Assembly (NCBI RefSeq): GCF_004804275.1
Contig: NZ_STGI01000005.1
Span: 62,001 to 126,000 of the forward strand
DNA from: Herbaspirillum sp. ST 5-3
GTDB lineage: Bacteria > Pseudomonadota > Gammaproteobacteria > Burkholderiales > Burkholderiaceae_D
Direction: 5' to 3'
Length of the DNA stretch: 64,000 nt
Shown here: in pieces, positions 1 to 64,000 of the stretch
Layout of the letters: the number at the start of each line of letters is the position of its first letter
How positions within the stretch are numbered: the first letter of the stretch is position 1
The notes under the pieces: model-generated
The model's input: the letters and a program-made list of their open reading frames with translations, nothing else
Told to the model about the DNA's origin: nothing
Database searches by the model: none
Position numbers and translations under genes: made by a program

Positions 1-664
1 GGTCCATCAGCAGGGTCGCGATCAGCGGTCCGTGCACGACCAGACCTGGATAACCTTCCACTTCCGTCACATAGCGACGGTCGTAATGAATGCGATGGCC
101 ATTGAAGGTCAGCGCGGAATAGCGGAACAGCAGCACGTCATCCGGGCGGATCTCGCGCATCCAGTCGTGATCGTTGCGCGCCGCAATCGGCTTCGGTGCC
201 GGATCATCGGGTTTCGGATTGTCGCGATAGACGATGTCATGTTCTTCCGTCAGCGCGACGCCGTCGGCATTGCTGATCTCATGGCGCACCAGCACGAACA
301 CCAGCGGGCCGGTGCGGCCTTCCTTGTAGCTGACGTCAACGATGCGCGACTCACGCGTGATCGCATCGGCCAGACGCAGCGGATGATGGAATTGCAAACG
401 ACCGCCCGCCCACATCCGGCGCGGCAGCGGCACCGGCGGCAGAAATCCGCCGCGCGCGGCATGTCCATCCGGCCCGAGCTCCGACTGGCGATGTACCGGC
501 AGGAAATACAGCCAGTGCCACAGCGGCGGCAGCGCCTCACCCTTGCCCGGCGGCGCGTCGTCCCGATCGAGAGTCGCCGACAAGGCCGTGATCGGCGTAC
601 GGGTGATTTCATCGTGATACGTCTCGGTCCGGCCGAGCCATTCACGCAAATATGGCATGTCCAT
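1..664 (-). CDS. MaoC/FAS1-like acyl-CoA hydratase, C-terminus cut by window edge
   Basis: Reading runs from ATG at 664 off the left edge, giving about 221 residues of a family usually near 280. The N-terminal part resembles mesaconyl/itaconyl-CoA hydratase-like proteins: a tryptophan-rich stretch with WHWLYFLP, then RMWAGGRLQFHHPL, and later the YPGLVVHGPL segment typical of the hot-dog fold. The expected role is hydration of an unsaturated acyl-CoA in the cytoplasm; the substrate cannot be read from sequence. A second in-frame ATG is at 658 and an in-frame TTG at 685; none has a clear Shine-Dalgarno, so the start is uncertain. A LysR regulator on the same strand lies upstream and may control it. 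Confidence 0.75.
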   Translation of the reverse strand, partial: MDMPYLREWLGRTETYHDEITRTPITALSATLDRDDAPPGKGEALPPLWHWLYFLPVHRQSELGPDGHAARGGFLPPVPLPRRMWAGGRLQFHHPLRLADAITRESRIVDVSYKEGRTGPLVFVLVRHEISNADGVALTEEHDIVYRDNPKPDDPAPKPIAARNDHDWMREIRPDDVLLFRYSALTFNGHRIHYDRRYVTEVEGYPGLVVHGPLIATLLMD

Positions 665-959
665 GAGCGTGTCGATTGCTGTCAATGGTTGGGAATGGGC
701 GAGCGCAAAAGCGCCCCGCCGCTGGAATTCGTGCCTTTCATCATGACAATCGACGAAGAAGCGCGGATTGACGAAAGGACAGGCTTAGTCTGAAGGAAGT
801 GCCCCAGGGGCACAATTTGGAAATCCGAAAGGCGGACTTTGGCTGGGATTAACCCTAGGGAAGGAAAAGAAAAAGCAGGTTGTCAAAACACAAAGAAAAT
901 GAAGACGCCATCAGACTCACGCCGCGCAAAGAGGCTGTTGCCTTTCCCGCTGTGAGCTG

Positions 960-1055
960 CCGGCAAATGGGGCGCCGAAGTGGATAAAGAAGCGAAACAT
1001 GTTTGAGCCGAAGGCGAGTTGGTTTCGCTTCCCGCTTCGGCGCCCCATTTGCCGG
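960..1055. repeat. long inverted repeat (21-bp perfect arms)
   Basis: Arms at 960-980 and 1035-1055 are perfect reverse complements. A second nested pair, 990-998 and 1022-1030 (AAGCGAAAC / GTTTCGCTT), is also perfect. The whole folds into a long hairpin with a loop of about 23 bases. There is no T-run, so this looks like a palindromic intergenic repeat more than a simple terminator. Confidence 0.75.
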
Positions 1056-1086
1056 GAACCCCGAAGGGGCATCTCACCGCGGTCGC

Positions 1087-1123
1087 CTTTCTTTGCTTAC
1101 TTTCTTTGGCGAAGCAAAGAAAG
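1087..1123. repeat. 12-bp inverted repeat, CTTTCTTTGCTT hairpin
   Basis: Arms 1087-1098 (CTTTCTTTGCTT) and 1112-1123 (AAGCAAAGAAAG) are perfect complements around a 13-base loop. Together with the larger palindrome just upstream it probably forms one dispersed intergenic element. Confidence 0.6.
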
Positions 1124-1226
1124 TGAGCGGCCGCCGGGCCGCCCCCGGCAAGTCACAACGGAGAAAACAAGGCATTGCATCACCGAAGAGAGACAAGAAG
1201 AAAGAACGCCAGTGAAGGCCGAAACC

Positions 1227-2135
1227 TCATTCCCCCTGCCTCTCACTATCCTCCACCAGCATCTCCACCAAATCCCGCGCAAAATGCGGCAACAACTGCA
1301 TGCTCCTCACGCAAATCTGCAACTTCCGCAACGCCCACTCATCGCTCAACTGAACGATCCGGATCGCCATCGTTTTCGCATGCCTCCGCGCCGCAGACTC
1401 CGGCAGCATGCCGATCCCCACATTCGCCTCCACCATCCGGCAAACCGCCTCGAAGTTGCCGACGCGAATGCGCGTCTTCATCGTCCTGCTCAATTCATCC
1501 GCCGCACGGTTGACGAAGGCATGGATCGCACTCGACTCGTGCAAGCCGACGTGATCGTAGTCCAGCGTATTCTCGAAGCTCGTCACATTCAAATGCGCCA
1601 GCGGATGCGCCAATGCGGACACCAGTACCAACCGGTCTTCGCGATAAGGCAGCACCTCCAAACCTTCGGTACGCACATTGCCGGCAACGATACCGATATC
1701 GGTCTTGCCTTCGCTCACCGCGCGCACGATGTCATGGCTGAGTCGCTCGCGCAAATCGACGCTGACATCAGGATGGCTCGCAAGGAAGGCCGGCAGTATC
1801 GCCGGCAGGAATTCGGTCATCGCCGTGGTATTCGCAAACACCCGCACATGGCCTTTCATGCCTTGCGCATATTCCTGCAGCTCGCTGCGCAGGTATTCGA
1901 GCTGCTGCAGGACCAGGCGCGCGTGATGCAGGAAAGCCTGCCCCGGCGGCGTGAGCGTGACGCCCTGGCTGGTGCGGATCAGCAGCTTCGCGCCAACGCT
2001 GTCTTCCAGGTTCTTGATGCGGGTACTGGCTGCCGGCAGCGACATGTGGGAACGTTCCGCGCCGCGCGTGAGGCTGTTTTCCTCGGCGATGTTGGCGAAC
2101 AGGCGAAGGTCGGTCAGATCAAAATGGATGGCCAT
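1227..2135 (-). CDS. LysR-family transcriptional regulator
   Basis: 302 residues, normal length for the family. The N-terminal winged helix-turn-helix spans about residues 6-65 (FDLTDLRLFANIAEENSLTRGAERSHMSLPAASTRIKNLE). The rest is a periplasmic-binding-protein-like effector domain with the usual segment on target access (VGIGMLPESAAR). It should bind DNA and respond to a small molecule not identifiable here. It lies between an iron alcohol dehydrogenase (60 bases upstream) and a MaoC-like hydratase downstream, all on the minus strand, so these are its likeliest targets. Confidence 0.9.
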   Translation of the reverse strand: MAIHFDLTDLRLFANIAEENSLTRGAERSHMSLPAASTRIKNLEDSVGAKLLIRTSQGVTLTPPGQAFLHHARLVLQQLEYLRSELQEYAQGMKGHVRVFANTTAMTEFLPAILPAFLASHPDVSVDLRERLSHDIVRAVSEGKTDIGIVAGNVRTEGLEVLPYREDRLVLVSALAHPLAHLNVTSFENTLDYDHVGLHESSAIHAFVNRAADELSRTMKTRIRVGNFEAVCRMVEANVGIGMLPESAARRHAKTMAIRIVQLSDEWALRKLQICVRSMQLLPHFARDLVEMLVEDSERQGE

Positions 2136-2195
2136 GGAAAATGAGGGATGATGTCATCCGGCTCTGAACTTGCGATTGGCAATACCGGTATTTTG

Positions 2196-3392
2196 TCACA
2201 GCCGTGCGAGCAGCAATTGCGCCAGCTCTTCGTAATTCAGCAGGATCGGATTGGTGCGCATGCTGCCGCCGCGGCAATTCTCGACTACCTTGTCGACCTG
2301 TTCCGCACTCATGCCGAATGCGCTGAGACGCGGCAGCTTCAGACGTTCCGCCCAGGAATGCAGAAGGCGCACCAGCATGTCGGCAGCGGCATTGTCGTCA
2401 TTGCCTTGAACGCCCGACAACAGGCGCCCGACTTGCGCATATTTTCTCAGGGTGCGCGCATGCGGGTCGCGCGCGCGCAGTGCATGAATGTTCACCGCCG
2501 TCGCTTCCGCGACCAGCGTGCCGCAGGCGACGCCGTGCGGAATCGGAAAGTAGGCGCCCAGCGGTGCGGCCAATCCGTGCACCGAGCCGAGGCCGGCCTG
2601 CGCCAGCGTGATTCCCGAGAGCAGCGAAGCGTAGGCAATGGAAGACAAGCCTTCGCACCGATGCGGGTGCGCAGGGTCCCATGCTGTCCAGAAGCCATCT
2701 CGAAATGCTTCCAGCCCGGACCAGGCAAGCGCGTCGGTGAACGGGCTGGCGTTGAGCGATACATAGGATTCCAGCAACTGCGTAAAGGCATCCATGCCGT
2801 TGGCCGCGATCAGATTCTGCGGGCAGGATGCGAGCAGGTCAGGGTCGACAATCGCGACGCGTGCCACCAGCGCATCGTGGCGGAAGGATTTTTTGAAACC
2901 GGTATCGCCTTGCAGGCTGAGCACGGCATTCTTGGTCGCCTCGCTGCCGGTACCGGCGGTGGTGGGCACGGCGATGAAAGGCAGCGCAGGACCTTCATAG
3001 ACCATGCCGTGGCCGACGCCCTCCAGATAGTTCATCACGGAATGTCCGCTGATCAGCAAGCCCGCGATGGCCTTGGCCGCATCCAGCGCACTGCCGCCGC
3101 CGACGCCGACCACGACCTGAATCCCGGCCTTGAGGTATTTCGCCACAGCCTCATCCACCAGGTGCGGCGAGGGCTCCTGGGTCACCTGCAGCCATTCCCA
3201 CGCGATCCCTTTTGCTTTCAACGCGTCCTGCAACTGCTGCCAGTGCGGCGTGGACACGAATGACCTGCCGCCAGTCACCAGCAAGGCTTTGCTGCCGTAC
3301 TGTGCGGCGACCTCGGCGGTTTCCTTCAAGCGCCCGGCGCCGAAGCGAATTTCGGGCAGGCGGGCAACGGAGAATGTCGGAATGGCTCTCAT
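2196..3392 (-). CDS. iron-containing alcohol dehydrogenase
   Basis: 398 residues of the Fe-ADH (group III) family. The nucleotide-binding GGGSALDAAKAIA motif sits near residue 98, and the metal-binding region follows, with the DAFTQLLESYVS and HGLAAPLGAYFPIPHG stretches carrying the Asp/His ligands. It should interconvert an alcohol and an aldehyde with NAD(P)H in the cytoplasm; the substrate is unknown. ATG at 3392 is the first methionine and starts the usual RAIPTFSVARLPEIRFGAG N-terminus. It is followed on the same strand by the LysR gene after 60 bases. Confidence 0.88.
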   Translation of the reverse strand: MRAIPTFSVARLPEIRFGAGRLKETAEVAAQYGSKALLVTGGRSFVSTPHWQQLQDALKAKGIAWEWLQVTQEPSPHLVDEAVAKYLKAGIQVVVGVGGGSALDAAKAIAGLLISGHSVMNYLEGVGHGMVYEGPALPFIAVPTTAGTGSEATKNAVLSLQGDTGFKKSFRHDALVARVAIVDPDLLASCPQNLIAANGMDAFTQLLESYVSLNASPFTDALAWSGLEAFRDGFWTAWDPAHPHRCEGLSSIAYASLLSGITLAQAGLGSVHGLAAPLGAYFPIPHGVACGTLVAEATAVNIHALRARDPHARTLRKYAQVGRLLSGVQGNDDNAAADMLVRLLHSWAERLKLPRLSAFGMSAEQVDKVVENCRGGSMRTNPILLNYEELAQLLLARL

Positions 3393-3482
3393 CGGTTTCT
3401 GCGTAGGGCTTGGGCAAGAATGGCACTATAGCAGGCTGTTGAAACGCAGGCTGTCGAAACGCACGAATCGCTTTCGAAAGGC

Positions 3483-3512
3483 TTGACACCTTTGCCTCCC
3501 TTGACTTAGATT
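3483..3512 (+). promoter_or_regulatory. candidate sigma70 promoter for the leuA leader transcript
   Basis: A perfect TTGACA at 3483-3488 is followed after 18 bases by TAGATT (3507-3512, four of six to TATAAT). It points to leuA and would give a leader RNA of about 170 bases before the leader peptide. Seen by eye only. Confidence 0.35.
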
Positions 3513-3687
3513 GGTCGAATGTTCACGTCGCAGACCATCCTTCTTTCCTGCCTGGCAGCTCGCTCCGAGCTGGGTCTGCTACTGCGCGTCCCGCGCGCAT
3601 AAAACTTCCCCCTTCCCTGTCGGCCCTCTGTGCACCTGTTCCAGAAACAGGATGCAAGTTCTTTGTCCAACTTTTGCGAGAAATGCC

Positions 3688-3804
3688 ATGTACCTCTTTC
3701 ATCCTGCTTTGATCACGCTACGACTACTGCCCGGTTGCCAGGCCACGCGTCCGTGGCAGCCTGGCAGCCACTTCGCCACCACCAGTCAAATTTATCGAAG
3801 TTGA
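3688..3804 (+). CDS. leuL: candidate leucine leader peptide of leuA (38 residues)
   Basis: A short open frame from ATG 3688 to TGA 3802-3804 ends 17 bases before the leuA start. Its residues 8-14 read L-I-T-L-R-L-L, with five leucines in the first 14 codons. Two of these use CTA, a codon I would expect to be rare in this GC-rich genome. The leucine codons lie directly before a strong hairpin (3736-3766), the layout expected for transcription attenuation by leucyl-tRNA supply. The ribosome site (GCGAGA) is weak, and I do not know a matching leader peptide in this family, so the call is inference. Confidence 0.4.
3736..3766 (+). promoter_or_regulatory. attenuator-like hairpin in the leuA leader
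   Basis: TGCCAGG (3736-3742) pairs with CCTGGCA (3760-3766), and CCACG (3743-3747) with CGTGG (3752-3756); three bases bulge on the right arm. It overlaps the second half of the candidate leader peptide. No U-run follows, so a classic terminator is not evident; it may be an anti-terminator or pause structure, or act by translational coupling. Confidence 0.4.
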
Positions 3805-3821
3805 ATGCAATGGAGAACCGC

Positions 3822-5519
3822 ATGTTGAAAAATCCCGCAAGCAAGTACCGATCCTTTTCCCCGATCAAACTCACCGACCGCACCTGGCCTGACCGTGTCA
3901 TCAGCGCACCGCCGATCTGGATGTCGACCGATCTGCGCGACGGCAACCAGGCCCTGTTCGAGCCGATGAATGTCGAGCGCAAGATGCGCATGTTCCGCAC
4001 GCTGGTTGCCATCGGCTTCAAGGAAATCGAAGTCGCCTTTCCGTCCGCCTCGGACACCGATTTTGCCTTCGTGCGCAGCCTGATCGAGAACAATGAAATT
4101 CCCGCCGATGTCACCATCGAAGTGCTGACGCAGGCGCGCGACCATCTGATCGAACGCACCATGGAATCGCTGCGCGGCGCGCGCCGCGCCATCGTCCATC
4201 TGTACAACGCGACCTCGCCGAATTTTCGCGAAACGGTGTTCGGCCTCGACAAGGCGGGCGTGAAGGAAGTCGCCGTCAGCAGTGCGCAACTGATCCGCCA
4301 ACTCGCCGCACAGCAGCCTGATACGGAGTGGATTTTCCAGTACAGCCCGGAGACTTTCAGCGGCACCGAACTGGAATTCGCGAAGGAAGTGTGCGACGCC
4401 GTCGTGGACGTATGGGACGCGACGCCGCAACGCAAGGTGATCATCAATCTGCCCGCCACCGTCGAGCTGGCAACGCCCAACATCTATGCCGACCAGATCG
4501 AGTGGATGCATCGGCATCTCGCGCGCCGCGATTCCATCGTGCTGAGCGTGCATCCGCACAATGACCGCGGCACTGCCGTGGCGGCCGCCGAACTGGCGGT
4601 CATGGCCGGCGCCGACCGGGTCGAAGGCTGCCTGTTCGGCAACGGCGAACGCACCGGCAACGTGGACCTCGTCACGCTCGCGCTGAACCTGTACACGCAA
4701 GGCGTGCATCCCGGCCTCGACTTCTCGGCCATCAATGAAGTCGCGCGCACGGTCGAGCATTGCACCCAATTGCCGATTCATCCGCGCCATCCCTATGTCG
4801 GCGACCTGGTGTTTACCGCCTTCTCCGGATCGCATCAGGATGCGATCAAGAAGGGCTTCGCCGTGCAAGCGCCGGATGCGGTGTGGAATGTTCCCTACCT
4901 GCCGATCGATCCGGCCGATCTCGGGCGCACCTACGACTCCATCATCCGTGTCAACAGCCAGTCCGGCAAAGGCGGCGTTGCCTATCTGCTGGAAGCGGAA
5001 TACGGGCTGGCGATGCCGCGCCGCCTGCAGGTGGAATTCAGCAGCGCCGTGCAGAAGCTGACCGACATGACCGGACAGGAAGTCAGCGCGCAGGATATCT
5101 GGACCTTGTTCCGCGAGGAATACCTGGAGTCGGTCGAGCCGCTGCGGTATGTGAGCCACCACTTGTTCGAACATGCGCAGCAGCAGGGCGTGGAGCTGAC
5201 GGTGAAACTGTTCGAGCAGGAAATCACGCTGCGCGGCGAAGGCAACGGCCCGATCGACGCGCTGCTGCATGCCTTGCGCGTTCCCGCCAGACTGCACGCC
5301 TATGAAGAACGGGCAGTCGGACACGGCGCGGATGCGACTGCGGTTGCCTATGTGGAAGTCGTGGCGGATGGCATGCCGGGCAGCACCTTCGGCGTCGGCA
5401 TGCACCAGAACATCGTCACCGCATCCGTCCTCGCCGTGATCAGCGGCATCAATCGTGCGTACGGCAAGCTGGAGCAAGGCGACAAGGCCGGATTCTTCCG
5501 GGTGCCGCAGGCAGCCTAA
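3822..5519 (+). CDS. leuA: 2-isopropylmalate synthase
   Basis: First committed step of leucine synthesis: acetyl-CoA plus 2-oxoisovalerate to 2-isopropylmalate, in the cytoplasm. About 565 residues, the long leuA type. The catalytic TIM barrel carries [11 protein letters not shown] (metal/substrate site), [14 protein letters not shown] and [11 protein letters not shown]. The C-terminal 150 residues form the regulatory LeuA domain, with [13 protein letters not shown], where leucine feedback acts in this family. ATG 3822 is chosen because GGAG (3812-3815) sits six bases before it; ATG 3810 is in frame but has no site. A hairpin follows the gene at 5529-5552. Confidence 0.93.
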
Positions 5520-5528
5520 ACGAAGCTG

Positions 5529-5552
5529 GGGCAGGAGACGCATCTCCTGCCC
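5529..5552 (+). terminator. hairpin after leuA
   Basis: GGGCAGGAGA (5529-5538) and TCTCCTGCCC (5543-5552) are perfect 10-bp arms with a 4-base loop, starting 9 bases after the leuA stop. There is no T-run, so efficiency is uncertain. Confidence 0.55.
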
Positions 5553-5714
5553 TGGGCTTGATATGAAATAAGTTCCCGCCAACTTGGTACCGTATCCGCC
5601 GGCCGCTTGATTGAAAAAACGCCGGACAGCGCATAGCTTGATAGTGGCAGCGCAATACCGGCGCGCAGTCTGTCCGGCAACATGCCGGCGCCCTCATTTC
5701 CGCGGGAGGAAAAC

Positions 5715-6554
5715 ATGCCCTACAAAACCATTCTGGTTCATGTGGATGGTTCCAGTCACCTGGACGCCCGAGTCAATATCGCAGCCAGCCTGGCGATCGC
5801 GGAAGGCGCGCACCTGGTCGGCGCGGCCGTCACCGGCGTCTCGAAAATTGCCTATGAATCGATGGCCTTCGGCCAGGTCGACCCCTATGTGGACAAGTAC
5901 CTGAAGATCGCCCAGGACCGGGCCAACCATGCGCTCGATCGCTTCGAATCGCTCGCCAGTGCCGCCGGCGTCGCGTCCCGCGAGCGACGCCTGGTCGACG
6001 ACGAGCCGCTGGGCGGCATCAGCGTGCAGGGACGCTACAGCGACCTCGCGGTGATCGGCCAGATCGATCCGGACGAGCCTTCGCCGATGCTGTACGGGAA
6101 CTTCCCCGAGTACGTGGCGATGAATTGCGGATGTCCGGTGCTGATGATTCCGTATGCGACCGAACTGAAGCAGACCGGCGACAACGTGCTGATCGCATGG
6201 AATGCGAGCGCCGAATCCACGCGCGCGGTGCATAGCGCGATTCCCCTTCTGCGGCGCGCGAAGATCGTGCATGTGGCGGTACTCAATCCTTCCGAGCTGC
6301 CGGATGCGCACGGCGAGCAACCCGGCGCCGATATCGGCCTGTTTCTCGCGCGACACGACATCAAGGTGGAAATCACGCAGCAGAGGACGGAAATCGATGT
6401 CGGCGAAGCCTTGCTGTCGCTTGCCGCCGATCTCGGCTCGGACATGCTGGTGATGGGATGCTACGGGCATTCGCGCTTCCGCGAAATCCTGCTCGGCGGC
6501 GTGACGCGGACCATGCTGCAATCGATGACGATTCCGGTGTTCATGTCGCACTAA
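5715..6554 (+). CDS. tandem-domain universal stress protein
   Basis: 279 residues, the length of two fused UspA domains. Domain 1 begins YKTILVHVDGSSHLDARVNIAASLA; domain 2 begins near residue 150 with DNVLIAWNASAESTRAV. It ends with the nucleotide-binding signature MGCYGHSRFREILLGGVTRTML, typical of ATP-binding Usp proteins. The role is generic survival under stress in the cytoplasm. Start at 5715 is set by GGGAGGA eight bases upstream. It opens the stress island that runs to grpE and is closed by a symmetrical hairpin at 6555-6581. Confidence 0.9.
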   Translation: MPYKTILVHVDGSSHLDARVNIAASLAIAEGAHLVGAAVTGVSKIAYESMAFGQVDPYVDKYLKIAQDRANHALDRFESLASAAGVASRERRLVDDEPLGGISVQGRYSDLAVIGQIDPDEPSPMLYGNFPEYVAMNCGCPVLMIPYATELKQTGDNVLIAWNASAESTRAVHSAIPLLRRAKIVHVAVLNPSELPDAHGEQPGADIGLFLARHDIKVEITQQRTEIDVGEALLSLAADLGSDMLVMGCYGHSRFREILLGGVTRTMLQSMTIPVFMSH

Positions 6555-6581
6555 GATCACGGTGCCCGACGCACCGTGATC
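6555..6581. terminator. bidirectional hairpin between usp and the DUF748 gene
   Basis: GATCACGGTGC (6555-6565) and GCACCGTGATC (6571-6581) are perfect 11-bp arms around CCGAC. It begins directly after the usp stop and lies five bases from the convergent DUF748 stop, so it could end transcripts from both sides. No long T-run is present. Confidence 0.6.
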
Positions 6582-6585
6582 GGCC

Positions 6586-9500
6586 CTAGCGCAGCGAGAA
6601 ATCCACGCCGCTTGCGCTGCCTCCTTCTGTGCCCACCTTGGGCGCCAGAATGAACATGCGATCGTCACTGACCTGGCCGTGACTGTGCAGCCAGGTCTTC
6701 ACCGCCATCGCGCGCCGGTTGCCAAGCGTGACGAGATCGTCGTCGCTGATTTCCGCATTGGCGATCATCAGCTTCTCCATTTCTTCCACCGGCAGGCTCT
6801 TGGGCAAGCCCACCAGGTTGCGCGGCTTGGGGAATTTTTCATCGCGGTAGGCCCGGGTCAGCAGCTCGGGATATTCGCCGGCGCTGACCACCACGCTGCC
6901 CGGCTCGGGCGTTTCGCCGCGGGCTTGCAAGTCCTTCATCTTGAGCGCACGCACCTTGCGCGTGACGGATGCGCGCTTGAGGCCGTCGCGGTCGGCTTCG
7001 GGGTTCACTCTTCCGGCAATTTCCAGCTTCAGCGCCGGGCGGTCAGTCAATGCCTTGGACAAGGAGGTCAACTTGGCTTCCGCGGCGGGCGGGATGGCGG
7101 CGCTGCCGGGACCAAGAGCGAGCGAGGACAGCTCCTCGCCGCCGCCGAAGAGCGCGCCGATCAGTGCGAAAGGCTTGGTGACGGCCTTGGTGATGATGTT
7201 GACGATGACCTTGACGATGACGCCGCCAACGGAAAACTGCGGGTCGTCCAGCGAGCCGCCGATCGGCAGGTTGACGTCGATCACGCCGTTGCGGTCACGC
7301 AGCAGCGCCACCGCGAAATGCACCGGCAGTTTGGTCGCGGTCGGGCTGTCGACCTTGTCGCCGAAGGTAAGCTGATCGAGGATCAGGCGGTTCTCGGCCG
7401 AGAGAACGCGCTTGTCGACACGATACGCCGCCTCGAAGGACAGCTTGCCTTTCTCGATGCCGTAGCCGACATACCTGCCGGAATAGGCGGACAGCGGCGC
7501 CAGCTCCATGCCGCGCACGTTCGCCTTGAGATCGAGGAACAGATCGCCCTTGAGCGGATTGATGCGGCCGGTCACGGCCAGTGGCGCGTTGTTGACGTCG
7601 CCGTGAAGGTCGAGGCCGGCACTGCTGCCGGGGTCGGACGACAGCTCGGTCACGGCGCCGCCGAAATTATTGAGCGTCGCGCTGTAGTGCGGCTGGATGA
7701 AATTGTCGGTGAAGCGCACACGCCCGCCTTGCAGCGTCACTTTGCGGATCATGATCGGCGGCATTTTTCCTGCGGCCCGCGCCTCGCTCCTGGCGGTCGC
7801 TACCGGCTTTGCCGCCGGGGCTGCTTCCTCGGTCAGGCTCTTGTGGGCGCCGGACGTATCGCGCACGATGTCCTGCAAATTGATGCGGCCGCTCGGATCG
7901 ATAATGACGCGCGCAAAAAAATCCGACAAGGCGAGCTGGTCCACTTTCACGGCAAGCGGTTCAAGGCGCAGGTCGATGCCGCCGGCGAACAGCGATTTCC
8001 AGCGCAAGAAATCGTTGCCGTTGAGCTTGTCGACGGTGGCGAGGTTGCCCAGCGTCATGTCGCCCTTGAAATCGCCTTTCCACGCGCCGCTTTCGGCTAC
8101 ATTCAAGGTGAGCTTGCCGTTGCCGCTCAGGGCCGCGCGCGTCAGGCGCAGGTTGATCCGGTCGGCGATGTAGGGCTGCAGGGGCAGCAGATCGACTTCC
8201 TTCGCCTTGAGTGCGAGGTCGGCCTTGAAGGGGGCGAGAACGATCCCGCCGCTCACATCCAGCCGGCCGCTCTTGTTGACGGCGGCTTTCAGATTCACAT
8301 CGGCGGGCGTTGCGGATGCGGTCGAGAATCCCTGCACCGACAGGCTGAGCGGCGCCAGCGTGGTCACCGTGGGCTGCCCCTCGCTGCGATCTTCGAGGCG
8401 CGCGGTCCAGTTCTGCAGGTCGATGCGATCCACCTTGATCGCATAGGGCTTGTCCGCTCCCTGCCCGGATTTCGCCGCCGATTCAGACACCGGCGCAGCG
8501 GGTGCAGCAGCCTTGTCCTGGCGCAGCAGGAAGCCGGCGCTGCCCGACCTCACTTCGCCAACCGAGACGCTGCGCTGCTTGGTGTCGATGGCCATCTTGC
8601 GCAGCATCAGGTCCAGCTTCTCCACACCGGCATGCTTGGGACGCGATGCGTGCTCGTCCGTGTAACGCAGGCTTGCATCGCGGATTTCCAGCTCGCCGAG
8701 GGTGATGCCGGGCGTCGGTTTGCCGGTTCCGGATGGGGACGTGCCCGATGGCGCCGAGGCGGGCAGCAGCTGCAGCAGACTGAGCTGGCCATCGCGCTCG
8801 CGCGCCATATCGGCTTCCAGCCCTTTCAACAGCACGCGTGCCAGGTCGATGCGATTGCTGAACACGTCCGTATCATGCAGCGTCACCGTCAGTTCCGGCA
8901 GCTTGACGACCTGCTTGCCGTCCAGGGTGTTGACGCGCAGGGACTTCAGCGTCGCGCCGCCGCGCAGCAAGACGGTCGGGGCCGCGCCCTTCGGCTGGCG
9001 GAAGCTTGCGCTCAATTGCATGTCCAGCCGGGCGCCGGGCACCTTGAAGCGCGGCTTGAAAGGCAGGTACTCCAGGTAGCGCGTCAGGTCAAGGTCATGC
9101 AGGCCGAAATCCACCACCGCGTCGCGCGGATCGGCAAAGGGGCGTGCCTTGCCTTGCACCAGCAGCGGCGTGCCGTTGACGTTCGCGCTCAAGAGCGGTT
9201 CCACGAATACCTGCACCTGCGATGGAAGCGAGGATATGAAAGGCACGCCGAGCTGGATGTCGCTCACGGTGTGCGTGGTCTTGACCGGCTTGTCCTCGAA
9301 CTCGATGCGGCCCTGTTGCAGCTGGATGTTGTTGACCGAAAAACGCGCCGGTTCCGGCGCTGGCGGCTGGCTTGCAATCAGCGCGAGGATATCGTCGATG
9401 TTGTAGCGATGCGCCTGCTCGCGCGCCAGGTGGACATAAGGCTTCGTCAGCAGCACTTGCTGCACGACCGGCGCCAGCCGCAACACGGACTCGGTGGCCA

Positions 9501-9798
9501 GATTGAGCGTCAGCGTCTCGAAGGAGGCGAACACGACATCGCTGCCCGGCTCGCGCAGTTTCAGGTCGCGGACGTTCACGACCAGCGTGAACGGATTGGC
9601 TTCGACCGCGCCGACCGTGAGCTGGCGATGCAGCTGTTCCGCGGCGATTTTTTCCAGTTTCGATTTGACGATCGCCGGCAGGATGGCAAAGCCGAACAGG
9701 CTGTACAGAAAAAGGGCGGCGCCCGCCGTGATGAGCGAACGGCGAACTGCGCGTTTGCCGAAGAAAGCCGGAAGATGCAGCGATGGGTGCGATGGCAT
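6586..9798 (-). CDS. DUF748 (AsmA-like) envelope protein
   Basis: 1070 residues. One N-terminal membrane segment (about residues 20-42, ITAGAALFLYSLFGFAILPAIV) is followed by a long, mostly beta-rich chain typical of DUF748 proteins, related to AsmA/TamB-type bridges between inner and outer membrane. The C-terminal 170 residues (ALGPGSAAIPPAAEAKLTSLSKAL and GNRRAMAVKTWLHSHGQV) resemble an OmpA-like or SIMPL-like tail. The likely location is the periplasm, anchored in the inner membrane. The precise role (lipid transport or envelope integrity) is inferred from the superfamily. A 1044-residue open frame runs antisense over almost all of it; I treat that as a codon-bias shadow. Confidence 0.85.
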   Translation of the reverse strand: MPSHPSLHLPAFFGKRAVRRSLITAGAALFLYSLFGFAILPAIVKSKLEKIAAEQLHRQLTVGAVEANPFTLVVNVRDLKLREPGSDVVFASFETLTLNLATESVLRLAPVVQQVLLTKPYVHLAREQAHRYNIDDILALIASQPPAPEPARFSVNNIQLQQGRIEFEDKPVKTTHTVSDIQLGVPFISSLPSQVQVFVEPLLSANVNGTPLLVQGKARPFADPRDAVVDFGLHDLDLTRYLEYLPFKPRFKVPGARLDMQLSASFRQPKGAAPTVLLRGGATLKSLRVNTLDGKQVVKLPELTVTLHDTDVFSNRIDLARVLLKGLEADMARERDGQLSLLQLLPASAPSGTSPSGTGKPTPGITLGELEIRDASLRYTDEHASRPKHAGVEKLDLMLRKMAIDTKQRSVSVGEVRSGSAGFLLRQDKAAAPAAPVSESAAKSGQGADKPYAIKVDRIDLQNWTARLEDRSEGQPTVTTLAPLSLSVQGFSTASATPADVNLKAAVNKSGRLDVSGGIVLAPFKADLALKAKEVDLLPLQPYIADRINLRLTRAALSGNGKLTLNVAESGAWKGDFKGDMTLGNLATVDKLNGNDFLRWKSLFAGGIDLRLEPLAVKVDQLALSDFFARVIIDPSGRINLQDIVRDTSGAHKSLTEEAAPAAKPVATARSEARAAGKMPPIMIRKVTLQGGRVRFTDNFIQPHYSATLNNFGGAVTELSSDPGSSAGLDLHGDVNNAPLAVTGRINPLKGDLFLDLKANVRGMELAPLSAYSGRYVGYGIEKGKLSFEAAYRVDKRVLSAENRLILDQLTFGDKVDSPTATKLPVHFAVALLRDRNGVIDVNLPIGGSLDDPQFSVGGVIVKVIVNIITKAVTKPFALIGALFGGGEELSSLALGPGSAAIPPAAEAKLTSLSKALTDRPALKLEIAGRVNPEADRDGLKRASVTRKVRALKMKDLQARGETPEPGSVVVSAGEYPELLTRAYRDEKFPKPRNLVGLPKSLPVEEMEKLMIANAEISDDDLVTLGNRRAMAVKTWLHSHGQVSDDRMFILAPKVGTEGGSASGVDFSLR

Positions 9799-9891
9799 GG
9801 CAGGCGGTGGTAGAAGAAGGAACGCCCTCCGATTTTAACAGTCCGCAGCGCGCCGGGTTTTGATCCCGGGAAAGACGAGTGTGACGGATTT

Positions 9892-10659
9892 TCAATCCGG
9901 ATCGGCGCCGATTACCTGCTTGAGCGACAGTTCGAGCGCATCGGCGATGTCTGCCGCGGCGACATGACGGCCCAATTGCTCGGCGCAGGATGTGGTGCAG
10001 CGGGCCAGGGTCGCGGCATCCTCTTGCGGTCTTCCCATCGCCTCACACAGCGCTGCCCAGTCGGGGTTCTGCAGCAGCAGGCCGGCGACCAGCAGGATGC
10101 CGTTGCGCTTGCGCACCTGCGCGAAGCCGACGATCTTCCGCCCGTCGATCACCACCTCGCCCGGCGAGAGGCCGCCGAAGCAGGCCCATGCGACCGAGGA
10201 AGCGCGATTGTCCTGCTTCCATGCATGCGCCTCGTCAGGCGTGAGAACCTGCGTCGCGATGCCGATCGCGTCGAGCGCCGATGCATACACATCGCCGATC
10301 CACTGATAGCTTTTCGCCGTACTGAGCGTCACCAGCGGATGCGCCGCGGGAAGGACGACGGATGCGCTCAGCATCCAGGGGCCGACGAGCACCGCGCCGC
10401 CACCGGCGTCGCGCGCAATGACGTCAATACCGGCGGATGCGATGGCCGCCTCCGTTTGCATCATGGCATGTTGCGAGCGGCCGAGAACCACCGCAGGCTT
10501 GTCATAACGCCAAAGCCGCGCTTCCGGCGCGCGGACCTCCGTACTGAGCTTGTGCTGGTTCCAGTGCTGCTCTTCTCGATGCTGTTGTGCGTTCTGCATG
10601 GGGATGGTTCGGCTGGTCGGATGTCTGTGCAATGCAGGAAACTCTGCTGCAACCGACAT
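9892..10659 (-). CDS. lipoate-protein ligase A-like protein
   Basis: About 255 residues of the biotin/lipoate ligase fold. Signs are RDAGGGAVLVGP (variant of the RRxSGGGxVxH loop) and the DGRKIVGFAQVRKRNGILL segment with the active-site lysine. Members attach lipoyl or octanoyl groups to carrier domains, but divergent ones like this may have other substrates. It starts eight bases after the groEL paralogue stop, so it is probably the last gene of the nrd-polX-groEL run. ATG 10659 is chosen by coupling to groEL; ATG 10599 is also possible and neither has a good ribosome site. Confidence 0.7.
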   Translation of the reverse strand: MSVAAEFPALHRHPTSRTIPMQNAQQHREEQHWNQHKLSTEVRAPEARLWRYDKPAVVLGRSQHAMMQTEAAIASAGIDVIARDAGGGAVLVGPWMLSASVVLPAAHPLVTLSTAKSYQWIGDVYASALDAIGIATQVLTPDEAHAWKQDNRASSVAWACFGGLSPGEVVIDGRKIVGFAQVRKRNGILLVAGLLLQNPDWAALCEAMGRPQEDAATLARCTTSCAEQLGRHVAAADIADALELSLKQVIGADPD

Positions 10660-10667
10660 TCTAGCGC

Positions 10668-12311
<1,644 letters not shown>

Positions 12312-14066
12312 TCAGGTTGACAACGCGGCGAGCCTGGTCCGGCCCAGCAACTCCATCAGCGCGCCGAGCGGCCGCGTGTTGAGTACATCCTTCTTCTCCA
12401 GCCAGCCGCGCCTTGCCTGCCCGACGCCGAAACGCAGGTCATCGAAATCGAACACGCTGTGCGCGTCCGAACCGATGCTCACGAGCACGCCCTCGCGCTT
12501 GGCTGCGAGGCAATAGGTGTCGGTCATGTCGAGGCGTTCCGGCTGCGCGTTCAGTTCCAGGAAACAGCCGCGCTCCTTTGCATGACGAATGATGCGCAGC
12601 ATGTCGACCTCGTACGCGTCGCGCTCGAAGATCATGCGCCCGGTCGGATGCGCCAGCAGCGTGAAGCAGGGATGATCCATCGCGCGCAGGATGCGCTCGG
12701 TCTGCCGCTCGCGCGGCAGCGTGAACTTGCTGTGCACGGCGCCGATGACGATATCCAGTCGCGCCAACATGGCGTCGGGCATGTCGAGTGTGCCGTCTTC
12801 GTTGATGTCGACTTCTATCCCCTTCAGCAGCCTGATCCCCGACAGCTCCTCGTTGAGGCGATCGATCTCGTCGATCTGTTTCGCCAGGGCGCCGCTGTCG
12901 AGGCCATGCGCAACCCGCAGCTTCTGCGAATGGTCGGTGATGGCGAGATAGGCAAAGCCGCGCCGCTGCGCCTCCAATGCCATCTCGCGCAGACTGTTCT
13001 TGCCGTCCGATGCCCTGGTGTGTGCATGCAGGTCACCTTTCAGGTCGGTCAGGCCGACCAGCTTCGGCAAATGCCCGGCCTGCGCTGCTTCGATCTCGCC
13101 GCGGTTCTCGCGCAGTTCCGGCTCGATGTACGGCAGGCCCACGGCCTTGAAAACCGACGCTTCCGTTTCGCCGGCGATGCGGCGCTCGTTCGAGAAGAGG
13201 CCGTATTCGTTCAGCTTCCATCCATGCGCCTGCGCCAGTCGTCGCACCGCAATGTTGTGCGCCTTGGAACCGGTGAAGTAATGCAGCGCCGCACCGAAGC
13301 TGGAGTCGGCAACGACACGCGCATCGACCTGGATGCCTTGCCGCAGCAACACGCTGGCGCGCGTCGTGCCATGCGACTGAACTTGCGCAACGTCGCCAAA
13401 CTCGACGAATCGCTGCAGCAGGCGGATCGGCCGCGCGGAGCTCATCACGATGTCGAGGTCGCCGACGGTTTCCTGCCTGCGCCGATAACTTCCGGCGATC
13501 TCGATCTGCCTGGCGTCCTCGCCTGCGCGCAGGTAGGCGACCAGGGCTTCCGCGATCTGGGCCGCCATGTCGATGCGGAAGCGCCTGGCCTTGGACAGTT
13601 TTGCCTGCACCGATTCGAGGATGCGTTGCTCGGCGCGCTTGCCGAATCCGGGGATGGTGCTGATCTCGCCGGCGCGTGCCGCCCGCGCGAGCTGGTCCAG
13701 TGTCTGGATGTTGCGCTCGTCGTACAGCGTCTTCACGCGTTTCGGCCCGAGACCGGGAACGGAGAGCAATTCATGGATTGCCGGCGGCAATTCCTGGCGC
13801 AGTTGTTCTCGCAAGGCGCAGGTGCCGGTGGCGACGATTTCGATGATCTTTCCGGCCAGGTCGGGGCCGATGCCCGGCAACTCCTTCAGGTCGCGGTTTT
13901 CTTCCACCATGGTCTGCACGCTCGGCGCGAGCGTGCTCAGCATGCGCGCCGCGTTGCGATAGGCGCGAATGCGGAACGGATTGTTGCCCTCGATTTCCAG
14001 CAGGTCGGCGATCTGCTGGAAGACGGCGGCGACGTCCGCGTTATGGACAAGAACCCGCTGTTCCAT
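12312..14066 (-). CDS. polX: PolX-type DNA polymerase/3'-5' exonuclease with PHP domain
   Basis: 584 residues. The N-terminal family X polymerase has two helix-hairpin-helix motifs (ELPGIGPDLAGKI, SVPGLGPKRV), a third at TIPGFGKRAE, and the nucleotidyltransferase GSYRRRQETVGDLDIVMS. The C-terminal PHP domain starts near residue 340 with DLHAHTRASDG, followed by ITDHS, GIEVDIN, HPTGR and GSDAHS metal-binding motifs. Such proteins fill and process gaps in DNA repair. It begins three bases after the ribonucleotide reductase stop, so the two are surely cotranscribed: dNTP supply together with repair synthesis. Confidence 0.92.
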   Translation of the reverse strand: MEQRVLVHNADVAAVFQQIADLLEIEGNNPFRIRAYRNAARMLSTLAPSVQTMVEENRDLKELPGIGPDLAGKIIEIVATGTCALREQLRQELPPAIHELLSVPGLGPKRVKTLYDERNIQTLDQLARAARAGEISTIPGFGKRAEQRILESVQAKLSKARRFRIDMAAQIAEALVAYLRAGEDARQIEIAGSYRRRQETVGDLDIVMSSARPIRLLQRFVEFGDVAQVQSHGTTRASVLLRQGIQVDARVVADSSFGAALHYFTGSKAHNIAVRRLAQAHGWKLNEYGLFSNERRIAGETEASVFKAVGLPYIEPELRENRGEIEAAQAGHLPKLVGLTDLKGDLHAHTRASDGKNSLREMALEAQRRGFAYLAITDHSQKLRVAHGLDSGALAKQIDEIDRLNEELSGIRLLKGIEVDINEDGTLDMPDAMLARLDIVIGAVHSKFTLPRERQTERILRAMDHPCFTLLAHPTGRMIFERDAYEVDMLRIIRHAKERGCFLELNAQPERLDMTDTYCLAAKREGVLVSIGSDAHSVFDFDDLRFGVGQARRGWLEKKDVLNTRPLGALMELLGRTRLAALST

Positions 14067-14069
14067 GGT

Positions 14070-15881
14070 TCATGGGCAGGATTTGTCGTTTGTCATCGTG
14101 AGCCCCTGCGTTGACAATACGCCGGCTTTTCCCGCTTGAGGACGGAACATGGTGCAACCCTTCAGGCCCAGCTGATACGCCTGTCCGAACAGGCCCATGC
14201 AGGCATCGAGATCCGCATCGGGGGGCAGATTGATCGTCTTGGAAATCGACTGGTCGACATAGCTCTGCAGTGCAGCCTGCATCCTGAGCTGGTCGTTCAT
14301 ATCGATGTCGCGCGATTCGATAAAGGACTCCGGCAGACGCGCATTCTCACCATGCAGCTTGCGATACAGCATCCATGCGTAGTCACGCACCGGCACCGAG
14401 CTAGTCGTGCCGTCTGCCTGCCTCACATTGCGGTGATAATGCATTGCATAAATCGGCTCGACGCCGCTGGACACATTGTTGGCCAGCAGGCTGATCGATC
14501 CCGCCGGCGCAATCGCGGTGAGATGACTGTTGCGTATGCCCTTGTGGCGAATCACCTCCACCATGTCGCGCGGCAGCGATCGCACAAAGGCGCCCTCGAT
14601 GTATTTCTGCGGATTGCATTCGGGAAAAGCGCCGCGTTCCTGCGCCAGGTCGATCGATGTCCGATAGGCCGCGTGGCAAATCGTCTGCATGACAGTGCGC
14701 GCAACATCCAGTGATGCGCTGGAGCCGTAACGCACGCCAAGCATGGCGAGCGCATCGGCCAGCCCGGTGATGCCCAGCCCGATGCGGCGCGAGGCGTGCG
14801 CCACCTTTTCCTGCGCCTTGAGCGGGAAAGTCGACACTTCATACACATTGTCCAGCATGCGCGTCGCGATCGCGGCAGTGGCGGCGATGCCCTGCAGGTC
14901 GAGGCGCGGTTGCGAACCGAATGGATCGTTCACGAACTGCGTCAGGTTGATGGAGCCGAGATTGCACGCGCCATGCGGCGGCAGCGGCACTTCGCCGCAA
15001 GGATTGGTCGCGCTGATGGTTTCAGCGTAGTAGAGATTGTTCTCGCTCTCCACGCGATCGATGAAGATCACGCCGGGATCGCCGCATTCGAACGCAGCCT
15101 TCTGCAGACGTTCCCACAAGGCACGCGCCGACACGGTGCGCAGGACGATGCATTGCTCGGTCTCGAATGACCCCGACCATTTCCGTTCACATACCATTGC
15201 GCCGGCGGGTACGGCCCTGCCCGCAAGCGGAAACACCAGTTGCCACGGCTCATCCTGCTCCACCGCGCGCATGAATGCGTCGCTGATCAGCACCGACAGA
15301 TTGAAGTGCTGCAGGGAATGCAGATCGCGCTTGGCATCGATGAAGCGTTCGATATCCGGATGGTCGCAGCGCAAGGTCGCCATCATCGCGCCGCGCCGGC
15401 TTCCGGTCGACACCAGCGTGGCGCATGCCTGGTCCCAGACCTGCATGAAGGACACCGGTCCGGACGCAATGTTGCCCGATCCCGCTGCCTGCATGCCGGC
15501 CGGCCGCAGCGTGGAGAAATCACAGCCGACGCCGCCACCAGCCTGTATGGTGAGCATGGTTTCCGCCAGCGACGAAAAGATACCGTCGATGGAATCATGC
15601 AAGGAGCCCATCACGAAGCAGTTGAACAGCGTAACGCGCCGCCCGCTGCCTGCGCCTGCGAGGATGCGGCCTCCCGGCAGGAAGCGGAAATGCGACAGTG
15701 CGGCTTCGAAACGCGCGCGCCATTCGTCGCGATGATGTGTCTCCGGGCTGGACAAGGCCAGCGCGACGCGCGACCAGGTCTGGGTGATGTCAGGCTCGCT
15801 GGCATGGCCGTCTTCGACCAGGCGATATTTGTTGCGCCATACCTGCGCCGCAATCGGTTCGGAAAACATGGTGATGGGCAT
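14070..15881 (-). CDS. nrdJ: adenosylcobalamin-dependent (class II) ribonucleotide reductase
   Basis: 603 residues. NCFVMG carries one active-site cysteine, NPCGEVPLPPHGACNLGS gives the NPCGE loop with the central cysteine, and TGSRRGAMMATL and GGGVGCDFS are typical of NrdJ-type enzymes. It reduces ribonucleotides with a B12 radical, so it works with or without oxygen. Start 15881 is set by GGAGG six bases upstream; an in-frame TTG at 15929 is less likely. It leads the run nrdJ-polX-groEL-lplA. An FNR-like half-palindrome lies 90 bases upstream, in line with use under low oxygen. Confidence 0.9.
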   Translation of the reverse strand: MPITMFSEPIAAQVWRNKYRLVEDGHASEPDITQTWSRVALALSSPETHHRDEWRARFEAALSHFRFLPGGRILAGAGSGRRVTLFNCFVMGSLHDSIDGIFSSLAETMLTIQAGGGVGCDFSTLRPAGMQAAGSGNIASGPVSFMQVWDQACATLVSTGSRRGAMMATLRCDHPDIERFIDAKRDLHSLQHFNLSVLISDAFMRAVEQDEPWQLVFPLAGRAVPAGAMVCERKWSGSFETEQCIVLRTVSARALWERLQKAAFECGDPGVIFIDRVESENNLYYAETISATNPCGEVPLPPHGACNLGSINLTQFVNDPFGSQPRLDLQGIAATAAIATRMLDNVYEVSTFPLKAQEKVAHASRRIGLGITGLADALAMLGVRYGSSASLDVARTVMQTICHAAYRTSIDLAQERGAFPECNPQKYIEGAFVRSLPRDMVEVIRHKGIRNSHLTAIAPAGSISLLANNVSSGVEPIYAMHYHRNVRQADGTTSSVPVRDYAWMLYRKLHGENARLPESFIESRDIDMNDQLRMQAALQSYVDQSISKTINLPPDADLDACMGLFGQAYQLGLKGCTMFRPQAGKAGVLSTQGLTMTNDKSCP

Positions 15882-15970
15882 GATGACCTCCACATGTGTG
15901 TGAGCGACGGGGATGAGATTCTCGACCAAAGTACTTGTTACAGCTTAGGTGCGCAACAGCCCGTATAAAA

Positions 15971-15984
15971 GTGATCTATCTCAA
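15971..15984. promoter_or_regulatory. FNR/Anr-like site upstream of nrdJ
   Basis: GTGA-TCTATC-TCAA, seven of eight core bases to TTGA-N6-TCAA. It lies between nrdJ (minus) and a plus-strand lipoprotein gene. It is the weakest of the sites listed; support comes from the functional fit and from similar sites in the other divergent promoters nearby. Confidence 0.4.
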
Positions 15985-16167
15985 GGTTTTCGGAATTGGC
16001 GCATGCATCGCTTCGCCCTCTCGCCCTGCACCGGCAGCGCATGCCGACGAAGTTGCCCGCGACAAAGAATGGGGATGCACGAACACGTCTCCCTTAATGA
16101 GGGTCAACACGACATGGTCAATGGCGCCTATGCTGGATACGATATCCCTGACTGGAGGATTGCTCTC

Positions 16168-16629
16168 ATGCATGCCAAACTCACCGGCATCACCATCCTG
16201 TGCTGCACCGTCGCGTTCGCCGGCTGCGCCGTGCCTCCGACCCAGGAGCAAAGCGGCATGGTCATCGGCGGCGTGCTGGGCGGTGCGCTCGGCTCGCAGG
16301 TCGGTGGCGGTCATGGCCGAACAGCGGCGACCGTGGTCGGCACGCTGCTGGGTGCCACCGTGGGCGGTTCGGTCGGCCGCTCGATGGATGACACGGATCG
16401 CCTCAAGGTCGCCCACTCGCTCGAAAGCGTGCGCACCGGTGTGACCTCGCACTGGCGCAATCCGGATACCGGCAATGAATATGCAGTGAAGCCGACACGC
16501 ACGTATGAAAGCGCCGGCACGCCCTGCCGCGAATACACGGTCGACGGCCGGGTCGGCGGGAAAAAAGAGACGATCTACGGCACCGCCTGCCGCCAGCCCG
16601 ACGGGAGCTGGCGAGCGGTCAATCAATAA
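16168..16629 (+). CDS. glycine-zipper 2TM-domain lipoprotein
   Basis: 153 residues. The lipoprotein signal peptide ends in the lipobox AFAGC (Cys20). A glycine-zipper stretch follows (GMVIGGVLGGALGSQVGG ... VGTLLGATVGGSVG, about residues 30-73), as in the SlyB/OsmB/Rick_17kDa group. The C-terminal half is a small globular part with paired cysteines (TPCREYTVD, YGTACRQPDGSW). It should be anchored in the outer membrane and affect envelope integrity under stress. GGAGG nine bases before ATG 16168 fixes the start. Confidence 0.85.
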   Translation: MHAKLTGITILCCTVAFAGCAVPPTQEQSGMVIGGVLGGALGSQVGGGHGRTAATVVGTLLGATVGGSVGRSMDDTDRLKVAHSLESVRTGVTSHWRNPDTGNEYAVKPTRTYESAGTPCREYTVDGRVGGKKETIYGTACRQPDGSWRAVNQ

Positions 16630-16644
16630 CACCACTGGATTGAA

Positions 16645-16742
16645 CAGGCAGTTGAAAAACGTGGCGAGCGGGCCGAGTTTGGGTGTGCAGAACGCAGTAG
16701 CGCCCCAAATCGACCCGTACAGTCGTTTTTCGACAGCCTTCT
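16645..16742. repeat. dispersed inverted repeat, copy 1 (GTTGAAAAACGTGGCGAGCGG type)
   Basis: Left end AGTTGAAAAACGTGGCGAGC and right end GTTTTTCGACAGCC are imperfect inverted complements. The left 30 bases are nearly identical to those of a second copy at 22677-22800. It lies between convergent genes and reaches into the stop codon of the BCAM0308-type gene. Confidence 0.7.
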
Positions 16743-17244
16743 AGTGCCGCCAGCGGACGCGGAGCAAGTATTCGTCCTCGTTGTACTGATATTCAAGTTC
16801 GCCCTTGTACGCATGATGCAAGGCGTCACCGATCCCGCGCGCGAGATGGATGTCCGTGGTCGTGATCATGAGCTGATTGTCCTGATCTTCGATGGCGATG
16901 ATTCTCTGCAGCGGGTGGTCCGCCTTTTCGCGCGCCTCCAGATTGCGGGCCAGGCTGATCAATTCCTCGCGGTGCGCCTGTGCAAACTGCCCCTCGATGG
17001 ATACATAGCCGGCAGGCAGTTTGTCGTGGATGCGGTGGCAGGCGGGGCATGTGGCCTGATGCGCGTTCGCCGGGGCGGCACTCCATTGCCAGCGGCCTTC
17101 GTGATACACCGCGCCGCAGTCCGCGCACACCGTCGGCTCCGCTAGTTTTTCCCGGTCCTGATAGGGATCCTTGATCTGGCCATCGAACATCTCAAGATGC
17201 CGTCCGGGTCGAAACGTGGATCCAGGTGGCTGTACCGATTTCAT
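16741..17244 (-). CDS. BCAM0308-family protein with two CxxC motifs
   Basis: 167 residues. Two CxxC pairs (CADC near residue 40 and CPAC near 66) suggest a zinc ribbon. The C-terminal half (HPLQRIIAIEDQDNQLMITTTDIHLARGIGDALHHAYKGELEYQY) reads like a small alpha/beta domain, as in nuclear-export/NMD3-like folds. Function is unknown; homologues recur in betaproteobacterial stress islands beside usp, groEL and ftsH paralogues. ATG 17244 is preferred over GTG 17247 because AGGAG lies seven bases upstream. Confidence 0.7.
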   Translation of the reverse strand: MKSVQPPGSTFRPGRHLEMFDGQIKDPYQDREKLAEPTVCADCGAVYHEGRWQWSAAPANAHQATCPACHRIHDKLPAGYVSIEGQFAQAHREELISLARNLEAREKADHPLQRIIAIEDQDNQLMITTTDIHLARGIGDALHHAYKGELEYQYNEDEYLLRVRWRH

Positions 17245-17550
17245 CACATTTCTCCTTTCAAGCGCAGCGCAGAAGACGGGGCCGTCCCGACTTCGGGCTG
17301 TCGCACATTATCCAAGGCGTCAGACAGTGGAATTTGCCGCGGCGTCGGGTGCGACGCCGGCAGCTCCACTTTCACTCTATATCTTTTTACGATCTGCGAA
17401 CGCTGAAAAATCAAATCAAAGCGCGTTGTCGCGTCGCAACGCGGCACGACATCGCTGTTTTTCACATGGCATGTGCCACCGCAAACATTTTCAAGGGTAT
17501 ACAATCAAAGCGAGGACGCTTCACATCTACCGAGGGAGAAACCAGCCATC
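17245..17550. other. divergent promoter region, about 305 bases
   Basis: Between the minus-strand BCAM0308-type gene and the plus-strand DUF4404 gene. It is more AT-rich from about 17380 to 17510 than its surroundings, and contains a small palindrome GGCGTCG-GGT-GCGACGCC. I found neither a clear FNR-type palindrome nor a gene here. Confidence 0.4.
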
Positions 17551-17877
17551 ATGACAACTCCGGAAAACCAGCGCCCCGGCGCCACCAGCGCCGAACACCA
17601 GGAATTCAGCCTGGAGCGCATCAGCCGCCTCATAGCCGACCTTGAGCAGGAACTGGCCAAGGCTCCCATGGAAACCCCGCATGTGCAGGATCTGCGGGAA
17701 GAAATCGACACGCTCAAGCAAGTACTTGCGTCACCCGGCGAAGCGGAAGACCGGGTCGGTGAAAGCCTGCATGCCGTGCGTGACGCGCTGCAGAACGTCA
17801 CGGCCAGAATCGAGGGAGAAGTGCTGAAGGACAGCCCCTACATCGCCGAAATCGGACGGATACTGGGCATGGTGTAA
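17551..17877 (+). CDS. DUF4404 family protein
   Basis: 108 residues, largely helical, with heptad-like leucine spacing (LERISRLIADLEQELA, LREEIDTLKQVLA, VGESLHAVRDALQNVTARIEGE). No signal peptide or membrane segment. It matches the small DUF4404 family of unknown role. ATG 17551 follows a GAGGGAGA stretch, slightly distant. It faces the ftsH paralogue, whose stop is 76 bases downstream on the other strand. Confidence 0.75.
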   Translation: MTTPENQRPGATSAEHQEFSLERISRLIADLEQELAKAPMETPHVQDLREEIDTLKQVLASPGEAEDRVGESLHAVRDALQNVTARIEGEVLKDSPYIAEIGRILGMV

Positions 17878-17952
17878 ACCGCTTTGCTTTCCGGGAAGGA
17901 TGATTTCTGTCCGGCATACCCTTTGTTGCAGATGCGGACCACGCGCAATGCG

Positions 17953-19842
17953 TCATCCGCCCTCGACAGAATCATTTTTCTCCGGCGTTCCCGCGATCAA
18001 CTTGCTCAACTCTTCGCGATCGAGCGTTTCCTTTTCCAGCAATGCACGCGCCACCGTATCGAGCAGATTGCGATGCTGCGTCAGCGTGCCCTTCACCCGC
18101 ATGTGCGCATCGTCGATCAGCCGGGCGATTTCCGCATCGATGATCTGGGCGGTATTTTCGCTGTAGGCTTTCTTTTCCTGCAAGGACGAAGGATACAGAA
18201 ATGGCGCACGCGCTTCCTCGAAGGCCGCCAGCCCCAGCCTCTCGCTCATGCCGTACTGCGTCACCATGTGGCGCGCCATGTCGGTCGCCATCTGCAAGTC
18301 GTTCTGCGCACCGGTGGACACGTCGCCAAACGCCAGTTCCTCCGCCACGCGCCCGCCGAGGAAAACATCGAGCCGGTCCAGCAATTCCGCTTTCTTGAGC
18401 AGGTAGCGGTCTTCGGTCGGAAGCTGCTGGGTGTAGCCGAGCGCCGCGATGCCGCGCGGGATGATCGAAATCTTGTTCACATGATCCGCGTTGGGCCGCA
18501 ATTCCGCGATCAGCGCATGACCGGCTTCGTGATAGGCGACTGTTTCCTTTTCCTTCGGGTTCATCACGCGAGTCTTCTTTTGCAGGCCCGCGACGATGCG
18601 GTCGATGGCTTCGTCGATGTCGTCCATGCCAACCTTTTCCTTGCCGTTGCGCGCCGCCAGCAGGGCAGCCTCATTGATCAGGTTGGCGAGGTCGGCGCCG
18701 GCGAATCCGGCGGTGCGCGCAGCCACCAACGAGAGATCGACGTCGGGCGACAACACGATGTGCTTGGCATGCACGGCCAGAATCTTTTCGCGTCCCTTGA
18801 GGTCGGGCCGGTCGAGCGCGATATGCCGGTCGAAGCGGCCCGGGCGCAGCAAGGCGGGATCGAGGATTTCCGGGCGGTTGGTGGCGGCCAGGATAATCAC
18901 GCCCTTGTTGGTATCGAAGCCGTCCATTTCCACCAGCAACTGGTTCAGCGTCTGCTCCTGCTCGCTGTTGGCACCGCCCACCACGCTCATGCCGCGCGCC
19001 TTGCCCAGCGCATCGAGCTCATCGATGAAGATGATGCAGGGCGCCTTTTCCTCCGCCTGCGAAAACAGGTCGCGCACGCGCGCCGCGCCCACGCCGACGA
19101 ACATCTCGACGAACTCCGAACCGCTGATCGAAAAGAAGGGCACGCCCGCTTCCCCCGCGAGCGCCTTGGCGAGCAGGGTCTTGCCGGTGCCGGGCGCACC
19201 CACGATCAGCACGCCCTTGGGTATCTTTCCGCCCAGCCTGCGGTAGCGCTCCGGATTCTTCAGGAATTCGACGATTTCCATCAGTTCGTCCTTGGCCTCG
19301 TCGATGCCGGCCACGTCGTCGAAGGTCACGCCGGTCTTGTTGGCGACATAGACACGTGCCTTGCTCTTGCCGATGTCGAACACGGACGACATGCCGGTTC
19401 GCTTGGCAAGGCCGCCCCACAGCCAGAAGATCAGGCCCAGAGGAATGATCCATGACAGCAAGGTGTTGAACCATTCACTCTTTTGCTGGCCGGTGAAGCG
19501 CACGCCTTGTTCCTGCATTTCCTCCACCAGTTGCGGATCAGCGACGCGCACCGTGATGAAGTTGCAGCCGCGATCACCCTTGCATTTCAACTGCGATCGG
19601 GTTTGCTCGGGCAGGATCTGGTCCAGTCCGTCGGCCTTGAGCGTGCCGGTGATCACGTCGTCGGCAACGTTTGCTTCGCTCACTTTCCCCGCATTCAGCA
19701 GATTTTTGAAATCACTGTAAGCGAGCTGTGTGCGTTCCGTCTGAAAGAGGGTTTGCATCAGGAGGAAAACGAGCGGCAAGAGCAGCAGATACCAGAGCGG
19801 TATGCGAATGTTCCTGGTGACATCGTTGCTCGGTTCTTGCAT
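17953..19842 (-). CDS. ftsH: FtsH-type ATP-dependent zinc metalloprotease (paralogue)
   Basis: 629 residues. N-terminal membrane segment ([20 protein letters not shown]), a periplasmic loop with a CKGDRGC cysteine pair, and a second segment ([16 protein letters not shown]). Then AAA+ with Walker A GAPGTGKT, Walker [10 protein letters not shown] and the second region of homology [20 protein letters not shown], and the protease with HEAGH. It degrades misfolded membrane and cytosolic proteins. The surroundings are not those of housekeeping ftsH (no rrmJ or folP), so this is probably a second, stress-linked copy. A perfect FNR-like palindrome lies 68 bases upstream. Start 19842 has GGAAGAG upstream. 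Confidence 0.9.
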
Positions 19843-19909
19843 GGTGGCTCTTCCCTGTCCGGCGAGGCTCGCTTGCATTCAACTTACACCGTGCCACGCG
19901 GCTTCGCCT

Positions 19910-19923
19910 TTGACCAAAGTCAA
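19910..19923. promoter_or_regulatory. perfect FNR/Anr-like palindrome between ftsH and the PEBP operon
   Basis: TTGACCAAAGTCAA matches the TTGA-N6-TCAA core exactly and is symmetrical over five bases each side. It lies 68 bases before ftsH and 107 bases before the PEBP gene, so one site could serve both directions. Confidence 0.6.
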
Positions 19924-20030
19924 GAAATTCCGGTCTCGCGCAGGTCGGCGGTATGCCGGGAAAACACGCACGATTAGAATGAATCGGATACTGTCTGCAG
20001 CGTGCATATCATCGCGATGGAGGGCAAGCA

Positions 20031-20504
20031 ATGGGCATGACTCTCACTTCAACGGCATTCAGTGCCGGCGGCAGCATGCCGTCCATCCACACTTGCGACG
20101 GCAGAGATCTCTCCCCGCCCCTGAGCTGGTCGGGCGTGCCGGCCGAGGCGAAAAGTCTGGCCTTGATCGTCGACGATCCGGACGCGCCCGATCCCGCCGC
20201 GCCGCAAAGAACCTGGGTACATTGGGTCTTGTATAACCTGCCGACGGATGCCGCCGGGCTGCAGCAAGGCGCTACCGTGCATACCTTGCCGCAAGGCACG
20301 CGCGAAGGCAGCAATGACTGGAAGCGCACCGGTTACGGCGGCCCCTGCCCGCCGATCGGCCGCCATCGCTACTTCCACAAGCTGTATGCGCTCGACATCG
20401 TCCTGCCTGACCTGCACAAGCCAACCAAGGCGCAACTCGAACAGGCCATGCACGGGCACATCCTCGAACAAGCAGAATTGATCGGAACGTATCAACGCAC
20501 GTAG
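20031..20504 (+). CDS. PEBP / YbhB-YbcL family protein
   Basis: 157 residues, complete. Signature segments are HTCDGRDLSPPLSWSGVP, LALIVDDPDAPDP, WVHWVLYNLP and GYGGPCPPIGRHRYFHKLYALD, which build the anion-binding pocket of the phosphatidylethanolamine-binding fold. The bacterial function is poorly known. GGAGGGC seven bases before ATG 20031 supports the start. It is the first of four tightly spaced plus-strand genes (PEBP, usp, phosphoribosyltransferase, kinase-like). Confidence 0.88.
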   Translation: MGMTLTSTAFSAGGSMPSIHTCDGRDLSPPLSWSGVPAEAKSLALIVDDPDAPDPAAPQRTWVHWVLYNLPTDAAGLQQGATVHTLPQGTREGSNDWKRTGYGGPCPPIGRHRYFHKLYALDIVLPDLHKPTKAQLEQAMHGHILEQAELIGTYQRT

Positions 20505-20516
20505 AGGGAGACCTCG

Positions 20517-20996
20517 GTGAGTTACAAGAAGATTCTGCTGCCGACCGATGGTTCGGAAATCGGAAGCGCGGCCGCGCTCGCCGGCATCCGGTTCGCGGCG
20601 GAGCAAGGCGCAGAGGCCATCGGTCTCTTCGTCGCGCCGCCCTACGAATACGCCACGTCGGACAACTTGCCCGACGATGTTCCCACCGAGGAAGAGTATG
20701 AGGCGTCGATGCGCAGGAAAGGCAAATCCTATTTCGCCCACTTGCATGACACAGCCGCCGGATCGGGATTGAAGTTCACCGCTGTTGTCACGTTTGCGAA
20801 ATCCACCCCGCAGGCGATCCTCGACGCTGCCGAAGAAAACCGCTGCGACCTGATCTTCATGGGATCGCATGGCCGCGGTGGCCGAAACCAGGCGCTGCTG
20901 GGCGACGTCACCCTGAGAGTCCTGACTGCATGCCGCATGCCGGTACTGGTCCACCGCACACAGGCGCGCCAAAACGAACGAGCTACTGAGGAATGA
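20517..20996 (+). CDS. single-domain universal stress protein
   Basis: 159 residues with a GTG start preceded by GGGAG. One UspA domain: YKKILLPTDGSEIGSAAALAG at the N-terminus and the ATP-binding signature MGSHGRGGRNQALLGDVTLRVL near the C-terminus. It lies 12 bases after the PEBP gene and nine bases before the phosphoribosyltransferase gene, hence the same transcript. Confidence 0.9.
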   Translation: MSYKKILLPTDGSEIGSAAALAGIRFAAEQGAEAIGLFVAPPYEYATSDNLPDDVPTEEEYEASMRRKGKSYFAHLHDTAAGSGLKFTAVVTFAKSTPQAILDAAEENRCDLIFMGSHGRGGRNQALLGDVTLRVLTACRMPVLVHRTQARQNERATEE

Positions 20997-21005
20997 GGCA
21001 CTGAC

Positions 21006-21671
21006 ATGCACTTTCACGATCAATTCGAGGACCGCATCCAGGCGGCGACACTGCTGGCGGAGCGACTGGGACACTACCGCGGACGCAATCCGCTGGTGCT
21101 GGCGATTCCGCGCGGCGCGGTGCCGATGGGAAAAGTGGTCGCCGACGCGCTCGACGGCGAACTCGATGTGGTGCTGGTGCACAAGTTCGGCGCGCCCTAC
21201 GATCCGGAGTTCGCGCTGGGCGCCGTGGATGAAACCGGCTGGACCTACATCACGCCCGATGCGCAGCGCTATGGCGCGAACAGCAGATACGTCGCGGAGG
21301 AAAAGCAGCGCCAGCTCGAGGTACTGAAAAAGCGTCGCGCGCAATACACCCCCTGCCGCCCGCCGATCGATCCGAAGGGGCGCATCGTGATCGTGGTCGA
21401 TGACGGCATTGCCACCGGTGCCACGATGATCGCCGCGCTGCATGCCACGCGCGCACGGGAGCCGGCCGAACTGGTCTGCGCGGTGCCGGTCGCCGCGCTC
21501 GACAGCCTGGAATATGTCAAGCCGCTGGCCGACAAGGTCGTCTGCCTGCTTCCGCTCACGCTCATGGGCAGCGTCGGCCGCTATTACCGCAATTTCCGCC
21601 AGGTCGAAGACGAGGACGTGATCGACGTGCTGACTCAAGCCGGCGCAGGCAAGCGCAATGATCTCGCTTGA
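21006..21671 (+). CDS. phosphoribosyltransferase-domain protein
   Basis: 221 residues of the type I PRTase fold. The PRPP-binding motif is IVIVVDDGIATGATM (about residues 125-139), with an N-terminal LAIPRGAVPMG loop. The family occurs in stress islands and its base substrate is unknown; the nearby prs-like gene would supply PRPP. Its 3' end overlaps the next gene by 14 bases, implying translational coupling. Confidence 0.85.
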   Translation: MHFHDQFEDRIQAATLLAERLGHYRGRNPLVLAIPRGAVPMGKVVADALDGELDVVLVHKFGAPYDPEFALGAVDETGWTYITPDAQRYGANSRYVAEEKQRQLEVLKKRRAQYTPCRPPIDPKGRIVIVVDDGIATGATMIAALHATRAREPAELVCAVPVAALDSLEYVKPLADKVVCLLPLTLMGSVGRYYRNFRQVEDEDVIDVLTQAGAGKRNDLA

Positions 21672-22668
21672 ATCGAAGCTCGCCTTCCTGCGGCAGCCCA
21701 GCAGCTATGCGGACTCGGTCTATCGGGTGGAAGCGATCGAGACGCACATGTCCTGGGTATTCCTGACCGATGGCCATGCCTACAAGCTGAAGAAGCCGGT
21801 GCACTACGACCTGCTGGATTTCAGCACGGTCGACGCGCGGCATTTTTTCTGCGAGGAAGAAGTGCGCCTTAACCGGCGTCTCGCGCCTGACGTCTATCTG
21901 GACGTGGTGCCGCTGGTCATCAACGAGCAGCGACATCTGGCGCTAGGCGGCGAAGGTGCGGTCATCGACTGGCTGGTCCGCATGCGGCGCGTGCCGGCCT
22001 CGCGCATGCTGGACTACATGCTCAAGACCAGGTCCGCGCAGGCCACCGACATGCAGCGGGTCGCGGCGCTGCTCGCGCGCTTCTACCGCGACTGCCCGCC
22101 GGTCGCCATCGACGCGGCCGAATACCAGCAGCGTTTCGAGCGCGACATCGATCACAACTGCGCCGTGCTGGCCACGCCTGCCTTCCGCCTGCCGGCGCGC
22201 CGCATCAAACGCATCTGCGCCGCGCAGCAGGCGTGGCTGGGCCGCAATGGCGCCCTGCTGGATGCACGCGTGGAGGGGCATCGGATCGTGGAAGGCCATG
22301 GCGATCTGCGCGCGGAGCATGTCTGCCTGGAGGATCCGCCGGTCATCATCGACTGCCTGGAATTCTCGCGCGAACTGCGCATCACCGACAGCGCCGACGA
22401 GCTGTCCTTCCTTGCGCTGGAGTGCGAACGGCTGGGCAACCCCGCGCTCGGCGATACGCTGTTGCGCGCCCATGCCGACCTGTCAGGCGACATGCCGCAC
22501 GCCGGCCTGGTCCGCTTTTACCAGAGCGTACGGGCCTGCGTTCGCGCGCGCATCGCGATTTTCCATTTGAATGAAGAGCAGTTCCGCTATTCCGCCGAAT
22601 GGCCGCGCCGCGCGATGGAATATCTGCAACTCGCGGAACAACATGCGGAAGCGGCCCATGTCTTATAA
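21658..22668 (+). CDS. aminoglycoside-phosphotransferase-fold protein
   Basis: 336 residues. VFLTDGHAYKLKKPVHYDLLDFST fits the lysine-bearing N-lobe, and GHGDLRAEHVCLEDPPVIIDCLEF is the Brenner-like catalytic loop followed by the metal-binding Asp. Similar proteins form the N-terminal half of fused kinase/ATP-binding proteins; here the C-terminal P-loop domain is missing, as in many stand-alone homologues. The substrate is unknown and drug resistance is not implied. It is the last gene of the PEBP-usp-PRTase run and ends just before an inverted repeat. Confidence 0.7.
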   Translation: MISLESKLAFLRQPSSYADSVYRVEAIETHMSWVFLTDGHAYKLKKPVHYDLLDFSTVDARHFFCEEEVRLNRRLAPDVYLDVVPLVINEQRHLALGGEGAVIDWLVRMRRVPASRMLDYMLKTRSAQATDMQRVAALLARFYRDCPPVAIDAAEYQQRFERDIDHNCAVLATPAFRLPARRIKRICAAQQAWLGRNGALLDARVEGHRIVEGHGDLRAEHVCLEDPPVIIDCLEFSRELRITDSADELSFLALECERLGNPALGDTLLRAHADLSGDMPHAGLVRFYQSVRACVRARIAIFHLNEEQFRYSAEWPRRAMEYLQLAEQHAEAAHVL

Positions 22669-22676
22669 CGCCCCAA

Positions 22677-22800
22677 GCAGGCTGTTGAAAAACGTGGCGA
22701 GCGGGTCGAGACTGGGACCGAGGAGCGCACGCATACGACCGGTACGCAGAGCACCGCAGGTCCCAGGATCGGCCCGCGCAGGTGTTTTTCAACGGCCTGC
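22677..22800. repeat. dispersed inverted repeat, copy 2
   Basis: GCAGGCTGTTGAAAAAC (22677-22693) and GTTTTTCAACGGCCTGC (22784-22800) are 17-base inverted ends with one mismatch. The left end continues GTGGCGAGCGG as in copy 1 at 16645. It lies between convergent genes, and its right end supplies the last codons and stop (22789-22791) of the prs-like gene. Confidence 0.75.
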
Positions 22801-23805
22801 CAGCAGGTCGGTGACCGATCCGCCCTCGTGCATCCTGCGCATCGCTTCGGCGAACAGCGCAGTGCTGTCCAGCACGATCAATTTTTCCTTGAGCGGGCCT
22901 GCGTGCAGACGGAAAGGCGGCACCGTATCGACCACCACGATGCCATCCAGTGCGGCATCGGCCAGCACCGTTTCCGCGTCTGCCATGAACAATCCATGCG
23001 TGGCCGCCGCGATCACTTTTTTCGCGCCGCGTTGCCGGCAGGCCCGAGCGGTGCGCGCGATCGTGCCGCCGCTGCTGATCAGGTCGTCGATGATCAGTGC
23101 GACGCGACCGTCGACCTCGCCGACCAGCATCTCGCCGCTGACCACGCCCAGGCTGCGATGCTTTTCGGCAAAGGCCGCGCCGACCGGCTTGCCGATCGCA
23201 TGCGACAGGCGCTGCCGGAAACTTTCGGCACGCTTGATGCCTCCGGCATCCGGCGACACCACGACCACCTCTTCCTTTTGCAATGCCGGCGCGAAATGCG
23301 CGACGAACAACTTGTTCGCCTCCAGGTTCTCGGTCGGGCAGCGAAAGGCATTCTGAAAGGCCGCGAGATTATGCACATCCATGGTCACCACCGCATCGCT
23401 GCCCACCGCCTCGAACAGCGCGGCGACATAGCGCGTCGTCACCGGATCGCGCGGCTGCGTTCTGCGGTCCTTGCGCGCGTAAGCGAGATAGGGAACGACG
23501 GCGGTAACGCGTCCGGCCGCGGCATCCTTGAGCGCCCCGATGAAGAACAGCAGGCGGCACAGCTTGTCGTTGCCGCTGTGCGTTGCATCGCCATACAGGG
23601 AGTGGATGACAAACACGTCGCGTCCGCGCACGCCGGTCAGCGGCCGCGCCTTGTGCTCGCCGTCCTCGAATCCGCGCTCCTCATGCGCGCTCAAGGCCAG
23701 GCCGAGATGCCGTGCAACCGCTTCACCGAAAGGGCGGCTGCCTTCGAGCGCGAAGATTTGCATGTCCGCCAGCGCCGCCGAAACCTGCAATGCGTGATTC
23801 ACCAT
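22789..23805 (-). CDS. prs: ribose-phosphate pyrophosphokinase (stress-island paralogue)
   Basis: 338 residues. [14 protein letters not shown], the [24 protein letters not shown] flexible loop, [15 protein letters not shown] and the PRPP loop [17 protein letters not shown] identify a PRPP synthase (ribose 5-phosphate plus ATP to PRPP and AMP). It is more divergent than housekeeping Prs. Start 23805 (MVNHALQ) has AGGAG eight bases upstream. It diverges from the DHH gene with only 16 bases between start codons. PRPP is the cosubstrate of the nearby nicotinate and orphan phosphoribosyltransferases. Confidence 0.87.
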
Positions 23806-23821
23806 TTCCGTCACTCCTGAT

Positions 23822-24790
23822 ATGACCTGTTTCGATGTATTCAACGGCGACGCGGACGGCATGTGCGCGCTGCGCCAGCTGCGACTTTCGGAGCCGCGCG
23901 AGGCGATCCGCATCACCGGCCTCAAGCGCGAGATCGCCTTGCTGGAGCGTGTGGACGCGCGTTCGGGAGATGATGTCGCGGCACTGGATATCTCGCTCGA
24001 CGTCAATCGCGCTGCGCTGCTGTCGCTGCTGCAACGCGGCGTACGGGTGCAGTATTTCGATCATCACGGCTCGGGCGATATCCCTTCGCATCCGGCGCTG
24101 CAGGCGCACATCGATCTTGCGCCGGCGGTGTGCACCGGCATGATCGTCGACCGCTATCTGGGCGGCAGACACCGGCTGTGGGCGATCGTCGCGGCCTTCG
24201 GCGACAACTTCGGCCGGGCGGCGCGCGGATTGGCCGCATCGCTCGCGCTGCAGCCGCAGCAGCTCGCCGCCCTGCAAGAACTCGGCGAATGCCTGAACTA
24301 CAACGCCTACGGCGACATCGACAGCGATCCCGTGCTTCATCCCGCCTCCCTGTACACCCTCCTGGAGCGCTACGAGAGCCCGTTCCAGTTCATGCAAGCC
24401 GAGCCGGTCTTCGGCAAAATCAAGCAGGCGCGCCGGCACGATATCGAACTCGCTTGCCAGCTCCAGCCGCACACCGTTCTTCCCGGCGGTTGCGTGCATG
24501 TCCTGCCCGACGCCGCATGGAGCCGCCGCGTGCGCGGAGAGTTCGCCAATACCCTCGCCAACAACGACCCGCGACGCGCGCATGCTGTGCTCACGCCGAA
24601 TGTGCGGGAAGGATTCACGGTCAGCGTGCGCGCCCCGCTCACCCGTCGGCAGGGCGCGCGGCAACTGTGCGTGCAGTTCGAGACTGGCGGTGGGCGTGCG
24701 GCAGCGGCCGGCATCACGCATCTGCCTCGCGACCGCCTGCCGGACTTCGTCAAGGCGTTCGAGCAGGCCTTCCCGCAGGACGCGAAATGA
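23822..24790 (+). CDS. DHH-family phosphoesterase
   Basis: 322 residues. [19 protein letters not shown] at the N-terminus and [11 protein letters not shown] carry the metal-binding Asp/His residues; a C-terminal DHHA1-like part ends near [18 protein letters not shown]. Family members cleave phosphodiesters or short nucleic acids; this subgroup has no known substrate. No clear ribosome site lies before ATG 23822, but the N-terminus matches the usual one for this subgroup. Confidence 0.82.
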
Positions 24791-24816
24791 ATTCGGCGAC
24801 GCGCTGCAATGACCCG

Positions 24817-25266
24817 CTACTGGCGCACGCGCCGCTCGACGTCCGGCTGCTTTGCCATCACCCGCGACACCATCGCCAGCTCCACCGACAGCAGGTTGAC
24901 GATGTCATCCGCGGTGACGATGCCGAACAGGGTGCCGTCTTCGCGCACCACCGGCAGCCGGCGGACCTTGAGGCTGCGCATCAGCTCCAGCGTCTCGAAC
25001 AGGCCGGCGTTTTCGTCCACCGTCATCAAGGGTGAGGTCATCACGTCACCGGCCGTGATCAGCCCGAGGTCGATGCCCGGCGCCACCGCCTCGACCACAA
25101 TATCGCGGTCAGTCACGATGCCCAGCGGCACGCGGGACTGCGCCTGCATGCCGGTCACAATCACATCGCCAACATGGTGCTCGCGCATCAGCTTGGCCAC
25201 ATCCGACACCGACGCCTTGGCGTCGCAGCAGATGACGTCAACGTTGCAAATCTCGCCTATCGGCAT
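24817..25266 (-). CDS. tandem CBS-domain protein
   Basis: 149 residues made of two CBS domains: residues 1-65 (CCDAKASVSDVAKLMREHHVGDVIVTG ... PLGIVTDRDIVVEAV) and 75-135 (MTSPLMTVDENAGLFETLELMRSLKVRRLPVVREDGTLFGIVTADDIVNLLS). Such stand-alone pairs bind adenine nucleotides and act as energy sensors. Start 25266 has AAGGAG seven bases upstream. Confidence 0.87.
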   Translation of the reverse strand: MPIGEICNVDVICCDAKASVSDVAKLMREHHVGDVIVTGMQAQSRVPLGIVTDRDIVVEAVAPGIDLGLITAGDVMTSPLMTVDENAGLFETLELMRSLKVRRLPVVREDGTLFGIVTADDIVNLLSVELAMVSRVMAKQPDVERRVRQ

Positions 25267-25416
25267 ATCGTTTCTCCTTGCTTCCATCAATCGCTACGTG
25301 CGGCTGGCTTCCACCGCCGTGAATGGACCTGCACACAACGCCTTCCACCACGCGGCGATGCCGGACGGCACGGAAATGCGTTCAATTCTGCTGCGACCTT
25401 GTTTCATGCTGCACGC

Positions 25417-26805
25417 TCAACCCGCCTCCAGCCCCCATCTCTGCTTGTCGCTGTCGGCGCGGCTGCGCTGGATTTCATCCACCTGATGCGTGAGTTCTTG
25501 CAATGCCCGCGAAACTTGGAGCGGGTACGGCGAAGCCGGTTCCAGACTATGCAAGGCCAGCGGCAAGCGGGAGAGCTGCTCCTGCGCATACGCACGCATG
25601 ACGGATAGCGGCGGCGACTGGTACTGCAGCGCGCCGCCGCGCATGACTGGCTTCAGCAGCGCCTCCCCGGCGACATCCTCGTCCGCCAGCGCCAGCACAT
25701 CGCCCTCGAGGATGCCCTGTGCGGTGTAGTGGCGGTAGACCTGCTTGCTCCCCGGCCAGGTCATCTTGCCGAGAGAGCGCTTGCGGCAGGGCTGGCCGGC
25801 GTATTCCACCAGCTTGTACGCGCAATCGAGGAAGGGTGCGTCGGCGGAAGTGTTCATGCGGGTGCCGATGCCGAAACCGTCGATCGGCGCGTCGCCCTCC
25901 GTCAGTTCCTGCACCGCGTATTCATCGAGGTTTCCGCTGGCAAAAATACCGATCTCCTCGCAGCCGCCCGCATCGAGGATTTCCCTCACCCGATAGGCCA
26001 GCGTGCCGAGCTCGCCGCTGTCGAGACGCACCGCCTTGATGCGGATGCCCTCCTCTTCCTGCAGCCATTGGGCCAGCCGCACCACTTGCTCGGCGGCGGC
26101 TTCGGTATCGTAGGTATCGATCAGCAAGGTGGCGTTGTCGGGGAAGGCGCGGGCGAAGCTGGCGAAAGCATCTGTTTCCGATTCGTGCGCCTGGATGAAG
26201 GAGTGCGCCATCGTGCCGGACACCGGAATATCGAACAAGGCGCCCGCAAGCGTGGTGGCCGTTGCATCGAAGCCGGCAAGATAGCTGGCGCGCGCCGACA
26301 GCAGGCCAGCCTCTGCGCCATGCGCGCGCCGCAAGCCGAAATCGACAAGGCGCTTGCCGTTGGCCACATTCACCGAACGCGCCGCCTTGGACGCGACCAT
26401 GGTCTGGAACTGCAGGAGGTTAATGATGCGGCTTTCGACGAATTGCGCTTCGCGCAGCGGTGCGGTAATGCGCAGGATCGGCTCCTCGGCGAAAAAGACC
26501 GTGCCTTCCGGCATTGCGTCCACATCCCCGGTGAAGCGGAATTCGGCGAGCGAGTCGATGTAAGGTGCGCTGAATTTTCCACTGGCGCGCAACCATGCGA
26601 TGTCTTCATGGTCAAAGCGCAGCTCGGTCAGATAGGAAAGGACTTGCTCCAGTCCGGCCGCCATCAGGAAATTGCGCCGCTCGGGCAGCCGGCGCACGAA
26701 AAACTCGAACACTGCGGTCTCATTCATGCGCTGGGAAAAATACGCCTGCAGCATGGTGAGCTCGTAGAGATCCGTCAGCAAGGCGCTTTCACAATGGAGC
26801 TTCAT
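25417..26805 (-). CDS. pncB: nicotinate phosphoribosyltransferase
   Basis: About 462 residues. TDLYELTMLQAYF, FVRRLPERRNFLMAAGLEQVL, DFGLRRAHGAEAG, TYDTEAA and AVRLDSGELG are typical of PncB-type enzymes, which join nicotinate and PRPP to nicotinate mononucleotide. It diverges from a nicotinamidase-type gene across an FNR-like site, so nicotinamide to NaMN is covered by one control region. ATG 26805 begins the conserved part and an upstream in-frame ATG at 26883 is less likely. No good ribosome site was seen. Confidence 0.9.
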   Translation of the reverse strand: MKLHCESALLTDLYELTMLQAYFSQRMNETAVFEFFVRRLPERRNFLMAAGLEQVLSYLTELRFDHEDIAWLRASGKFSAPYIDSLAEFRFTGDVDAMPEGTVFFAEEPILRITAPLREAQFVESRIINLLQFQTMVASKAARSVNVANGKRLVDFGLRRAHGAEAGLLSARASYLAGFDATATTLAGALFDIPVSGTMAHSFIQAHESETDAFASFARAFPDNATLLIDTYDTEAAAEQVVRLAQWLQEEEGIRIKAVRLDSGELGTLAYRVREILDAGGCEEIGIFASGNLDEYAVQELTEGDAPIDGFGIGTRMNTSADAPFLDCAYKLVEYAGQPCRKRSLGKMTWPGSKQVYRHYTAQGILEGDVLALADEDVAGEALLKPVMRGGALQYQSPPLSVMRAYAQEQLSRLPLALHSLEPASPYPLQVSRALQELTHQVDEIQRSRADSDKQRWGLEAG

Positions 26806-26915
26806 GGTGGCAGTGCAAGAGAGGACCGCAGCGCGGAAGAATATCTCTAGTCTATTCCGCGCCGGAAGGAACCGCCATATCAATCCGGAAAATCGCCGGC
26901 AAGGTCTTCCTTCGC

Positions 26916-26929
26916 CTGATTTGGGTCAA
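26916..26929. promoter_or_regulatory. FNR/Anr-like site between pncB and pncA
   Basis: CTGA-TTTGGG-TCAA, seven of eight core bases. It lies 111 bases before pncB and 88 bases before pncA, between the divergent genes. Confidence 0.45.
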
Positions 26930-27016
26930 GGATTCCGGTGCCGGGCGGAGTAAAACTTGAGTCTCCCCGCGTGCCGCGAAGCGCGGAAACGTCTTTCTGA
27001 TGTGCAGGTATCGCCT

Positions 27017-27628
27017 ATGCGTCCAGTCCATTTGGCTCCCCACGATGCGTTGCTGATTGTCGACGTGCAAAACGATTTCCTTCCCGCCGGAAGCCTCGCG
27101 GTGCCCGCCGGCGATGAAGTGGTCGCGGTGCTCAACCGCTACATCGCGCTGTTCACGCAGTCGCACCTGCCGGTGGTCGCGACGCGCGACTGGCATCCCG
27201 CCACGCATTGCTCCTTCAAGCCCTTCGGCGGCATCTGGCCGCCGCACTGCATCGCCGAAAGCCGCGGCGCGGAATTCCCTGCCGCATTGCAACTGCCGTC
27301 TGGCACGACCATCATTTCCAAGGCCACCGAGACGGACAAGGATGCCTATTCCGGCTTCGAAGGCACCGACCTCGCAGAGCGTTTGCATGCCGCCGGCGTG
27401 ACACGCCTGTTCATCGGCGGACTGGCGACCGATTATTGCGTGCTGAACACGGTGTCGGATGCGCTGCAGAAACAATTCGAGGTCATGCTGTTGCTCGATG
27501 CCATACGCGCCGTCGAAGTGCGCCCGGGCGACGGCGGTGCCGCGATCCAGGAAATGCGACGCCAGGGTGCGCACCCGCTGACGCTCTCGCATCTGCACGC
27601 GATAGCGCGTACCAGTACTTTTGCCTAG
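27017..27628 (+). CDS. pncA: cysteine hydrolase, nicotinamidase type
   Basis: 203 residues of the isochorismatase-like fold. The catalytic Asp is in [27 protein letters not shown] gives metal-binding residues, and [16 protein letters not shown] carries the catalytic Cys. The order and the D-K-C triad fit nicotinamidase PncA. It deaminates nicotinamide to nicotinate, the substrate of the divergent pncB product. Its TAG overlaps the stop of the convergent phasin gene in the shared bases CTAG. Confidence 0.85.
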
Positions 27629-28209
27629 TGCTTCTCATTCGGGCCGGTTGCCCGCGCAATCGTCTCCGCAGCCTGAATGATCTGGCTGGTTGCCGTGCTC
27701 ATGCTGTCGCGCAGCGTATCGACCGCAAGCCTGGCATTCTTCGCCAACTGTTCGTAGCCCGAGTTCGCATTGTCGATAGCGGTCTTCATCATCGCGATTG
27801 TGCTTTCGGATCCGGGCGGCGTGTTCTTTGACGCTTCATCCACCAGGTTTCTCAAGGTGCGCGTGGTTTCCGCCACCTGAACGACTTGTGCCTCGGCGGC
27901 CCGGGCAAATTCCGCCTGCATGTTGGCGCTGATTTCCGCCAGCTGACGGCTGTAATCGATCGCTTTCTCGGCATTGGGCTGCGCCTGCGCGGCGGCGCTG
28001 GAAAACAGGTCCTGCGTATCTTTCGCGGCGCTGGTCTGCTTCACGGCTTCCGAGACTTCATCGAGTGAAGCCCGGGTGGCATTGAGATTCAGTTCGATGA
28101 TTTTTTCCACGCCTTCAAATGCCTTGCTCGTCAGCGCATTGATCAGGCCGAGCTGAGCTTCGAAATTGGCGCGAGTGGCGGATGCAAGTTGCTCTGGAAT
28201 CGACGGCAT
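27625..28209 (-). CDS. phaP: phasin family protein
   Basis: 194 residues, helical and alanine-rich. [44 protein letters not shown] is the phasin_2 signature. Phasins coat polyhydroxyalkanoate granules and affect granule number and, in some cases, chaperone-like protection. GAGGAG eight bases before ATG 28209 fixes the start. Its presence among stress genes suggests a carbon-store role during slow growth. Confidence 0.9.
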
Positions 28210-28360
28210 GGAATTTCTCCTCAAGAAAAATCGACGACTGCGCGCAGCGGACATGAAAGCACGAAACCACACCGCCAGCCTGCACAAGAATCCTGTTTGC
28301 TATTGTGCTCGTCGCAGGTGGCCGTCGCGTCTGATGCGCGACAAGCTTCGTGTGGGTCTC

Positions 28361-28552
28361 TTAGTCATAGATGTAGGGCTTCATCTTGACCTCCGAATGC
28401 ATGGCCAGCTGCAATTCATCCGGAGAAACCGGCGGTTTGTCCCACAGTATCTTGCGGCCGTCGCGTTGCCCCTTGTCGATCTCCGGATGGTCCTGCTTCA
28501 GGTCGCTGAGAAAGGTCGAGAATTCCGATACGTAGTTGCGATAGTGTTTCAT
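28361..28552 (-). CDS. DUF3460 family small protein
   Basis: 63 residues. YVSEFSTFLSDLKQDHPEIDKGQRDGRKILWDK matches the small DUF3460 family of Burkholderiales, whose function is unknown. No signal or membrane segment. ATG 28552 has GGAGG eight bases upstream; a GTG nine bases earlier is in frame but overlaps that site. Confidence 0.75.
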   Translation of the reverse strand: MKHYRNYVSEFSTFLSDLKQDHPEIDKGQRDGRKILWDKPPVSPDELQLAMHSEVKMKPYIYD

Positions 28553-28651
28553 CGGTTTCACCTCCGATAAACCTGCTGCTGTCTTCGTTCATGAAACATG
28601 TGAGCATGGGCATGGCGGGAACGCAGCATCGCCTTCTCGCCGCACCCTTGC

Positions 28652-30574
28652 CTATTTCTTGACTTCCTTGAACTCGGCATCGACCACATCTTCGCCGCCC
28701 GCCTGCTGCTCGCTCGCGCCGGCGGCCGCAGCATCGGCCGCCTGACGCGCCTGCGTGTCGGCGTACATCGCTTCCCCGAGTTTTTCCGCCACGCGTGACA
28801 GCGCCGCCACCTTGGCGTCGATCGCCGCCTTGTCGTTGCCCTTCAAAACGTCGTCCAGTTCCCGAATGGCGGTTTCGATCTTCTCTTTCTCGCCGCCGCC
28901 AAGCTTTGCGCCGTGCTCTTCCAGCGCCTTGCGCGTCGAGTGCACCAGCGCATCGCCCTGATTGCGGCTTTCGGCCAGGGCGCGCAGGCGCTTGTCTTCT
29001 TCCGCATAACGCTCGGCGTCCCGCTCCATCTTGCGGATCTCATCCTCGGTCAGGCCGGAATTGGCCTTGATGGTGATCTTGTTTTCCTTGCCGGAAGCCT
29101 TGTCCTTCGCGCCGACATGCAGGATGCCATTGGCATCGATGTCGAAGGTCACCTCGATCTGCGGAATGCCGCGCGACGCGGGCGGAATGCCCTCCAGGTT
29201 GAATTCGCCCAGCAGCTTGTTGCCGCTCGCCATTTCACGCTCGCCCTGAAACACCTTGATGGTCACCGCCGGCTGGTTGTCTTCCGCCGTCGAGAACACC
29301 TGGCTGAACTTGGTCGGGATCGTGGTGTTTTTTTCGATCATCTTCGACATCACGCCGCCCAGGGTCTCGATGCCGAGCGACAGCGGGGTCACGTCCAGCA
29401 GCAGCAAATCTTTGCGTTCGCCGGACAACACCGAACCTTGTACCGCCGCACCGACCGCCACTGCCTCATCCGGATTGACGTCCTTGCGCGGCTCCTTGCC
29501 GAAGAATTCCTTCACCTTTTCCTGCACCTTCGGCATGCGCGTCTGGCCGCCGACGAGGATCACGTCATGCACGTCGGATGCCTTGATGCCGGCGTCTTTC
29601 AGCGCAATGCGGCAGGGCTCGATGGTCTTCTGGATCAGGTCCTCCACCAGCGATTCCAGCTTGGCGCGCGTGATCTTCATGTTCATGTGCACCGGCGCGC
29701 CGTTCGCCATCGCGATGTACGGCTCGTTGATTTCGGTCTGCTGGGTGGACGACAACTCGATCTTCGCGCGCTCGGCGGCGCTCTTGATACGCTGCAGGGC
29801 GATCGCATCCTTTCCGAGGTCGATGCCGTTGATCTTGTTGAATTCGTCGATGATGTAATTGATCAGCCGCTGATCGAAATCTTCGCCGCCGAGGAAGGTG
29901 TCGCCGTTGGTCGACAGCACTTCGAACTGCTTTTCACCGCTGATGTCGGCGATCTCGATGATCGAGATATCGAAGGTGCCGCCGCCCAGATCGTACACCG
30001 CGATCTTGTGCTCCGCCTTGGTGGTCTTGTCCAGGCCGAATGCGAGTGCCGCCGCGGTCGGCTCGTTGATGATGCGCTTGACATCCAGGCCGGCGATGCG
30101 GCCGGCGTCCTTGGTTGCCTGGCGCTGCGAATCGTTGAAGTAGGCCGGCACGGTGATCACTGCTTCCGTCACGCTCTCGCCGAGATAATCCTCCGCCGTC
30201 TTCTTCATCTTGCGCAGCACTTCCGCCGACACCTGCGGCGGCGCGAGCTTCTTGCCCCGCACCTCGATCCAGGCGTCGCCATTGTCGGCCTTGATGATCT
30301 TGTAGGGCATCAGGTCGATGTCCTTTTGCACTTCCTTCTCGTCGAACTTGCGTCCGATCAGGCGCTTGACCGCATACAGCGTGTTCTTCGAGTTGGTCAC
30401 CGCCTGCCGCTTGGCCGGTGCACCAACGAGAATTTCGCCATCATCCTGATAAGCAACGACCGAAGGCGTGGTGCGCGAGCCTTCGGAATTTTCAATCACC
30501 TTCGGCTGCCCGCCTTCCATGATGGCGACGCAGGAATTGGTGGTACCGAGGTCGATACCGATAATCTTGGCCAT
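28652..30574 (-). CDS. dnaK: Hsp70 chaperone DnaK
   Basis: 640 residues, complete. Signatures [33 protein letters not shown] and [15 protein letters not shown] mark the ATPase domain; the substrate domain carries [20 protein letters not shown], and the tail ends [12 protein letters not shown]. It folds and refolds proteins with GrpE (encoded directly upstream) and DnaJ. No dnaJ follows within the window, unlike the usual grpE-dnaK-dnaJ order, so it may be an extra copy or the main one with dnaJ elsewhere. Ribosome site AGAGGTG. Confidence 0.95.
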
Positions 30575-30611
30575 GATTTCACCTCTTACGAATTAGTCCG
30601 ATTCGCTATTG

Positions 30612-30639
30612 AATATATAAAGTCGAACCCTGTTTTCAA
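30612..30639 (-). promoter_or_regulatory. candidate sigma70 promoter for dnaK
   Basis: On the minus strand TTGAAA (30639-30634), 16 bases, then TATATT (30617-30612), 38 bases before the dnaK ATG. The -35 overlaps the end of grpE. A sigma32 CCCCAT -10 box is not present at this spot. Confidence 0.45.
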
Positions 30640-31322
30640 GACCCCGGGCCGGAAGCCGGCGGGCGCGGCCTTTCCTCCGACACCGTCACCAGCGCGGGCC
30701 GCAACAAGCGATCGGCAATCATGTAGCCCTTCTGCAGAACATTGACGATCGAGTTGGCGCCCTGCTCCGCAGGCACCACGGAAATCGCCTGGTGTTTCAT
30801 CGGATCGAACTGCTCGCCGGGCGCCGGGCTGATTTCCGTCAGCCGGTTTTTCGTGAAGGCCGAGGAGAGCTGCTTCAGCGTCATCTCCACGCCTTGCTTG
30901 AATGAATCCACCGACGATGTATCGATATTGAGCGCTGCTTCGAGACTGTCCTTGACCGGCACCAAGGCTTCCGCAAAGTCCTCCACCGCGAACTTGTGCG
31001 CCTTGGCAATATCTTCCTGCGCGCGCCGCCGCAAGTTCTCCGCATCGGCCATCGCACGCAGCAGCGCGTCCTGCAGTTGCGCCGCCTGTTCTTTCGCTTC
31101 CGCAATTTTTCTGTCGAGCATGCTGTCGTCGCGCATCGATGCCGGCGCATCATCTTGCGTGCCGGGTTCCGGCGCGGGCGTCACCGGCTCGGGCGGCTGC
31201 GTTAAAGGTTCGCTGGCTGGCGTGACGGGTTCCGACGGCGGTGTGACGGGTTCCGATGGTGGCGTGATAGGTTCGCCTGATTTTTTCTGCGCCTGCTCTC
31301 GCAAATTCTCCTGCGTTTCCAT
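30636..31322 (-). CDS. grpE: nucleotide exchange factor GrpE with proline-rich N-terminal repeats
   Basis: 228 residues. The GrpE core begins near residue 70 with a long coiled coil ([34 protein letters not shown]) and ends with the beta-wing region [43 protein letters not shown]. It releases ADP from DnaK. The unusual part is residues 17-55, about five tandem copies of a seven-residue motif like SEPVTPP, probably an unfolded tail. Ribosome site AGGAGG lies just before ATG 31322. dnaK follows after 61 bases. Confidence 0.92.
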
Positions 31323-31453
31323 GGAAAATCCTCCTGTGCGCTGAGTGGAAAAGTCGACACAGGTGATGACCCCGGAAGGCCGCCACGGTTCAAGAAACGG
31401 GGGATTTCAGCGCCACTGTTACACGTGCCGCAAGATGGAAGGCAACAAGCCGG

Positions 31454-33292
31454 TCAGAAATGGCAGACCTTGTTGCGCCCGCGGCGCTTGGCTTCATACA
31501 GCGCGCGATCCGCGTCGCCGATCAGCGCCCCGCTGCTCATGCCCGCCTCGGGCACCATGCTCGCAGCGCCGATGCTGACGGTCACCGGAATCTGCTTGCC
31601 TTCATATACGACCTGCAGCGACGCGACCTTGTCGAGGATGATCTTGCCGAGATGGATCGCGCCCGCAAGATCCGTATTCGGCAGCAGCACGGCGAACTCC
31701 TCGCCGCCATAGCGGAAAGCCTCGTCGCCCGGGCGGCGAATCAGCTCCCGGATAGCCTGCGCCATCTGCCTGAGGCAGGCATCGCCGCCGAGATGGCCAT
31801 AGGTATCATTGATCTGCTTGAAGTGATCGATGTCCAGCATCAACAAGCTGATCGCCCGGCGCCCGTTGCGCGCAGATTGCCATTCCTCCTCCAGCACCGC
31901 ATTGAAACATGCGCGGTTCTTGCACTCGGTCAAGGCATCGGTAAGACTGAGATCGCGCAGCTTTTCGCTCGCGACGGAAAGGTCCTTCAGCGCGCTGTCG
32001 AGTTCCTGCGTGCGCTGCTGCACGCGCACCTCCAGCAGCTCCGTCGCCTCCTTCTGGATGCGCACATTCTCATCCTTCAGCATGCGTATGCGCTGCGCGA
32101 GCGCCAGCGACAGCAGGATCACTTCCAGCGCCGAACCGATCTGCATGCCGTAGTCGATCAGGAACGCGCTCGGCAGAATGCCGAACTGCCTGAGGATGAA
32201 GATAATGCTCCCGATCAGCAGCGCAATCCACGCCACCATGAAATAGCGCGCCTGCCGCACGCGCAGCTTCAGGCTCAAGCCGCCGGCAAGCAGGATCAGC
32301 GCGAGCGCGACCAGCCCCAGGCCATTCGCCAGCCTGATCGCAATCCCGTAGCGCAGCACGAAGGTGCTTGCCGCCAGCGCCAGCGCAATCCAGAAAAATG
32401 CGCGGAACATCACGTCGAACTTCGGCAGATGCTCCTTCAGTTGCAGGAAGGCGCGCGTGAACTGGATCACGCCCGCCCCGACGAAAAAAAGAAGGAAGGG
32501 CGTCGCCTGATTTCCCCATCCCGGCGACTCCGGCCACAGATATTCGAAGGCCAGCCCGTTGAGCGACATCTGGAACACGATCCAGCCGCCGATGTAATGC
32601 AGGTAGTAGAGATAATTGATATCCCGGATGGAGAGGAAAATCATCAGGTTGTAGCCGAACATCGCCAGCAGGATGCCGTAATACAGACCCAGCCCGACCT
32701 GCTCCTCATGGTCCTTCGCGATGAATGCCTTCGCGCTCCACAGCATCAGCGGCATCTGCATCGAGCTTTCCGTCTTCACGCGCAGGAAAATCGTGGCCGC
32801 TTCACCGCGCGCCAGAGAAACCGGAAAGCTGAAATTGCGATGCTTGATTTCCCGCTGCGAGAACGGCATCGTGTCGCCGCTTCTGAGCGAGACGATGCGA
32901 TTGCCGGGATAAACGAGATAGACTTCGATCAGATCCAGCAAGGGATATTGCACTTCCAGGATCCAGTCGGATATCGATGAATCCGCATTCCGGAGCTGAA
33001 ACCGATACCAGTAGGCCGAGTCCGTAAAACCAAAGGCCAGCCGGTCGGACTCCGCACGTTTGAACGGCTTGCCCGCTTTCTCCCCCATGACATCGGCAAT
33101 GCCCAGCCGCCCCGAGTTATCTTCGAGATAACTCAAATACCTTCCCGGCTCGTAGCGCCCGTTTCCCTCGCGCAGAACCAGCGCATCGGCTGTCGCGAGC
33201 CGGCTCAGCCCGAAGAAAAGCACAGCAAACAACAAGAGCAGACGACGTGCTCTCGTCCAGGCGTCGCGCAGATGAAGTGTCGACTCTCTCAT
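31454..33292 (-). CDS. 7TMR-DISM diguanylate cyclase
   Basis: About 612 residues. A signal/membrane segment comes first, then an extracytoplasmic 7TMR-DISMED2-type sensor (about residues 45-170), seven membrane segments (about 185-395), a coiled coil (ENVRIQKEATELLEVRVQQRTQELDSALKDL) and GGDEF. The active site is RYGGEEFAVL, and the inhibitory c-di-GMP site RPGD lies five residues before it, so product inhibition is likely. It should make c-di-GMP at the inner membrane. Start 33292 (MRESTLHL) is preferred; ATG 33382 would sit three bases from an FNR-like site. Confidence 0.88.
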   Translation of the reverse strand: MRESTLHLRDAWTRARRLLLLFAVLFFGLSRLATADALVLREGNGRYEPGRYLSYLEDNSGRLGIADVMGEKAGKPFKRAESDRLAFGFTDSAYWYRFQLRNADSSISDWILEVQYPLLDLIEVYLVYPGNRIVSLRSGDTMPFSQREIKHRNFSFPVSLARGEAATIFLRVKTESSMQMPLMLWSAKAFIAKDHEEQVGLGLYYGILLAMFGYNLMIFLSIRDINYLYYLHYIGGWIVFQMSLNGLAFEYLWPESPGWGNQATPFLLFFVGAGVIQFTRAFLQLKEHLPKFDVMFRAFFWIALALAASTFVLRYGIAIRLANGLGLVALALILLAGGLSLKLRVRQARYFMVAWIALLIGSIIFILRQFGILPSAFLIDYGMQIGSALEVILLSLALAQRIRMLKDENVRIQKEATELLEVRVQQRTQELDSALKDLSVASEKLRDLSLTDALTECKNRACFNAVLEEEWQSARNGRRAISLLMLDIDHFKQINDTYGHLGGDACLRQMAQAIRELIRRPGDEAFRYGGEEFAVLLPNTDLAGAIHLGKIILDKVASLQVVYEGKQIPVTVSIGAASMVPEAGMSSGALIGDADRALYEAKRRGRNKVCHF

Positions 33293-33384
33293 GCTTGCCG
33301 TTACGTCAAGAACCGCTGGGCGAAGGCGGAAGAAGCCCGGAGGCAGGGGCATATGCCCGGAAAACGCACTGTTGGTCACCATTA

Positions 33385-33398
33385 TTGACTGAAATCAA
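33385..33398. promoter_or_regulatory. perfect FNR/Anr-like site upstream of the GGDEF gene
   Basis: TTGACTGAAATCAA matches TTGA-N6-TCAA exactly, 93 bases before the preferred start of the diguanylate cyclase. It is one of two perfect sites in the window. Confidence 0.55.
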
Positions 33399-33532
33399 TA
33401 TTGAGATAAAGCAATAAATTTGAGGGGAGGCTCGGGGATCGGGTTCTTGCGGGGGAAGTGTTCCGGCGACGAGAAACTGCCACGGTGGCGGGCCCTGGTT
33501 GGCCTCGCCAGATTCGCCGGAGGAAGCCCAGA

Positions 33533-33562
33533 AACAAAAAGGGTTCGCAAAACTGCGAACCC
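33533..33562 (-). terminator. rho-independent terminator of tRNA-Thr
   Basis: On the minus strand GGGTTCGCA (33562-33554) and TGCGAACCC (33549-33541) form a 9-bp stem, followed by TTTTTGTTTC. It starts 12 bases after the tRNA 3' end. Confidence 0.85.
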
Positions 33563-33573
33563 TTTGCATTTTC

Positions 33574-33649
<76 letters not shown>

Positions 33650-33904
33650 GAAAACGCGTATTCTATCAAGAAAAGTTACGAACGCGCTAGCGCGGCGTGC
33701 GGCATTGTCTCCGCAACCATCTGCTATGAACGTTTTCAGCGCCGAAAAATCCATGCCGTCGCACAAGGAATAAAGTTTCCAGACAGTCATCAACCAGAAA
33801 AAACGTGAGTAAAATGGTCAACAACTATTTTCCGCGCATCCGCTGCCGGGAAACAAGATGCCGGCTCCGAACGAAAAGCGGCCCGTCGTGGGGAGGAGGT
33901 CTCG

Positions 33905-36160
33905 ATGAATGCAAACATGCTTGCTCATCGGCGCGCCGGTGCCGGCCCTACCCTTCTGTTCTTTGTCGCCCTCACCATTGCCGCCGTCGTCGGCCAGACC
34001 TGGTGGGTGATCCTGCAAGACCGCCAGCTCACGCTTGAATCGGAAAAAGCCAACGGTCTGGTGACCGTGCGGATTCTGGAAGAGCATGCGACCCAGACCT
34101 TGCAGGACGCCGAGCGCAAATTCAATGCGGTTACCGCCGCGATTCACGCGGCCAGCGAAGACGGTTTCAGCGAGGCAGTGGCCATACGCGAGGTGCATGC
34201 GCAGGGCCTGCAGGATTATCGCTACCTGAAGGCGATCCAGTACATCAACCTGAAGGGCCAAAGCTGGATCACCTCGCGCGACTATCCGTCGCACCGTGCC
34301 GATGTCGGCGACCGCGATTATGTGCGCTACCTGCTTTCCACGCCGAGCGACACGCGGGCGCGTCTCGGGCGTCCGTTCCAGAGCCCTTACGACAGCGAAC
34401 TGGTGGTGCCGGTCGGCCGCAATCTCTATGCCCGCAACGGCCGGCATGTCGGCCTGATCAGCATCGATATCCGCCTTTCCTATTTCGCCGACGTATATTC
34501 GCGCGTCGCCAAAGACAGCAATGCGATGGTGTCGCTGCTGGCGAATGACGGTTTCATTGTCGTGCGCTCGCCCTTCGAGGCGCGCTACGCAAACCGAGAC
34601 ATCGCGCACTACGCCGTTTTGCAGCAATTGCGCGACGCGGACGTGGAAGGTTCGTTCGAGGACGACTCCCTGCTCGACGACGAGCTGCCGCGGCTGTATA
34701 CCTACCGCAAGATCAAGGGCCTGCCGGTGACGACGGTGTACGGGCGCGACTTCGACAGCATTCTGGCCGACTGGCGTGTGCGCACGACCAACCGCATTGC
34801 ATTCTCCGCCGCGATGATCGGCTTTATCTGCGTGCTCACTTTTTTCCTGATCGTCCATATCCGCCGCTTGCGCGAGTCGGAAGAATCGCTGCGCAACAGC
34901 GAGCACAAATTCGTCACTATTTTCCAGCGTTCGCCGGTGCCGCTCGCACTGGTCAGGCTGGCCAACGATCAATACGTGGAAATCAACGGCGCATGGACAG
35001 AACAATTCGGCTACGCGCGCGAGGAAGTGATCGGGCGAACCGCATTGGAAATCGGTGTGTGGGCCGCGCCGGCGGAGCGGCAGGCGCTGATCGATCAACT
35101 GGTGCGCGAAGGAGGCGTCGAACGGACGGAGGTGCGCTATCGCCACAAGGACGGACGCATCCTGGTTTGCCAGGTGTCGGGCAGGTTGTTCGAGACCGTG
35201 AACGAGCAGATGTTCATCTTTTCGCTGGTCGATATCACGCACCTGCGCACGATCGAACATGAGATTCGCGAGCTCAATGCCGAGCTGGAAGAGAGGGTGC
35301 GCGTGCGTACCCTCAATCTGGAGCAGGCCAATACCGAACTGGCCGATGCGCTGGCCTCGCTGCAAAACATGCAGCGCAAACTGATCCGCTCCGAAAAGAT
35401 GGCGGCGCTCGGCTCGCTGGTGGCCGGCGTGGCGCATGAGCTGAACACGCCGATCGGCAATAGCGTCACGGTGGCGAGCACGCTGATGGAACAAACCGAA
35501 ACGGTGCTGAGCGACGAACGCGCGGGCCGCTTGCGCCGCTCGCTGTTTGAACAATACCTGGCCAACGCGTCAGCCGGCACCGAACTCCTGCTGCGCACGC
35601 TCAGGCGCGCATCGGAACTGGTGAGCAGTTTCAAGCAGGTGGCCGTCGATCAGGCCAGCGATCAGCGCCGATGCTTCGACTTGCAGAACGCGTTGCAGGA
35701 AGTGGCGGTAACGCTTGCGCCTTCCTACAAGAAGACGCCTTACACGCTGGTGCTGGATCTGACGTCGGGCATCGAACTCGACAGTTATCCGGGGCCGCTG
35801 GGCCAGGTGATCACCAACTTCATCAACAATTCGCTGACGCACGCCTTCGAGGGACGTCCCAACGGAACGATGCGCCTTGCCACGCGCAAGCTGGATGATT
35901 CGCATGTGGAAATCATCTTCAGCGATGACGGCATCGGCATTCCCGAAGCGGACCAGAAGCGCGTGTTCGATCCCTTCTTCACAACCAAGCTCGGGCAAGG
36001 CGGGTCGGGACTGGGGATGAATATCGTCTACAACCTGGTGACCGGTGTATTGGGCGGGGAAATTGAGCTGCAGAGCAGGCCGGGCGCGGGCACGACACTG
36101 ACGCTGGTGCTGCCGCTGCGTGCGCCGCAAACGGCGCGGACGGAATTGCAGACTGCATGA
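33905..36160 (+). CDS. PAS-domain sensor histidine kinase with extracytoplasmic Cache-like domain
   Basis: 751 residues. Membrane segment 1 (TLLFFVALTIAAVVGQTWWVIL), a periplasmic double-Cache-like domain (about 45-290), segment 2 (IAFSAAMIGFICVLTFFLIVHI), PAS (about 335-455), a coiled coil, then the kinase. The H-box is VAGVAHELNTPIGNS (phosphorylated His near residue 511), the N-box region is FINNSLTHAFEG, and the G-boxes are DDGIGIPEADQ and GSGLGMNIVYNLV. It lacks a receiver domain and no response regulator gene is adjacent. GGAGGAGG precedes ATG 33905. The signal is unknown. Confidence 0.88.
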   Translation: MNANMLAHRRAGAGPTLLFFVALTIAAVVGQTWWVILQDRQLTLESEKANGLVTVRILEEHATQTLQDAERKFNAVTAAIHAASEDGFSEAVAIREVHAQGLQDYRYLKAIQYINLKGQSWITSRDYPSHRADVGDRDYVRYLLSTPSDTRARLGRPFQSPYDSELVVPVGRNLYARNGRHVGLISIDIRLSYFADVYSRVAKDSNAMVSLLANDGFIVVRSPFEARYANRDIAHYAVLQQLRDADVEGSFEDDSLLDDELPRLYTYRKIKGLPVTTVYGRDFDSILADWRVRTTNRIAFSAAMIGFICVLTFFLIVHIRRLRESEESLRNSEHKFVTIFQRSPVPLALVRLANDQYVEINGAWTEQFGYAREEVIGRTALEIGVWAAPAERQALIDQLVREGGVERTEVRYRHKDGRILVCQVSGRLFETVNEQMFIFSLVDITHLRTIEHEIRELNAELEERVRVRTLNLEQANTELADALASLQNMQRKLIRSEKMAALGSLVAGVAHELNTPIGNSVTVASTLMEQTETVLSDERAGRLRRSLFEQYLANASAGTELLLRTLRRASELVSSFKQVAVDQASDQRRCFDLQNALQEVAVTLAPSYKKTPYTLVLDLTSGIELDSYPGPLGQVITNFINNSLTHAFEGRPNGTMRLATRKLDDSHVEIIFSDDGIGIPEADQKRVFDPFFTTKLGQGGSGLGMNIVYNLVTGVLGGEIELQSRPGAGTTLTLVLPLRAPQTARTELQTA

Positions 36161-36193
36161 TCGACCGGGAGAAATTTCACCCGGTCGATCATG
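36156..36193. terminator. bidirectional hairpin between the kinase gene and fbp
   Basis: CATGATCGACCGG (36156-36168) and CCGGTCGATCATG (36181-36193) are perfect 13-bp arms. The left arm includes the kinase stop codon and the right ends ten bases from the convergent fbp stop. Confidence 0.65.
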
Positions 36194-36202
36194 CGGCGAT
36201 GA

Positions 36203-37204
36203 TTACTCGAAGTGGTAGCTCGTCACGCGCTCCACTTCGCTCTTCGATCCCAGGAACACCGCCACCCGCTCATGCAGCTTCTGCGGCTGGATGTCGAGGA
36301 TGCGTTGCTTGCCGTTGGTCGCGGCGCCGCCGGCCTGCTCGACGATGAAGGCCATCGGGTTGGCTTCGTACATCAGGCGCAGCTTGCCCGGCTTGTCCGG
36401 TTCGCGCGCATCGGCGGGATACATGAAGATGCCGCCGCGATTCAGGATGCGGTGCACGTCGGCCACCATCGAGGCGATCCAGCGCATGTTGAAGTTCTTG
36501 CCGCGCGGACCGGTTTCGCCGGCCAGCATTTCGTCGATGTAGCGCTTGACCGGCGGATGCCAGTGACGGGAGTTGGACGCGTTGATCGCGAATTCCTTGG
36601 TCTCGGACGGGATCTTCATGTCGCGGTGCGTGAGCACCCATGAACCCATTTCACGGTCGAGTGTGAAGCAGTTCACGCCGGCGCCGGTGGTCAGGACCAG
36701 CACGGTCTGCGGGCCGTAAACCGCATAGCCCGCGGCAACCTGCTTCGCACCGGGTTGCAGGAAGGCGTCTTCGGTCGGCTCTCCCATGCCTTCCGGCGCT
36801 TTCAGCACCGAGAAGATGGTGCCGATGGAGACGTTGACGTCGATGTTGGAGGAGCCGTCGAGCGGATCGAACAGCAGCAGGTATTCGCCCTTCGGATAGC
36901 GGTTGGGGATGGGGTGGATGGTTTCCATTTCCTCGGAGGCCATCGCCGCCAGGTGGCCGCCCCACTCGTTCGCTTCGAGCAGCATTTCATTGGACAGAAT
37001 GTCCAGTTTCTTCTGCACCTCGCCCTGCACGTTCTCGCTTTCTGCGCTGCCGAGGACCTCGCCCAACGCTCCCTTGCCGACTGCATGGCTGATGGTTTTG
37101 CAGGCGCGCGCGACCACTTCGATCAACAGGCGCAGTTCAGCCGGAATGCTGTTATGCAGGCGCTGCTCTTCAACAAGGTACTGCGTGAGGCTGATTCTTT
37201 TCAT
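36203..37204 (-). CDS. fbp: fructose-1,6-bisphosphatase class 1
   Basis: 333 residues. Metal site [24 protein letters not shown] and the sugar-phosphate region [37 protein letters not shown] identify class I FBPase, which removes the 1-phosphate in gluconeogenesis. It starts 16 bases after pepN, the usual betaproteobacterial order pepN-fbp. Confidence 0.96.
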
Positions 37205-37220
37205 GGGTCTTTCCGATGAG

Positions 37221-39890
37221 TTAGTTGGCGAGGGACTTGGTGACGACTTCGAGCACGTCTTTCGACAGGGCCTTGGTTTCGGCGACTTTCTTCAGCGCGG
37301 CGTGCATTTTTTCCTGCAGGGCCGGTGCGTACTTGCGCCAGCGATCGAGGCTGCGTGCCAGGCGAGCGGCGACCTGCGGGTTGATGGCGTTGAGCGCAAT
37401 CACCTGCTCGGCCCAGAATTCGTAGCCGCTGCCGTCGATCGCGTGGAACTGCGAGGGATTGGCGTTGCAGAAACTGAAGATCAGGCTGCGCGCACGGTTC
37501 GGATTCTTCAGCGTAAAGGCCGGATGCTGCATCAGTTCGCGTACGGCCTTGACGTCGGTGGTGCGCGCCGTGGCCTGCAAGGAGAACCACTTGTCGACGA
37601 CCAGCGCCTCCTGTTCAAACTCTTCATAGAAGCGCTCCAGCGCCGCCACCTTGCCGGGCGCGCTGCTGTTGGTCAGCGCGGTGAGCGCAGCGATGCGATC
37701 GGTCATGTTGTTGGCGTGGTCGTACTGGTTCTGCGCGAGCTGGTGCGCGTCGGCATCGTCGAGTTCGATCAGGTAGGCAAGCGTGAGGTTTTTCAGGGCG
37801 CGCTTGCCGCACGATTCGGGATCGGGCGTGTAACTGCCCGGCGTGCGATTGGATTGATACGCGACCAGCCAGTCGACGCGCAAGGCACTGGCCAGCGAGC
37901 GGCGCAGGAACTGGCGCACCGCGTGGATGGCGTGCGGATCGATCACGTCCATCTGTTCGGCCACCACGGTTTCCGACGGCAGGATCAGCGCAAGTTCGCG
38001 GAACGCGGGGTCGAGCACGGTGTCGTTGAGCGTTGCGCGAAACGCCTTGTTGAGGACATTTTCCGCCAGCTCCGCGTCGCTGAGCGCGTGGTTTTCCAGC
38101 ACTGCGGAGGTCAGCTTCAGCATGCGGCGCATCGCCAGGCGCTGCCCGGCTTCCCAGCGGTTGAAGGCATCGCTGTCATGCGCCATCAGGAAGGCGAGCT
38201 CGTTGTCGGTGTACTCGATATCGAGCACGACCGGCGCGGAAAAGTCGCGCAGCACCGATGGCACCGGCTGTTGCGGCACCTGGGTGAAACGGAAGGTCTG
38301 GCTGCGCTCGGTCAGTTCCAGCACCATGGTCGTCGGCGCGGCGCCGTCGTTGTTGATGCCTTCGCAATGCAGAGGCAGGTCATTGCCACGGCTGTCGAGC
38401 AGGCCGATTGCGATTGGAATATGCAGCGGCTCCTTGCTCGCCTGGCCCGGCGTCGGCGGGCAGGATTGCGTGAGCGTGAGCGTGCAGGTCTGCGCATCGA
38501 CGTCGTATTGCGCTTCCACTTTCACATGCGGCGTGCCGGCCTGGCTGTACCAGCGCTCGAACTGCGACAGGTCGCGGCCGTTGGCGTCAGCCATGGCGGC
38601 GCGGAAATCGTCGCAGGCCACCGCCTGGCCGTCATGGCGCTGGAAATACAGGTCCATGCCCTTGCGGAAGCCTTCGCGGCCGAGCAGGGTCTGGTACATG
38701 CGCACTACTTCGGCGCCCTTTTCATAGACCGTGACGGTGTAGAAGTTGTTGATCTCGACATAGGAATCGGGACGCACCGGATGCGCCATCGGCCCCGCAT
38801 CTTCCGGGAACTGCGCCTGGCGCAGCACGCGCACGTCCTCGATGCGCTTGACCGCGCGGCCGCTCGCCGAGCCGATCATGTCGGCGGAAAACTCCTGGTC
38901 GCGGAATACGGTGAGGCCTTCCTTCAGCGACAGCTGGAACCAGTCGCGGCAGGTGACGCGATTGCCCGTCCAGTTGTGGAAGTACTCATGGCCGACTACC
39001 GATTCGATGCCCGCGTAGTCGGTGTCGGTCGCAATGCGCGGATTGGCCAGCACATACTTGGTGTTGAAAATGTTCAGGCCCTTGTTTTCCATCGCGCCCA
39101 TGTTGAAGTCGCCGACGGCGACGATCATGAAGCGGTCAAGGTCGAGTTCCAGCCCGAAGCGCTCCTCATCCCAGCGGATGCTGTTTTTCAGGGAATCCAT
39201 CGCATGCTGGGTCTTGTCGAGGTTGCCCTCTTCCACCCAGACCTGCAGCAGCACTTCGCGGCCCGACTTGAGCGTATATTTTTCTTCCTGCCGAACCAGC
39301 TTGCCGGCCACCAGGGCGAACAGATAGGACGGTTTCTTGAATGGATCTTCCCATACCGCATAGTGACGGCCATCGCCCAGGTCGCCCTCTTCAACCAGGT
39401 TGCCGTTCGACAGCAGCACCGGGTATTTTTCCTTGTCGGCGCGCAGCATCACCTTGTATTTCGCCATCACATCCGGGCGGTCGGGGAAATAGGTGATCTT
39501 GCGGAAGCCTTCGGCTTCACATTGGGTGAAGAAATTGCCGTTGGACACGTACAGGCCCATCAGCGAGGTATTCAGGTTCGGATGGGTGACGGTTTCGATT
39601 TCCAGCGTCACCTCGTTCGGCGGATTGAAGATTTCCAGCGTTCCCTGCCCGAGCGTGTAGGCGCGCTTGGTCAAGGACTTGCCGTTCATGCGCAACTGCA
39701 CCAGGCGCAAGGCTTCGCCGTACAGCAGAAGGCTCTTGCCTTTGCTGGCGGGGTTGCGCCGCAAGGTCAGGCGGGTGGCTACGCGGGTTGACTCGGGATC
39801 GAGGTCGAAACCCATTTCGACGGTCTCAACCAGGAAGCCGGGCGGCGTGTAGTCCTTGCGATAAATCGTCTGCGGAGTGTCTGTACGCAT
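37221..39890 (-). CDS. pepN: aminopeptidase N (M1 family)
   Basis: 889 residues. [18 protein letters not shown] is the substrate-binding exopeptidase motif. The zinc site is [37 protein letters not shown] (HEXXH plus downstream Glu). Long helical C-terminal domain as in E. coli PepN. It trims N-terminal residues from peptides in the cytoplasm. Start 39890 ([14 protein letters not shown]) begins the conserved part; the open frame extends further upstream but without family similarity. Confidence 0.94.
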
Positions 39891-40041
39891 ATGGGGGCTT
39901 GAATCAGAGGAAAATGGCGCAAACTGGTATTCTACCAACCCGTGGATAGAGGGTGTATTGACTTGTATTAGGCGGTGCTGCGTTCTTGCGCAAACGCATG
40001 TACCTCCATGGCCGGTCAAGCATCGAGAGGAGCCCCGCAGC

Positions 40042-40386
40042 ATGAAGAAGTCATCCCTTGCGTTTTTAGCGGTCGGAACAGCCTTGCTGCTGGCCGCCTG
40101 TACACAAGAGCAACAAAACAAGATCAGCCGCTCGGTGCAGAACTGGACCGGAACCAACGGCGTGCTGGAGTTCTATGCCGGCGACAAGCTGGTGCGGCGC
40201 TTCATCCATATCGACAAGATCTCGACGGCCATGGGCACCGACGACAACAGGCCGCGCTCCTACCGCTACGGCTACGGCGTGCTGGACGAAAACTTCAACA
40301 TGGTGGCCGATTCCGGCGAAAAGAAGGTCTACTTCGAAATCAGTGATTTCGGCTCGAATTACATCTTCTTTGAAAGTCCGCGCTGA
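40042..40386 (+). CDS. small lipoprotein of unknown function
   Basis: 114 residues. Signal peptide KKSSLAFLAVGTALLLAAC with lipobox LAAC (Cys20). The mature part is a short, probably beta-rich domain (NGVLEFYAGDKLVRRFIHIDKISTAM ... RPRSYRYGYGVLDENFN). No family recognised with certainty. GAGGAG before ATG 40042. It diverges from pepN and may be cotranscribed with the next lipoprotein, 113 bases downstream. Confidence 0.75.
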   Translation: MKKSSLAFLAVGTALLLAACTQEQQNKISRSVQNWTGTNGVLEFYAGDKLVRRFIHIDKISTAMGTDDNRPRSYRYGYGVLDENFNMVADSGEKKVYFEISDFGSNYIFFESPR

Positions 40387-40499
40387 GCGCCCATTGCCCC
40401 ATTATTGACACAAAAGCGTTACAAAAACTTACGTAATTTTTTTGCCGCTGGTCTATTCTGAATTTGAATCAAAGAGCCTATGCACGCTGGAGAAAATCG

Positions 40500-41132
40500 A
40501 TGAAAGCCTGGCTGATCGCCGTTGTCATGGCGGTAACTAGCGTCCTGGTAGCGGGCTGTGGCACCACCATCCAGAGCAATGTCACGGCCTTCCATGAATG
40601 GCCGGAAAGCCTGCCGGACAAGCACTACGTGTTCGAGCGCACCAAGGATCAGAACAATAACCTCGAATACCTCAACTACGAGAACCTGGTCCGCGCCGAG
40701 CTGAACCGGCTCGGATTCATGGAAGCCTCGCCGTCGGTCAAGCCGACGCTCAAGGTCGCCATCAGCTACCGCATCGATGGCCGCGACGTGCGCGAAGTCT
40801 ATCCCGTGGTCGTCAACCCCAATCCCTACTGGTACGGTCCCGCCTGGTATGGCCCGCCCTGGCGCGGCTATTACAGCCCGTTCTACGATCCGTTCTGGTA
40901 CGGCCCGCCCATGGTGGAACAACGCGTTTCGCAGTACCGCCTGTACACACGTCAGCTGCACGTCATGATCGCGCGCATGACGGACAACAAGCAGCTCTAT
41001 GAAACCACCGTCGTCAGCGAAGGCACCAACGGCTCGCTTGCCGCGGTAATGCCTTACATGGTGCGCAGCGCGTTCGCGGATTTCCCCGGCAAGAGCGGTG
41101 TTCCGCATCGCGTGGAACTGAAAATGCAATAA
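40500..41132 (+). CDS. DUF4136-type lipoprotein
   Basis: 210 residues. Signal peptide ends VLVAGC (lipobox, Cys20). The mature domain (TFHEWPESLPDKHYVFERT-like beginning, then ENLVRAELNRLGFMEASPSVKPTLKVAISYRID) fits DUF4136. A central aromatic segment around residues 112-140 is rich in Tyr, Trp, Pro and Gly (YWYGPAWYGPPWRGYYSPFY) and is probably a surface loop. Function unknown; outer-membrane location likely. GGAG precedes ATG 40500. Confidence 0.75.
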   Translation: MKAWLIAVVMAVTSVLVAGCGTTIQSNVTAFHEWPESLPDKHYVFERTKDQNNNLEYLNYENLVRAELNRLGFMEASPSVKPTLKVAISYRIDGRDVREVYPVVVNPNPYWYGPAWYGPPWRGYYSPFYDPFWYGPPMVEQRVSQYRLYTRQLHVMIARMTDNKQLYETTVVSEGTNGSLAAVMPYMVRSAFADFPGKSGVPHRVELKMQ

Positions 41133-41155
41133 GCGGCTCCGCCGCCCTCTGTCCG

Positions 41156-43060
41156 TCAGCTACCCACTATTTCCGCCAGCGCAGCCTGCAGTGCACGGCC
41201 GATCACGCCGCTCGTGGCGTGAATGCGGGTGCGGTCGGCGCACATGGCCTGTGCCAGTGCTTCATTCGTCAGCGCAAAGAGGAGCTGTCCCTGCCGCCCG
41301 GCGAACACGAAACGGCTGCGGCCCGGACTGATCCACATCAGCCGGCAATTCACTTTGCCGCCGTCATTGCGCACGAACTCCATCCAGCTGCCCGGCGCCA
41401 GGCTGTCGATCTGGCGCATGAAGTCGGCCAGCGCCGCTTCCTGCTGTTGCTGCGCGCGTTTGGCGAGCTGATGTTCGCTCGCCTTTTGCACGACGTTCAT
41501 TCGCAGTTCGAGCTGATGGCGCGGCGTCAGTTCGGCCGGCATGCGCAAGGCCGAGGCGTGGCGCTCGGCGAGTTCGCTGAAAAACGCGTCGCGCTCTGCG
41601 CCTTCCCACTTGACCACATTGAGCCATGCATTGAGCATGGACAACAGCGCCGGCAGCCGCTCGACCAGATCCTTGCGTTCTTCCGGGCCGACCTTGGGCT
41701 TGACGCTCCAGATCAGGTCGTCCATGGCCTTGAGAACGTTAGTCAGCACCTCGGGTTTGGTGCTGCGCGTGCTGTAAGCAAAGCTAAGCACGCGCGACCA
41801 CTGGTGTTGCAGAAATGTCTCGACAAACCCGGGCACCTCGCCGGTTTCGATCCGCGCGATCACATCTTCCTGCGCCAGTTGCTGCGCCTGTCCGATGTTT
41901 TCCTGTGTCGTCGCATCGGCGATCGCCTGATTCAACTTGCCCGCCAGAGCGTCATCGCCCTCGGTCGCAATCGATTGCAGTTCGGCGACGATCCTGTCGA
42001 AAGACGCCTCGCTGCCTTCCGGATCAACGCAATCCAGTACTTGCGCAATCCGCTCATGCAAAGGATCGGCGCTTCCCTTTTCAGGATCGCAGGCCAGGCC
42101 GGCCGTCAACACCGCATCGACCAGTCGCCGCGCCGGATGTGATTCACGGAAGAAGAATTCCTTGTCCGCCAGCGCCGCCTTGCGCAGCGGAACGCGCAGG
42201 ACTTCGATCAGCTCGCGGACCGCGGGCGGGATGTCTTCATCGCGCCGCAATTGATCGAAAGCCTTGTCCAGCAATCCGACTGCACGCGCGTCGATGACGT
42301 TCAGGATGCCGTCCGGCGCCAGCCAGCGCCGCAGCTTCTCCTGCTCCGACGGCGTGAAGGAAAGTATCGGCGTGGTGCGTTTGCGTCGATATTCCTGTTC
42401 GGCGTCCGGCAAGACCTGACGGATCGCCAGTTCCTGGTTCAGCGCCTGCAGGATCGGCCCCAGTTGCAGGAATACCTCCGGCCGCATCTCCCGAAGCACA
42501 ATACGCTGCGAGGCCGCATTCAAGTCAAACTTGCCCCACGCATTGCCGGCAGCCTTCAGGAAGATTTCGGCGCGAAACGGATTGGCTCGGATGCCGACCA
42601 CTTCGGACTGCAGCCAATGGGCAATCCGCATGCCGAGGACGGCGAGTGCCTCCGCGTTGGCCGCATCGATGGCCTGGCTCAGGTTATCGATCAGCACCTT
42701 GCGTTCCATCGCGGCGAAGTCGACCAGCGACAAATCCATCGCGCCGCTTTCGAGCAGCGATTCGCCCTGCATGCCGGCCGCCTGCACGGCTTGCAGCAAG
42801 CTTTCCTGCAGACTCTCCGCAAGCAGACGATGAAAGGTGACGCGTTGGCGGTTCAGGTGCTCCGAGGCGCTGCGGCACAGCGCGGATTCATCCGAATCCT
42901 CGGCTTGCCCGGAGGTGGACAGTGCTTGCGCCAGGCGCGTGGTGAACCCATCGAACTGCGCGGCGCTCAGCCGCATGGCGGCAAACGCGAGCGTGTGCAG
43001 CAGCGCCATGCGATCAGGCGCGACGCCGGTCACTTCTCGCGGTGTTGTGTTGTCTGCCAT
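41156..43060 (-). CDS. DUF1631 family protein
   Basis: 634 residues, cytoplasmic by sequence. The DUF1631 family is found in Beta- and Gammaproteobacteria with no known role. A PilZ-like or small beta domain may lie at the C-terminus (SLAPGSWMEFVRNDGGKVNCRLMWISPGRSRFVFAGRQGQ), followed by a helical end. Last gene of a six-gene minus-strand run, 35 bases after the small membrane protein. Confidence 0.8.
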   Translation of the reverse strand: MADNTTPREVTGVAPDRMALLHTLAFAAMRLSAAQFDGFTTRLAQALSTSGQAEDSDESALCRSASEHLNRQRVTFHRLLAESLQESLLQAVQAAGMQGESLLESGAMDLSLVDFAAMERKVLIDNLSQAIDAANAEALAVLGMRIAHWLQSEVVGIRANPFRAEIFLKAAGNAWGKFDLNAASQRIVLREMRPEVFLQLGPILQALNQELAIRQVLPDAEQEYRRKRTTPILSFTPSEQEKLRRWLAPDGILNVIDARAVGLLDKAFDQLRRDEDIPPAVRELIEVLRVPLRKAALADKEFFFRESHPARRLVDAVLTAGLACDPEKGSADPLHERIAQVLDCVDPEGSEASFDRIVAELQSIATEGDDALAGKLNQAIADATTQENIGQAQQLAQEDVIARIETGEVPGFVETFLQHQWSRVLSFAYSTRSTKPEVLTNVLKAMDDLIWSVKPKVGPEERKDLVERLPALLSMLNAWLNVVKWEGAERDAFFSELAERHASALRMPAELTPRHQLELRMNVVQKASEHQLAKRAQQQQEAALADFMRQIDSLAPGSWMEFVRNDGGKVNCRLMWISPGRSRFVFAGRQGQLLFALTNEALAQAMCADRTRIHATSGVIGRALQAALAEIVGS

Positions 43061-43095
43061 GGTGCCGAACTTCGTTGCCTTTGCGCGTACGCTGT

Positions 43096-43251
43096 TCAGG
43101 AATACATTGCTTCCGAAGCGAAGGTAAGCACCACGATCAGCATCACGACGGCGGCGAGGACCAGCAGCAGGCGGCCGAACTTCGGCGTGCCTTCCGTCCC
43201 GGTCGCTTGTTCCGGTGGATGATTCATCGAATTCTCACGCTGCTCGTCCAT
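43096..43251 (-). CDS. small single-pass membrane protein (51 residues)
   Basis: ATG 43251 to TGA 43096-43098; an in-frame ATG at 43227 gives 43 residues. The N-terminus is polar (MDEQRENSMNHPPEQ), followed by one clear membrane helix (RLLLVLAAVVMLIVVLTFA) and a short tail. It begins nine bases after the qor stop, the same gap as between the other genes of this run. That spacing, together with the clean hydrophobic helix, supports a real gene. Function unknown. Confidence 0.6.
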   Translation of the reverse strand: MDEQRENSMNHPPEQATGTEGTPKFGRLLLVLAAVVMLIVVLTFASEAMYS

Positions 43252-43260
43252 GGCTCGCGC

Positions 43261-44235
43261 TCACGGCAGAAGAATGGTGGAGCCGGTCGTCTTGCGCGCT
43301 TCCAGGTCGCGGTGCGCCTGCGCCACGTCCTTCAGTGCATAGCGCTGGTTGACCTCGATCTTGACCTTCTTGCTCAGCACCATGTTGAACAGGTCGGCCG
43401 CCATCTTGTCGAGATCCTCGCGCTTGGCCGTATACGCAAACAGCGACGGCCGCGTGATGAACAGCGATCCGCGCGACGCCAGCTCGTTGAGGCTGAAGGG
43501 CGGCACCGGGCCGGACGCGCTGCCGAAGCTGACCATCATGCCCAGTGGTGACAGGCAATCAAGCGAACCGGTGAAGGTATCCTTGCCGATCGAATCATAG
43601 ACCACGGGAACACCCTTGCCGCCGGTGATTTCCTTGACGCGCTCGACGAAGTTTTCCTTGTTGTAGTTGATGGTATGCGCGCAGCCGTGCGCCTTGGCCA
43701 GGGCCGCTTTCTCGTCGGAACCGACCGTGCCGATCATGGTCACGCCCAGCGCCCGCGCCCATTGGCAGGCGATCAGCCCGACTCCGCCGGCAGCGGCATG
43801 GAACAGAATGGTTTCACCGCCATGCAAGGGGAAGGTGCGATGAAACAGGTATTGCACCGTCAGGCCCTGCAGCATCATGGCGGCAGCCGTCTCGAAATCG
43901 ATTCCGTCCGGCAGCTTGACCAGGATGGAAGCCGGCATCACACGCGCTTCCGCATACGCACCGGTCGGTCGCCCGGCGTACGCGACGCGATCACCTACCT
44001 TTACATGGGTGACGCCTGCGCCCACCGCTTCCACCGTGCCCGCGCCTTCCATGCCCAGGCCGGCCGGCAGCGGCTGCGGGTAGGCGCCGGTGCGGAAGTA
44101 GACATCGATATAGTTCAAGCCGCAGGCGGCCTGGCGCACGCGCACCTCGCCCGGCCCCGGCTCTCCCACCTCGACATCCACGTACTCCATCACTTCAGGG
44201 CCGCCGACTGCGTTGATTCGAATTGCCTTCGCCAT
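43261..44235 (-). CDS. qor: zeta-crystallin-type NADPH:quinone oxidoreductase
   Basis: 324 residues of the MDR superfamily without the structural zinc lobe. GLNYIDVYFRTGAYP and the nucleotide loop AAAGGVGLIACQWARALG are typical of Qor. It reduces quinones with NADPH in the cytoplasm. It starts nine bases after mgsA and is followed after nine bases by a small membrane protein gene. Confidence 0.9.
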   Translation of the reverse strand: MAKAIRINAVGGPEVMEYVDVEVGEPGPGEVRVRQAACGLNYIDVYFRTGAYPQPLPAGLGMEGAGTVEAVGAGVTHVKVGDRVAYAGRPTGAYAEARVMPASILVKLPDGIDFETAAAMMLQGLTVQYLFHRTFPLHGGETILFHAAAGGVGLIACQWARALGVTMIGTVGSDEKAALAKAHGCAHTINYNKENFVERVKEITGGKGVPVVYDSIGKDTFTGSLDCLSPLGMMVSFGSASGPVPPFSLNELASRGSLFITRPSLFAYTAKREDLDKMAADLFNMVLSKKVKIEVNQRYALKDVAQAHRDLEARKTTGSTILLP

Positions 44236-44244
44236 GCTTGCTCC

Positions 44245-44640
44245 TCAAGTGTTGTGATTGTGATGATGATGCGGCACCATCTGCGCGAGCAGCAGTTTGG
44301 CCGACACGATATTGGTGGCACAGGGAATATTGTGCACGTCGCAGGCGCGCACCAGCGCGTTCACATCCGGCTCGTGCGGATGCGCGGTCATCGGATCGCG
44401 CAAGAAGATCACGCAGTCGATCCTGCCTTCGACCAGTTCGGCGCCGATCTGCAGGTCGCCGCCGAAGGGGCCGGACAGCTTGCGCTCCACCGTCAGCCCC
44501 ACTTCATCATGCAAGCGCTTGCCGGTCGTGCCGGTCGCCACCAGGATGCACTGGCGCAGCAAATCGGCATGCTCGGATGCCAGTTCGACCATCTCGTCCT
44601 TCTTCTTGTCGTGTGCAATCAATGCAATTCGCTTCTTCAC
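44245..44640 (-). CDS. mgsA: methylglyoxal synthase
   Basis: 131 residues. [36 protein letters not shown] and [15 protein letters not shown] are diagnostic, with catalytic Asp residues in the last two. It converts dihydroxyacetone phosphate to methylglyoxal, a phosphate-releasing bypass. The C-terminus ends in a natural histidine-rich tail (PHHHHNHNT). The neighbouring qor and SDR reductases could help deal with reactive carbonyls, which is inference. Confidence 0.95.
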
Positions 44641-44649
44641 CGCAACCTC

Positions 44650-45429
44650 TCAAAACGTTCCAGGATAATTTCCGCCGTCCAGCAGGACGTTCTGCCCGGT
44701 CATGTAACCGGCATGCACGCTGCACAGGAAGGCGCACAGCGCACCAAACTCCGCCGGCGTGCCGAAGCGCTGCGCCGGAATCTGCACGCGACGCGCGGCG
44801 TACACCTCATCGATGCTCTTGCCGGATGAACCGGCGGCAGCGCCCAGCGTCTTCTTCAGCCGGTCGGTATCGAACTGTCCCGGCAGCATATTGTTGATCG
44901 TCACATTGTGGGCCACCGTCTTGCGCGCCAGGCCGGCCACGAAACCGGTCAAGCCGGAACGTGCTCCGTTGGACAGGCCGAGGATATCGATCGGAGCCTT
45001 CACCGCACTCGATGTGATGTTGATGATGCGACCGAAACGGCGCGACATCATGCCGTCGACGGTCGCCTTGATGAGTTCGATCGGTGTGAGCATGTTGGCG
45101 TCCAGCGCCGCGATCCAGTCGTCGCGCGTCCAGGTCCGGAAATCCCCGGTCGGCGGTCCGCCGGCGTTGGTGACGAGGATGTCCGGCTGCGGACAGGCGG
45201 CCAGCGCCTTCGCACGGCCGTCGGCGCTTGTGATGTCGCAGGCCACCGCCGTCACCGTCACTCCGGTCTTCTGGCGAATCTCGGCGGCGGTCGCTTCCAG
45301 CACATCGGCGGTACGCGCCACCACTGTCACATGCACGCCTTCGGCGGCCAATGCTTCCGCGCAACCGCGCCCCAAGCCCTTGCTGGCGCCGCAGACCAGC
45401 GCCGTTTTTCCCTTGATTCCCAGATCCAT
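44650..45429 (-). CDS. SDR-family oxidoreductase lacking the usual Tyr-xxx-Lys
   Basis: 259 residues. The cofactor loop GASKGLGRG (residues 14-22) and NAGGPP are normal for a short-chain dehydrogenase, and Ser140 fits the catalytic serine. Thirteen residues later, where Tyr-xxx-Lys is expected, the sequence is S153-N-G-A-R157. I recall the same LSNGARSGL block in homologues from other Burkholderiales, so this is probably a subfamily trait rather than an error. The reaction is unknown; FabG-like annotation would be unsafe. Confidence 0.85.
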   Translation of the reverse strand: MDLGIKGKTALVCGASKGLGRGCAEALAAEGVHVTVVARTADVLEATAAEIRQKTGVTVTAVACDITSADGRAKALAACPQPDILVTNAGGPPTGDFRTWTRDDWIAALDANMLTPIELIKATVDGMMSRRFGRIINITSSAVKAPIDILGLSNGARSGLTGFVAGLARKTVAHNVTINNMLPGQFDTDRLKKTLGAAAGSSGKSIDEVYAARRVQIPAQRFGTPAEFGALCAFLCSVHAGYMTGQNVLLDGGNYPGTF

Positions 45430-45437
45430 GCTGTTTC

Positions 45438-46349
45438 CTATGCCTTTTTCCTAGACAATAAATAAATTCCGGCAAGCACCAATGCTGTGCCGGCCAACTG
45501 AATCCCGGTGACGGGTTCCCCCAGGATCACTGCTCCCATGAACAAGGTCGACACAGGCCCGACCATGCCGGCCTGCGACGCGGTCGCCGCGCCAATACGG
45601 GCCACGGCGATCATTGTCAAAAATACCGGGAATACCGTGCAAAACACGGCATTCACCAGCGACAGCCAGTACACCGGCACCGGCTGCGTCAGCATCGAAA
45701 CCGGGCGCAGCAGGAAAAACTGCACGATGCATGCCACGCAAGCCGAGCACATTGCATAAGCCACCAGCCGCATCGCGCCGACGCGCCGAACCAGATGGCC
45801 GGATTGCAGCAAGTACAGCGCATACAATACCGCACTCCCGAGCACGAATGCACTGCCGAGGCCGACATTGGCGCCGCCGAGTCTGACATCATGCAAAAAA
45901 ACCAATACCGTGCCGAGATAGGCCGTGCCCAGCGCCAGCCATTCCAGCCTGGTGATTTTCTTGTGCAGGAAGAAGACCGAAATGAGCAGCACGAAGGAGG
46001 GCGTGAGAAACAGGATCAGGCGCTCCAGCCCGGCCGAGATGTATTGCAGCCCGATAAAATCGAAGAAGCTCGACAGGTAATAGCCGAGCATGCCGAGCAC
46101 GGCAACCCAGGCGCGCTCGATGTTGGTCAGGGGCGTCGAAATCCTCGCCTGCCAGATCGCAATGGCGGCAAAGAACGGCAGCGAAAAGATCATGCGAAAC
46201 GCGATCAGCGTCACGGCATCGACATGGTAGCGGTAAATCAGTTTGGCAACGATCGCCTTGGCGGAGAACAGGATCGCGCCGGCGATCGCGATGGCGAGCC
46301 CGGTGAGAAATGCCTGGCGCGCGGGAGATTGTGCGGAAGAAGAAAGCAT
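45438..46349 (-). CDS. EamA/DMT-family transporter
   Basis: 303 residues with about ten membrane helices in two EamA halves (first half from GLAIAIAGAILFSAKAIVAKLI, second from GSAFVLGSAVLYALYLLQ to LAGTALVLAGIYLLS). Probable small-metabolite exporter in the inner membrane; substrate unknown. It heads the run EamA-SDR-mgsA-qor-small protein-DUF1631, each gene 8-9 bases from the next except the last. Confidence 0.88.
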   Translation of the reverse strand: MLSSSAQSPARQAFLTGLAIAIAGAILFSAKAIVAKLIYRYHVDAVTLIAFRMIFSLPFFAAIAIWQARISTPLTNIERAWVAVLGMLGYYLSSFFDFIGLQYISAGLERLILFLTPSFVLLISVFFLHKKITRLEWLALGTAYLGTVLVFLHDVRLGGANVGLGSAFVLGSAVLYALYLLQSGHLVRRVGAMRLVAYAMCSACVACIVQFFLLRPVSMLTQPVPVYWLSLVNAVFCTVFPVFLTMIAVARIGAATASQAGMVGPVSTLFMGAVILGEPVTGIQLAGTALVLAGIYLLSRKKA

Positions 46350-46409
46350 CCGGCGATTTTACGCCGCGAATGATTTTCTTACATTTCACTGAAAAAACGG
46401 AACATATCG

Positions 46410-46472
46410 GTCCACGGAAGACACGGAAAACACGGAATGACTGTTTCCGTGATTTCTGTGCTTTCCGTGGAC
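46410..46472. repeat. imperfect inverted repeat of CCACGGAA/TTCCGTGG units
   Basis: GTCCACGGAA (from 46410) and TTCCGTGGAC (to 46472) form the ends. Inside are several short repeats of ACACGGAA on the left and TTCCGTGA / TTTCTGTG on the right. It lies between two minus-strand genes, five bases after the HerA-type gene stop, so it may end that transcript. Confidence 0.6.
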
Positions 46473-46477
46473 ATCTT

Positions 46478-48025
46478 CTACTTCTTCATGATCGACCCCA
46501 GCACGCCGCGGATGATTTCGCGCCCGACCTGCGAACCGATGCTGCGTGCGGCCGACTTGACCATTGCCTCCACCATCGTGTCCTTGCGGCGCCCGACGCC
46601 GCTGCCGCCGAACAGGCCGCCCAGCGCATCCTTGAAGGTGTCGCCCAGCGACGGGCCGCTCGGCTGTGGTTGCTGCGGCTGCTGCGGTTGCTGTTGCTGC
46701 GTGCCGCCGTTGACCGGCGGCGCTTTCGGCGTTTGCGGCATCTCGGTGGCGACCCGGCCCTTCAGCTTTTCGTAGGCGGATTCGCGATCGACGACTTTTT
46801 CATATACGCCGGCAACGATCGAGCTGCGCATGATTTCACTGCGCTCGGCGTCGCTGACCGGGCCGATTTGGGAAGCCGGCGGCAGGATGAAGGCGCGTTC
46901 GACGATGTTCGGCCGCCCTTTTTCGTCGAGGAAGGACACCAGCGCCTCGCCGACGCCAAGCTCGGTAATCGCCTGCGCGGTGTCGAGTTGCGGATTGGGA
47001 CGGAAGGTCTCCGCCGCTGCCTGCACCGCCTTCTGGTCGCGCGGCGTGTAGGCGCGCAAGGCATGCTGCACGCGGTTGCCAAGCTGCCCAAGCACGGTGT
47101 CGGGAATATCGAGCGGGTTTTGCGTCACGAAATACACGCCGACACCCTTGGAGCGGATCAGCCGCACGACTTGTTCGATCTTTTGCAGCAAGGGCTTCGG
47201 CGCCTCATCGAACAGCAAATGCGCTTCGTCGAAGAAGAACACCAGCTTGGGCTTGTCGAGATCGCCGACTTCCGGCAAGTGCTCGAACAATTCCGACAAC
47301 ATCCACAACAGGAAAATCGCGTACAGGCGCGGCGAGTTGAGCAGCTTGTCGGCGGCCAGGATGTTGACCACACCCTTGCCCTGCGCGTCGGTCTGCATGA
47401 AATCGTCGATGTTGAGCATCGGTTCGCCGAAAAAGCGGTCACCGCCCTGCTCCTCGATACCGATCAGACCGCGCTGGATGGCGCCGATGCTGGCGGCGGA
47501 AATGTTGCCGTATTCGGTTTGCAACTCACCCGCATGCTCGGCCACATGCTGCAGCATCGCGCGCAAGTCCTTGATATCGAGCAGCAGCAAGCCATGGTCG
47601 TCCGCGACTTTGAACACCAGTTGCAGCACGCCCTGCTGCACTTCGTTCAGGTTCAGCATGCGCGACAGCAAAAGCGGCCCGAGATCGGAAATCGTGGCAC
47701 GCACCGGATGACCTTTTTCGCCGAAGACATCCCAGAAAGTGACCGGACAGGCGGACCAGGCTGGTTCTTCCAGCTTCAGCAGGTCGAAGCGCTCCTTGAT
47801 GCGCGGCGTCGGCGAACCCGGTTTTGCCAATCCGGAAAGATCGCCCTTGACGTCGGCCATGAACACCGGCACGCCGATGTCCGACAAGGCTTGCGCCAGC
47901 GTTTGCAGGGTGACGGTCTTGCCGGTGCCGGTGGCGCCCGTGATGCAGCCATGGCGATTGGCGAGATTGGGCAACAGTACGAGCTCTTGCTGCTGGTGCT
48001 TGGCGATCAGAAGTGGTTTCGGCAT
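46478..48025 (-). CDS. HerA-like DUF853 ATPase
   Basis: 515 residues. Walker A GATGTGKT (residues 29-36), Walker [13 protein letters not shown] (about 258-269), and an arginine-bearing end of the ATPase ([27 protein letters not shown]). It matches DUF853, a HerA/FtsK-like hexameric ATPase group, probably acting on DNA. A Gln/Pro-rich linker ([13 protein letters not shown], around 440) separates a C-terminal amphipathic segment. No NurA-type nuclease is nearby. Confidence 0.87.
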
Positions 48026-48178
48026 TGTTCGGCGGGCTTTCCGAGAGGTTTTGACAGAGGGCGATATGGTAAAATTGTAGATTGGTTTTCGGCTCGGTAC
48101 TCACTTATTTTGGATCAGATTCTGCGCCAAAATCCGTGATCCCGACCTTCTCTCGTTCATTTCCAAGAAAGATTTGCC

Positions 48179-48904
48179 ATGGCTGGACACAGTAAATGGG
48201 CCAATATTAAGCACAAAAAAGCTGCAACCGATGCAAAACGCGGCAAGATCTGGACGCGTTTGATCAAGGAGATCACGGTTGCCGCGCGCATGGGCGGCGG
48301 CGACATCGCCAGCAACCCGCGCCTGCGTCTCGCGGTGGACAAGGCCGCCGACGCCAACATGCCGAAGGACAACGTCAACCGTGCGATCCAGCGCGGTACC
48401 GGCGGCCTGGATGGTGCGAACTATGAAGAAATCCGCTACGAAGGCTATGGCATCAACGGCGCGGCGATCATCGTCGATTGCATGACCGACAATCGTGTGC
48501 GCACCGTGGCGGAAGTGCGCCATACCTTTTCCAAGTTCGGCGGCAACATGGGCACCGAAGGTTCGGTCGCGTTCCTGTTCAAGCACTGCGGCCAGCTGTA
48601 CTTTGCGCCGGGCACGAATGAAGATGCGCTGATGGAAGCCGCGCTCGAAGCCGGCGCCGAGGACGTGATCACTGACGAAGAAGGCGGCATCGAAGTCCTC
48701 ACTGCCCCGAACGATTTCTCCGCGGTCAAGGATGCGCTGGAAAAAACCGGATTCAAGGCCGAAATGGCGGAGATCATCATGAAGCCCTCGACTGAAACCG
48801 TGTTCACCGGCGACGACGCGGTCAGGATGCAAAAATTGCTGGACGCCCTGGAGAATCTCGACGACGTGCAAGAGGTCTATACCAACGCCGTCATTGAAGA
48901 ATAG
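48179..48904 (+). CDS. yebC: YebC/PmpR-family protein
   Basis: 241 residues. The N-terminus [28 protein letters not shown] and the [18 protein letters not shown] segment are diagnostic. YebC-type proteins act as translation factors for difficult peptide stretches or as transcription regulators. It starts the housekeeping block and diverges from the HerA-type gene; a TTGACA at 48051 may be part of its promoter. Confidence 0.95.
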
Positions 48905-49017
48905 CCTCCTCCGGCACAAGGCAACGCGGCCGGCCGGCAAGATGGCTTGCAGTGTTGCATTATGTGAGCCATCCAGGAAGTTAGCCTTTCGCTTTACCCG
49001 TTTCACAAGTAAATTAG

Positions 49018-49044
49018 GTAGTGCATGCAAAACGCTTGCACTAC
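49018..49044. promoter_or_regulatory. inverted repeat upstream of purD
   Basis: GTAGTGCATGC (49018-49028) and GCTTGCACTAC (49034-49044), 11-base arms with one mismatch, end 22 bases before the purD ATG. It could be an operator or a leader hairpin. The core resembles but does not fit the E. coli PurR box. Confidence 0.35.
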
Positions 49045-49066
49045 CCACTAACTGTTTTTGCACCTC

Positions 49067-50341
49067 ATGAAAATTCTGGTAGTCGGCTCAGGCGGCCGCG
49101 AACATGCCCTGGCTTGGAAGCTTGCGCAATCCGAGCGGATCCAAATGGTTTATGTTGCACCGGGCAACGGCGGAACCGCGCTCGACGCACGCCTGGAGAA
49201 CGTCGACATCACCGATCCGGTATGGCTCGCGCAATTCGCGATCAAGGAACATGTCGCGCTGACCGTCGTCGGTCCGGAAGTTCCGCTGGCGGCCGGCATC
49301 GTCAACATCTTCCGCGAACAGGGTCTGAAGATTTTCGGACCGACCAGGGAAGCCGCGCAACTCGAAAGCTCGAAGGACTTCGCCAAGGCCTTCATGAAGC
49401 GCCATCGCATTCCGACCGCCGATTACCAGACCTTCTCCGATGCCCAGGCTGCACGCAAGTACATCAACCAGAAAGGCGCGCCGATCGTGATCAAGGCCGA
49501 CGGACTGGCCGCCGGCAAGGGCGTCGTGGTGGCGATGACGATCGAGGAAGCGCATGCGGCCGTCGACATGATGCTGTCGGATAACAAGCTCGGCGACGCC
49601 GGCGCGCGCGTCGTGATCGAGGAATTCCTCGCCGGCGAGGAAGCCAGTTTCATCGTGATGGTGGACGGCAAGCATGTGCTGCCGCTGGCCACCAGCCAGG
49701 ACCACAAGCGTTTGAAGGATGGCGACGAAGGCCCGAACACCGGCGGCATGGGCGCCTATTCGCCCGCTCCTATCGTCACACCGTCGCTGCATGCGCGCAT
49801 CCTGCGCGAAATCATCAACCCGACTGTGCTCGGCATGATGAAGGACGGCATTCCGTTTACCGGCTTCCTGTATGCCGGCGTCATGATCGACGCCAAGGGC
49901 AATCCGAAGACATTGGAATTCAACTGCCGCATGGGCGACCCTGAAACGCAGCCGATCATGGCGCGTCTCAAGACCGATCTGGTCGGCGTCATGGAACATG
50001 CGGTCAACGGCACGCTCGACCAGGTCGAACTGGAATGGGACCGCCGCACCGCACTGGGCGTCGTGATGGCCGCCGCCGGCTATCCGGAGGCGCCGCGCAA
50101 GGGCGACGTGATTACCGGCATCCCCGAGGAATCGTCCAACTGCATCACTTTCCACGCAGGAACTAACACGGTCGGCGGCAAGCTGGTCACCTCCGGCGGA
50201 CGCGTGCTGTGCGTGGTCGGCTTGGGCGACAGCGTCCGTATTGCCCAGAAGAATGCCTATGACGTGGTCGACAACATCCACTTCGATGGCGCGCAATTCC
50301 GCCGTGACATCGGGTGGCGGGCATTGAAGCGGCATAGCTAG
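49067..50341 (+). CDS. purD: phosphoribosylamine-glycine ligase
   Basis: 424 residues of the ATP-grasp family: [62 protein letters not shown] and [13 protein letters not shown]. Second step of purine synthesis (GAR formation) in the cytoplasm. ATG 49067 begins the conserved KILVVGSGG; an in-frame TTG nine bases earlier is less likely. Confidence 0.95.
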
Positions 50342-50502
50342 TTCTCACCCCGTCATCATCCTTGTTGCCCTCCCTTCCTGCCTGTGCAGCGAAGGGAGCA
50401 GCGGGTTGCCCAGCGTCAGTTGCGTCAATTTGCAATAAAATTCGTGCAAATCCGCGCTGCATTCGTGCACCAATTACCGATCAGCACTCATCGACTACAC
50501 CC

Positions 50503-51420
50503 GTGACTATCTCGCCCGACACCGTCAGAACCTACCTCCTCGACCTGCAACTGCGCATCGTCGCCGCGCTCGAACAGGTGGACGGCAAGCAGTTCATTAC
50601 CGACCAATGGGAACGACCGCATGGCGCAGGCCCGATTGCCGGCGGCGGCATTTCGCGCATTCTCGAAGAAGGCAATGTGCTGGAGCGCGGCGGCATCGGC
50701 TTTTCGCATGTGAGCGGGACCAGCCTGCCGCCGACGGCGGCGGCCAACCGTCCCGAGATTGCCGGCCGCAGCTGGGAAGCGATGGGCGTGTCGCTGGTGA
50801 TGCATCCCCGCAATCCCTACGCCCCGACCTCGCACATGAACGTGCGTTTTTTCACCGCGACCAAGGAAGGCGAAGAGCCGGTCTGGTGGTTCGGCGGCGG
50901 CATGGACCTGACGCCCTACTACGGCTTTGAAGAGGACGTGAAGCACTTCCACCAGGCTTGCCGCGATGCGCTCGCGCCCTTTGGCAGCGACCTGCATCCG
51001 CGCTTCAAGAAATGGTGCGATGAATACTTCTACCTGAAGCATCGCAAGGAGCCGCGCGGGGTAGGCGGCATTTTCTTCGACGACTTCCACGAACTCGGTT
51101 TCGAGCAAAGCTTCGCCATGATCAAGAGCGTTGGCGACCATTTCATCGATGCCTATGTGCCGCTGCTGCAGCGTCGCAAGGACATGCCCTATGGCGAGCG
51201 CGAGCGCGATTTCCAGGCATATCGCCGCGGACGCTATGTCGAATTCAATCTCGTGTTCGATCGTGGTACCCTGTTCGGCTTGCAATCCGGCGGCCGCACC
51301 GAATCGATCCTGATGTCGATGCCGCCGGTGGTCAAATGGCGTTACGACTGGGCACCCGAGCCGGGCACGCCGGAAGCGAAGCTGTATACTGACTTCTTGC
51401 CGCTGCGGGAATGGGTGTGA
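50503..51420 (+). CDS. hemF: oxygen-dependent coproporphyrinogen III oxidase
   Basis: 305 residues. [68 protein letters not shown] and [28 protein letters not shown] are diagnostic. It decarboxylates coproporphyrinogen III in heme synthesis and needs oxygen. GTG 50503 gives the usual length; the open frame upstream has no family similarity. Its last ten bases overlap nadD. Confidence 0.94.
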
Positions 51421-52067
51421 CGGGGCGCTGCATCGCCTTGCTGGGAGGCAGTTTCGACCCGGTGCACAACGGCCACGTCGCGCTCGGCAAGTATTTCGCC
51501 ACCTTGCTGACGCCGGATGAGCTGCGTGTCATCCCCGCCGGAAAACCGTGGCAAAAGGATGGTCTGCACGCTTCTCCCGAACACCGTGTCGCGATGGTCA
51601 AGCTGGCCTTCGACCGCCTGCCGGTGCCGGTTGTGGTGGATCCGCTGGAAATCCTGCGCGGCAGTCCGACCTATACCATCGATACCCTGCGTGCGGTGCG
51701 CGAGGAACTCGGGCCCGAGGTTTCGCTCGCGTTCCTGATTGGCGCCGACCAGTTGCAACAGCTGCATACCTGGAAAGAGTGGCGGCAACTGTTTGATTAC
51801 GCGCATATCTGCGCCGCTTCCCGGCCCGGCTTTGCCATGGATTCCGCCCATGTCCCTGCGGAAGTCAGCCGGGAATTCGCCCGGCGCGACGCAACACCGC
51901 AACAAATCCGCGAAACATCGCATGGATTGACCACTATCGCGACCAATCTGGCCGTCGATATTTCCGCAACCCATATCCGGGCAGCACTGGAACGGGGCGA
52001 GCGGGCCGACGCGCTGATCCCGCCCGGGGTGCTAGACTATATAAAACAACACCACCTTTATACCTAA
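51411..52067 (+). CDS. nadD: nicotinate-nucleotide adenylyltransferase
   Basis: 218 residues. [15 protein letters not shown] holds the (T/H)xGH site, ending with SATHIRAAL (SxxxxR-type). It makes nicotinate adenine dinucleotide from NaMN and ATP, the step after the pncB product in this window. It overlaps hemF by ten bases, and its stop shares one base with rsfS (TAATG). Confidence 0.94.
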
Positions 52068-52702
52068 TGGACATCAAAAAACTGCAAGCCATCGTCATCG
52101 ACGCCCTGGAAGACGTCAAGGCCCAAGACATCCGCGCCTACGACACCGTACACCTGACCAGCATGTTCGACCGCCTTGCGATCGCTTCCGGCACCTCCAA
52201 CCGCCAGACCAAGGCACTGGCCGCGTCAGTGCGCGACAAGGTCAAGGAGCATGGCGGCAACGTCGTCAGCATCGAAGGCGAAGAAACCGGCGAGTGGGTA
52301 CTGGTCGATCTGGGCGACATGGTGGTGCACATCATGCAACCGGCGATCCGAGACTACTACCGCCTGGAAGAGATCTGGGGCGACAAGGAAATCAAGCTCG
52401 GCGCCGCCAAGCGCATTTCCAAGCGCACCGCTTCCGAAGAGACGGAAGAAGCACCGAAGAAGCGTTCCCGCCATCTCGCCGCAAGCCAGACCACGGTCGA
52501 CGACGAGCCGAAGAAGCCGGCGCGCAAGACCGCGGCAAAGACGGCGACCAAGCCGGCAACGAAAACAACGGCCGCCAAGTCGCCCGCCAGGAAAACCGCG
52601 AAGACTCCCGTCGGCAAGACCGTGAAGGTTGCCGCCGCCAAGACCGCCGCGCCGAGAAAGACGGCGACCAAGCGCGCCAGCACCAAAAAAGCTGCCGAAT
52701 AA
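52067..52702 (+). CDS. rsfS: ribosomal silencing factor RsfS with Lys/Ala-rich tail
   Basis: 211 residues. The RsfS core (residues 1-115: KKLQAIVIDALEDVKAQDIRAYD, DRLAIASGTSNRQTKALA, WVLVDLGDMVVHIM, YYRLEEIWGD) binds L14 and blocks subunit joining. Residues from about 120 to 211 form an unfolded tail of K-A-T-P repeats (KKPARKTAAKTATKPATKTT) like histone H1-type tails. The family is usually about 105-130 residues, so the tail is an extension, likely to bind RNA or DNA. Confidence 0.93.
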   Translation: MDIKKLQAIVIDALEDVKAQDIRAYDTVHLTSMFDRLAIASGTSNRQTKALAASVRDKVKEHGGNVVSIEGEETGEWVLVDLGDMVVHIMQPAIRDYYRLEEIWGDKEIKLGAAKRISKRTASEETEEAPKKRSRHLAASQTTVDDEPKKPARKTAAKTATKPATKTTAAKSPARKTAKTPVGKTVKVAAAKTAAPRKTATKRASTKKAAE

Positions 52703-52720
52703 GCACGGCGGGCGGCCTCC

Positions 52721-53191
52721 ATGCAGCTCGTTATCGCGGCGGTCGGCCACAAGATGCCTGCCTGGATCGAGGATGGATTCGGCGAATATGCCAAGCGCAT
52801 GCCGCCGGAATGCCGTCTCCAGCTCAAGGAGATCAAACCGGTCGAGCGCTCCGGCAGCCGGACCGCCGAAACCGTGATGGCGCAGGAGCGCGCAAAGATC
52901 GAAGCCGCCATTCCGAAAGGTTCGCGCGTCATTGCACTGGACGAGCGAGGCAAGGATCTGACGACCATGCAACTTTCGCAACTTCTGACGCAGTGGCAAC
53001 AAGACGGGCGTGATGTTACATTCGTGATAGGCGGCGCGGATGGGCTGGATGCCGGATTCAAGGCGTCCGCCGATATGCTGGTCCGGATATCCAGCCTGAC
53101 CCTGCCGCATGGAATGGTGCGCGTCCTGCTCGCGGAGCAGTTGTACCGCGCCTGGTCAATTACCCAGAATCACCCGTACCACCGCGTTTAA
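52721..53191 (+). CDS. rlmH: 23S rRNA pseudouridine1915 N3-methyltransferase
   Basis: 156 residues, SPOUT fold: [42 protein letters not shown] and the knot end [28 protein letters not shown]. Modifies the 70S ribosome; typical neighbour of rsfS. Confidence 0.96.
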
Positions 53192-53205
53192 ACTCGCAAG
53201 GCTTC

Positions 53206-53826
53206 ATGAAATCGGCAAACCAAAAGATTTACCTCGCGTCCAAGAGCCCTCGCCGCCGCGAGCTGCTGCGCCAGATCGGCGTCGACTTCGAACTGCTGTT
53301 GCTGCGCGATCAGGCGCCGCGCGGGCCGGAGGTCAGTGAAGAGGTCTTGCCGAACGAACAGGCGGACGCCTATGTGACACGCGTGACGCGCGAAAAGGTC
53401 GAGCATGCGGCGAAAGTCATGCTGATGCGCCGTCTCCCGCTGCGTCCTATCCTGTCCGCCGACACCACCGTGGTCATCGACGGCCGCATTCTCGGCAAAC
53501 CCGCCAACGAGAACGAGGCGATGGACATGCTGCGCCTGCTGTCCGGCCGCACGCACCAGGTGATGACCAGCGTGGCGCTGCACAAGGACGAGAACATTAC
53601 CCAGATCACCCAGATTTCAGACGTCACCCTGGCAACGCTGACCGAGGACATGATGCGCGCCTACTGCGCGACGTCCGAGCCTTACGACAAGGCCGGCGGC
53701 TACGGCATCCAGGGGTTTGCAGCGGTATTCGTGCAACGCATTGCCGGCAGCTACACCGGCATCATGGGCCTGCCGCTGCATGAAACCGCAGAATTACTCA
53801 ATCAGGCCGGTATCCCCGTTTTATGA
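53206..53826 (+). CDS. maf: Maf-family nucleotide pyrophosphatase
   Basis: 206 residues. LASKSPRRRELLRQIG is the Maf loop, with ILSADTTVVIDG and SEPYDKAGGYGIQGFAAVFV. It hydrolyses non-canonical or (d)TTP/UTP-type nucleotides. Its stop and the rng start share ATGA. Confidence 0.95.
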   Translation: MKSANQKIYLASKSPRRRELLRQIGVDFELLLLRDQAPRGPEVSEEVLPNEQADAYVTRVTREKVEHAAKVMLMRRLPLRPILSADTTVVIDGRILGKPANENEAMDMLRLLSGRTHQVMTSVALHKDENITQITQISDVTLATLTEDMMRAYCATSEPYDKAGGYGIQGFAAVFVQRIAGSYTGIMGLPLHETAELLNQAGIPVL

Positions 53827-55286
53827 GCGAAGACATCCTCATCAATATCACCCCGCAGGAAACGCGGGTTGCATTGATACTCCAGGGCGCAGTACAGGAA
53901 CTCCATATCGAACGCACGCTGTCGCGCGGCATGGCAGGCAACGTGTATCTTGGCAAAGTGGTGCGCGTGCTGCCCGGCATGCAATCCGCCTTCATCGACA
54001 TCGGGCTGGAGCGTGCCGCCTTCCTGCACGTGGCCGATATCTGGGAAGCGCGTCCGCACGACAATCCGAACGCGACGCAGACGCCGATCGAAAAGCTGCT
54101 GTACGACGGCCAGTCGGTCATGGTACAGGTCATCAAGGATCCGATCGGCACCAAGGGCGCGCGCCTGTCGACGCAAATCTCGATTGCGGGCCGCATGCTG
54201 GTCTATCTGCCGCAGGATTCTCACATCGGCATCTCGCAGCGCATCGAAAACGAAAGCGATCGCGAGCTGCTGAAGAGCCGCGTGCAGAAGCTGCTGCCGC
54301 CCGAAGAGAAAGGCGGCTTCATCATCCGCACCATGGCGGAAGACGCGTCCGAGGCCGACCTGCAGATGGACATCGACTACCTGCGCAAGACCTGGTCCAC
54401 CATCACGCAGCAAGCCAAGACCAATCCGGCACCGACGCTGCTGTACCAGGATCTGAATCTGGCGCAGCGCGTGTTGCGGGATTTCGTGAACGATGAAACC
54501 TCGACCATCCAGATCGACTCGCGCGAGAATTTCCAGAAGCTGCAGCAGTTCGGCACCACCTATACGCCTTCGGTCCTGTCGAAGCTGGTGCACTACACCG
54601 GCGAGCGGCCCTTGTTCGATCTGTACGGCGTCGAAGAGGAAATCCAGCGCGCGCTGGGCCGGCGCGTGGACCTGAAGTCGGGCGGCTACCTGATCATCGA
54701 CCAGACCGAGGCAATGACCACGATCGACGTCAATACCGGCAGCTATGTCACCGGTCGCAATTTCGACGACACGATCTTCAAGACCAATCTGGAAGCGGCG
54801 CATGCCATCGCGCGCCAGCTGCGGCTGCGCAATCTGGGCGGCATCATCATCCTCGACTTCATCGACATGGAAAATGTCGAGCATCGCAACGCGGTGCTCA
54901 GCGAGCTGAACAAGGCCTTGTCGCGCGACCGCACCAAGGTATCGGTGTCCGGGTTCTCGCAACTCGGCCTGGTCGAGATGACGCGCAAGCGAACGCGCGA
55001 ATCGCTGGCCCACATCCTGTGCGAAGTCTGCCCGGCCTGCGGCGGCAAGGGCCAGGTAAAAACCGCGCGCACCATTTGCTACGAAATCCTGCGCGAGCTG
55101 CTGCGCGAGGCCAAGCAGTTCAACCCGCGCGAATTCCGCATCCTTGCTTCGCAGGTCGTGGTCGACATGTTCCTCGAAGAAGAATCGCAGCATCTGGCAA
55201 TGCTGGGCGACTTCATCGGCAAGCCGATCTCGCTGCAGGTCGAGACGATCTACCATCAAGAGCAGTACGACATCATCCTGATGTAG
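53823..55286 (+). CDS. rng: ribonuclease G
   Basis: 487 residues. N-terminal S1 domain (GNVYLGKVVRVLPGMQSAFIDIGLERAAFLHVAD), the catalytic region with TIDVNTGSYVTG and GGIIILDFIDM (Mg-binding Asp), and the zinc link CEVCPACGGKG. Endonuclease in 16S rRNA 5' maturation and mRNA decay. It overlaps maf by four bases. It is the last gene of the conserved block; the accessory island begins just after. Confidence 0.96.
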   Translation: MSEDILINITPQETRVALILQGAVQELHIERTLSRGMAGNVYLGKVVRVLPGMQSAFIDIGLERAAFLHVADIWEARPHDNPNATQTPIEKLLYDGQSVMVQVIKDPIGTKGARLSTQISIAGRMLVYLPQDSHIGISQRIENESDRELLKSRVQKLLPPEEKGGFIIRTMAEDASEADLQMDIDYLRKTWSTITQQAKTNPAPTLLYQDLNLAQRVLRDFVNDETSTIQIDSRENFQKLQQFGTTYTPSVLSKLVHYTGERPLFDLYGVEEEIQRALGRRVDLKSGGYLIIDQTEAMTTIDVNTGSYVTGRNFDDTIFKTNLEAAHAIARQLRLRNLGGIIILDFIDMENVEHRNAVLSELNKALSRDRTKVSVSGFSQLGLVEMTRKRTRESLAHILCEVCPACGGKGQVKTARTICYEILRELLREAKQFNPREFRILASQVVVDMFLEEESQHLAMLGDFIGKPISLQVETIYHQEQYDIILM

Positions 55287-55411
55287 GCCGGCTGCCACCA
55301 GCGGCGCGCCGGCAATACAGTTGCTCGCAAACGTCGCTGGTGGTCGCTGCTGGTCATCGGCGGTTGTTCACGACCGATCGATGAGGCTATCGATACGTTC
55401 GTTCCGCCAGG

Positions 55412-56599
55412 CTACGGGCGGCGATAATAATCACATGCGTCACCATTCGGTGATCCAGTCCCTTCGACGTAGTTTTCTCCCAGCCAGGCCATGACATTTT
55501 TCGCATACTGGATACGTTCTTGCGAATGCGGATCCAGCGGGACTTCATACAGTTTTTCAAAACTGCACACCGCGCCGATGAGCGTCTTTTCCGCTGACAC
55601 TGCCGGCACTACATTGGCGAAGCCCGGATCGAACCCCAGTTCATTACCGAAATGGTTAAAATTAGCGCATTGGCTCGACGAAGGAATCTTCATTTTCGTA
55701 GCCAGATTAATGAGCTTGACCTTCCTGTCCTCCCCCCATTGTGCAATTCCATATCCAGTCCTATCGACGATATCGCCATCCTTGGATGCCTCACCAAGTG
55801 TGCCGGTTTCTTGTTTGATGCCGGAATTCAAGCCACTCTCCAACAAGAGATTTCCGACGACGCCCGCAGCTTGCGCCGATGTGAAATTAAATAGGTGCCG
55901 CAGTTCTTTTACATACGCCACGGCGAGTTGCTGTTTCTGTGCGTCGCTGTTCATGGTCGTTTGTGGATTCCCACTCAGAAACGAATTGCCGTCTCCCGGC
56001 AGGCACGCGGAGTTTATGCTGCCCACTCCTTGCGTCGAATGGGCCGCCGATGTGTCCTGAGTTGTGTTTGCATATTGCGTGGGGGACGTTTGTTTCTGGA
56101 CATCGGTAGTAGTGGTCGTCTGAGGATCCGCAACAAACGAATTGCCTCCTCCCGGACTGCCACCGGGGCAAGTACCACCCGACTTGAATAGAGTTGCGAT
56201 CGTCGGATTCCACCCTGTGCCCGCGTAGTCTGTTTGCGTGACCAGTGCGGTATAGACCTTGCCTTGATAAGACACCACGTCACCGGCTCGATAAGTGCCG
56301 CCTTCGCTCCAGGCCGCACACCCTTCTGTTGATGGCGGCGCTGCAGTGCCGCTGCATTGTCCGCCAGGACGGTAAAGACTCCCGACAGTCGGGTTCCAAC
56401 CCGCTCCCTGATAGGCGGTATGCGAGACAAGTGCCGTATAGGTCTGTCCATTGTAGGTGACAACCTCGCCCGCCTGATATGTGCCACCGTCAGCCCAGGC
56501 GACACACGGTGGCGTTGAAGTGGCGTATGCCGATGCACACGCCAACTGAGCCACTACCAACGCAATGCCCGCCGGGCATATCTCCCTGATCTTATTCAT
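55412..56599 (-). CDS. secreted chitin-binding / phage-tail-lysozyme-like protein (paralogue 1)
   Basis: 395 residues. Sec signal peptide to about Ala26. Two type-3 carbohydrate-binding modules (residues 31-82 and 93-144), each of the pattern W-x-GGTYxAGxVVxYxGxxYTAL ... GWNPT flanked by cysteines. A low-complexity linker contains a damaged copy (about 151-170) of the GDGNSF-xx-PQTT block. The lysozyme-like domain (about 220-395) has catalytic Glu254 in LLLESGLNSG and the TGYGIAQW motif. Predicted to cleave peptidoglycan or chitin-like chains outside the cytoplasm. No hrp box of its own was found; it may be cotranscribed with paralogue 2 upstream. Confidence 0.8.
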   Translation of the reverse strand: MNKIREICPAGIALVVAQLACASAYATSTPPCVAWADGGTYQAGEVVTYNGQTYTALVSHTAYQGAGWNPTVGSLYRPGGQCSGTAAPPSTEGCAAWSEGGTYRAGDVVSYQGKVYTALVTQTDYAGTGWNPTIATLFKSGGTCPGGSPGGGNSFVADPQTTTTTDVQKQTSPTQYANTTQDTSAAHSTQGVGSINSACLPGDGNSFLSGNPQTTMNSDAQKQQLAVAYVKELRHLFNFTSAQAAGVVGNLLLESGLNSGIKQETGTLGEASKDGDIVDRTGYGIAQWGEDRKVKLINLATKMKIPSSSQCANFNHFGNELGFDPGFANVVPAVSAEKTLIGAVCSFEKLYEVPLDPHSQERIQYAKNVMAWLGENYVEGTGSPNGDACDYYRRP

Positions 56600-56634
56600 G
56601 ATGCACCTTCAAAATGCCATCGTTCGCATCACTC

Positions 56635-56666
56635 GTCGCCGGCTATTTGTGCGAATAGCCGGCGAC
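56635..56666 (-). terminator. hairpin between lysozyme paralogues 2 and 1
   Basis: GTCGCCGGCTATT (56635-56647) and AATAGCCGGCGAC (56654-56666) are perfect 13-bp arms, nine bases after the paralogue 2 stop. No T-run, so it may only dampen read-through into paralogue 1. Confidence 0.55.
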
Positions 56667-56674
56667 TTCGAGGC

Positions 56675-58087
56675 TTAGAAAACCACTGCCAATCTGCCGT
56701 TGCAACGCAGGGAGCTGGCATCGTCATAGGTATCAATCTCCGCCGGGTTGCCGCGATGCACATACCCCTCGCCTTTTTTCAGTTTGCTGTACAAATACCC
56801 GGCGGCGGCATTATGCGGCCCGTTAGGACCGCCCATTGCGGAGTTAGGGTTGTTACGATCGTTCGAAAGACGATCCTGGAAGGGGCTCTTGATTCCCCAA
56901 TTTCCGGCCCTGACCTCTGGCGGAGCACCGGCAATGATGTCACCCAGATAGCCGGAATGCTGTCCATCCTCACAGAACATGCGTATATTGGAATTGGCGC
57001 CGTAGATGTAGCTCACGTCGAACCAGGAAGCATGAATTTTCTCCTCGAAAAATGCTTCGCCCTGACTCCATGCGGAGCCGTCGCCTTTCCTGCTCGCGAA
57101 GTTGGGGCCGGTATTCAGGCCGAATGGGATATCGACATAGCCCCCCGCAGCGATCGTAAATATCCCATGCAAAGGCACAGTGGGCTTGACACCCTCTGGC
57201 AAGGCTTGCCCGGCCTGCATAACGATCTCCGTCGTAATCACCTCATTGGTCGTATTGCTGAACCTGACGGTGGTCCAGTTGTTCGCAAAACCATGTGGCG
57301 GCTTCTGATTGCCTGATCCACCGCCAGTATCCACGTACGACTTAGCGACGGTCGAATTAGACGATGTATTCGATCCGTCCGGTTGCGGGCCAGGATAATA
57401 ATCGCACGCGTCACCGCTTGCGGAGCCATGCCCTTCGACATAGCTTTCCCCAAGCCAGCTCATGATGTTTCTCGCCAGCTGGATACGGTTACTGGAATTC
57501 GGATCCTTCGGGATTTGATACAGCTTTTCAAAGCTGCACACCGCACCGATAAGATTCTTTTCGGCATGCACTGCAGGTATCACCTTTGCGAATGTCGGCT
57601 CAAAGATCAGTTCATTACCGAGATGGTTAAAGTTAGCGCATTGGCTCGAGGTCGGAATCTTCAATCCCGCCGCCACTTCAATGAGCTTGAACTTCCTTTC
57701 CATGATCCATTGAGCGACGCCATAGCCCGTCCGGTCGACCGCGTCGCCTTGCTTGACCGCCTCGCCAAGTGAACCAGTGACATTTTTCATTCCGGAATTC
57801 AGACCGCTCTCCCACAGGAGATTTGCGACAACGCCTGCAGCTTGCGTCGAAGTCAAATTAAATATGTGCTGAAACTCTTTTACATAAGCCACGGCGAGTT
57901 GTTGTTTCTGTGCCTCGGTGTTCACGGTCGTTTGAGGGCTCGCACTCAAAAACGAATTGCCGTCTCCGGGCAGACACTGGATCGGTAGCTCCGTGTTCGG
58001 CGTTTGTTGGGCATATGCCGACGTGCACGCCAATTGTGCAACGACCAATGCAATGCCCGTCAGCTGAACTTTCTGAATCCCTTTCAT
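56675..58087 (-). CDS. secreted phage-tail-lysozyme-like protein with novel C-terminal domain (paralogue 2)
   Basis: 470 residues. Sec signal peptide ending near Ala26. Lysozyme-like domain about 40-228, Glu93 in LLWESGLNSG, TGYGVAQW, and the NYVEG-type end with cysteine before YYPGP. A Ser/Asn/Gly linker (229-262) leads to about 205 residues of a different domain (TTVRFSNTTNEVITTEIVMQAG ... ASWFDVSYIYGANSNIRMFCEDG ... DASSLRCNG) that looks beta-rich, vaguely like thaumatin-type sandwiches. A perfect hrp box lies 77 bases upstream. Probably an exported cell-wall-active protein under HrpL-type control. Confidence 0.78.
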   Translation of the reverse strand: MKGIQKVQLTGIALVVAQLACTSAYAQQTPNTELPIQCLPGDGNSFLSASPQTTVNTEAQKQQLAVAYVKEFQHIFNLTSTQAAGVVANLLWESGLNSGMKNVTGSLGEAVKQGDAVDRTGYGVAQWIMERKFKLIEVAAGLKIPTSSQCANFNHLGNELIFEPTFAKVIPAVHAEKNLIGAVCSFEKLYQIPKDPNSSNRIQLARNIMSWLGESYVEGHGSASGDACDYYPGPQPDGSNTSSNSTVAKSYVDTGGGSGNQKPPHGFANNWTTVRFSNTTNEVITTEIVMQAGQALPEGVKPTVPLHGIFTIAAGGYVDIPFGLNTGPNFASRKGDGSAWSQGEAFFEEKIHASWFDVSYIYGANSNIRMFCEDGQHSGYLGDIIAGAPPEVRAGNWGIKSPFQDRLSNDRNNPNSAMGGPNGPHNAAAGYLYSKLKKGEGYVHRGNPAEIDTYDDASSLRCNGRLAVVF

Positions 58088-58163
58088 GGCGTTCCTTCAA
58101 AAATGTCATGTTTCGAATCACTCTCCGCCATCTCGAGATGCCAATCGCTGGCGAGATTGTCGA

Positions 58164-58191
58164 TAAGTGGTATGCCGTCAACCGTGGTTCC
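58164..58191 (-). promoter_or_regulatory. hrp box upstream of lysozyme paralogue 2
   Basis: On the minus strand GGAACC (58191-58186), 15 bases, CCACTTA (58170-58164). This fits the HrpL consensus GGAACC-N15/16-CCACNNA at all fixed positions, 77 bases before the start codon. Confidence 0.75.
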
Positions 58192-58362
58192 GCGAATTTC
58201 TCTCCATCACGCATTGATCCACGCTTCAAGTCCAATGTTAAAGACAGCGATTCCTGTGCAACTCGGCAGGTGTTGATCCAGCGCTTGATATTGGCAGTGA
58301 CCTGATCGTTTTTTTGGACCAGGCTAATTTGGAACAGGGCCGCTTAATAAAGCTGTTTCTGC

Positions 58363-58978
58363 GTTCATGCAGAGCGGTTCTGAGGTTTCGTAATTCAGAC
58401 TTGAATGCGGTCGTAATACTGCCGACAATCCTCGATGAGGACCTCGGTTTCAGACGATTCCTGAACCATTCGATAGCCAGATTTTTGTCGCGAACCTTGC
58501 ACAGGCGGCCGCTTACCGAACCCAACACCTTCCGGTCCAGGAAAAACCCGGATACGACGCGATCCATAGTGCGGATACTGGCGCGATAATCGACGTGGAG
58601 AGTGCTACCCGCGTACTCTTCTGCGGCAGAGTCGGGGGCATACAGCAAGCCGGATCTTGCCACCTGCATGAACGCACCAGCTCGACGTTGAGAGATTTCT
58701 CGCTCAACGCCGTACAGTGTCGTATTTCGTCCAGCCGGTGCACTCACCATTCTTTGCTTGAAATCTCCCCCATCATTTCGACGCCGAGCCCTCGATCTGC
58801 CGGCACCTTCTTGAACCGCCCATCATCGAAGCATTCATACAGCAAGGCCAACTGCGCCATTTCTAGAACAAGACCGAGCTCACTCCATGCTCATGACACA
58901 GCTCCGACATCGGGCACCACCATCCGCTTGTTTCAGGATGTCGATGATCTGGCTTTCTGAGAAACGCGACTACTTCAT
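58363..58978 (-). pseudogene. decayed IS3-family transposase (orfA and orfB remnants)
   Basis: From the would-be ATG at 58978 the minus strand reads MK-stop-SRFSESQIIDILKQADGG, the N-terminus of IS3-type OrfA. After a frameshift come MSELCHEHGVSS and KWRS...MNASMM, also OrfA-like. Further on, EREISQRRAGAFMQVARSG matches the start of OrfB. LIEDCRQYYDR followed in another frame by PHSSLNYETSE matches the C-terminal DDE part. Stops, frameshifts and missing middle sequence show a dead element. It separates lysozyme paralogues 2 and 3. Confidence 0.75.
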
Positions 58979-59027
58979 GTAAAACTTTCTCGTTCTAAAT
59001 TGGAGAAAATCCAACTTTCAACACCGC

Positions 59028-60116
59028 TTACTTTCTGGGAGGAATACCGAACGGGTTCTTCCAGACATGCTGTTGGTGATCGTGGTCCGGTCCGGGGCCT
59101 GGGCCATTCTCCTGTTTAGGCGGAGAGTCCTCGTTGGATGGCCAATTTATCGGACATGGTCCGTACTTCTCAAGCGGGCCCACTTTCCATTTGCAGATCT
59201 TCCCGTCCGGATCAACTGGAATAGGGCCGTGATTCGTTTCAGGCTTCGTTACCTTTATCGGACCTGGGCCGCGAATATTGCTAGGCGATGAGCCCCCGCT
59301 CTTTGATTTATCCTTGCCAGGACCAGGCGATGAGCCCCTGCTCTTTGTTTTATCCTTGCCAGGACCAGGCGATGAGGTCGATATAAATCCCTTGACAGGA
59401 TAATGATCGCACACGTCAGCACTAGGGGTGCCGTACCCTTCGACATAATGTTCCCCAAGCCAGTTCATGATGTTTCTCGCCAGCTCAATACGGTTACTGG
59501 AATTCGGATCCTTCGGGGCTTGATACAGCTTTTCAAAGCTGCACACCGCGCCAACAAGATCGTTTTCGGCATGCACTGCAGATATCACCTTTGCGAATCT
59601 CGGCTCAAAGAGCAGTTCATTACCGAGAAAGTTAAAATTAGCGCATTGGCTCGACGTAGGAATCTTCATTTTCTTAGCCAGGTCAACGAGCTTGGCTTTT
59701 CTATCCTTAATCCATTGTGCGACGCCGTAGCCAGTACCATCGGCTGCGCCGTCATTCAACTGCTCCTCGCCAAGTGAGCCATTACCTTTCATTCCTGAAT
59801 TTAAGCCGCTCTCCCACAGGAGATTCGCGACAATGCCCGCGGCCTGCATCGGTGTGAAGCCAAATAGGTACTGCAGTTCTTTTACATAAGCCACGGCGAG
59901 TTGTTGCTTCTGTGCCTCCGTGTTCACGGTCGTTTGAGGGCTCGCACTCAAAAACGAATTGCCGTCTCCCGGCAGACACTGTGGGTGCTCAAACACCATC
60001 CTTGCGGTCATCCCCTCTTCCTGGGTCGACGACGTCGCAGCATATGCGGTTGTGCACGCGAATTGAGCCACTGCCAAAGCAATGGCCGTCAGATGAATCT
60101 TCTTAATTCCTTTCAT
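59028..60116 (-). CDS. secreted phage-tail-lysozyme-like protein with charged repeat tail (paralogue 3)
   Basis: 362 residues. Sec signal peptide ending near Ala26 (KGIKKIHLTAIALAVAQFACTTAYA). Lysozyme-like domain about 48-236, Glu102 in LLWESGLNSG, TGYGVAQW. The tail is Pro/Gly/Lys-rich, with two copies of a 14-residue unit GPGKDK(T/S)KS(R/G)GSSP. It then has a short Cys-bearing segment (DGKICKWKVGPLEKYGPCPINWPS) and a His-rich end. The first 230 residues are close to paralogue 2; the tail is unrelated. A perfect hrp box lies 77 bases upstream, exactly as in paralogue 2. Confidence 0.78.
   Translation of the reverse strand: MKGIKKIHLTAIALAVAQFACTTAYAATSSTQEEGMTARMVFEHPQCLPGDGNSFLSASPQTTVNTEAQKQQLAVAYVKELQYLFGFTPMQAAGIVANLLWESGLNSGMKGNGSLGEEQLNDGAADGTGYGVAQWIKDRKAKLVDLAKKMKIPTSSQCANFNFLGNELLFEPRFAKVISAVHAENDLVGAVCSFEKLYQAPKDPNSSNRIELARNIMNWLGEHYVEGYGTPSADVCDHYPVKGFISTSSPGPGKDKTKSRGSSPGPGKDKSKSGGSSPSNIRGPGPIKVTKPETNHGPIPVDPDGKICKWKVGPLEKYGPCPINWPSNEDSPPKQENGPGPGPDHDHQQHVWKNPFGIPPRK
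59287..59370 (-). repeat. two 42-bp direct repeats inside lysozyme paralogue 3
   Basis: Units 59287-59328 and 59329-59370 differ at a few bases and encode the 14-residue GPGKDK-type motif in frame. A third partial unit starts at 59371. Copy number could vary by slippage. Confidence 0.85.
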
Positions 60117-60192
60117 GGCGTTCCTTCAAAAGTGTCATTTTTCGAATCACTCTGCGCCACCTCCTGGTGCCAATCGCTGGCGAGATCGTCGA

Positions 60193-60220
60193 TAAGTGGT
60201 TTGCCGTTAACCGCGGTTCC
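60193..60220 (-). promoter_or_regulatory. hrp box upstream of lysozyme paralogue 3
   Basis: On the minus strand GGAACC (60220-60215), 15 bases, CCACTTA (60199-60193), 77 bases before the ATG. The surrounding 100 bases closely resemble those upstream of paralogue 2, so gene and promoter were duplicated together. Confidence 0.75.
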
Positions 60221-60331
60221 GGGAATTTCTCTCCATCACGCGCTACTCCACGCTTCCGGCACTTCCCAACGTCAAACGAAGGCGATTCTTGCGTGGTTCG
60301 ACAGGTGTTGACCAGGCACGCGATAAAGACA

Positions 60332-60360
60332 GGAACCGAAGGAACAGACGAAACCACTCA
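60332..60360 (+). promoter_or_regulatory. hrp box pointing to the basic glycine-rich protein gene
   Basis: GGAACC (60332-60337), 16 bases, CCACTCA (60354-60360): a perfect HrpL-type hrp box on the plus strand, 136 bases before ATG 60496. It diverges from the box of paralogue 3, 112 bases away. Confidence 0.75.
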
Positions 60361-60495
60361 ACAACGAGCAAAGATGAACAGTGCATGAATGGCGATCAGG
60401 TGAGCCCGGTACGGACGTCGTGAGAATGACCGACGTCTTTCCGGCTTCAATAGAACGCATGGGAACGAATAGTTTGTTTTATACGAGGGGAACAA

Positions 60496-60966
60496 ATGGA
60501 TCGCGGTCTAAGCAGGAGTCATGGGGCGCCGGGCCTCATTGGCACTCTGGGTCAGTCGGGCAGCTTGGGCAACTTAGGCGGTCTGGGCCAGCCGGGCATC
60601 CAGGATACTCACACAAAGAATAAAGCCGCCGAGTTCCCAAGTTCTCATCGTGCGAACAAACAACGAGCAGGACATGTCCCCATACAAGATGCAAAAGGAA
60701 AAATCGTCGCCAGTCGAGAGCAACATTCGATTCCCATCTCAGGCGTGTCGATCCGGTACCAAGGAGAGCAAAGAGTCAGGAAGGATCACGCTGTCAGCGG
60801 CGCTATACAAGCAATCCCGCCGCGCAGAAGAAGGCGTGGCAAAAGGAAAACCGGCCTGTTTGGAAAACTGGGAAATTTGTTCAATGAATTTGTAGCGAGG
60901 CCGATTGGGAAGTTGACGAAGGCGATAGGAAGTCTTGGAAAGCCCATCAGGCAATTGGCAAGATAG
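60496..60966 (+). CDS. basic glycine-rich protein, candidate Hrp-regulated secreted protein
   Basis: 156 residues, no family recognised. Residues 1-37 are Gly/Ser/Leu-rich (GTLGQSGSLGNLGGLGQPG), the middle is polar, residues 108-118 are a cluster of arginines and lysines, and the C-terminus is amphipathic (LFGKLGNLFNEFVARPIGKLTKAIGSLGKPIRQLA). No Sec signal or membrane helix. The N-terminal composition resembles type III-secreted harpin-like or effector N-termini. An hrp box lies upstream and GAGGGG precedes ATG 60496. A 64-base upstream block is shared with the next plus-strand gene. Secretion is inference. Confidence 0.6.
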   Translation: MDRGLSRSHGAPGLIGTLGQSGSLGNLGGLGQPGIQDTHTKNKAAEFPSSHRANKQRAGHVPIQDAKGKIVASREQHSIPISGVSIRYQGEQRVRKDHAVSGAIQAIPPRRRRRGKRKTGLFGKLGNLFNEFVARPIGKLTKAIGSLGKPIRQLAR

Positions 60967-61105
60967 ATCACAGAACGGGAAGAGAAGCTCGCGAATGCAA
61001 CAGTGTTAGAGCCACGCCTTTAAAGATGCGAGTTCTATCTAGAAAAAATTTTCCTCTATTCACATGAGCGATCATCGGTCAAACACATGCGAACACGTTC
61101 GAACA

Positions 61106-61222
61106 GCTCCTTCCCCCTTGCAGGGGGAAGGTTGGGATGAGGGTAGTGCGTTCGAGTAATAATCTTGGTGTCTCGAACCCACCACCCCCTCCCTAGCCTT
61201 CCCCCTTACAGGAGGAGGGAAC
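61106..61222. repeat. dispersed palindromic intergenic repeat
   Basis: Contains CTTCCCCCTTGCAGGGGGAAG, a near-perfect small palindrome, and a second inverted partner CCCTCCCTAGCCTTCCCCCTTACAGG split over 61187-61212. Repeats of this kind (translating to PSSQPSPCKGEG-like strings) are scattered in many proteobacterial genomes. Confidence 0.6.
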
Positions 61223-61352
61223 CGTTCGCTCTTGTTTTTAAGCGATGCCAAGTGCACGAGAGTTTGAGATAAATCTTCATTCACCACTCGGTGCATTGAA
61301 CTTGTCATGACCTTTAAAGGGGTGAGTGTTAGAGCCCATTTCGACAGAGCTG

Positions 61353-61363
61353 CCCCCCCCCCC
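61353..61363. repeat. homopolymer tract, 11 C
   Basis: Eleven consecutive C bases, 205 bases before ATG 61568. Tracts of this length often vary between cells; here it is intergenic. Confidence 0.8.
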
Positions 61364-61567
61364 ACGCGCATGACGGCGAATATGGCACCGGCCAACCGCC
61401 AGGGCGAGAAACCGTGGGCCACACTGGCGAACATAGTGAGGGCGCGGTCTGAGGGCGTGACATTCCACACAATCGACATCAGCAAGAATTCATGAAAATG
61501 GGTGACGTCGTTCAGATGGCAAAAAAGATGCTGGGAACGAATAGCCTTTTTTATACGGAGAGTACAA

Positions 61568-62806
61568 ATGCCACCGAGCCTTTCAGGACCGAGCCAAAGT
61601 CCGCGCGGACACAACGGAAATTCAAATCCGGGTTTTGGTGCTACACCCGGTGTTCAACATAGCGTCGGGACCTCTCAGGGGACGTCTCCGCCTGCGGGAC
61701 TGGTAGCGGCGCCCGCGACAAAGGTTCGGCGCCCTGGAGCGGCGCAGTTAAATACTTCCCTGGATACGAATGCGTCGGGTGATGGGCTTTTGCCTCCTGA
61801 TTCGCCCCTTTGGAAGAGATCCGAGGGAAACCGTCGACGCTTTCTTTCGACGTCATCAGAAATTTCCATGACCGAGGAAACGGCGTCCGTCGATGAGCGC
61901 AGGCCCTCTGATACATCCCTTAAGAAAAGCCCCCAGGAAGCACCTGTGCTGCGAACGGAAAATCGTCCACGCACTCATTCAACCTCATCAAATATTTCCA
62001 TGGTCCAGGAAACGGCGTCCGTCGAGGCGTCCGTCGACGAGCGCAGGCCCTCCGATGCGTCCCTTAAGAAAAGCCCCCAGGAAGCACCTGTGCTGCGAAC
62101 GGGAAACCGTCCACGTACTCGTTCAACCTCATCAGATATTTCCATGGTCCAGGAAACGGCGTCCGTCGATGAGCGCAGGTCGTCTGATGCGTCCCTTAAG
62201 GAACGCCCCCAGAAAGCCGCTGAACAAGAACAAGAGAAGACAACCGATAAGGATGTGACTTCAAAAGAGTCGAGCAGTCATCCCTATTTGGACCGCATGA
62301 AAGAAAAATTCAAAAACGGCGCAGAAAGAGTGCTAACAGCGTTCGATAAGCGTTTGGTAAAACCGTTTAACGACACGTTTGACAAACATGTGAAAGAACC
62401 ACTTGAACCAGTTTTAAAACCAATCGCCAGAGTACTAAAACCGGTTGCGGCATTGTTTAAAACGATAGCAAAAGCACTTGCAGTTGCCATGGTGCTTGCG
62501 GCGAAACTGCTTAACGAAATTAGGAAAATAGGTCAGGAAATCGCTGTTAACGCATGGAATTTACTCGCGCCGCATTTATTTGCTACCAGGGAGGTCATAC
62601 TGAAGGTGATGAGGCCAATAGCGAAGCTATTCCAAAAGAAAAAGAAAGACCCGGCCGACAGTTCCACGGATGGCGAACAGGCCAATAATGACAAGTCAAA
62701 CAAAGAAAACGAGACTCAAGATAACAATCCTTCAGGTCGCAACGAAACTGCTGAAACCTACGTCCTTGCGCAACAAGCCGCTCAGCAGGGGCGCCAACAT
62801 TCTTGA
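61568..62806 (+). CDS. repeat-containing basic protein, candidate effector
   Basis: 412 residues, no family recognised. Residues 1-85 are Ser/Pro/Gly-rich. About 89-217 hold three tandem units of roughly 45 residues, each with STSSxISMVQETASVDERRPSDASLKKSPQEAPVLRT-type sequence; unit 2 has a four-residue insertion. Residues 235-360 are lysine-rich amphipathic helices with periodic KPxxxxxxK spacing (LVKPFNDTFDKHVKEPLEPV, LKPIARVLKPVAALFKTIAK) and one more hydrophobic stretch (ALAVAMVLAAKLL). The tail is polar. No Sec signal. AT-rich codons in the second half suggest acquired DNA. GGAGAG precedes ATG 61568. Confidence 0.6.
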   Translation: MPPSLSGPSQSPRGHNGNSNPGFGATPGVQHSVGTSQGTSPPAGLVAAPATKVRRPGAAQLNTSLDTNASGDGLLPPDSPLWKRSEGNRRRFLSTSSEISMTEETASVDERRPSDTSLKKSPQEAPVLRTENRPRTHSTSSNISMVQETASVEASVDERRPSDASLKKSPQEAPVLRTGNRPRTRSTSSDISMVQETASVDERRSSDASLKERPQKAAEQEQEKTTDKDVTSKESSSHPYLDRMKEKFKNGAERVLTAFDKRLVKPFNDTFDKHVKEPLEPVLKPIARVLKPVAALFKTIAKALAVAMVLAAKLLNEIRKIGQEIAVNAWNLLAPHLFATREVILKVMRPIAKLFQKKKKDPADSSTDGEQANNDKSNKENETQDNNPSGRNETAETYVLAQQAAQQGRQHS

Positions 62807-63340
62807 GCTTCCTGATCTCGAGCGCACATGCTTTTCTTGCGGCGCTCCATGCCGGCCTGCACACCGCGCGCTCTTCATCCTCTGAATCGCGCGGCATCCC
62901 CTTCTGCCATCCGGGACGCATCCAGATAGTCGTCGCTCATGACTCATGGCGCAAGCCTGAGTCGGGCCTGCATTTGTCGCCTGCGCAAGCGCATATGCGT
63001 AGTCAGCACGGTGGCAGTGGAAAAGCGCAATGAACGCTGCCGGACTTCGGTCTGTGCCGACTGTGGCCATGAATAATGTCGTTGACTGAATAAGAGGCCA
63101 TTTCGGCAGGCCGTGCCGGCAGCTTGCCATGGAATGGACGCTAGGCCTCGCCCCGTCAAGCAGTTCTGCGCCATGTTCACTTCTACAACATGCAAACTGC
63201 GACGTGGAAGGTTGGAGAGGGTCTGCCCGATCCGTCCGGCAGGCCGTCCAGAGGATTTTGCAGGGTGCGGTCTGCGCGCCAACACCATTGCCACCACCGC
63301 AACGGCGCGCGGAGCGCCCCTACTTCTCTATCTGAATGCT
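62807..63340. other. 534-base stretch without a supported gene
   Basis: Several overlapping open frames exist on both strands, but none has a recognisable domain, a good ribosome site or consistent codon bias. It may be degenerate coding DNA between the effector-like gene and the T4SS-like gene. Confidence 0.4.
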
Positions 63341-63592
63341 CTACCAGCCGGGCTCACAAGATCTTTTTCCCGAGGCGCGATGCTTCTCCGTCACGCTTTC
63401 AATACAGTGGAGTCCGGTTGGCCTTGTTCCGGGACCGCATCTGGCGATCTTCGAGGTTGGCGCTTCGTCGCCGTCCTTGATCTCGTTGAAGACCGCAGCG
63501 GTTCCGTTTGATATCACCAACAGAATGCCGGCCCTCGTAATGACTTTCTTCTTGCGCCGCAGATCAGGCGCCAAACTTGCCAGCATCTTCAA
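63341..63592 (-). CDS. hypothetical small protein (doubtful)
   Basis: Up to 83 residues from a TTG at 63592 (ATG at 63586), eight bases after the TrbL/VirB6-like stop on the same strand. Basic N-terminus (RRKKKVITRAGILLVISNG), no family recognised. The close spacing is the only real support; it could equally be a chance frame or a remnant. Confidence 0.3.
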   Translation of the reverse strand: MKMLASLAPDLRRKKKVITRAGILLVISNGTAAVFNEIKDGDEAPTSKIARCGPGTRPTGLHCIESVTEKHRASGKRSCEPGW

Positions 63593-63599
63593 TCTGGCT

Positions 63600-64000
63600 T
63601 CATTTTTTTGCCGCCTCCAGCGCCTTTACCCCGGGCGATTTACCCGCCGCAGCTTGTTTCGCCCCTCCTCCGCTCACCAGATTCTTCGCACCTCTCCCCG
63701 CTGCTCTGACTGCGCTCACAGCGCCGCCGCCAACTTTTTGCGCTGCCCCGACAGCGGCACCACCTGCGCCTTGTGACATGCCGGGCATCGGCATGCCACC
63801 AATAATATCGGCGGCCAGTTGACCCGCCTTGGAGGTAAGAATCATCAGTGCGATCGTGGTCGCCAGGATCTGTCCACAAACTGTCATGATGTGCGCGAAG
63901 TCGCCACCCGTATTTACGTCTTTCAAAAATTCGGCCATGATCAAAGCGGCCATCCAACAAATGATCGCAAGAACGACGCTTGCAAAACTCCACTTCAGGA
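63600..64000 (-). CDS. C-terminal part of a TrbL/VirB6-like membrane protein
   Basis: The frame enters from the right edge; about 132 C-terminal residues are visible. Two membrane helices (WSFASVVLAIICWMAALIMAEFL and IMTVCGQILATTIALMILTS) are followed by KAGQLAADIIGGMPMPG and an Ala/Gly/Lys-rich tail (GGAAVGAAQKVGGGAVSAVRAAGRGAKNL). This layout is typical of the polytopic channel component of type IV secretion or conjugation systems. The rest of such a cluster would lie beyond the window, so the call is tentative. Confidence 0.45.
   Translation of the reverse strand, partial: LKWSFASVVLAIICWMAALIMAEFLKDVNTGGDFAHIMTVCGQILATTIALMILTSKAGQLAADIIGGMPMPGMSQGAGGAAVGAAQKVGGGAVSAVRAAGRGAKNLVSGGGAKQAAAGKSPGVKALEAAKK

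Follow-up and report, generated by a model that had tools for sequence, protein, structure and literature searches.

Introduction

Wall-cutting enzymes tied to specialised secretion systems include EtgA, IagB and VirB1. Like the HpaH/Hpa2-type enzymes they are of the SLT type (PF01464), and the wall enzymes linked to type III secretion systems (T3SS) are known as SLT transglycosylases. In HopP1 a harpin-like part is joined to the wall enzyme. Hpa2 is described as a lytic transglycosylase whose presumed role is to widen the mesh in the periplasm on behalf of the T3SS (PMC6123991), and HpaH is reported with a predicted Sec signal (PMC5483457). According to a title cited in PMC6123991, the HrpH/HopP1-type enzymes of P. 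syringae share their regulation with the T3SS and have a part in translocation.

Here we describe three tandem genes in a 64,000-nucleotide stretch of DNA from a soil Herbaspirillum, the window. Like the HpaH/Hpa2-type enzymes of Xanthomonas and EtgA, IagB and VirB1, their products are candidate wall cutters of a specialised secretion system. However, unlike the HpaH/Hpa2-type enzymes, they carry PF18013 (Phage_lysozyme2), come as three tandem copies with added modules and are encoded outside the T3SS cluster. With the HrpH/HopP1-type enzymes of Pseudomonas syringae they share a putative control by promoter boxes, but they have a Sec-type N-terminus, no harpin part and another catalytic family. 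The same domain is found in harpin-like fusions of Paraburkholderia, Burkholderia, Caballeronia and Rhizobacter and in LysM fusions of Sphingomonas, T3SS-linked in most cases. These differ from the window proteins in their N-terminal parts, the harpin-like forms have few or no cysteines, and the boxes, where found, are PIP-like and not hrp-type. The harpin-enzyme design of HopP1 resembles the Paraburkholderia fusions. PF18013 would be a second, phage-type family of T3SS-linked wall enzymes beside the known SLT type. In the open-licence literature we found no paper joining "phage tail lysozyme" with "type III secretion", which is weak evidence of absence, and the titles of the open-licence papers on PF18013 do not name the T3SS.

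Three tandem paralogues with a phage-type lysozyme domain

Open reading frames and alignment agree with the sequence-only reading that three paralogues share an N-terminus and a core, Table 1. All three are on the minus strand. The core spans about 195 residues, and paralogues 2 and 1 are 77% and 66% identical to paralogue 3 in this region. By a simple count, the codon dN/dS among pairs is 0.28-0.37, i.e. the diverging cores are under purifying selection. All three N-termini have a hydrophobic segment followed by AYA and were called Sec-type by inspection and hydropathy; the proteins are therefore predicted to be exported.

Table 1. Features of the lysozyme locus and the sigma factor gene of the T3SS cluster (window positions unless a contig is named).
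Feature	Position	Strand	Remarks
Paralogue 3 (P0001, 362 aa)	59028..60116	-	Sec-type N-terminus, PF18013 domain, Pro/Lys-rich low-complexity tail
Paralogue 2 (P0002, 470 aa)	56675..58087	-	Sec-type N-terminus, PF18013, C-terminal module of ~215 aa
Paralogue 1 (P0003, 395 aa)	55412..56599	-	Sec-type N-terminus, two CBM5/12, PF18013; own box absent
hrp-type box GGAACC-N15-CCACTTA	60193..60220	-	76 nt before ATG of paralogue 3
hrp-type box GGAACC-N15-CCACTTA	58164..58191	-	76 nt before ATG of paralogue 2; duplicate of the promoter at 60193-60220
hrp-type box GGAACC-N16-CCACTCA	60332..60360	+	Faces the opposite way, toward effector-like ORF 60496
12-bp perfect hairpin (TCGCCGGCTATT / AATAGCCGGCGA)	56636..56665	-	Between paralogues 2 and 1; T run absent after it
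156-aa Gly-rich ORF (ORF 60496)	60496..60966	+	Effector-/harpin-like by look only; preceded by the plus-strand box at 135 nt; weak collagen match below cut-off
412-aa ORF, Ser/Pro-rich N-terminus	61568..62806	+	Effector-like by look only; leader resembles that of ORF 60496
ECF sigma gene	C34:491443-492105		Inside the T3SS cluster

The core had been proposed to resemble a phage tail lysozyme, and a profile search bears this out. All three proteins score above Pfam's curated cut-off for PF18013 of 28.2 bits, with 67.5, 51.7 and 66.7 bits (E-values of 1.8e-18, 1.4e-13 and 3.2e-18 for paralogues 1, 2 and 3), while the SLT domain gave no match in any of them at E-values up to 1. A profile built from five PF18013 domains retrieves the lysozyme domain of phi29 gp13 (PDB 3csr) with an E-value of 0.00041, and the Glu and the GxGxxQW motif of the profile align to it. 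This Glu is catalytic in gp13; the candidate catalytic Glu of paralogue 3 is residue 102. The gp13 protein (PDB 3csr and 3csq, "Morphogenesis protein 1"), matched in this way by the profile of the domain, comes from a phage and differs from the window proteins in its partner domain.

PHROGs gave tail-protein matches for two of the three proteins (best E-value 3.5e-8) and none for paralogue 2, and no phage genes were recognised among the examined neighbours. A prophage origin was rejected as the whole answer on these two grounds. Among viral contigs there were eight pattern matches, none of them a relative by tblastn. The phage records gave two entries, both of a single Caulobacter phage, with 33.7% identity over half the core.

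The extra modules differ between the copies, as had been stated. Paralogue 1 has the two CBM5/12 modules (Pfam CBM_5_12, E-value 1.8e-23). The C-terminal module of paralogue 2 has no Pfam match and no match among the plasmids searched. It is 59% identical to part of a 356-aa protein lacking PF18013 (locus L158) in another genome of the genus, G081, and this relative has neither a Pfam match nor a PDB match better than an E-value of 0.79.

Promoter boxes

Two perfect hrp boxes at equal distance had been taken as a link to HrpL. Both boxes are present, but they are copies of one duplicated promoter. The promoter DNA of the two is 85.7% identical over 217 nt, so the equal distance is inherited and the boxes are not independent. 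The 13 box bases are unchanged between the two copies, whereas 3 of the 15 spacer bases have changed. A GGAACC-N15/16-CCACNNA promoter is present for paralogues 2 and 3 and not for paralogue 1, which starts 75 nt past the stop codon of paralogue 2. The gene of paralogue 1 may be transcribed from the promoter box of paralogue 2, despite the hairpin in the gap.

With spacers of 14-17 nt, a range of our choice, the window holds three exact box matches against 0.08 expected, and none of 100 shuffles had three or more. When one mismatch is allowed there are three matches in the window and four in the reversed control, so only the exact matches are informative. The published consensus of Herbaspirillum HrpL is given as GGAACC-N15-CCACTCAAT in PMC3487950. 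Genome-wide, a broad pattern has 22 matches against 6 for the reversed pattern, and, judged by what lies downstream of them, a large share of the 22 seem to be chance matches. A tight pattern, GGAACY-N15/16-CCACTYA, chosen after inspection of these 22 matches, has 10 matches against 3 reversed. Five of the ten lie at C38:120-141 kb; they precede two of the lysozyme genes, ORF 60496, an effector-like ORF of 300 aa and a lipoprotein-like ORF that lies ahead of VirB8. AprI of P. syringae is an earlier example of a signal-peptide protein within an HrpL regulon (PMC4149516).

Could the proteins simply be autolysins of the usual secreted kind, or products of domesticated phage genes, with boxes that are chance matches or inherited passengers? 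The single duplication behind the minus-strand boxes and the missing excess at one mismatch would fit this, as would the broad-pattern matches at sites seemingly unrelated to secretion and the general resemblance among ECF -35 boxes. We nevertheless consider it improbable, given the number of exact boxes in 64 kb, the conservation of the box bases beside a changing spacer, the lack of recognised phage genes among the neighbours examined and the recurrent association of the domain with T3SS, see below.

T3SS and sigma factor of the genome

The sequence-only reading had called for hrpL and hrc genes in the genome. A T3SS cluster is present within C34:472-522 kb, on another contig than the lysozyme genes, with SctC, SctV, SctN, SctW, SctB, two LcrH-type chaperones and an ECF sigma gene. 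A further protein of the cluster matches a translocon component weakly. The identity of the sigma factor with HrpL is unproven: among the best 25 of the 83 models that match it, none carries the HrpL name. No T3SS genes were seen beside the three plasmid relatives examined, and descent from HrpL, which we considered, was not established. The 50-kb T3SS region contains six one-mismatch boxes against two in the reversed sequence, and the exact box is absent from the cluster, which has near-matches only. The sigma factor may read the boxes in front of the lysozyme genes.

The assignment to a group I system found no support. The LcrH-type chaperones, SctB and the relatives of SctV speak against it. 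Ten SctV relatives were listed, from plasmids of Photobacterium, Rhizobium, Mesorhizobium and Aeromonas and 54-57% identical; since the collection compared is confined to plasmids, this points away from group I but does not prove the point. The T3SS-linked wall enzymes proposed from the sequence keep the PF18013 domain, the boxes, the T3SS and the box enrichment in their favour. The genome has 11 SLT matches, and none falls in C34:472-522 kb or C38:117-141 kb.

Among 15 genomes of the genus, SctV is above the cut-off in six and PF18013 is found in two, the window's genome and G081; the latter has no SctV above the cut-off. PF18013 is absent from five of the six SctV-bearing genomes, which argues against an essential role in the T3SS. 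In one of these five, G058, SctV is 71% identical to that of the window's genome, and the 34 kb examined, up to the end of the contig, contain one loose box and no sigma relative, tight box or lysozyme.

Relatives in other bacteria

A contig scan with the three window cores alone gave 77 pattern matches, none a relative. When Paraburkholderia and G081 domains were added to the query, a second scan gave 79 loci. The encoded proteins were read for 49 of these. Those of loci L078-L093 (Paraburkholderia, Burkholderia, Caballeronia, Rhizobacter) have Gly/Ser-rich N-termini with no strongly hydrophobic segment, and many of the rest of the 49 look by eye like phage tape-measure proteins. For 19 relatives, the N-terminal fraction of G+S+A+N+Q is 0.44-0.69 and the hydropathy is lower than in the window proteins, which do not have such a harpin-type N-terminus without signal peptide. 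In Sphingomonas, fusions of PF18013 with LysM adjoin T3SS genes.

Of the 79 loci, 14 have T3SS-type genes no more than 8 kb away, one of them (L087) by an AraC-type regulator alone. For a closer comparison 22 loci were picked, i.e. L078-L094, L096 and four Sphingomonas loci chosen for T3SS genes already seen, and SctV was searched in the genomes of 21 of them (all except L080). At an E-value of 1e-100, a threshold that admits flagellar FlhA, all 21 genomes have SctV matches, of which those in 16 genomes also exceed the T3SS cut-off. A match lies on the same contig as PF18013, 10.3-27.7 kb away, at 13 of the 21 picked loci (L079, L081-L083, L087-L091, L105, L111, L118, L141). The SctV match is below the cut-off for the four Sphingomonas loci; one of them, L105, has SctJ above the cut-off and an ATPase whose best match is SctN, though below the SctN cut-off. 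The other eight (L078, L084, L085, L086, L092, L093, L094, L096) showed no linkage within 28 kb. Of these, L092 has T3SS-type genes within 8 kb despite the missing SctV linkage, and L094 has a match on the same contig that is 486 kb away and below the cut-off. The three Rhizobacter loci show no T3SS linkage. In P. largidicola, the PF18013 gene adjoins genes for an SLT-type transglycosylase and HrpB1, with T3SS genes from sctC to sctU further on.

Scanning with the PIP consensus, we found a PIP-like motif within 350 nt upstream of 10 of the 24 genes scanned, against 1-2.6% per gene in shuffles of seven of the upstream regions. The ten matches are not all independent, since L063/L065/L080/L082 and L084/L086 are near kin, and the lack of a motif at L085 is unsafe because the start codon used for the scan probably lies too far upstream.

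In a tree of 86 rows, with the root drawn at the midpoint only, the three paralogues form a clade (100/100) that has a long stem (1.5) and is nested among the harpin-like fusions. The enclosing sets have 22 rows (94/94, not starred) and 36 rows (100/99, starred), the latter including other proteins. The Sphingomonas proteins lie elsewhere in the tree, which would fit uptake of the domain at least twice. The distribution suggests that a phage wall-cutter was taken up by bacteria to help protein injection. The three genes had been thought to represent a new kind of member of the HrpL-controlled wall enzymes. The family is indeed phage-type, but it is wider than proposed and recurs in the T3SS clusters of other bacteria.

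Proposed function

We propose that the three genes encode exported PF18013 muramidases belonging, with effector-like genes and probably a T3SS, to the regulon of an ECF sigma factor that reads HrpL-type boxes. After Sec export, the conserved Glu would most likely cut the beta-1,4 glycan of the wall. The target would chiefly be the cell's own peptidoglycan, to allow assembly of, or delivery by, the secretion machine, and the accessory modules would direct the three copies to different glycans.

Alternatively, the enzymes would leave the cell by Sec and then type II secretion and cut the wall of a target, clearing the way for injection by the T3SS or by the neighbouring type IV secretion system (T4SS). 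This wall could be, for example, one of chitin or chitin-glucan in a fungus or arthropod, or the peptidoglycan wall of a rival, with the CBM5/12 modules, the C-terminal module of paralogue 2 and the tail of paralogue 3 as binding parts for different targets. The two chitin-binding modules and the three differently equipped copies suit such an outside target better than the own wall. The genome has GspD above the cut-off, the harpin-like fusions of the relatives resemble T3SS substrates by look, and four cysteines are invariant across the three Sec-type cores, compared with 0-4 in the whole protein for the 19 relatives. However, a recognised chitin-binding module is absent from two of the three copies, such modules may also hold the GlcNAc of peptidoglycan, and we know of no PF18013 enzyme that cuts chitin. 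On the sequence evidence we regard an outside target as a serious possibility, though a doubtful one.

Because the domain is absent from most SctV-bearing genomes of the genus and because of the chitin-binding modules, we hold the preferred reading, muramidases of a sigma-box regulon opening wall glycan, chiefly the cell's own, in aid of protein delivery, only tentatively, at close to an even chance. The position of the lysozyme genes on a different contig from the T3SS, the missing exact box in the T3SS cluster and the eight picked loci without SctV linkage also count against it. In a broader and unlikely form, PF18013 muramidases would be a general class of T3SS wall-openers, derived from phage tails at least twice and delivered by three routes, harpin-fused through the T3SS, LysM-anchored and by Sec, and here rearmed with chitin-binding parts against a chitin-walled target, under an ECF box shared with effector-like genes. 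The recurrence of a second, phage-type family within T3SS clusters, in three N-terminal designs and behind two unrelated promoter codes, would show wall opening as a function recruited repeatedly and provide a marker to find such enzymes. The chitin-binding version makes the passage of an injection system through a fungal or arthropod wall directly testable.

Neighbouring type IV secretion genes

To the right on the same contig, Pfam identifies a T4SS with VirB2, VirB3, VirB4, VirB8, VirB9 (CagX), a VirB11-type ATPase (T2SSE) and VirD4. The confirmed gene nearest to the lysozyme genes is VirB4, about 4.6 kb away. The lysozymes might be VirB1 substitutes for this T4SS and have no part in the T3SS. 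The short distance fits this, as do the absence of an SLT match from the region and the tight box that lies 318 nt before the lipoprotein-like ORF (141 aa) ahead of VirB8. However, the lysozyme genes belong to transcription units of their own, with effector-like genes separating them from the T4SS, and the relatives of the domain, which were surveyed for T3SS genes, are tied to T3SS. We give a T4SS role little probability.

The lysozyme genes, the two effector-like ORFs and the T4SS form one stretch of mostly lower G+C; per kb, it is 0.52-0.58 at 55-64 kb of the window, compared with 0.57-0.63 at 46-55 kb.

PF18013 proteins in other genomes

PF18013 (Phage_lysozyme2) is joined to harpin-like Gly/Ser-rich N-termini at L063 and L078-L093, the latter from Paraburkholderia, Burkholderia, Caballeronia and Rhizobacter. 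These fusions lie mostly inside or close to Burkholderiales T3SS clusters, and a PIP-like motif is often found upstream of their genes. Four Sphingomonas loci (L105, L111, L118, L141) encode proteins combining LysM with PF18013, LysM being called by Pfam in L105 and by eye in the other three, and in each a match to the T3SS marker SctV is located about 10-11 kb from the gene. Pfam also identifies NlpC/P60 in L105.

The C-terminal module of the second paralogue (56675) has no Pfam name and is shared with a 356-aa protein of Noviherbaspirillum aridicola, in which PF18013 is absent.

The ECF sigma of the window genome's T3SS cluster has a relative in Eleftheria terrae (38% identical), adjoined by a type VI secretion cluster.

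Surroundings of the paralogues

In the DNA between paralogues 2 and 3 no gene was recognised and Pfam gave no match. For roughly 185 nt at the right end of this segment there are matches at 70-71% in plasmids from Massilia, Janthinobacterium and Klebsiella; the segment resembles an insertion-sequence remnant.

The effector-like ORFs 60496 and 61568 have a common leader, GGGAACGAATAG ... TTTATAC ... ACAAATG, which differs from the hrp-type box.

According to Pfam matches, the box-rich stretch, which runs on past the right end of the window, contains a type IV secretion system. The C-terminus of its VirD4 ORF (1310 aa) additionally matches GNAT acetyltransferase profiles in Pfam.

Coordinates of the features, with strand and basis of the call.
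Feature	Location	Strand	Basis
Type IV secretion system	L054:752-13282 (G000:C38:126752-139282)		Pfam
VirB2, VirB3, VirB4	within L054:752-13282	one strand	Pfam
VirB8, CagX/VirB9, T2SSE-type ATPase, VirD4	within L054:752-13282	opposite to VirB2/VirB3/VirB4	Pfam
VirB6-like ORF	extends back to ~window 63600		by look
Leader before ORF 60496	window 60460-60495		
Leader before ORF 61568	window 61535-61567		
DNA between paralogues 2 and 3	window 58238-58980		
Harpin-like PF18013 fusion	L063:5500-6489		
N. aridicola (G081) protein	L158:1048-2118		
E. terrae ECF sigma relative	L186:11905-12492
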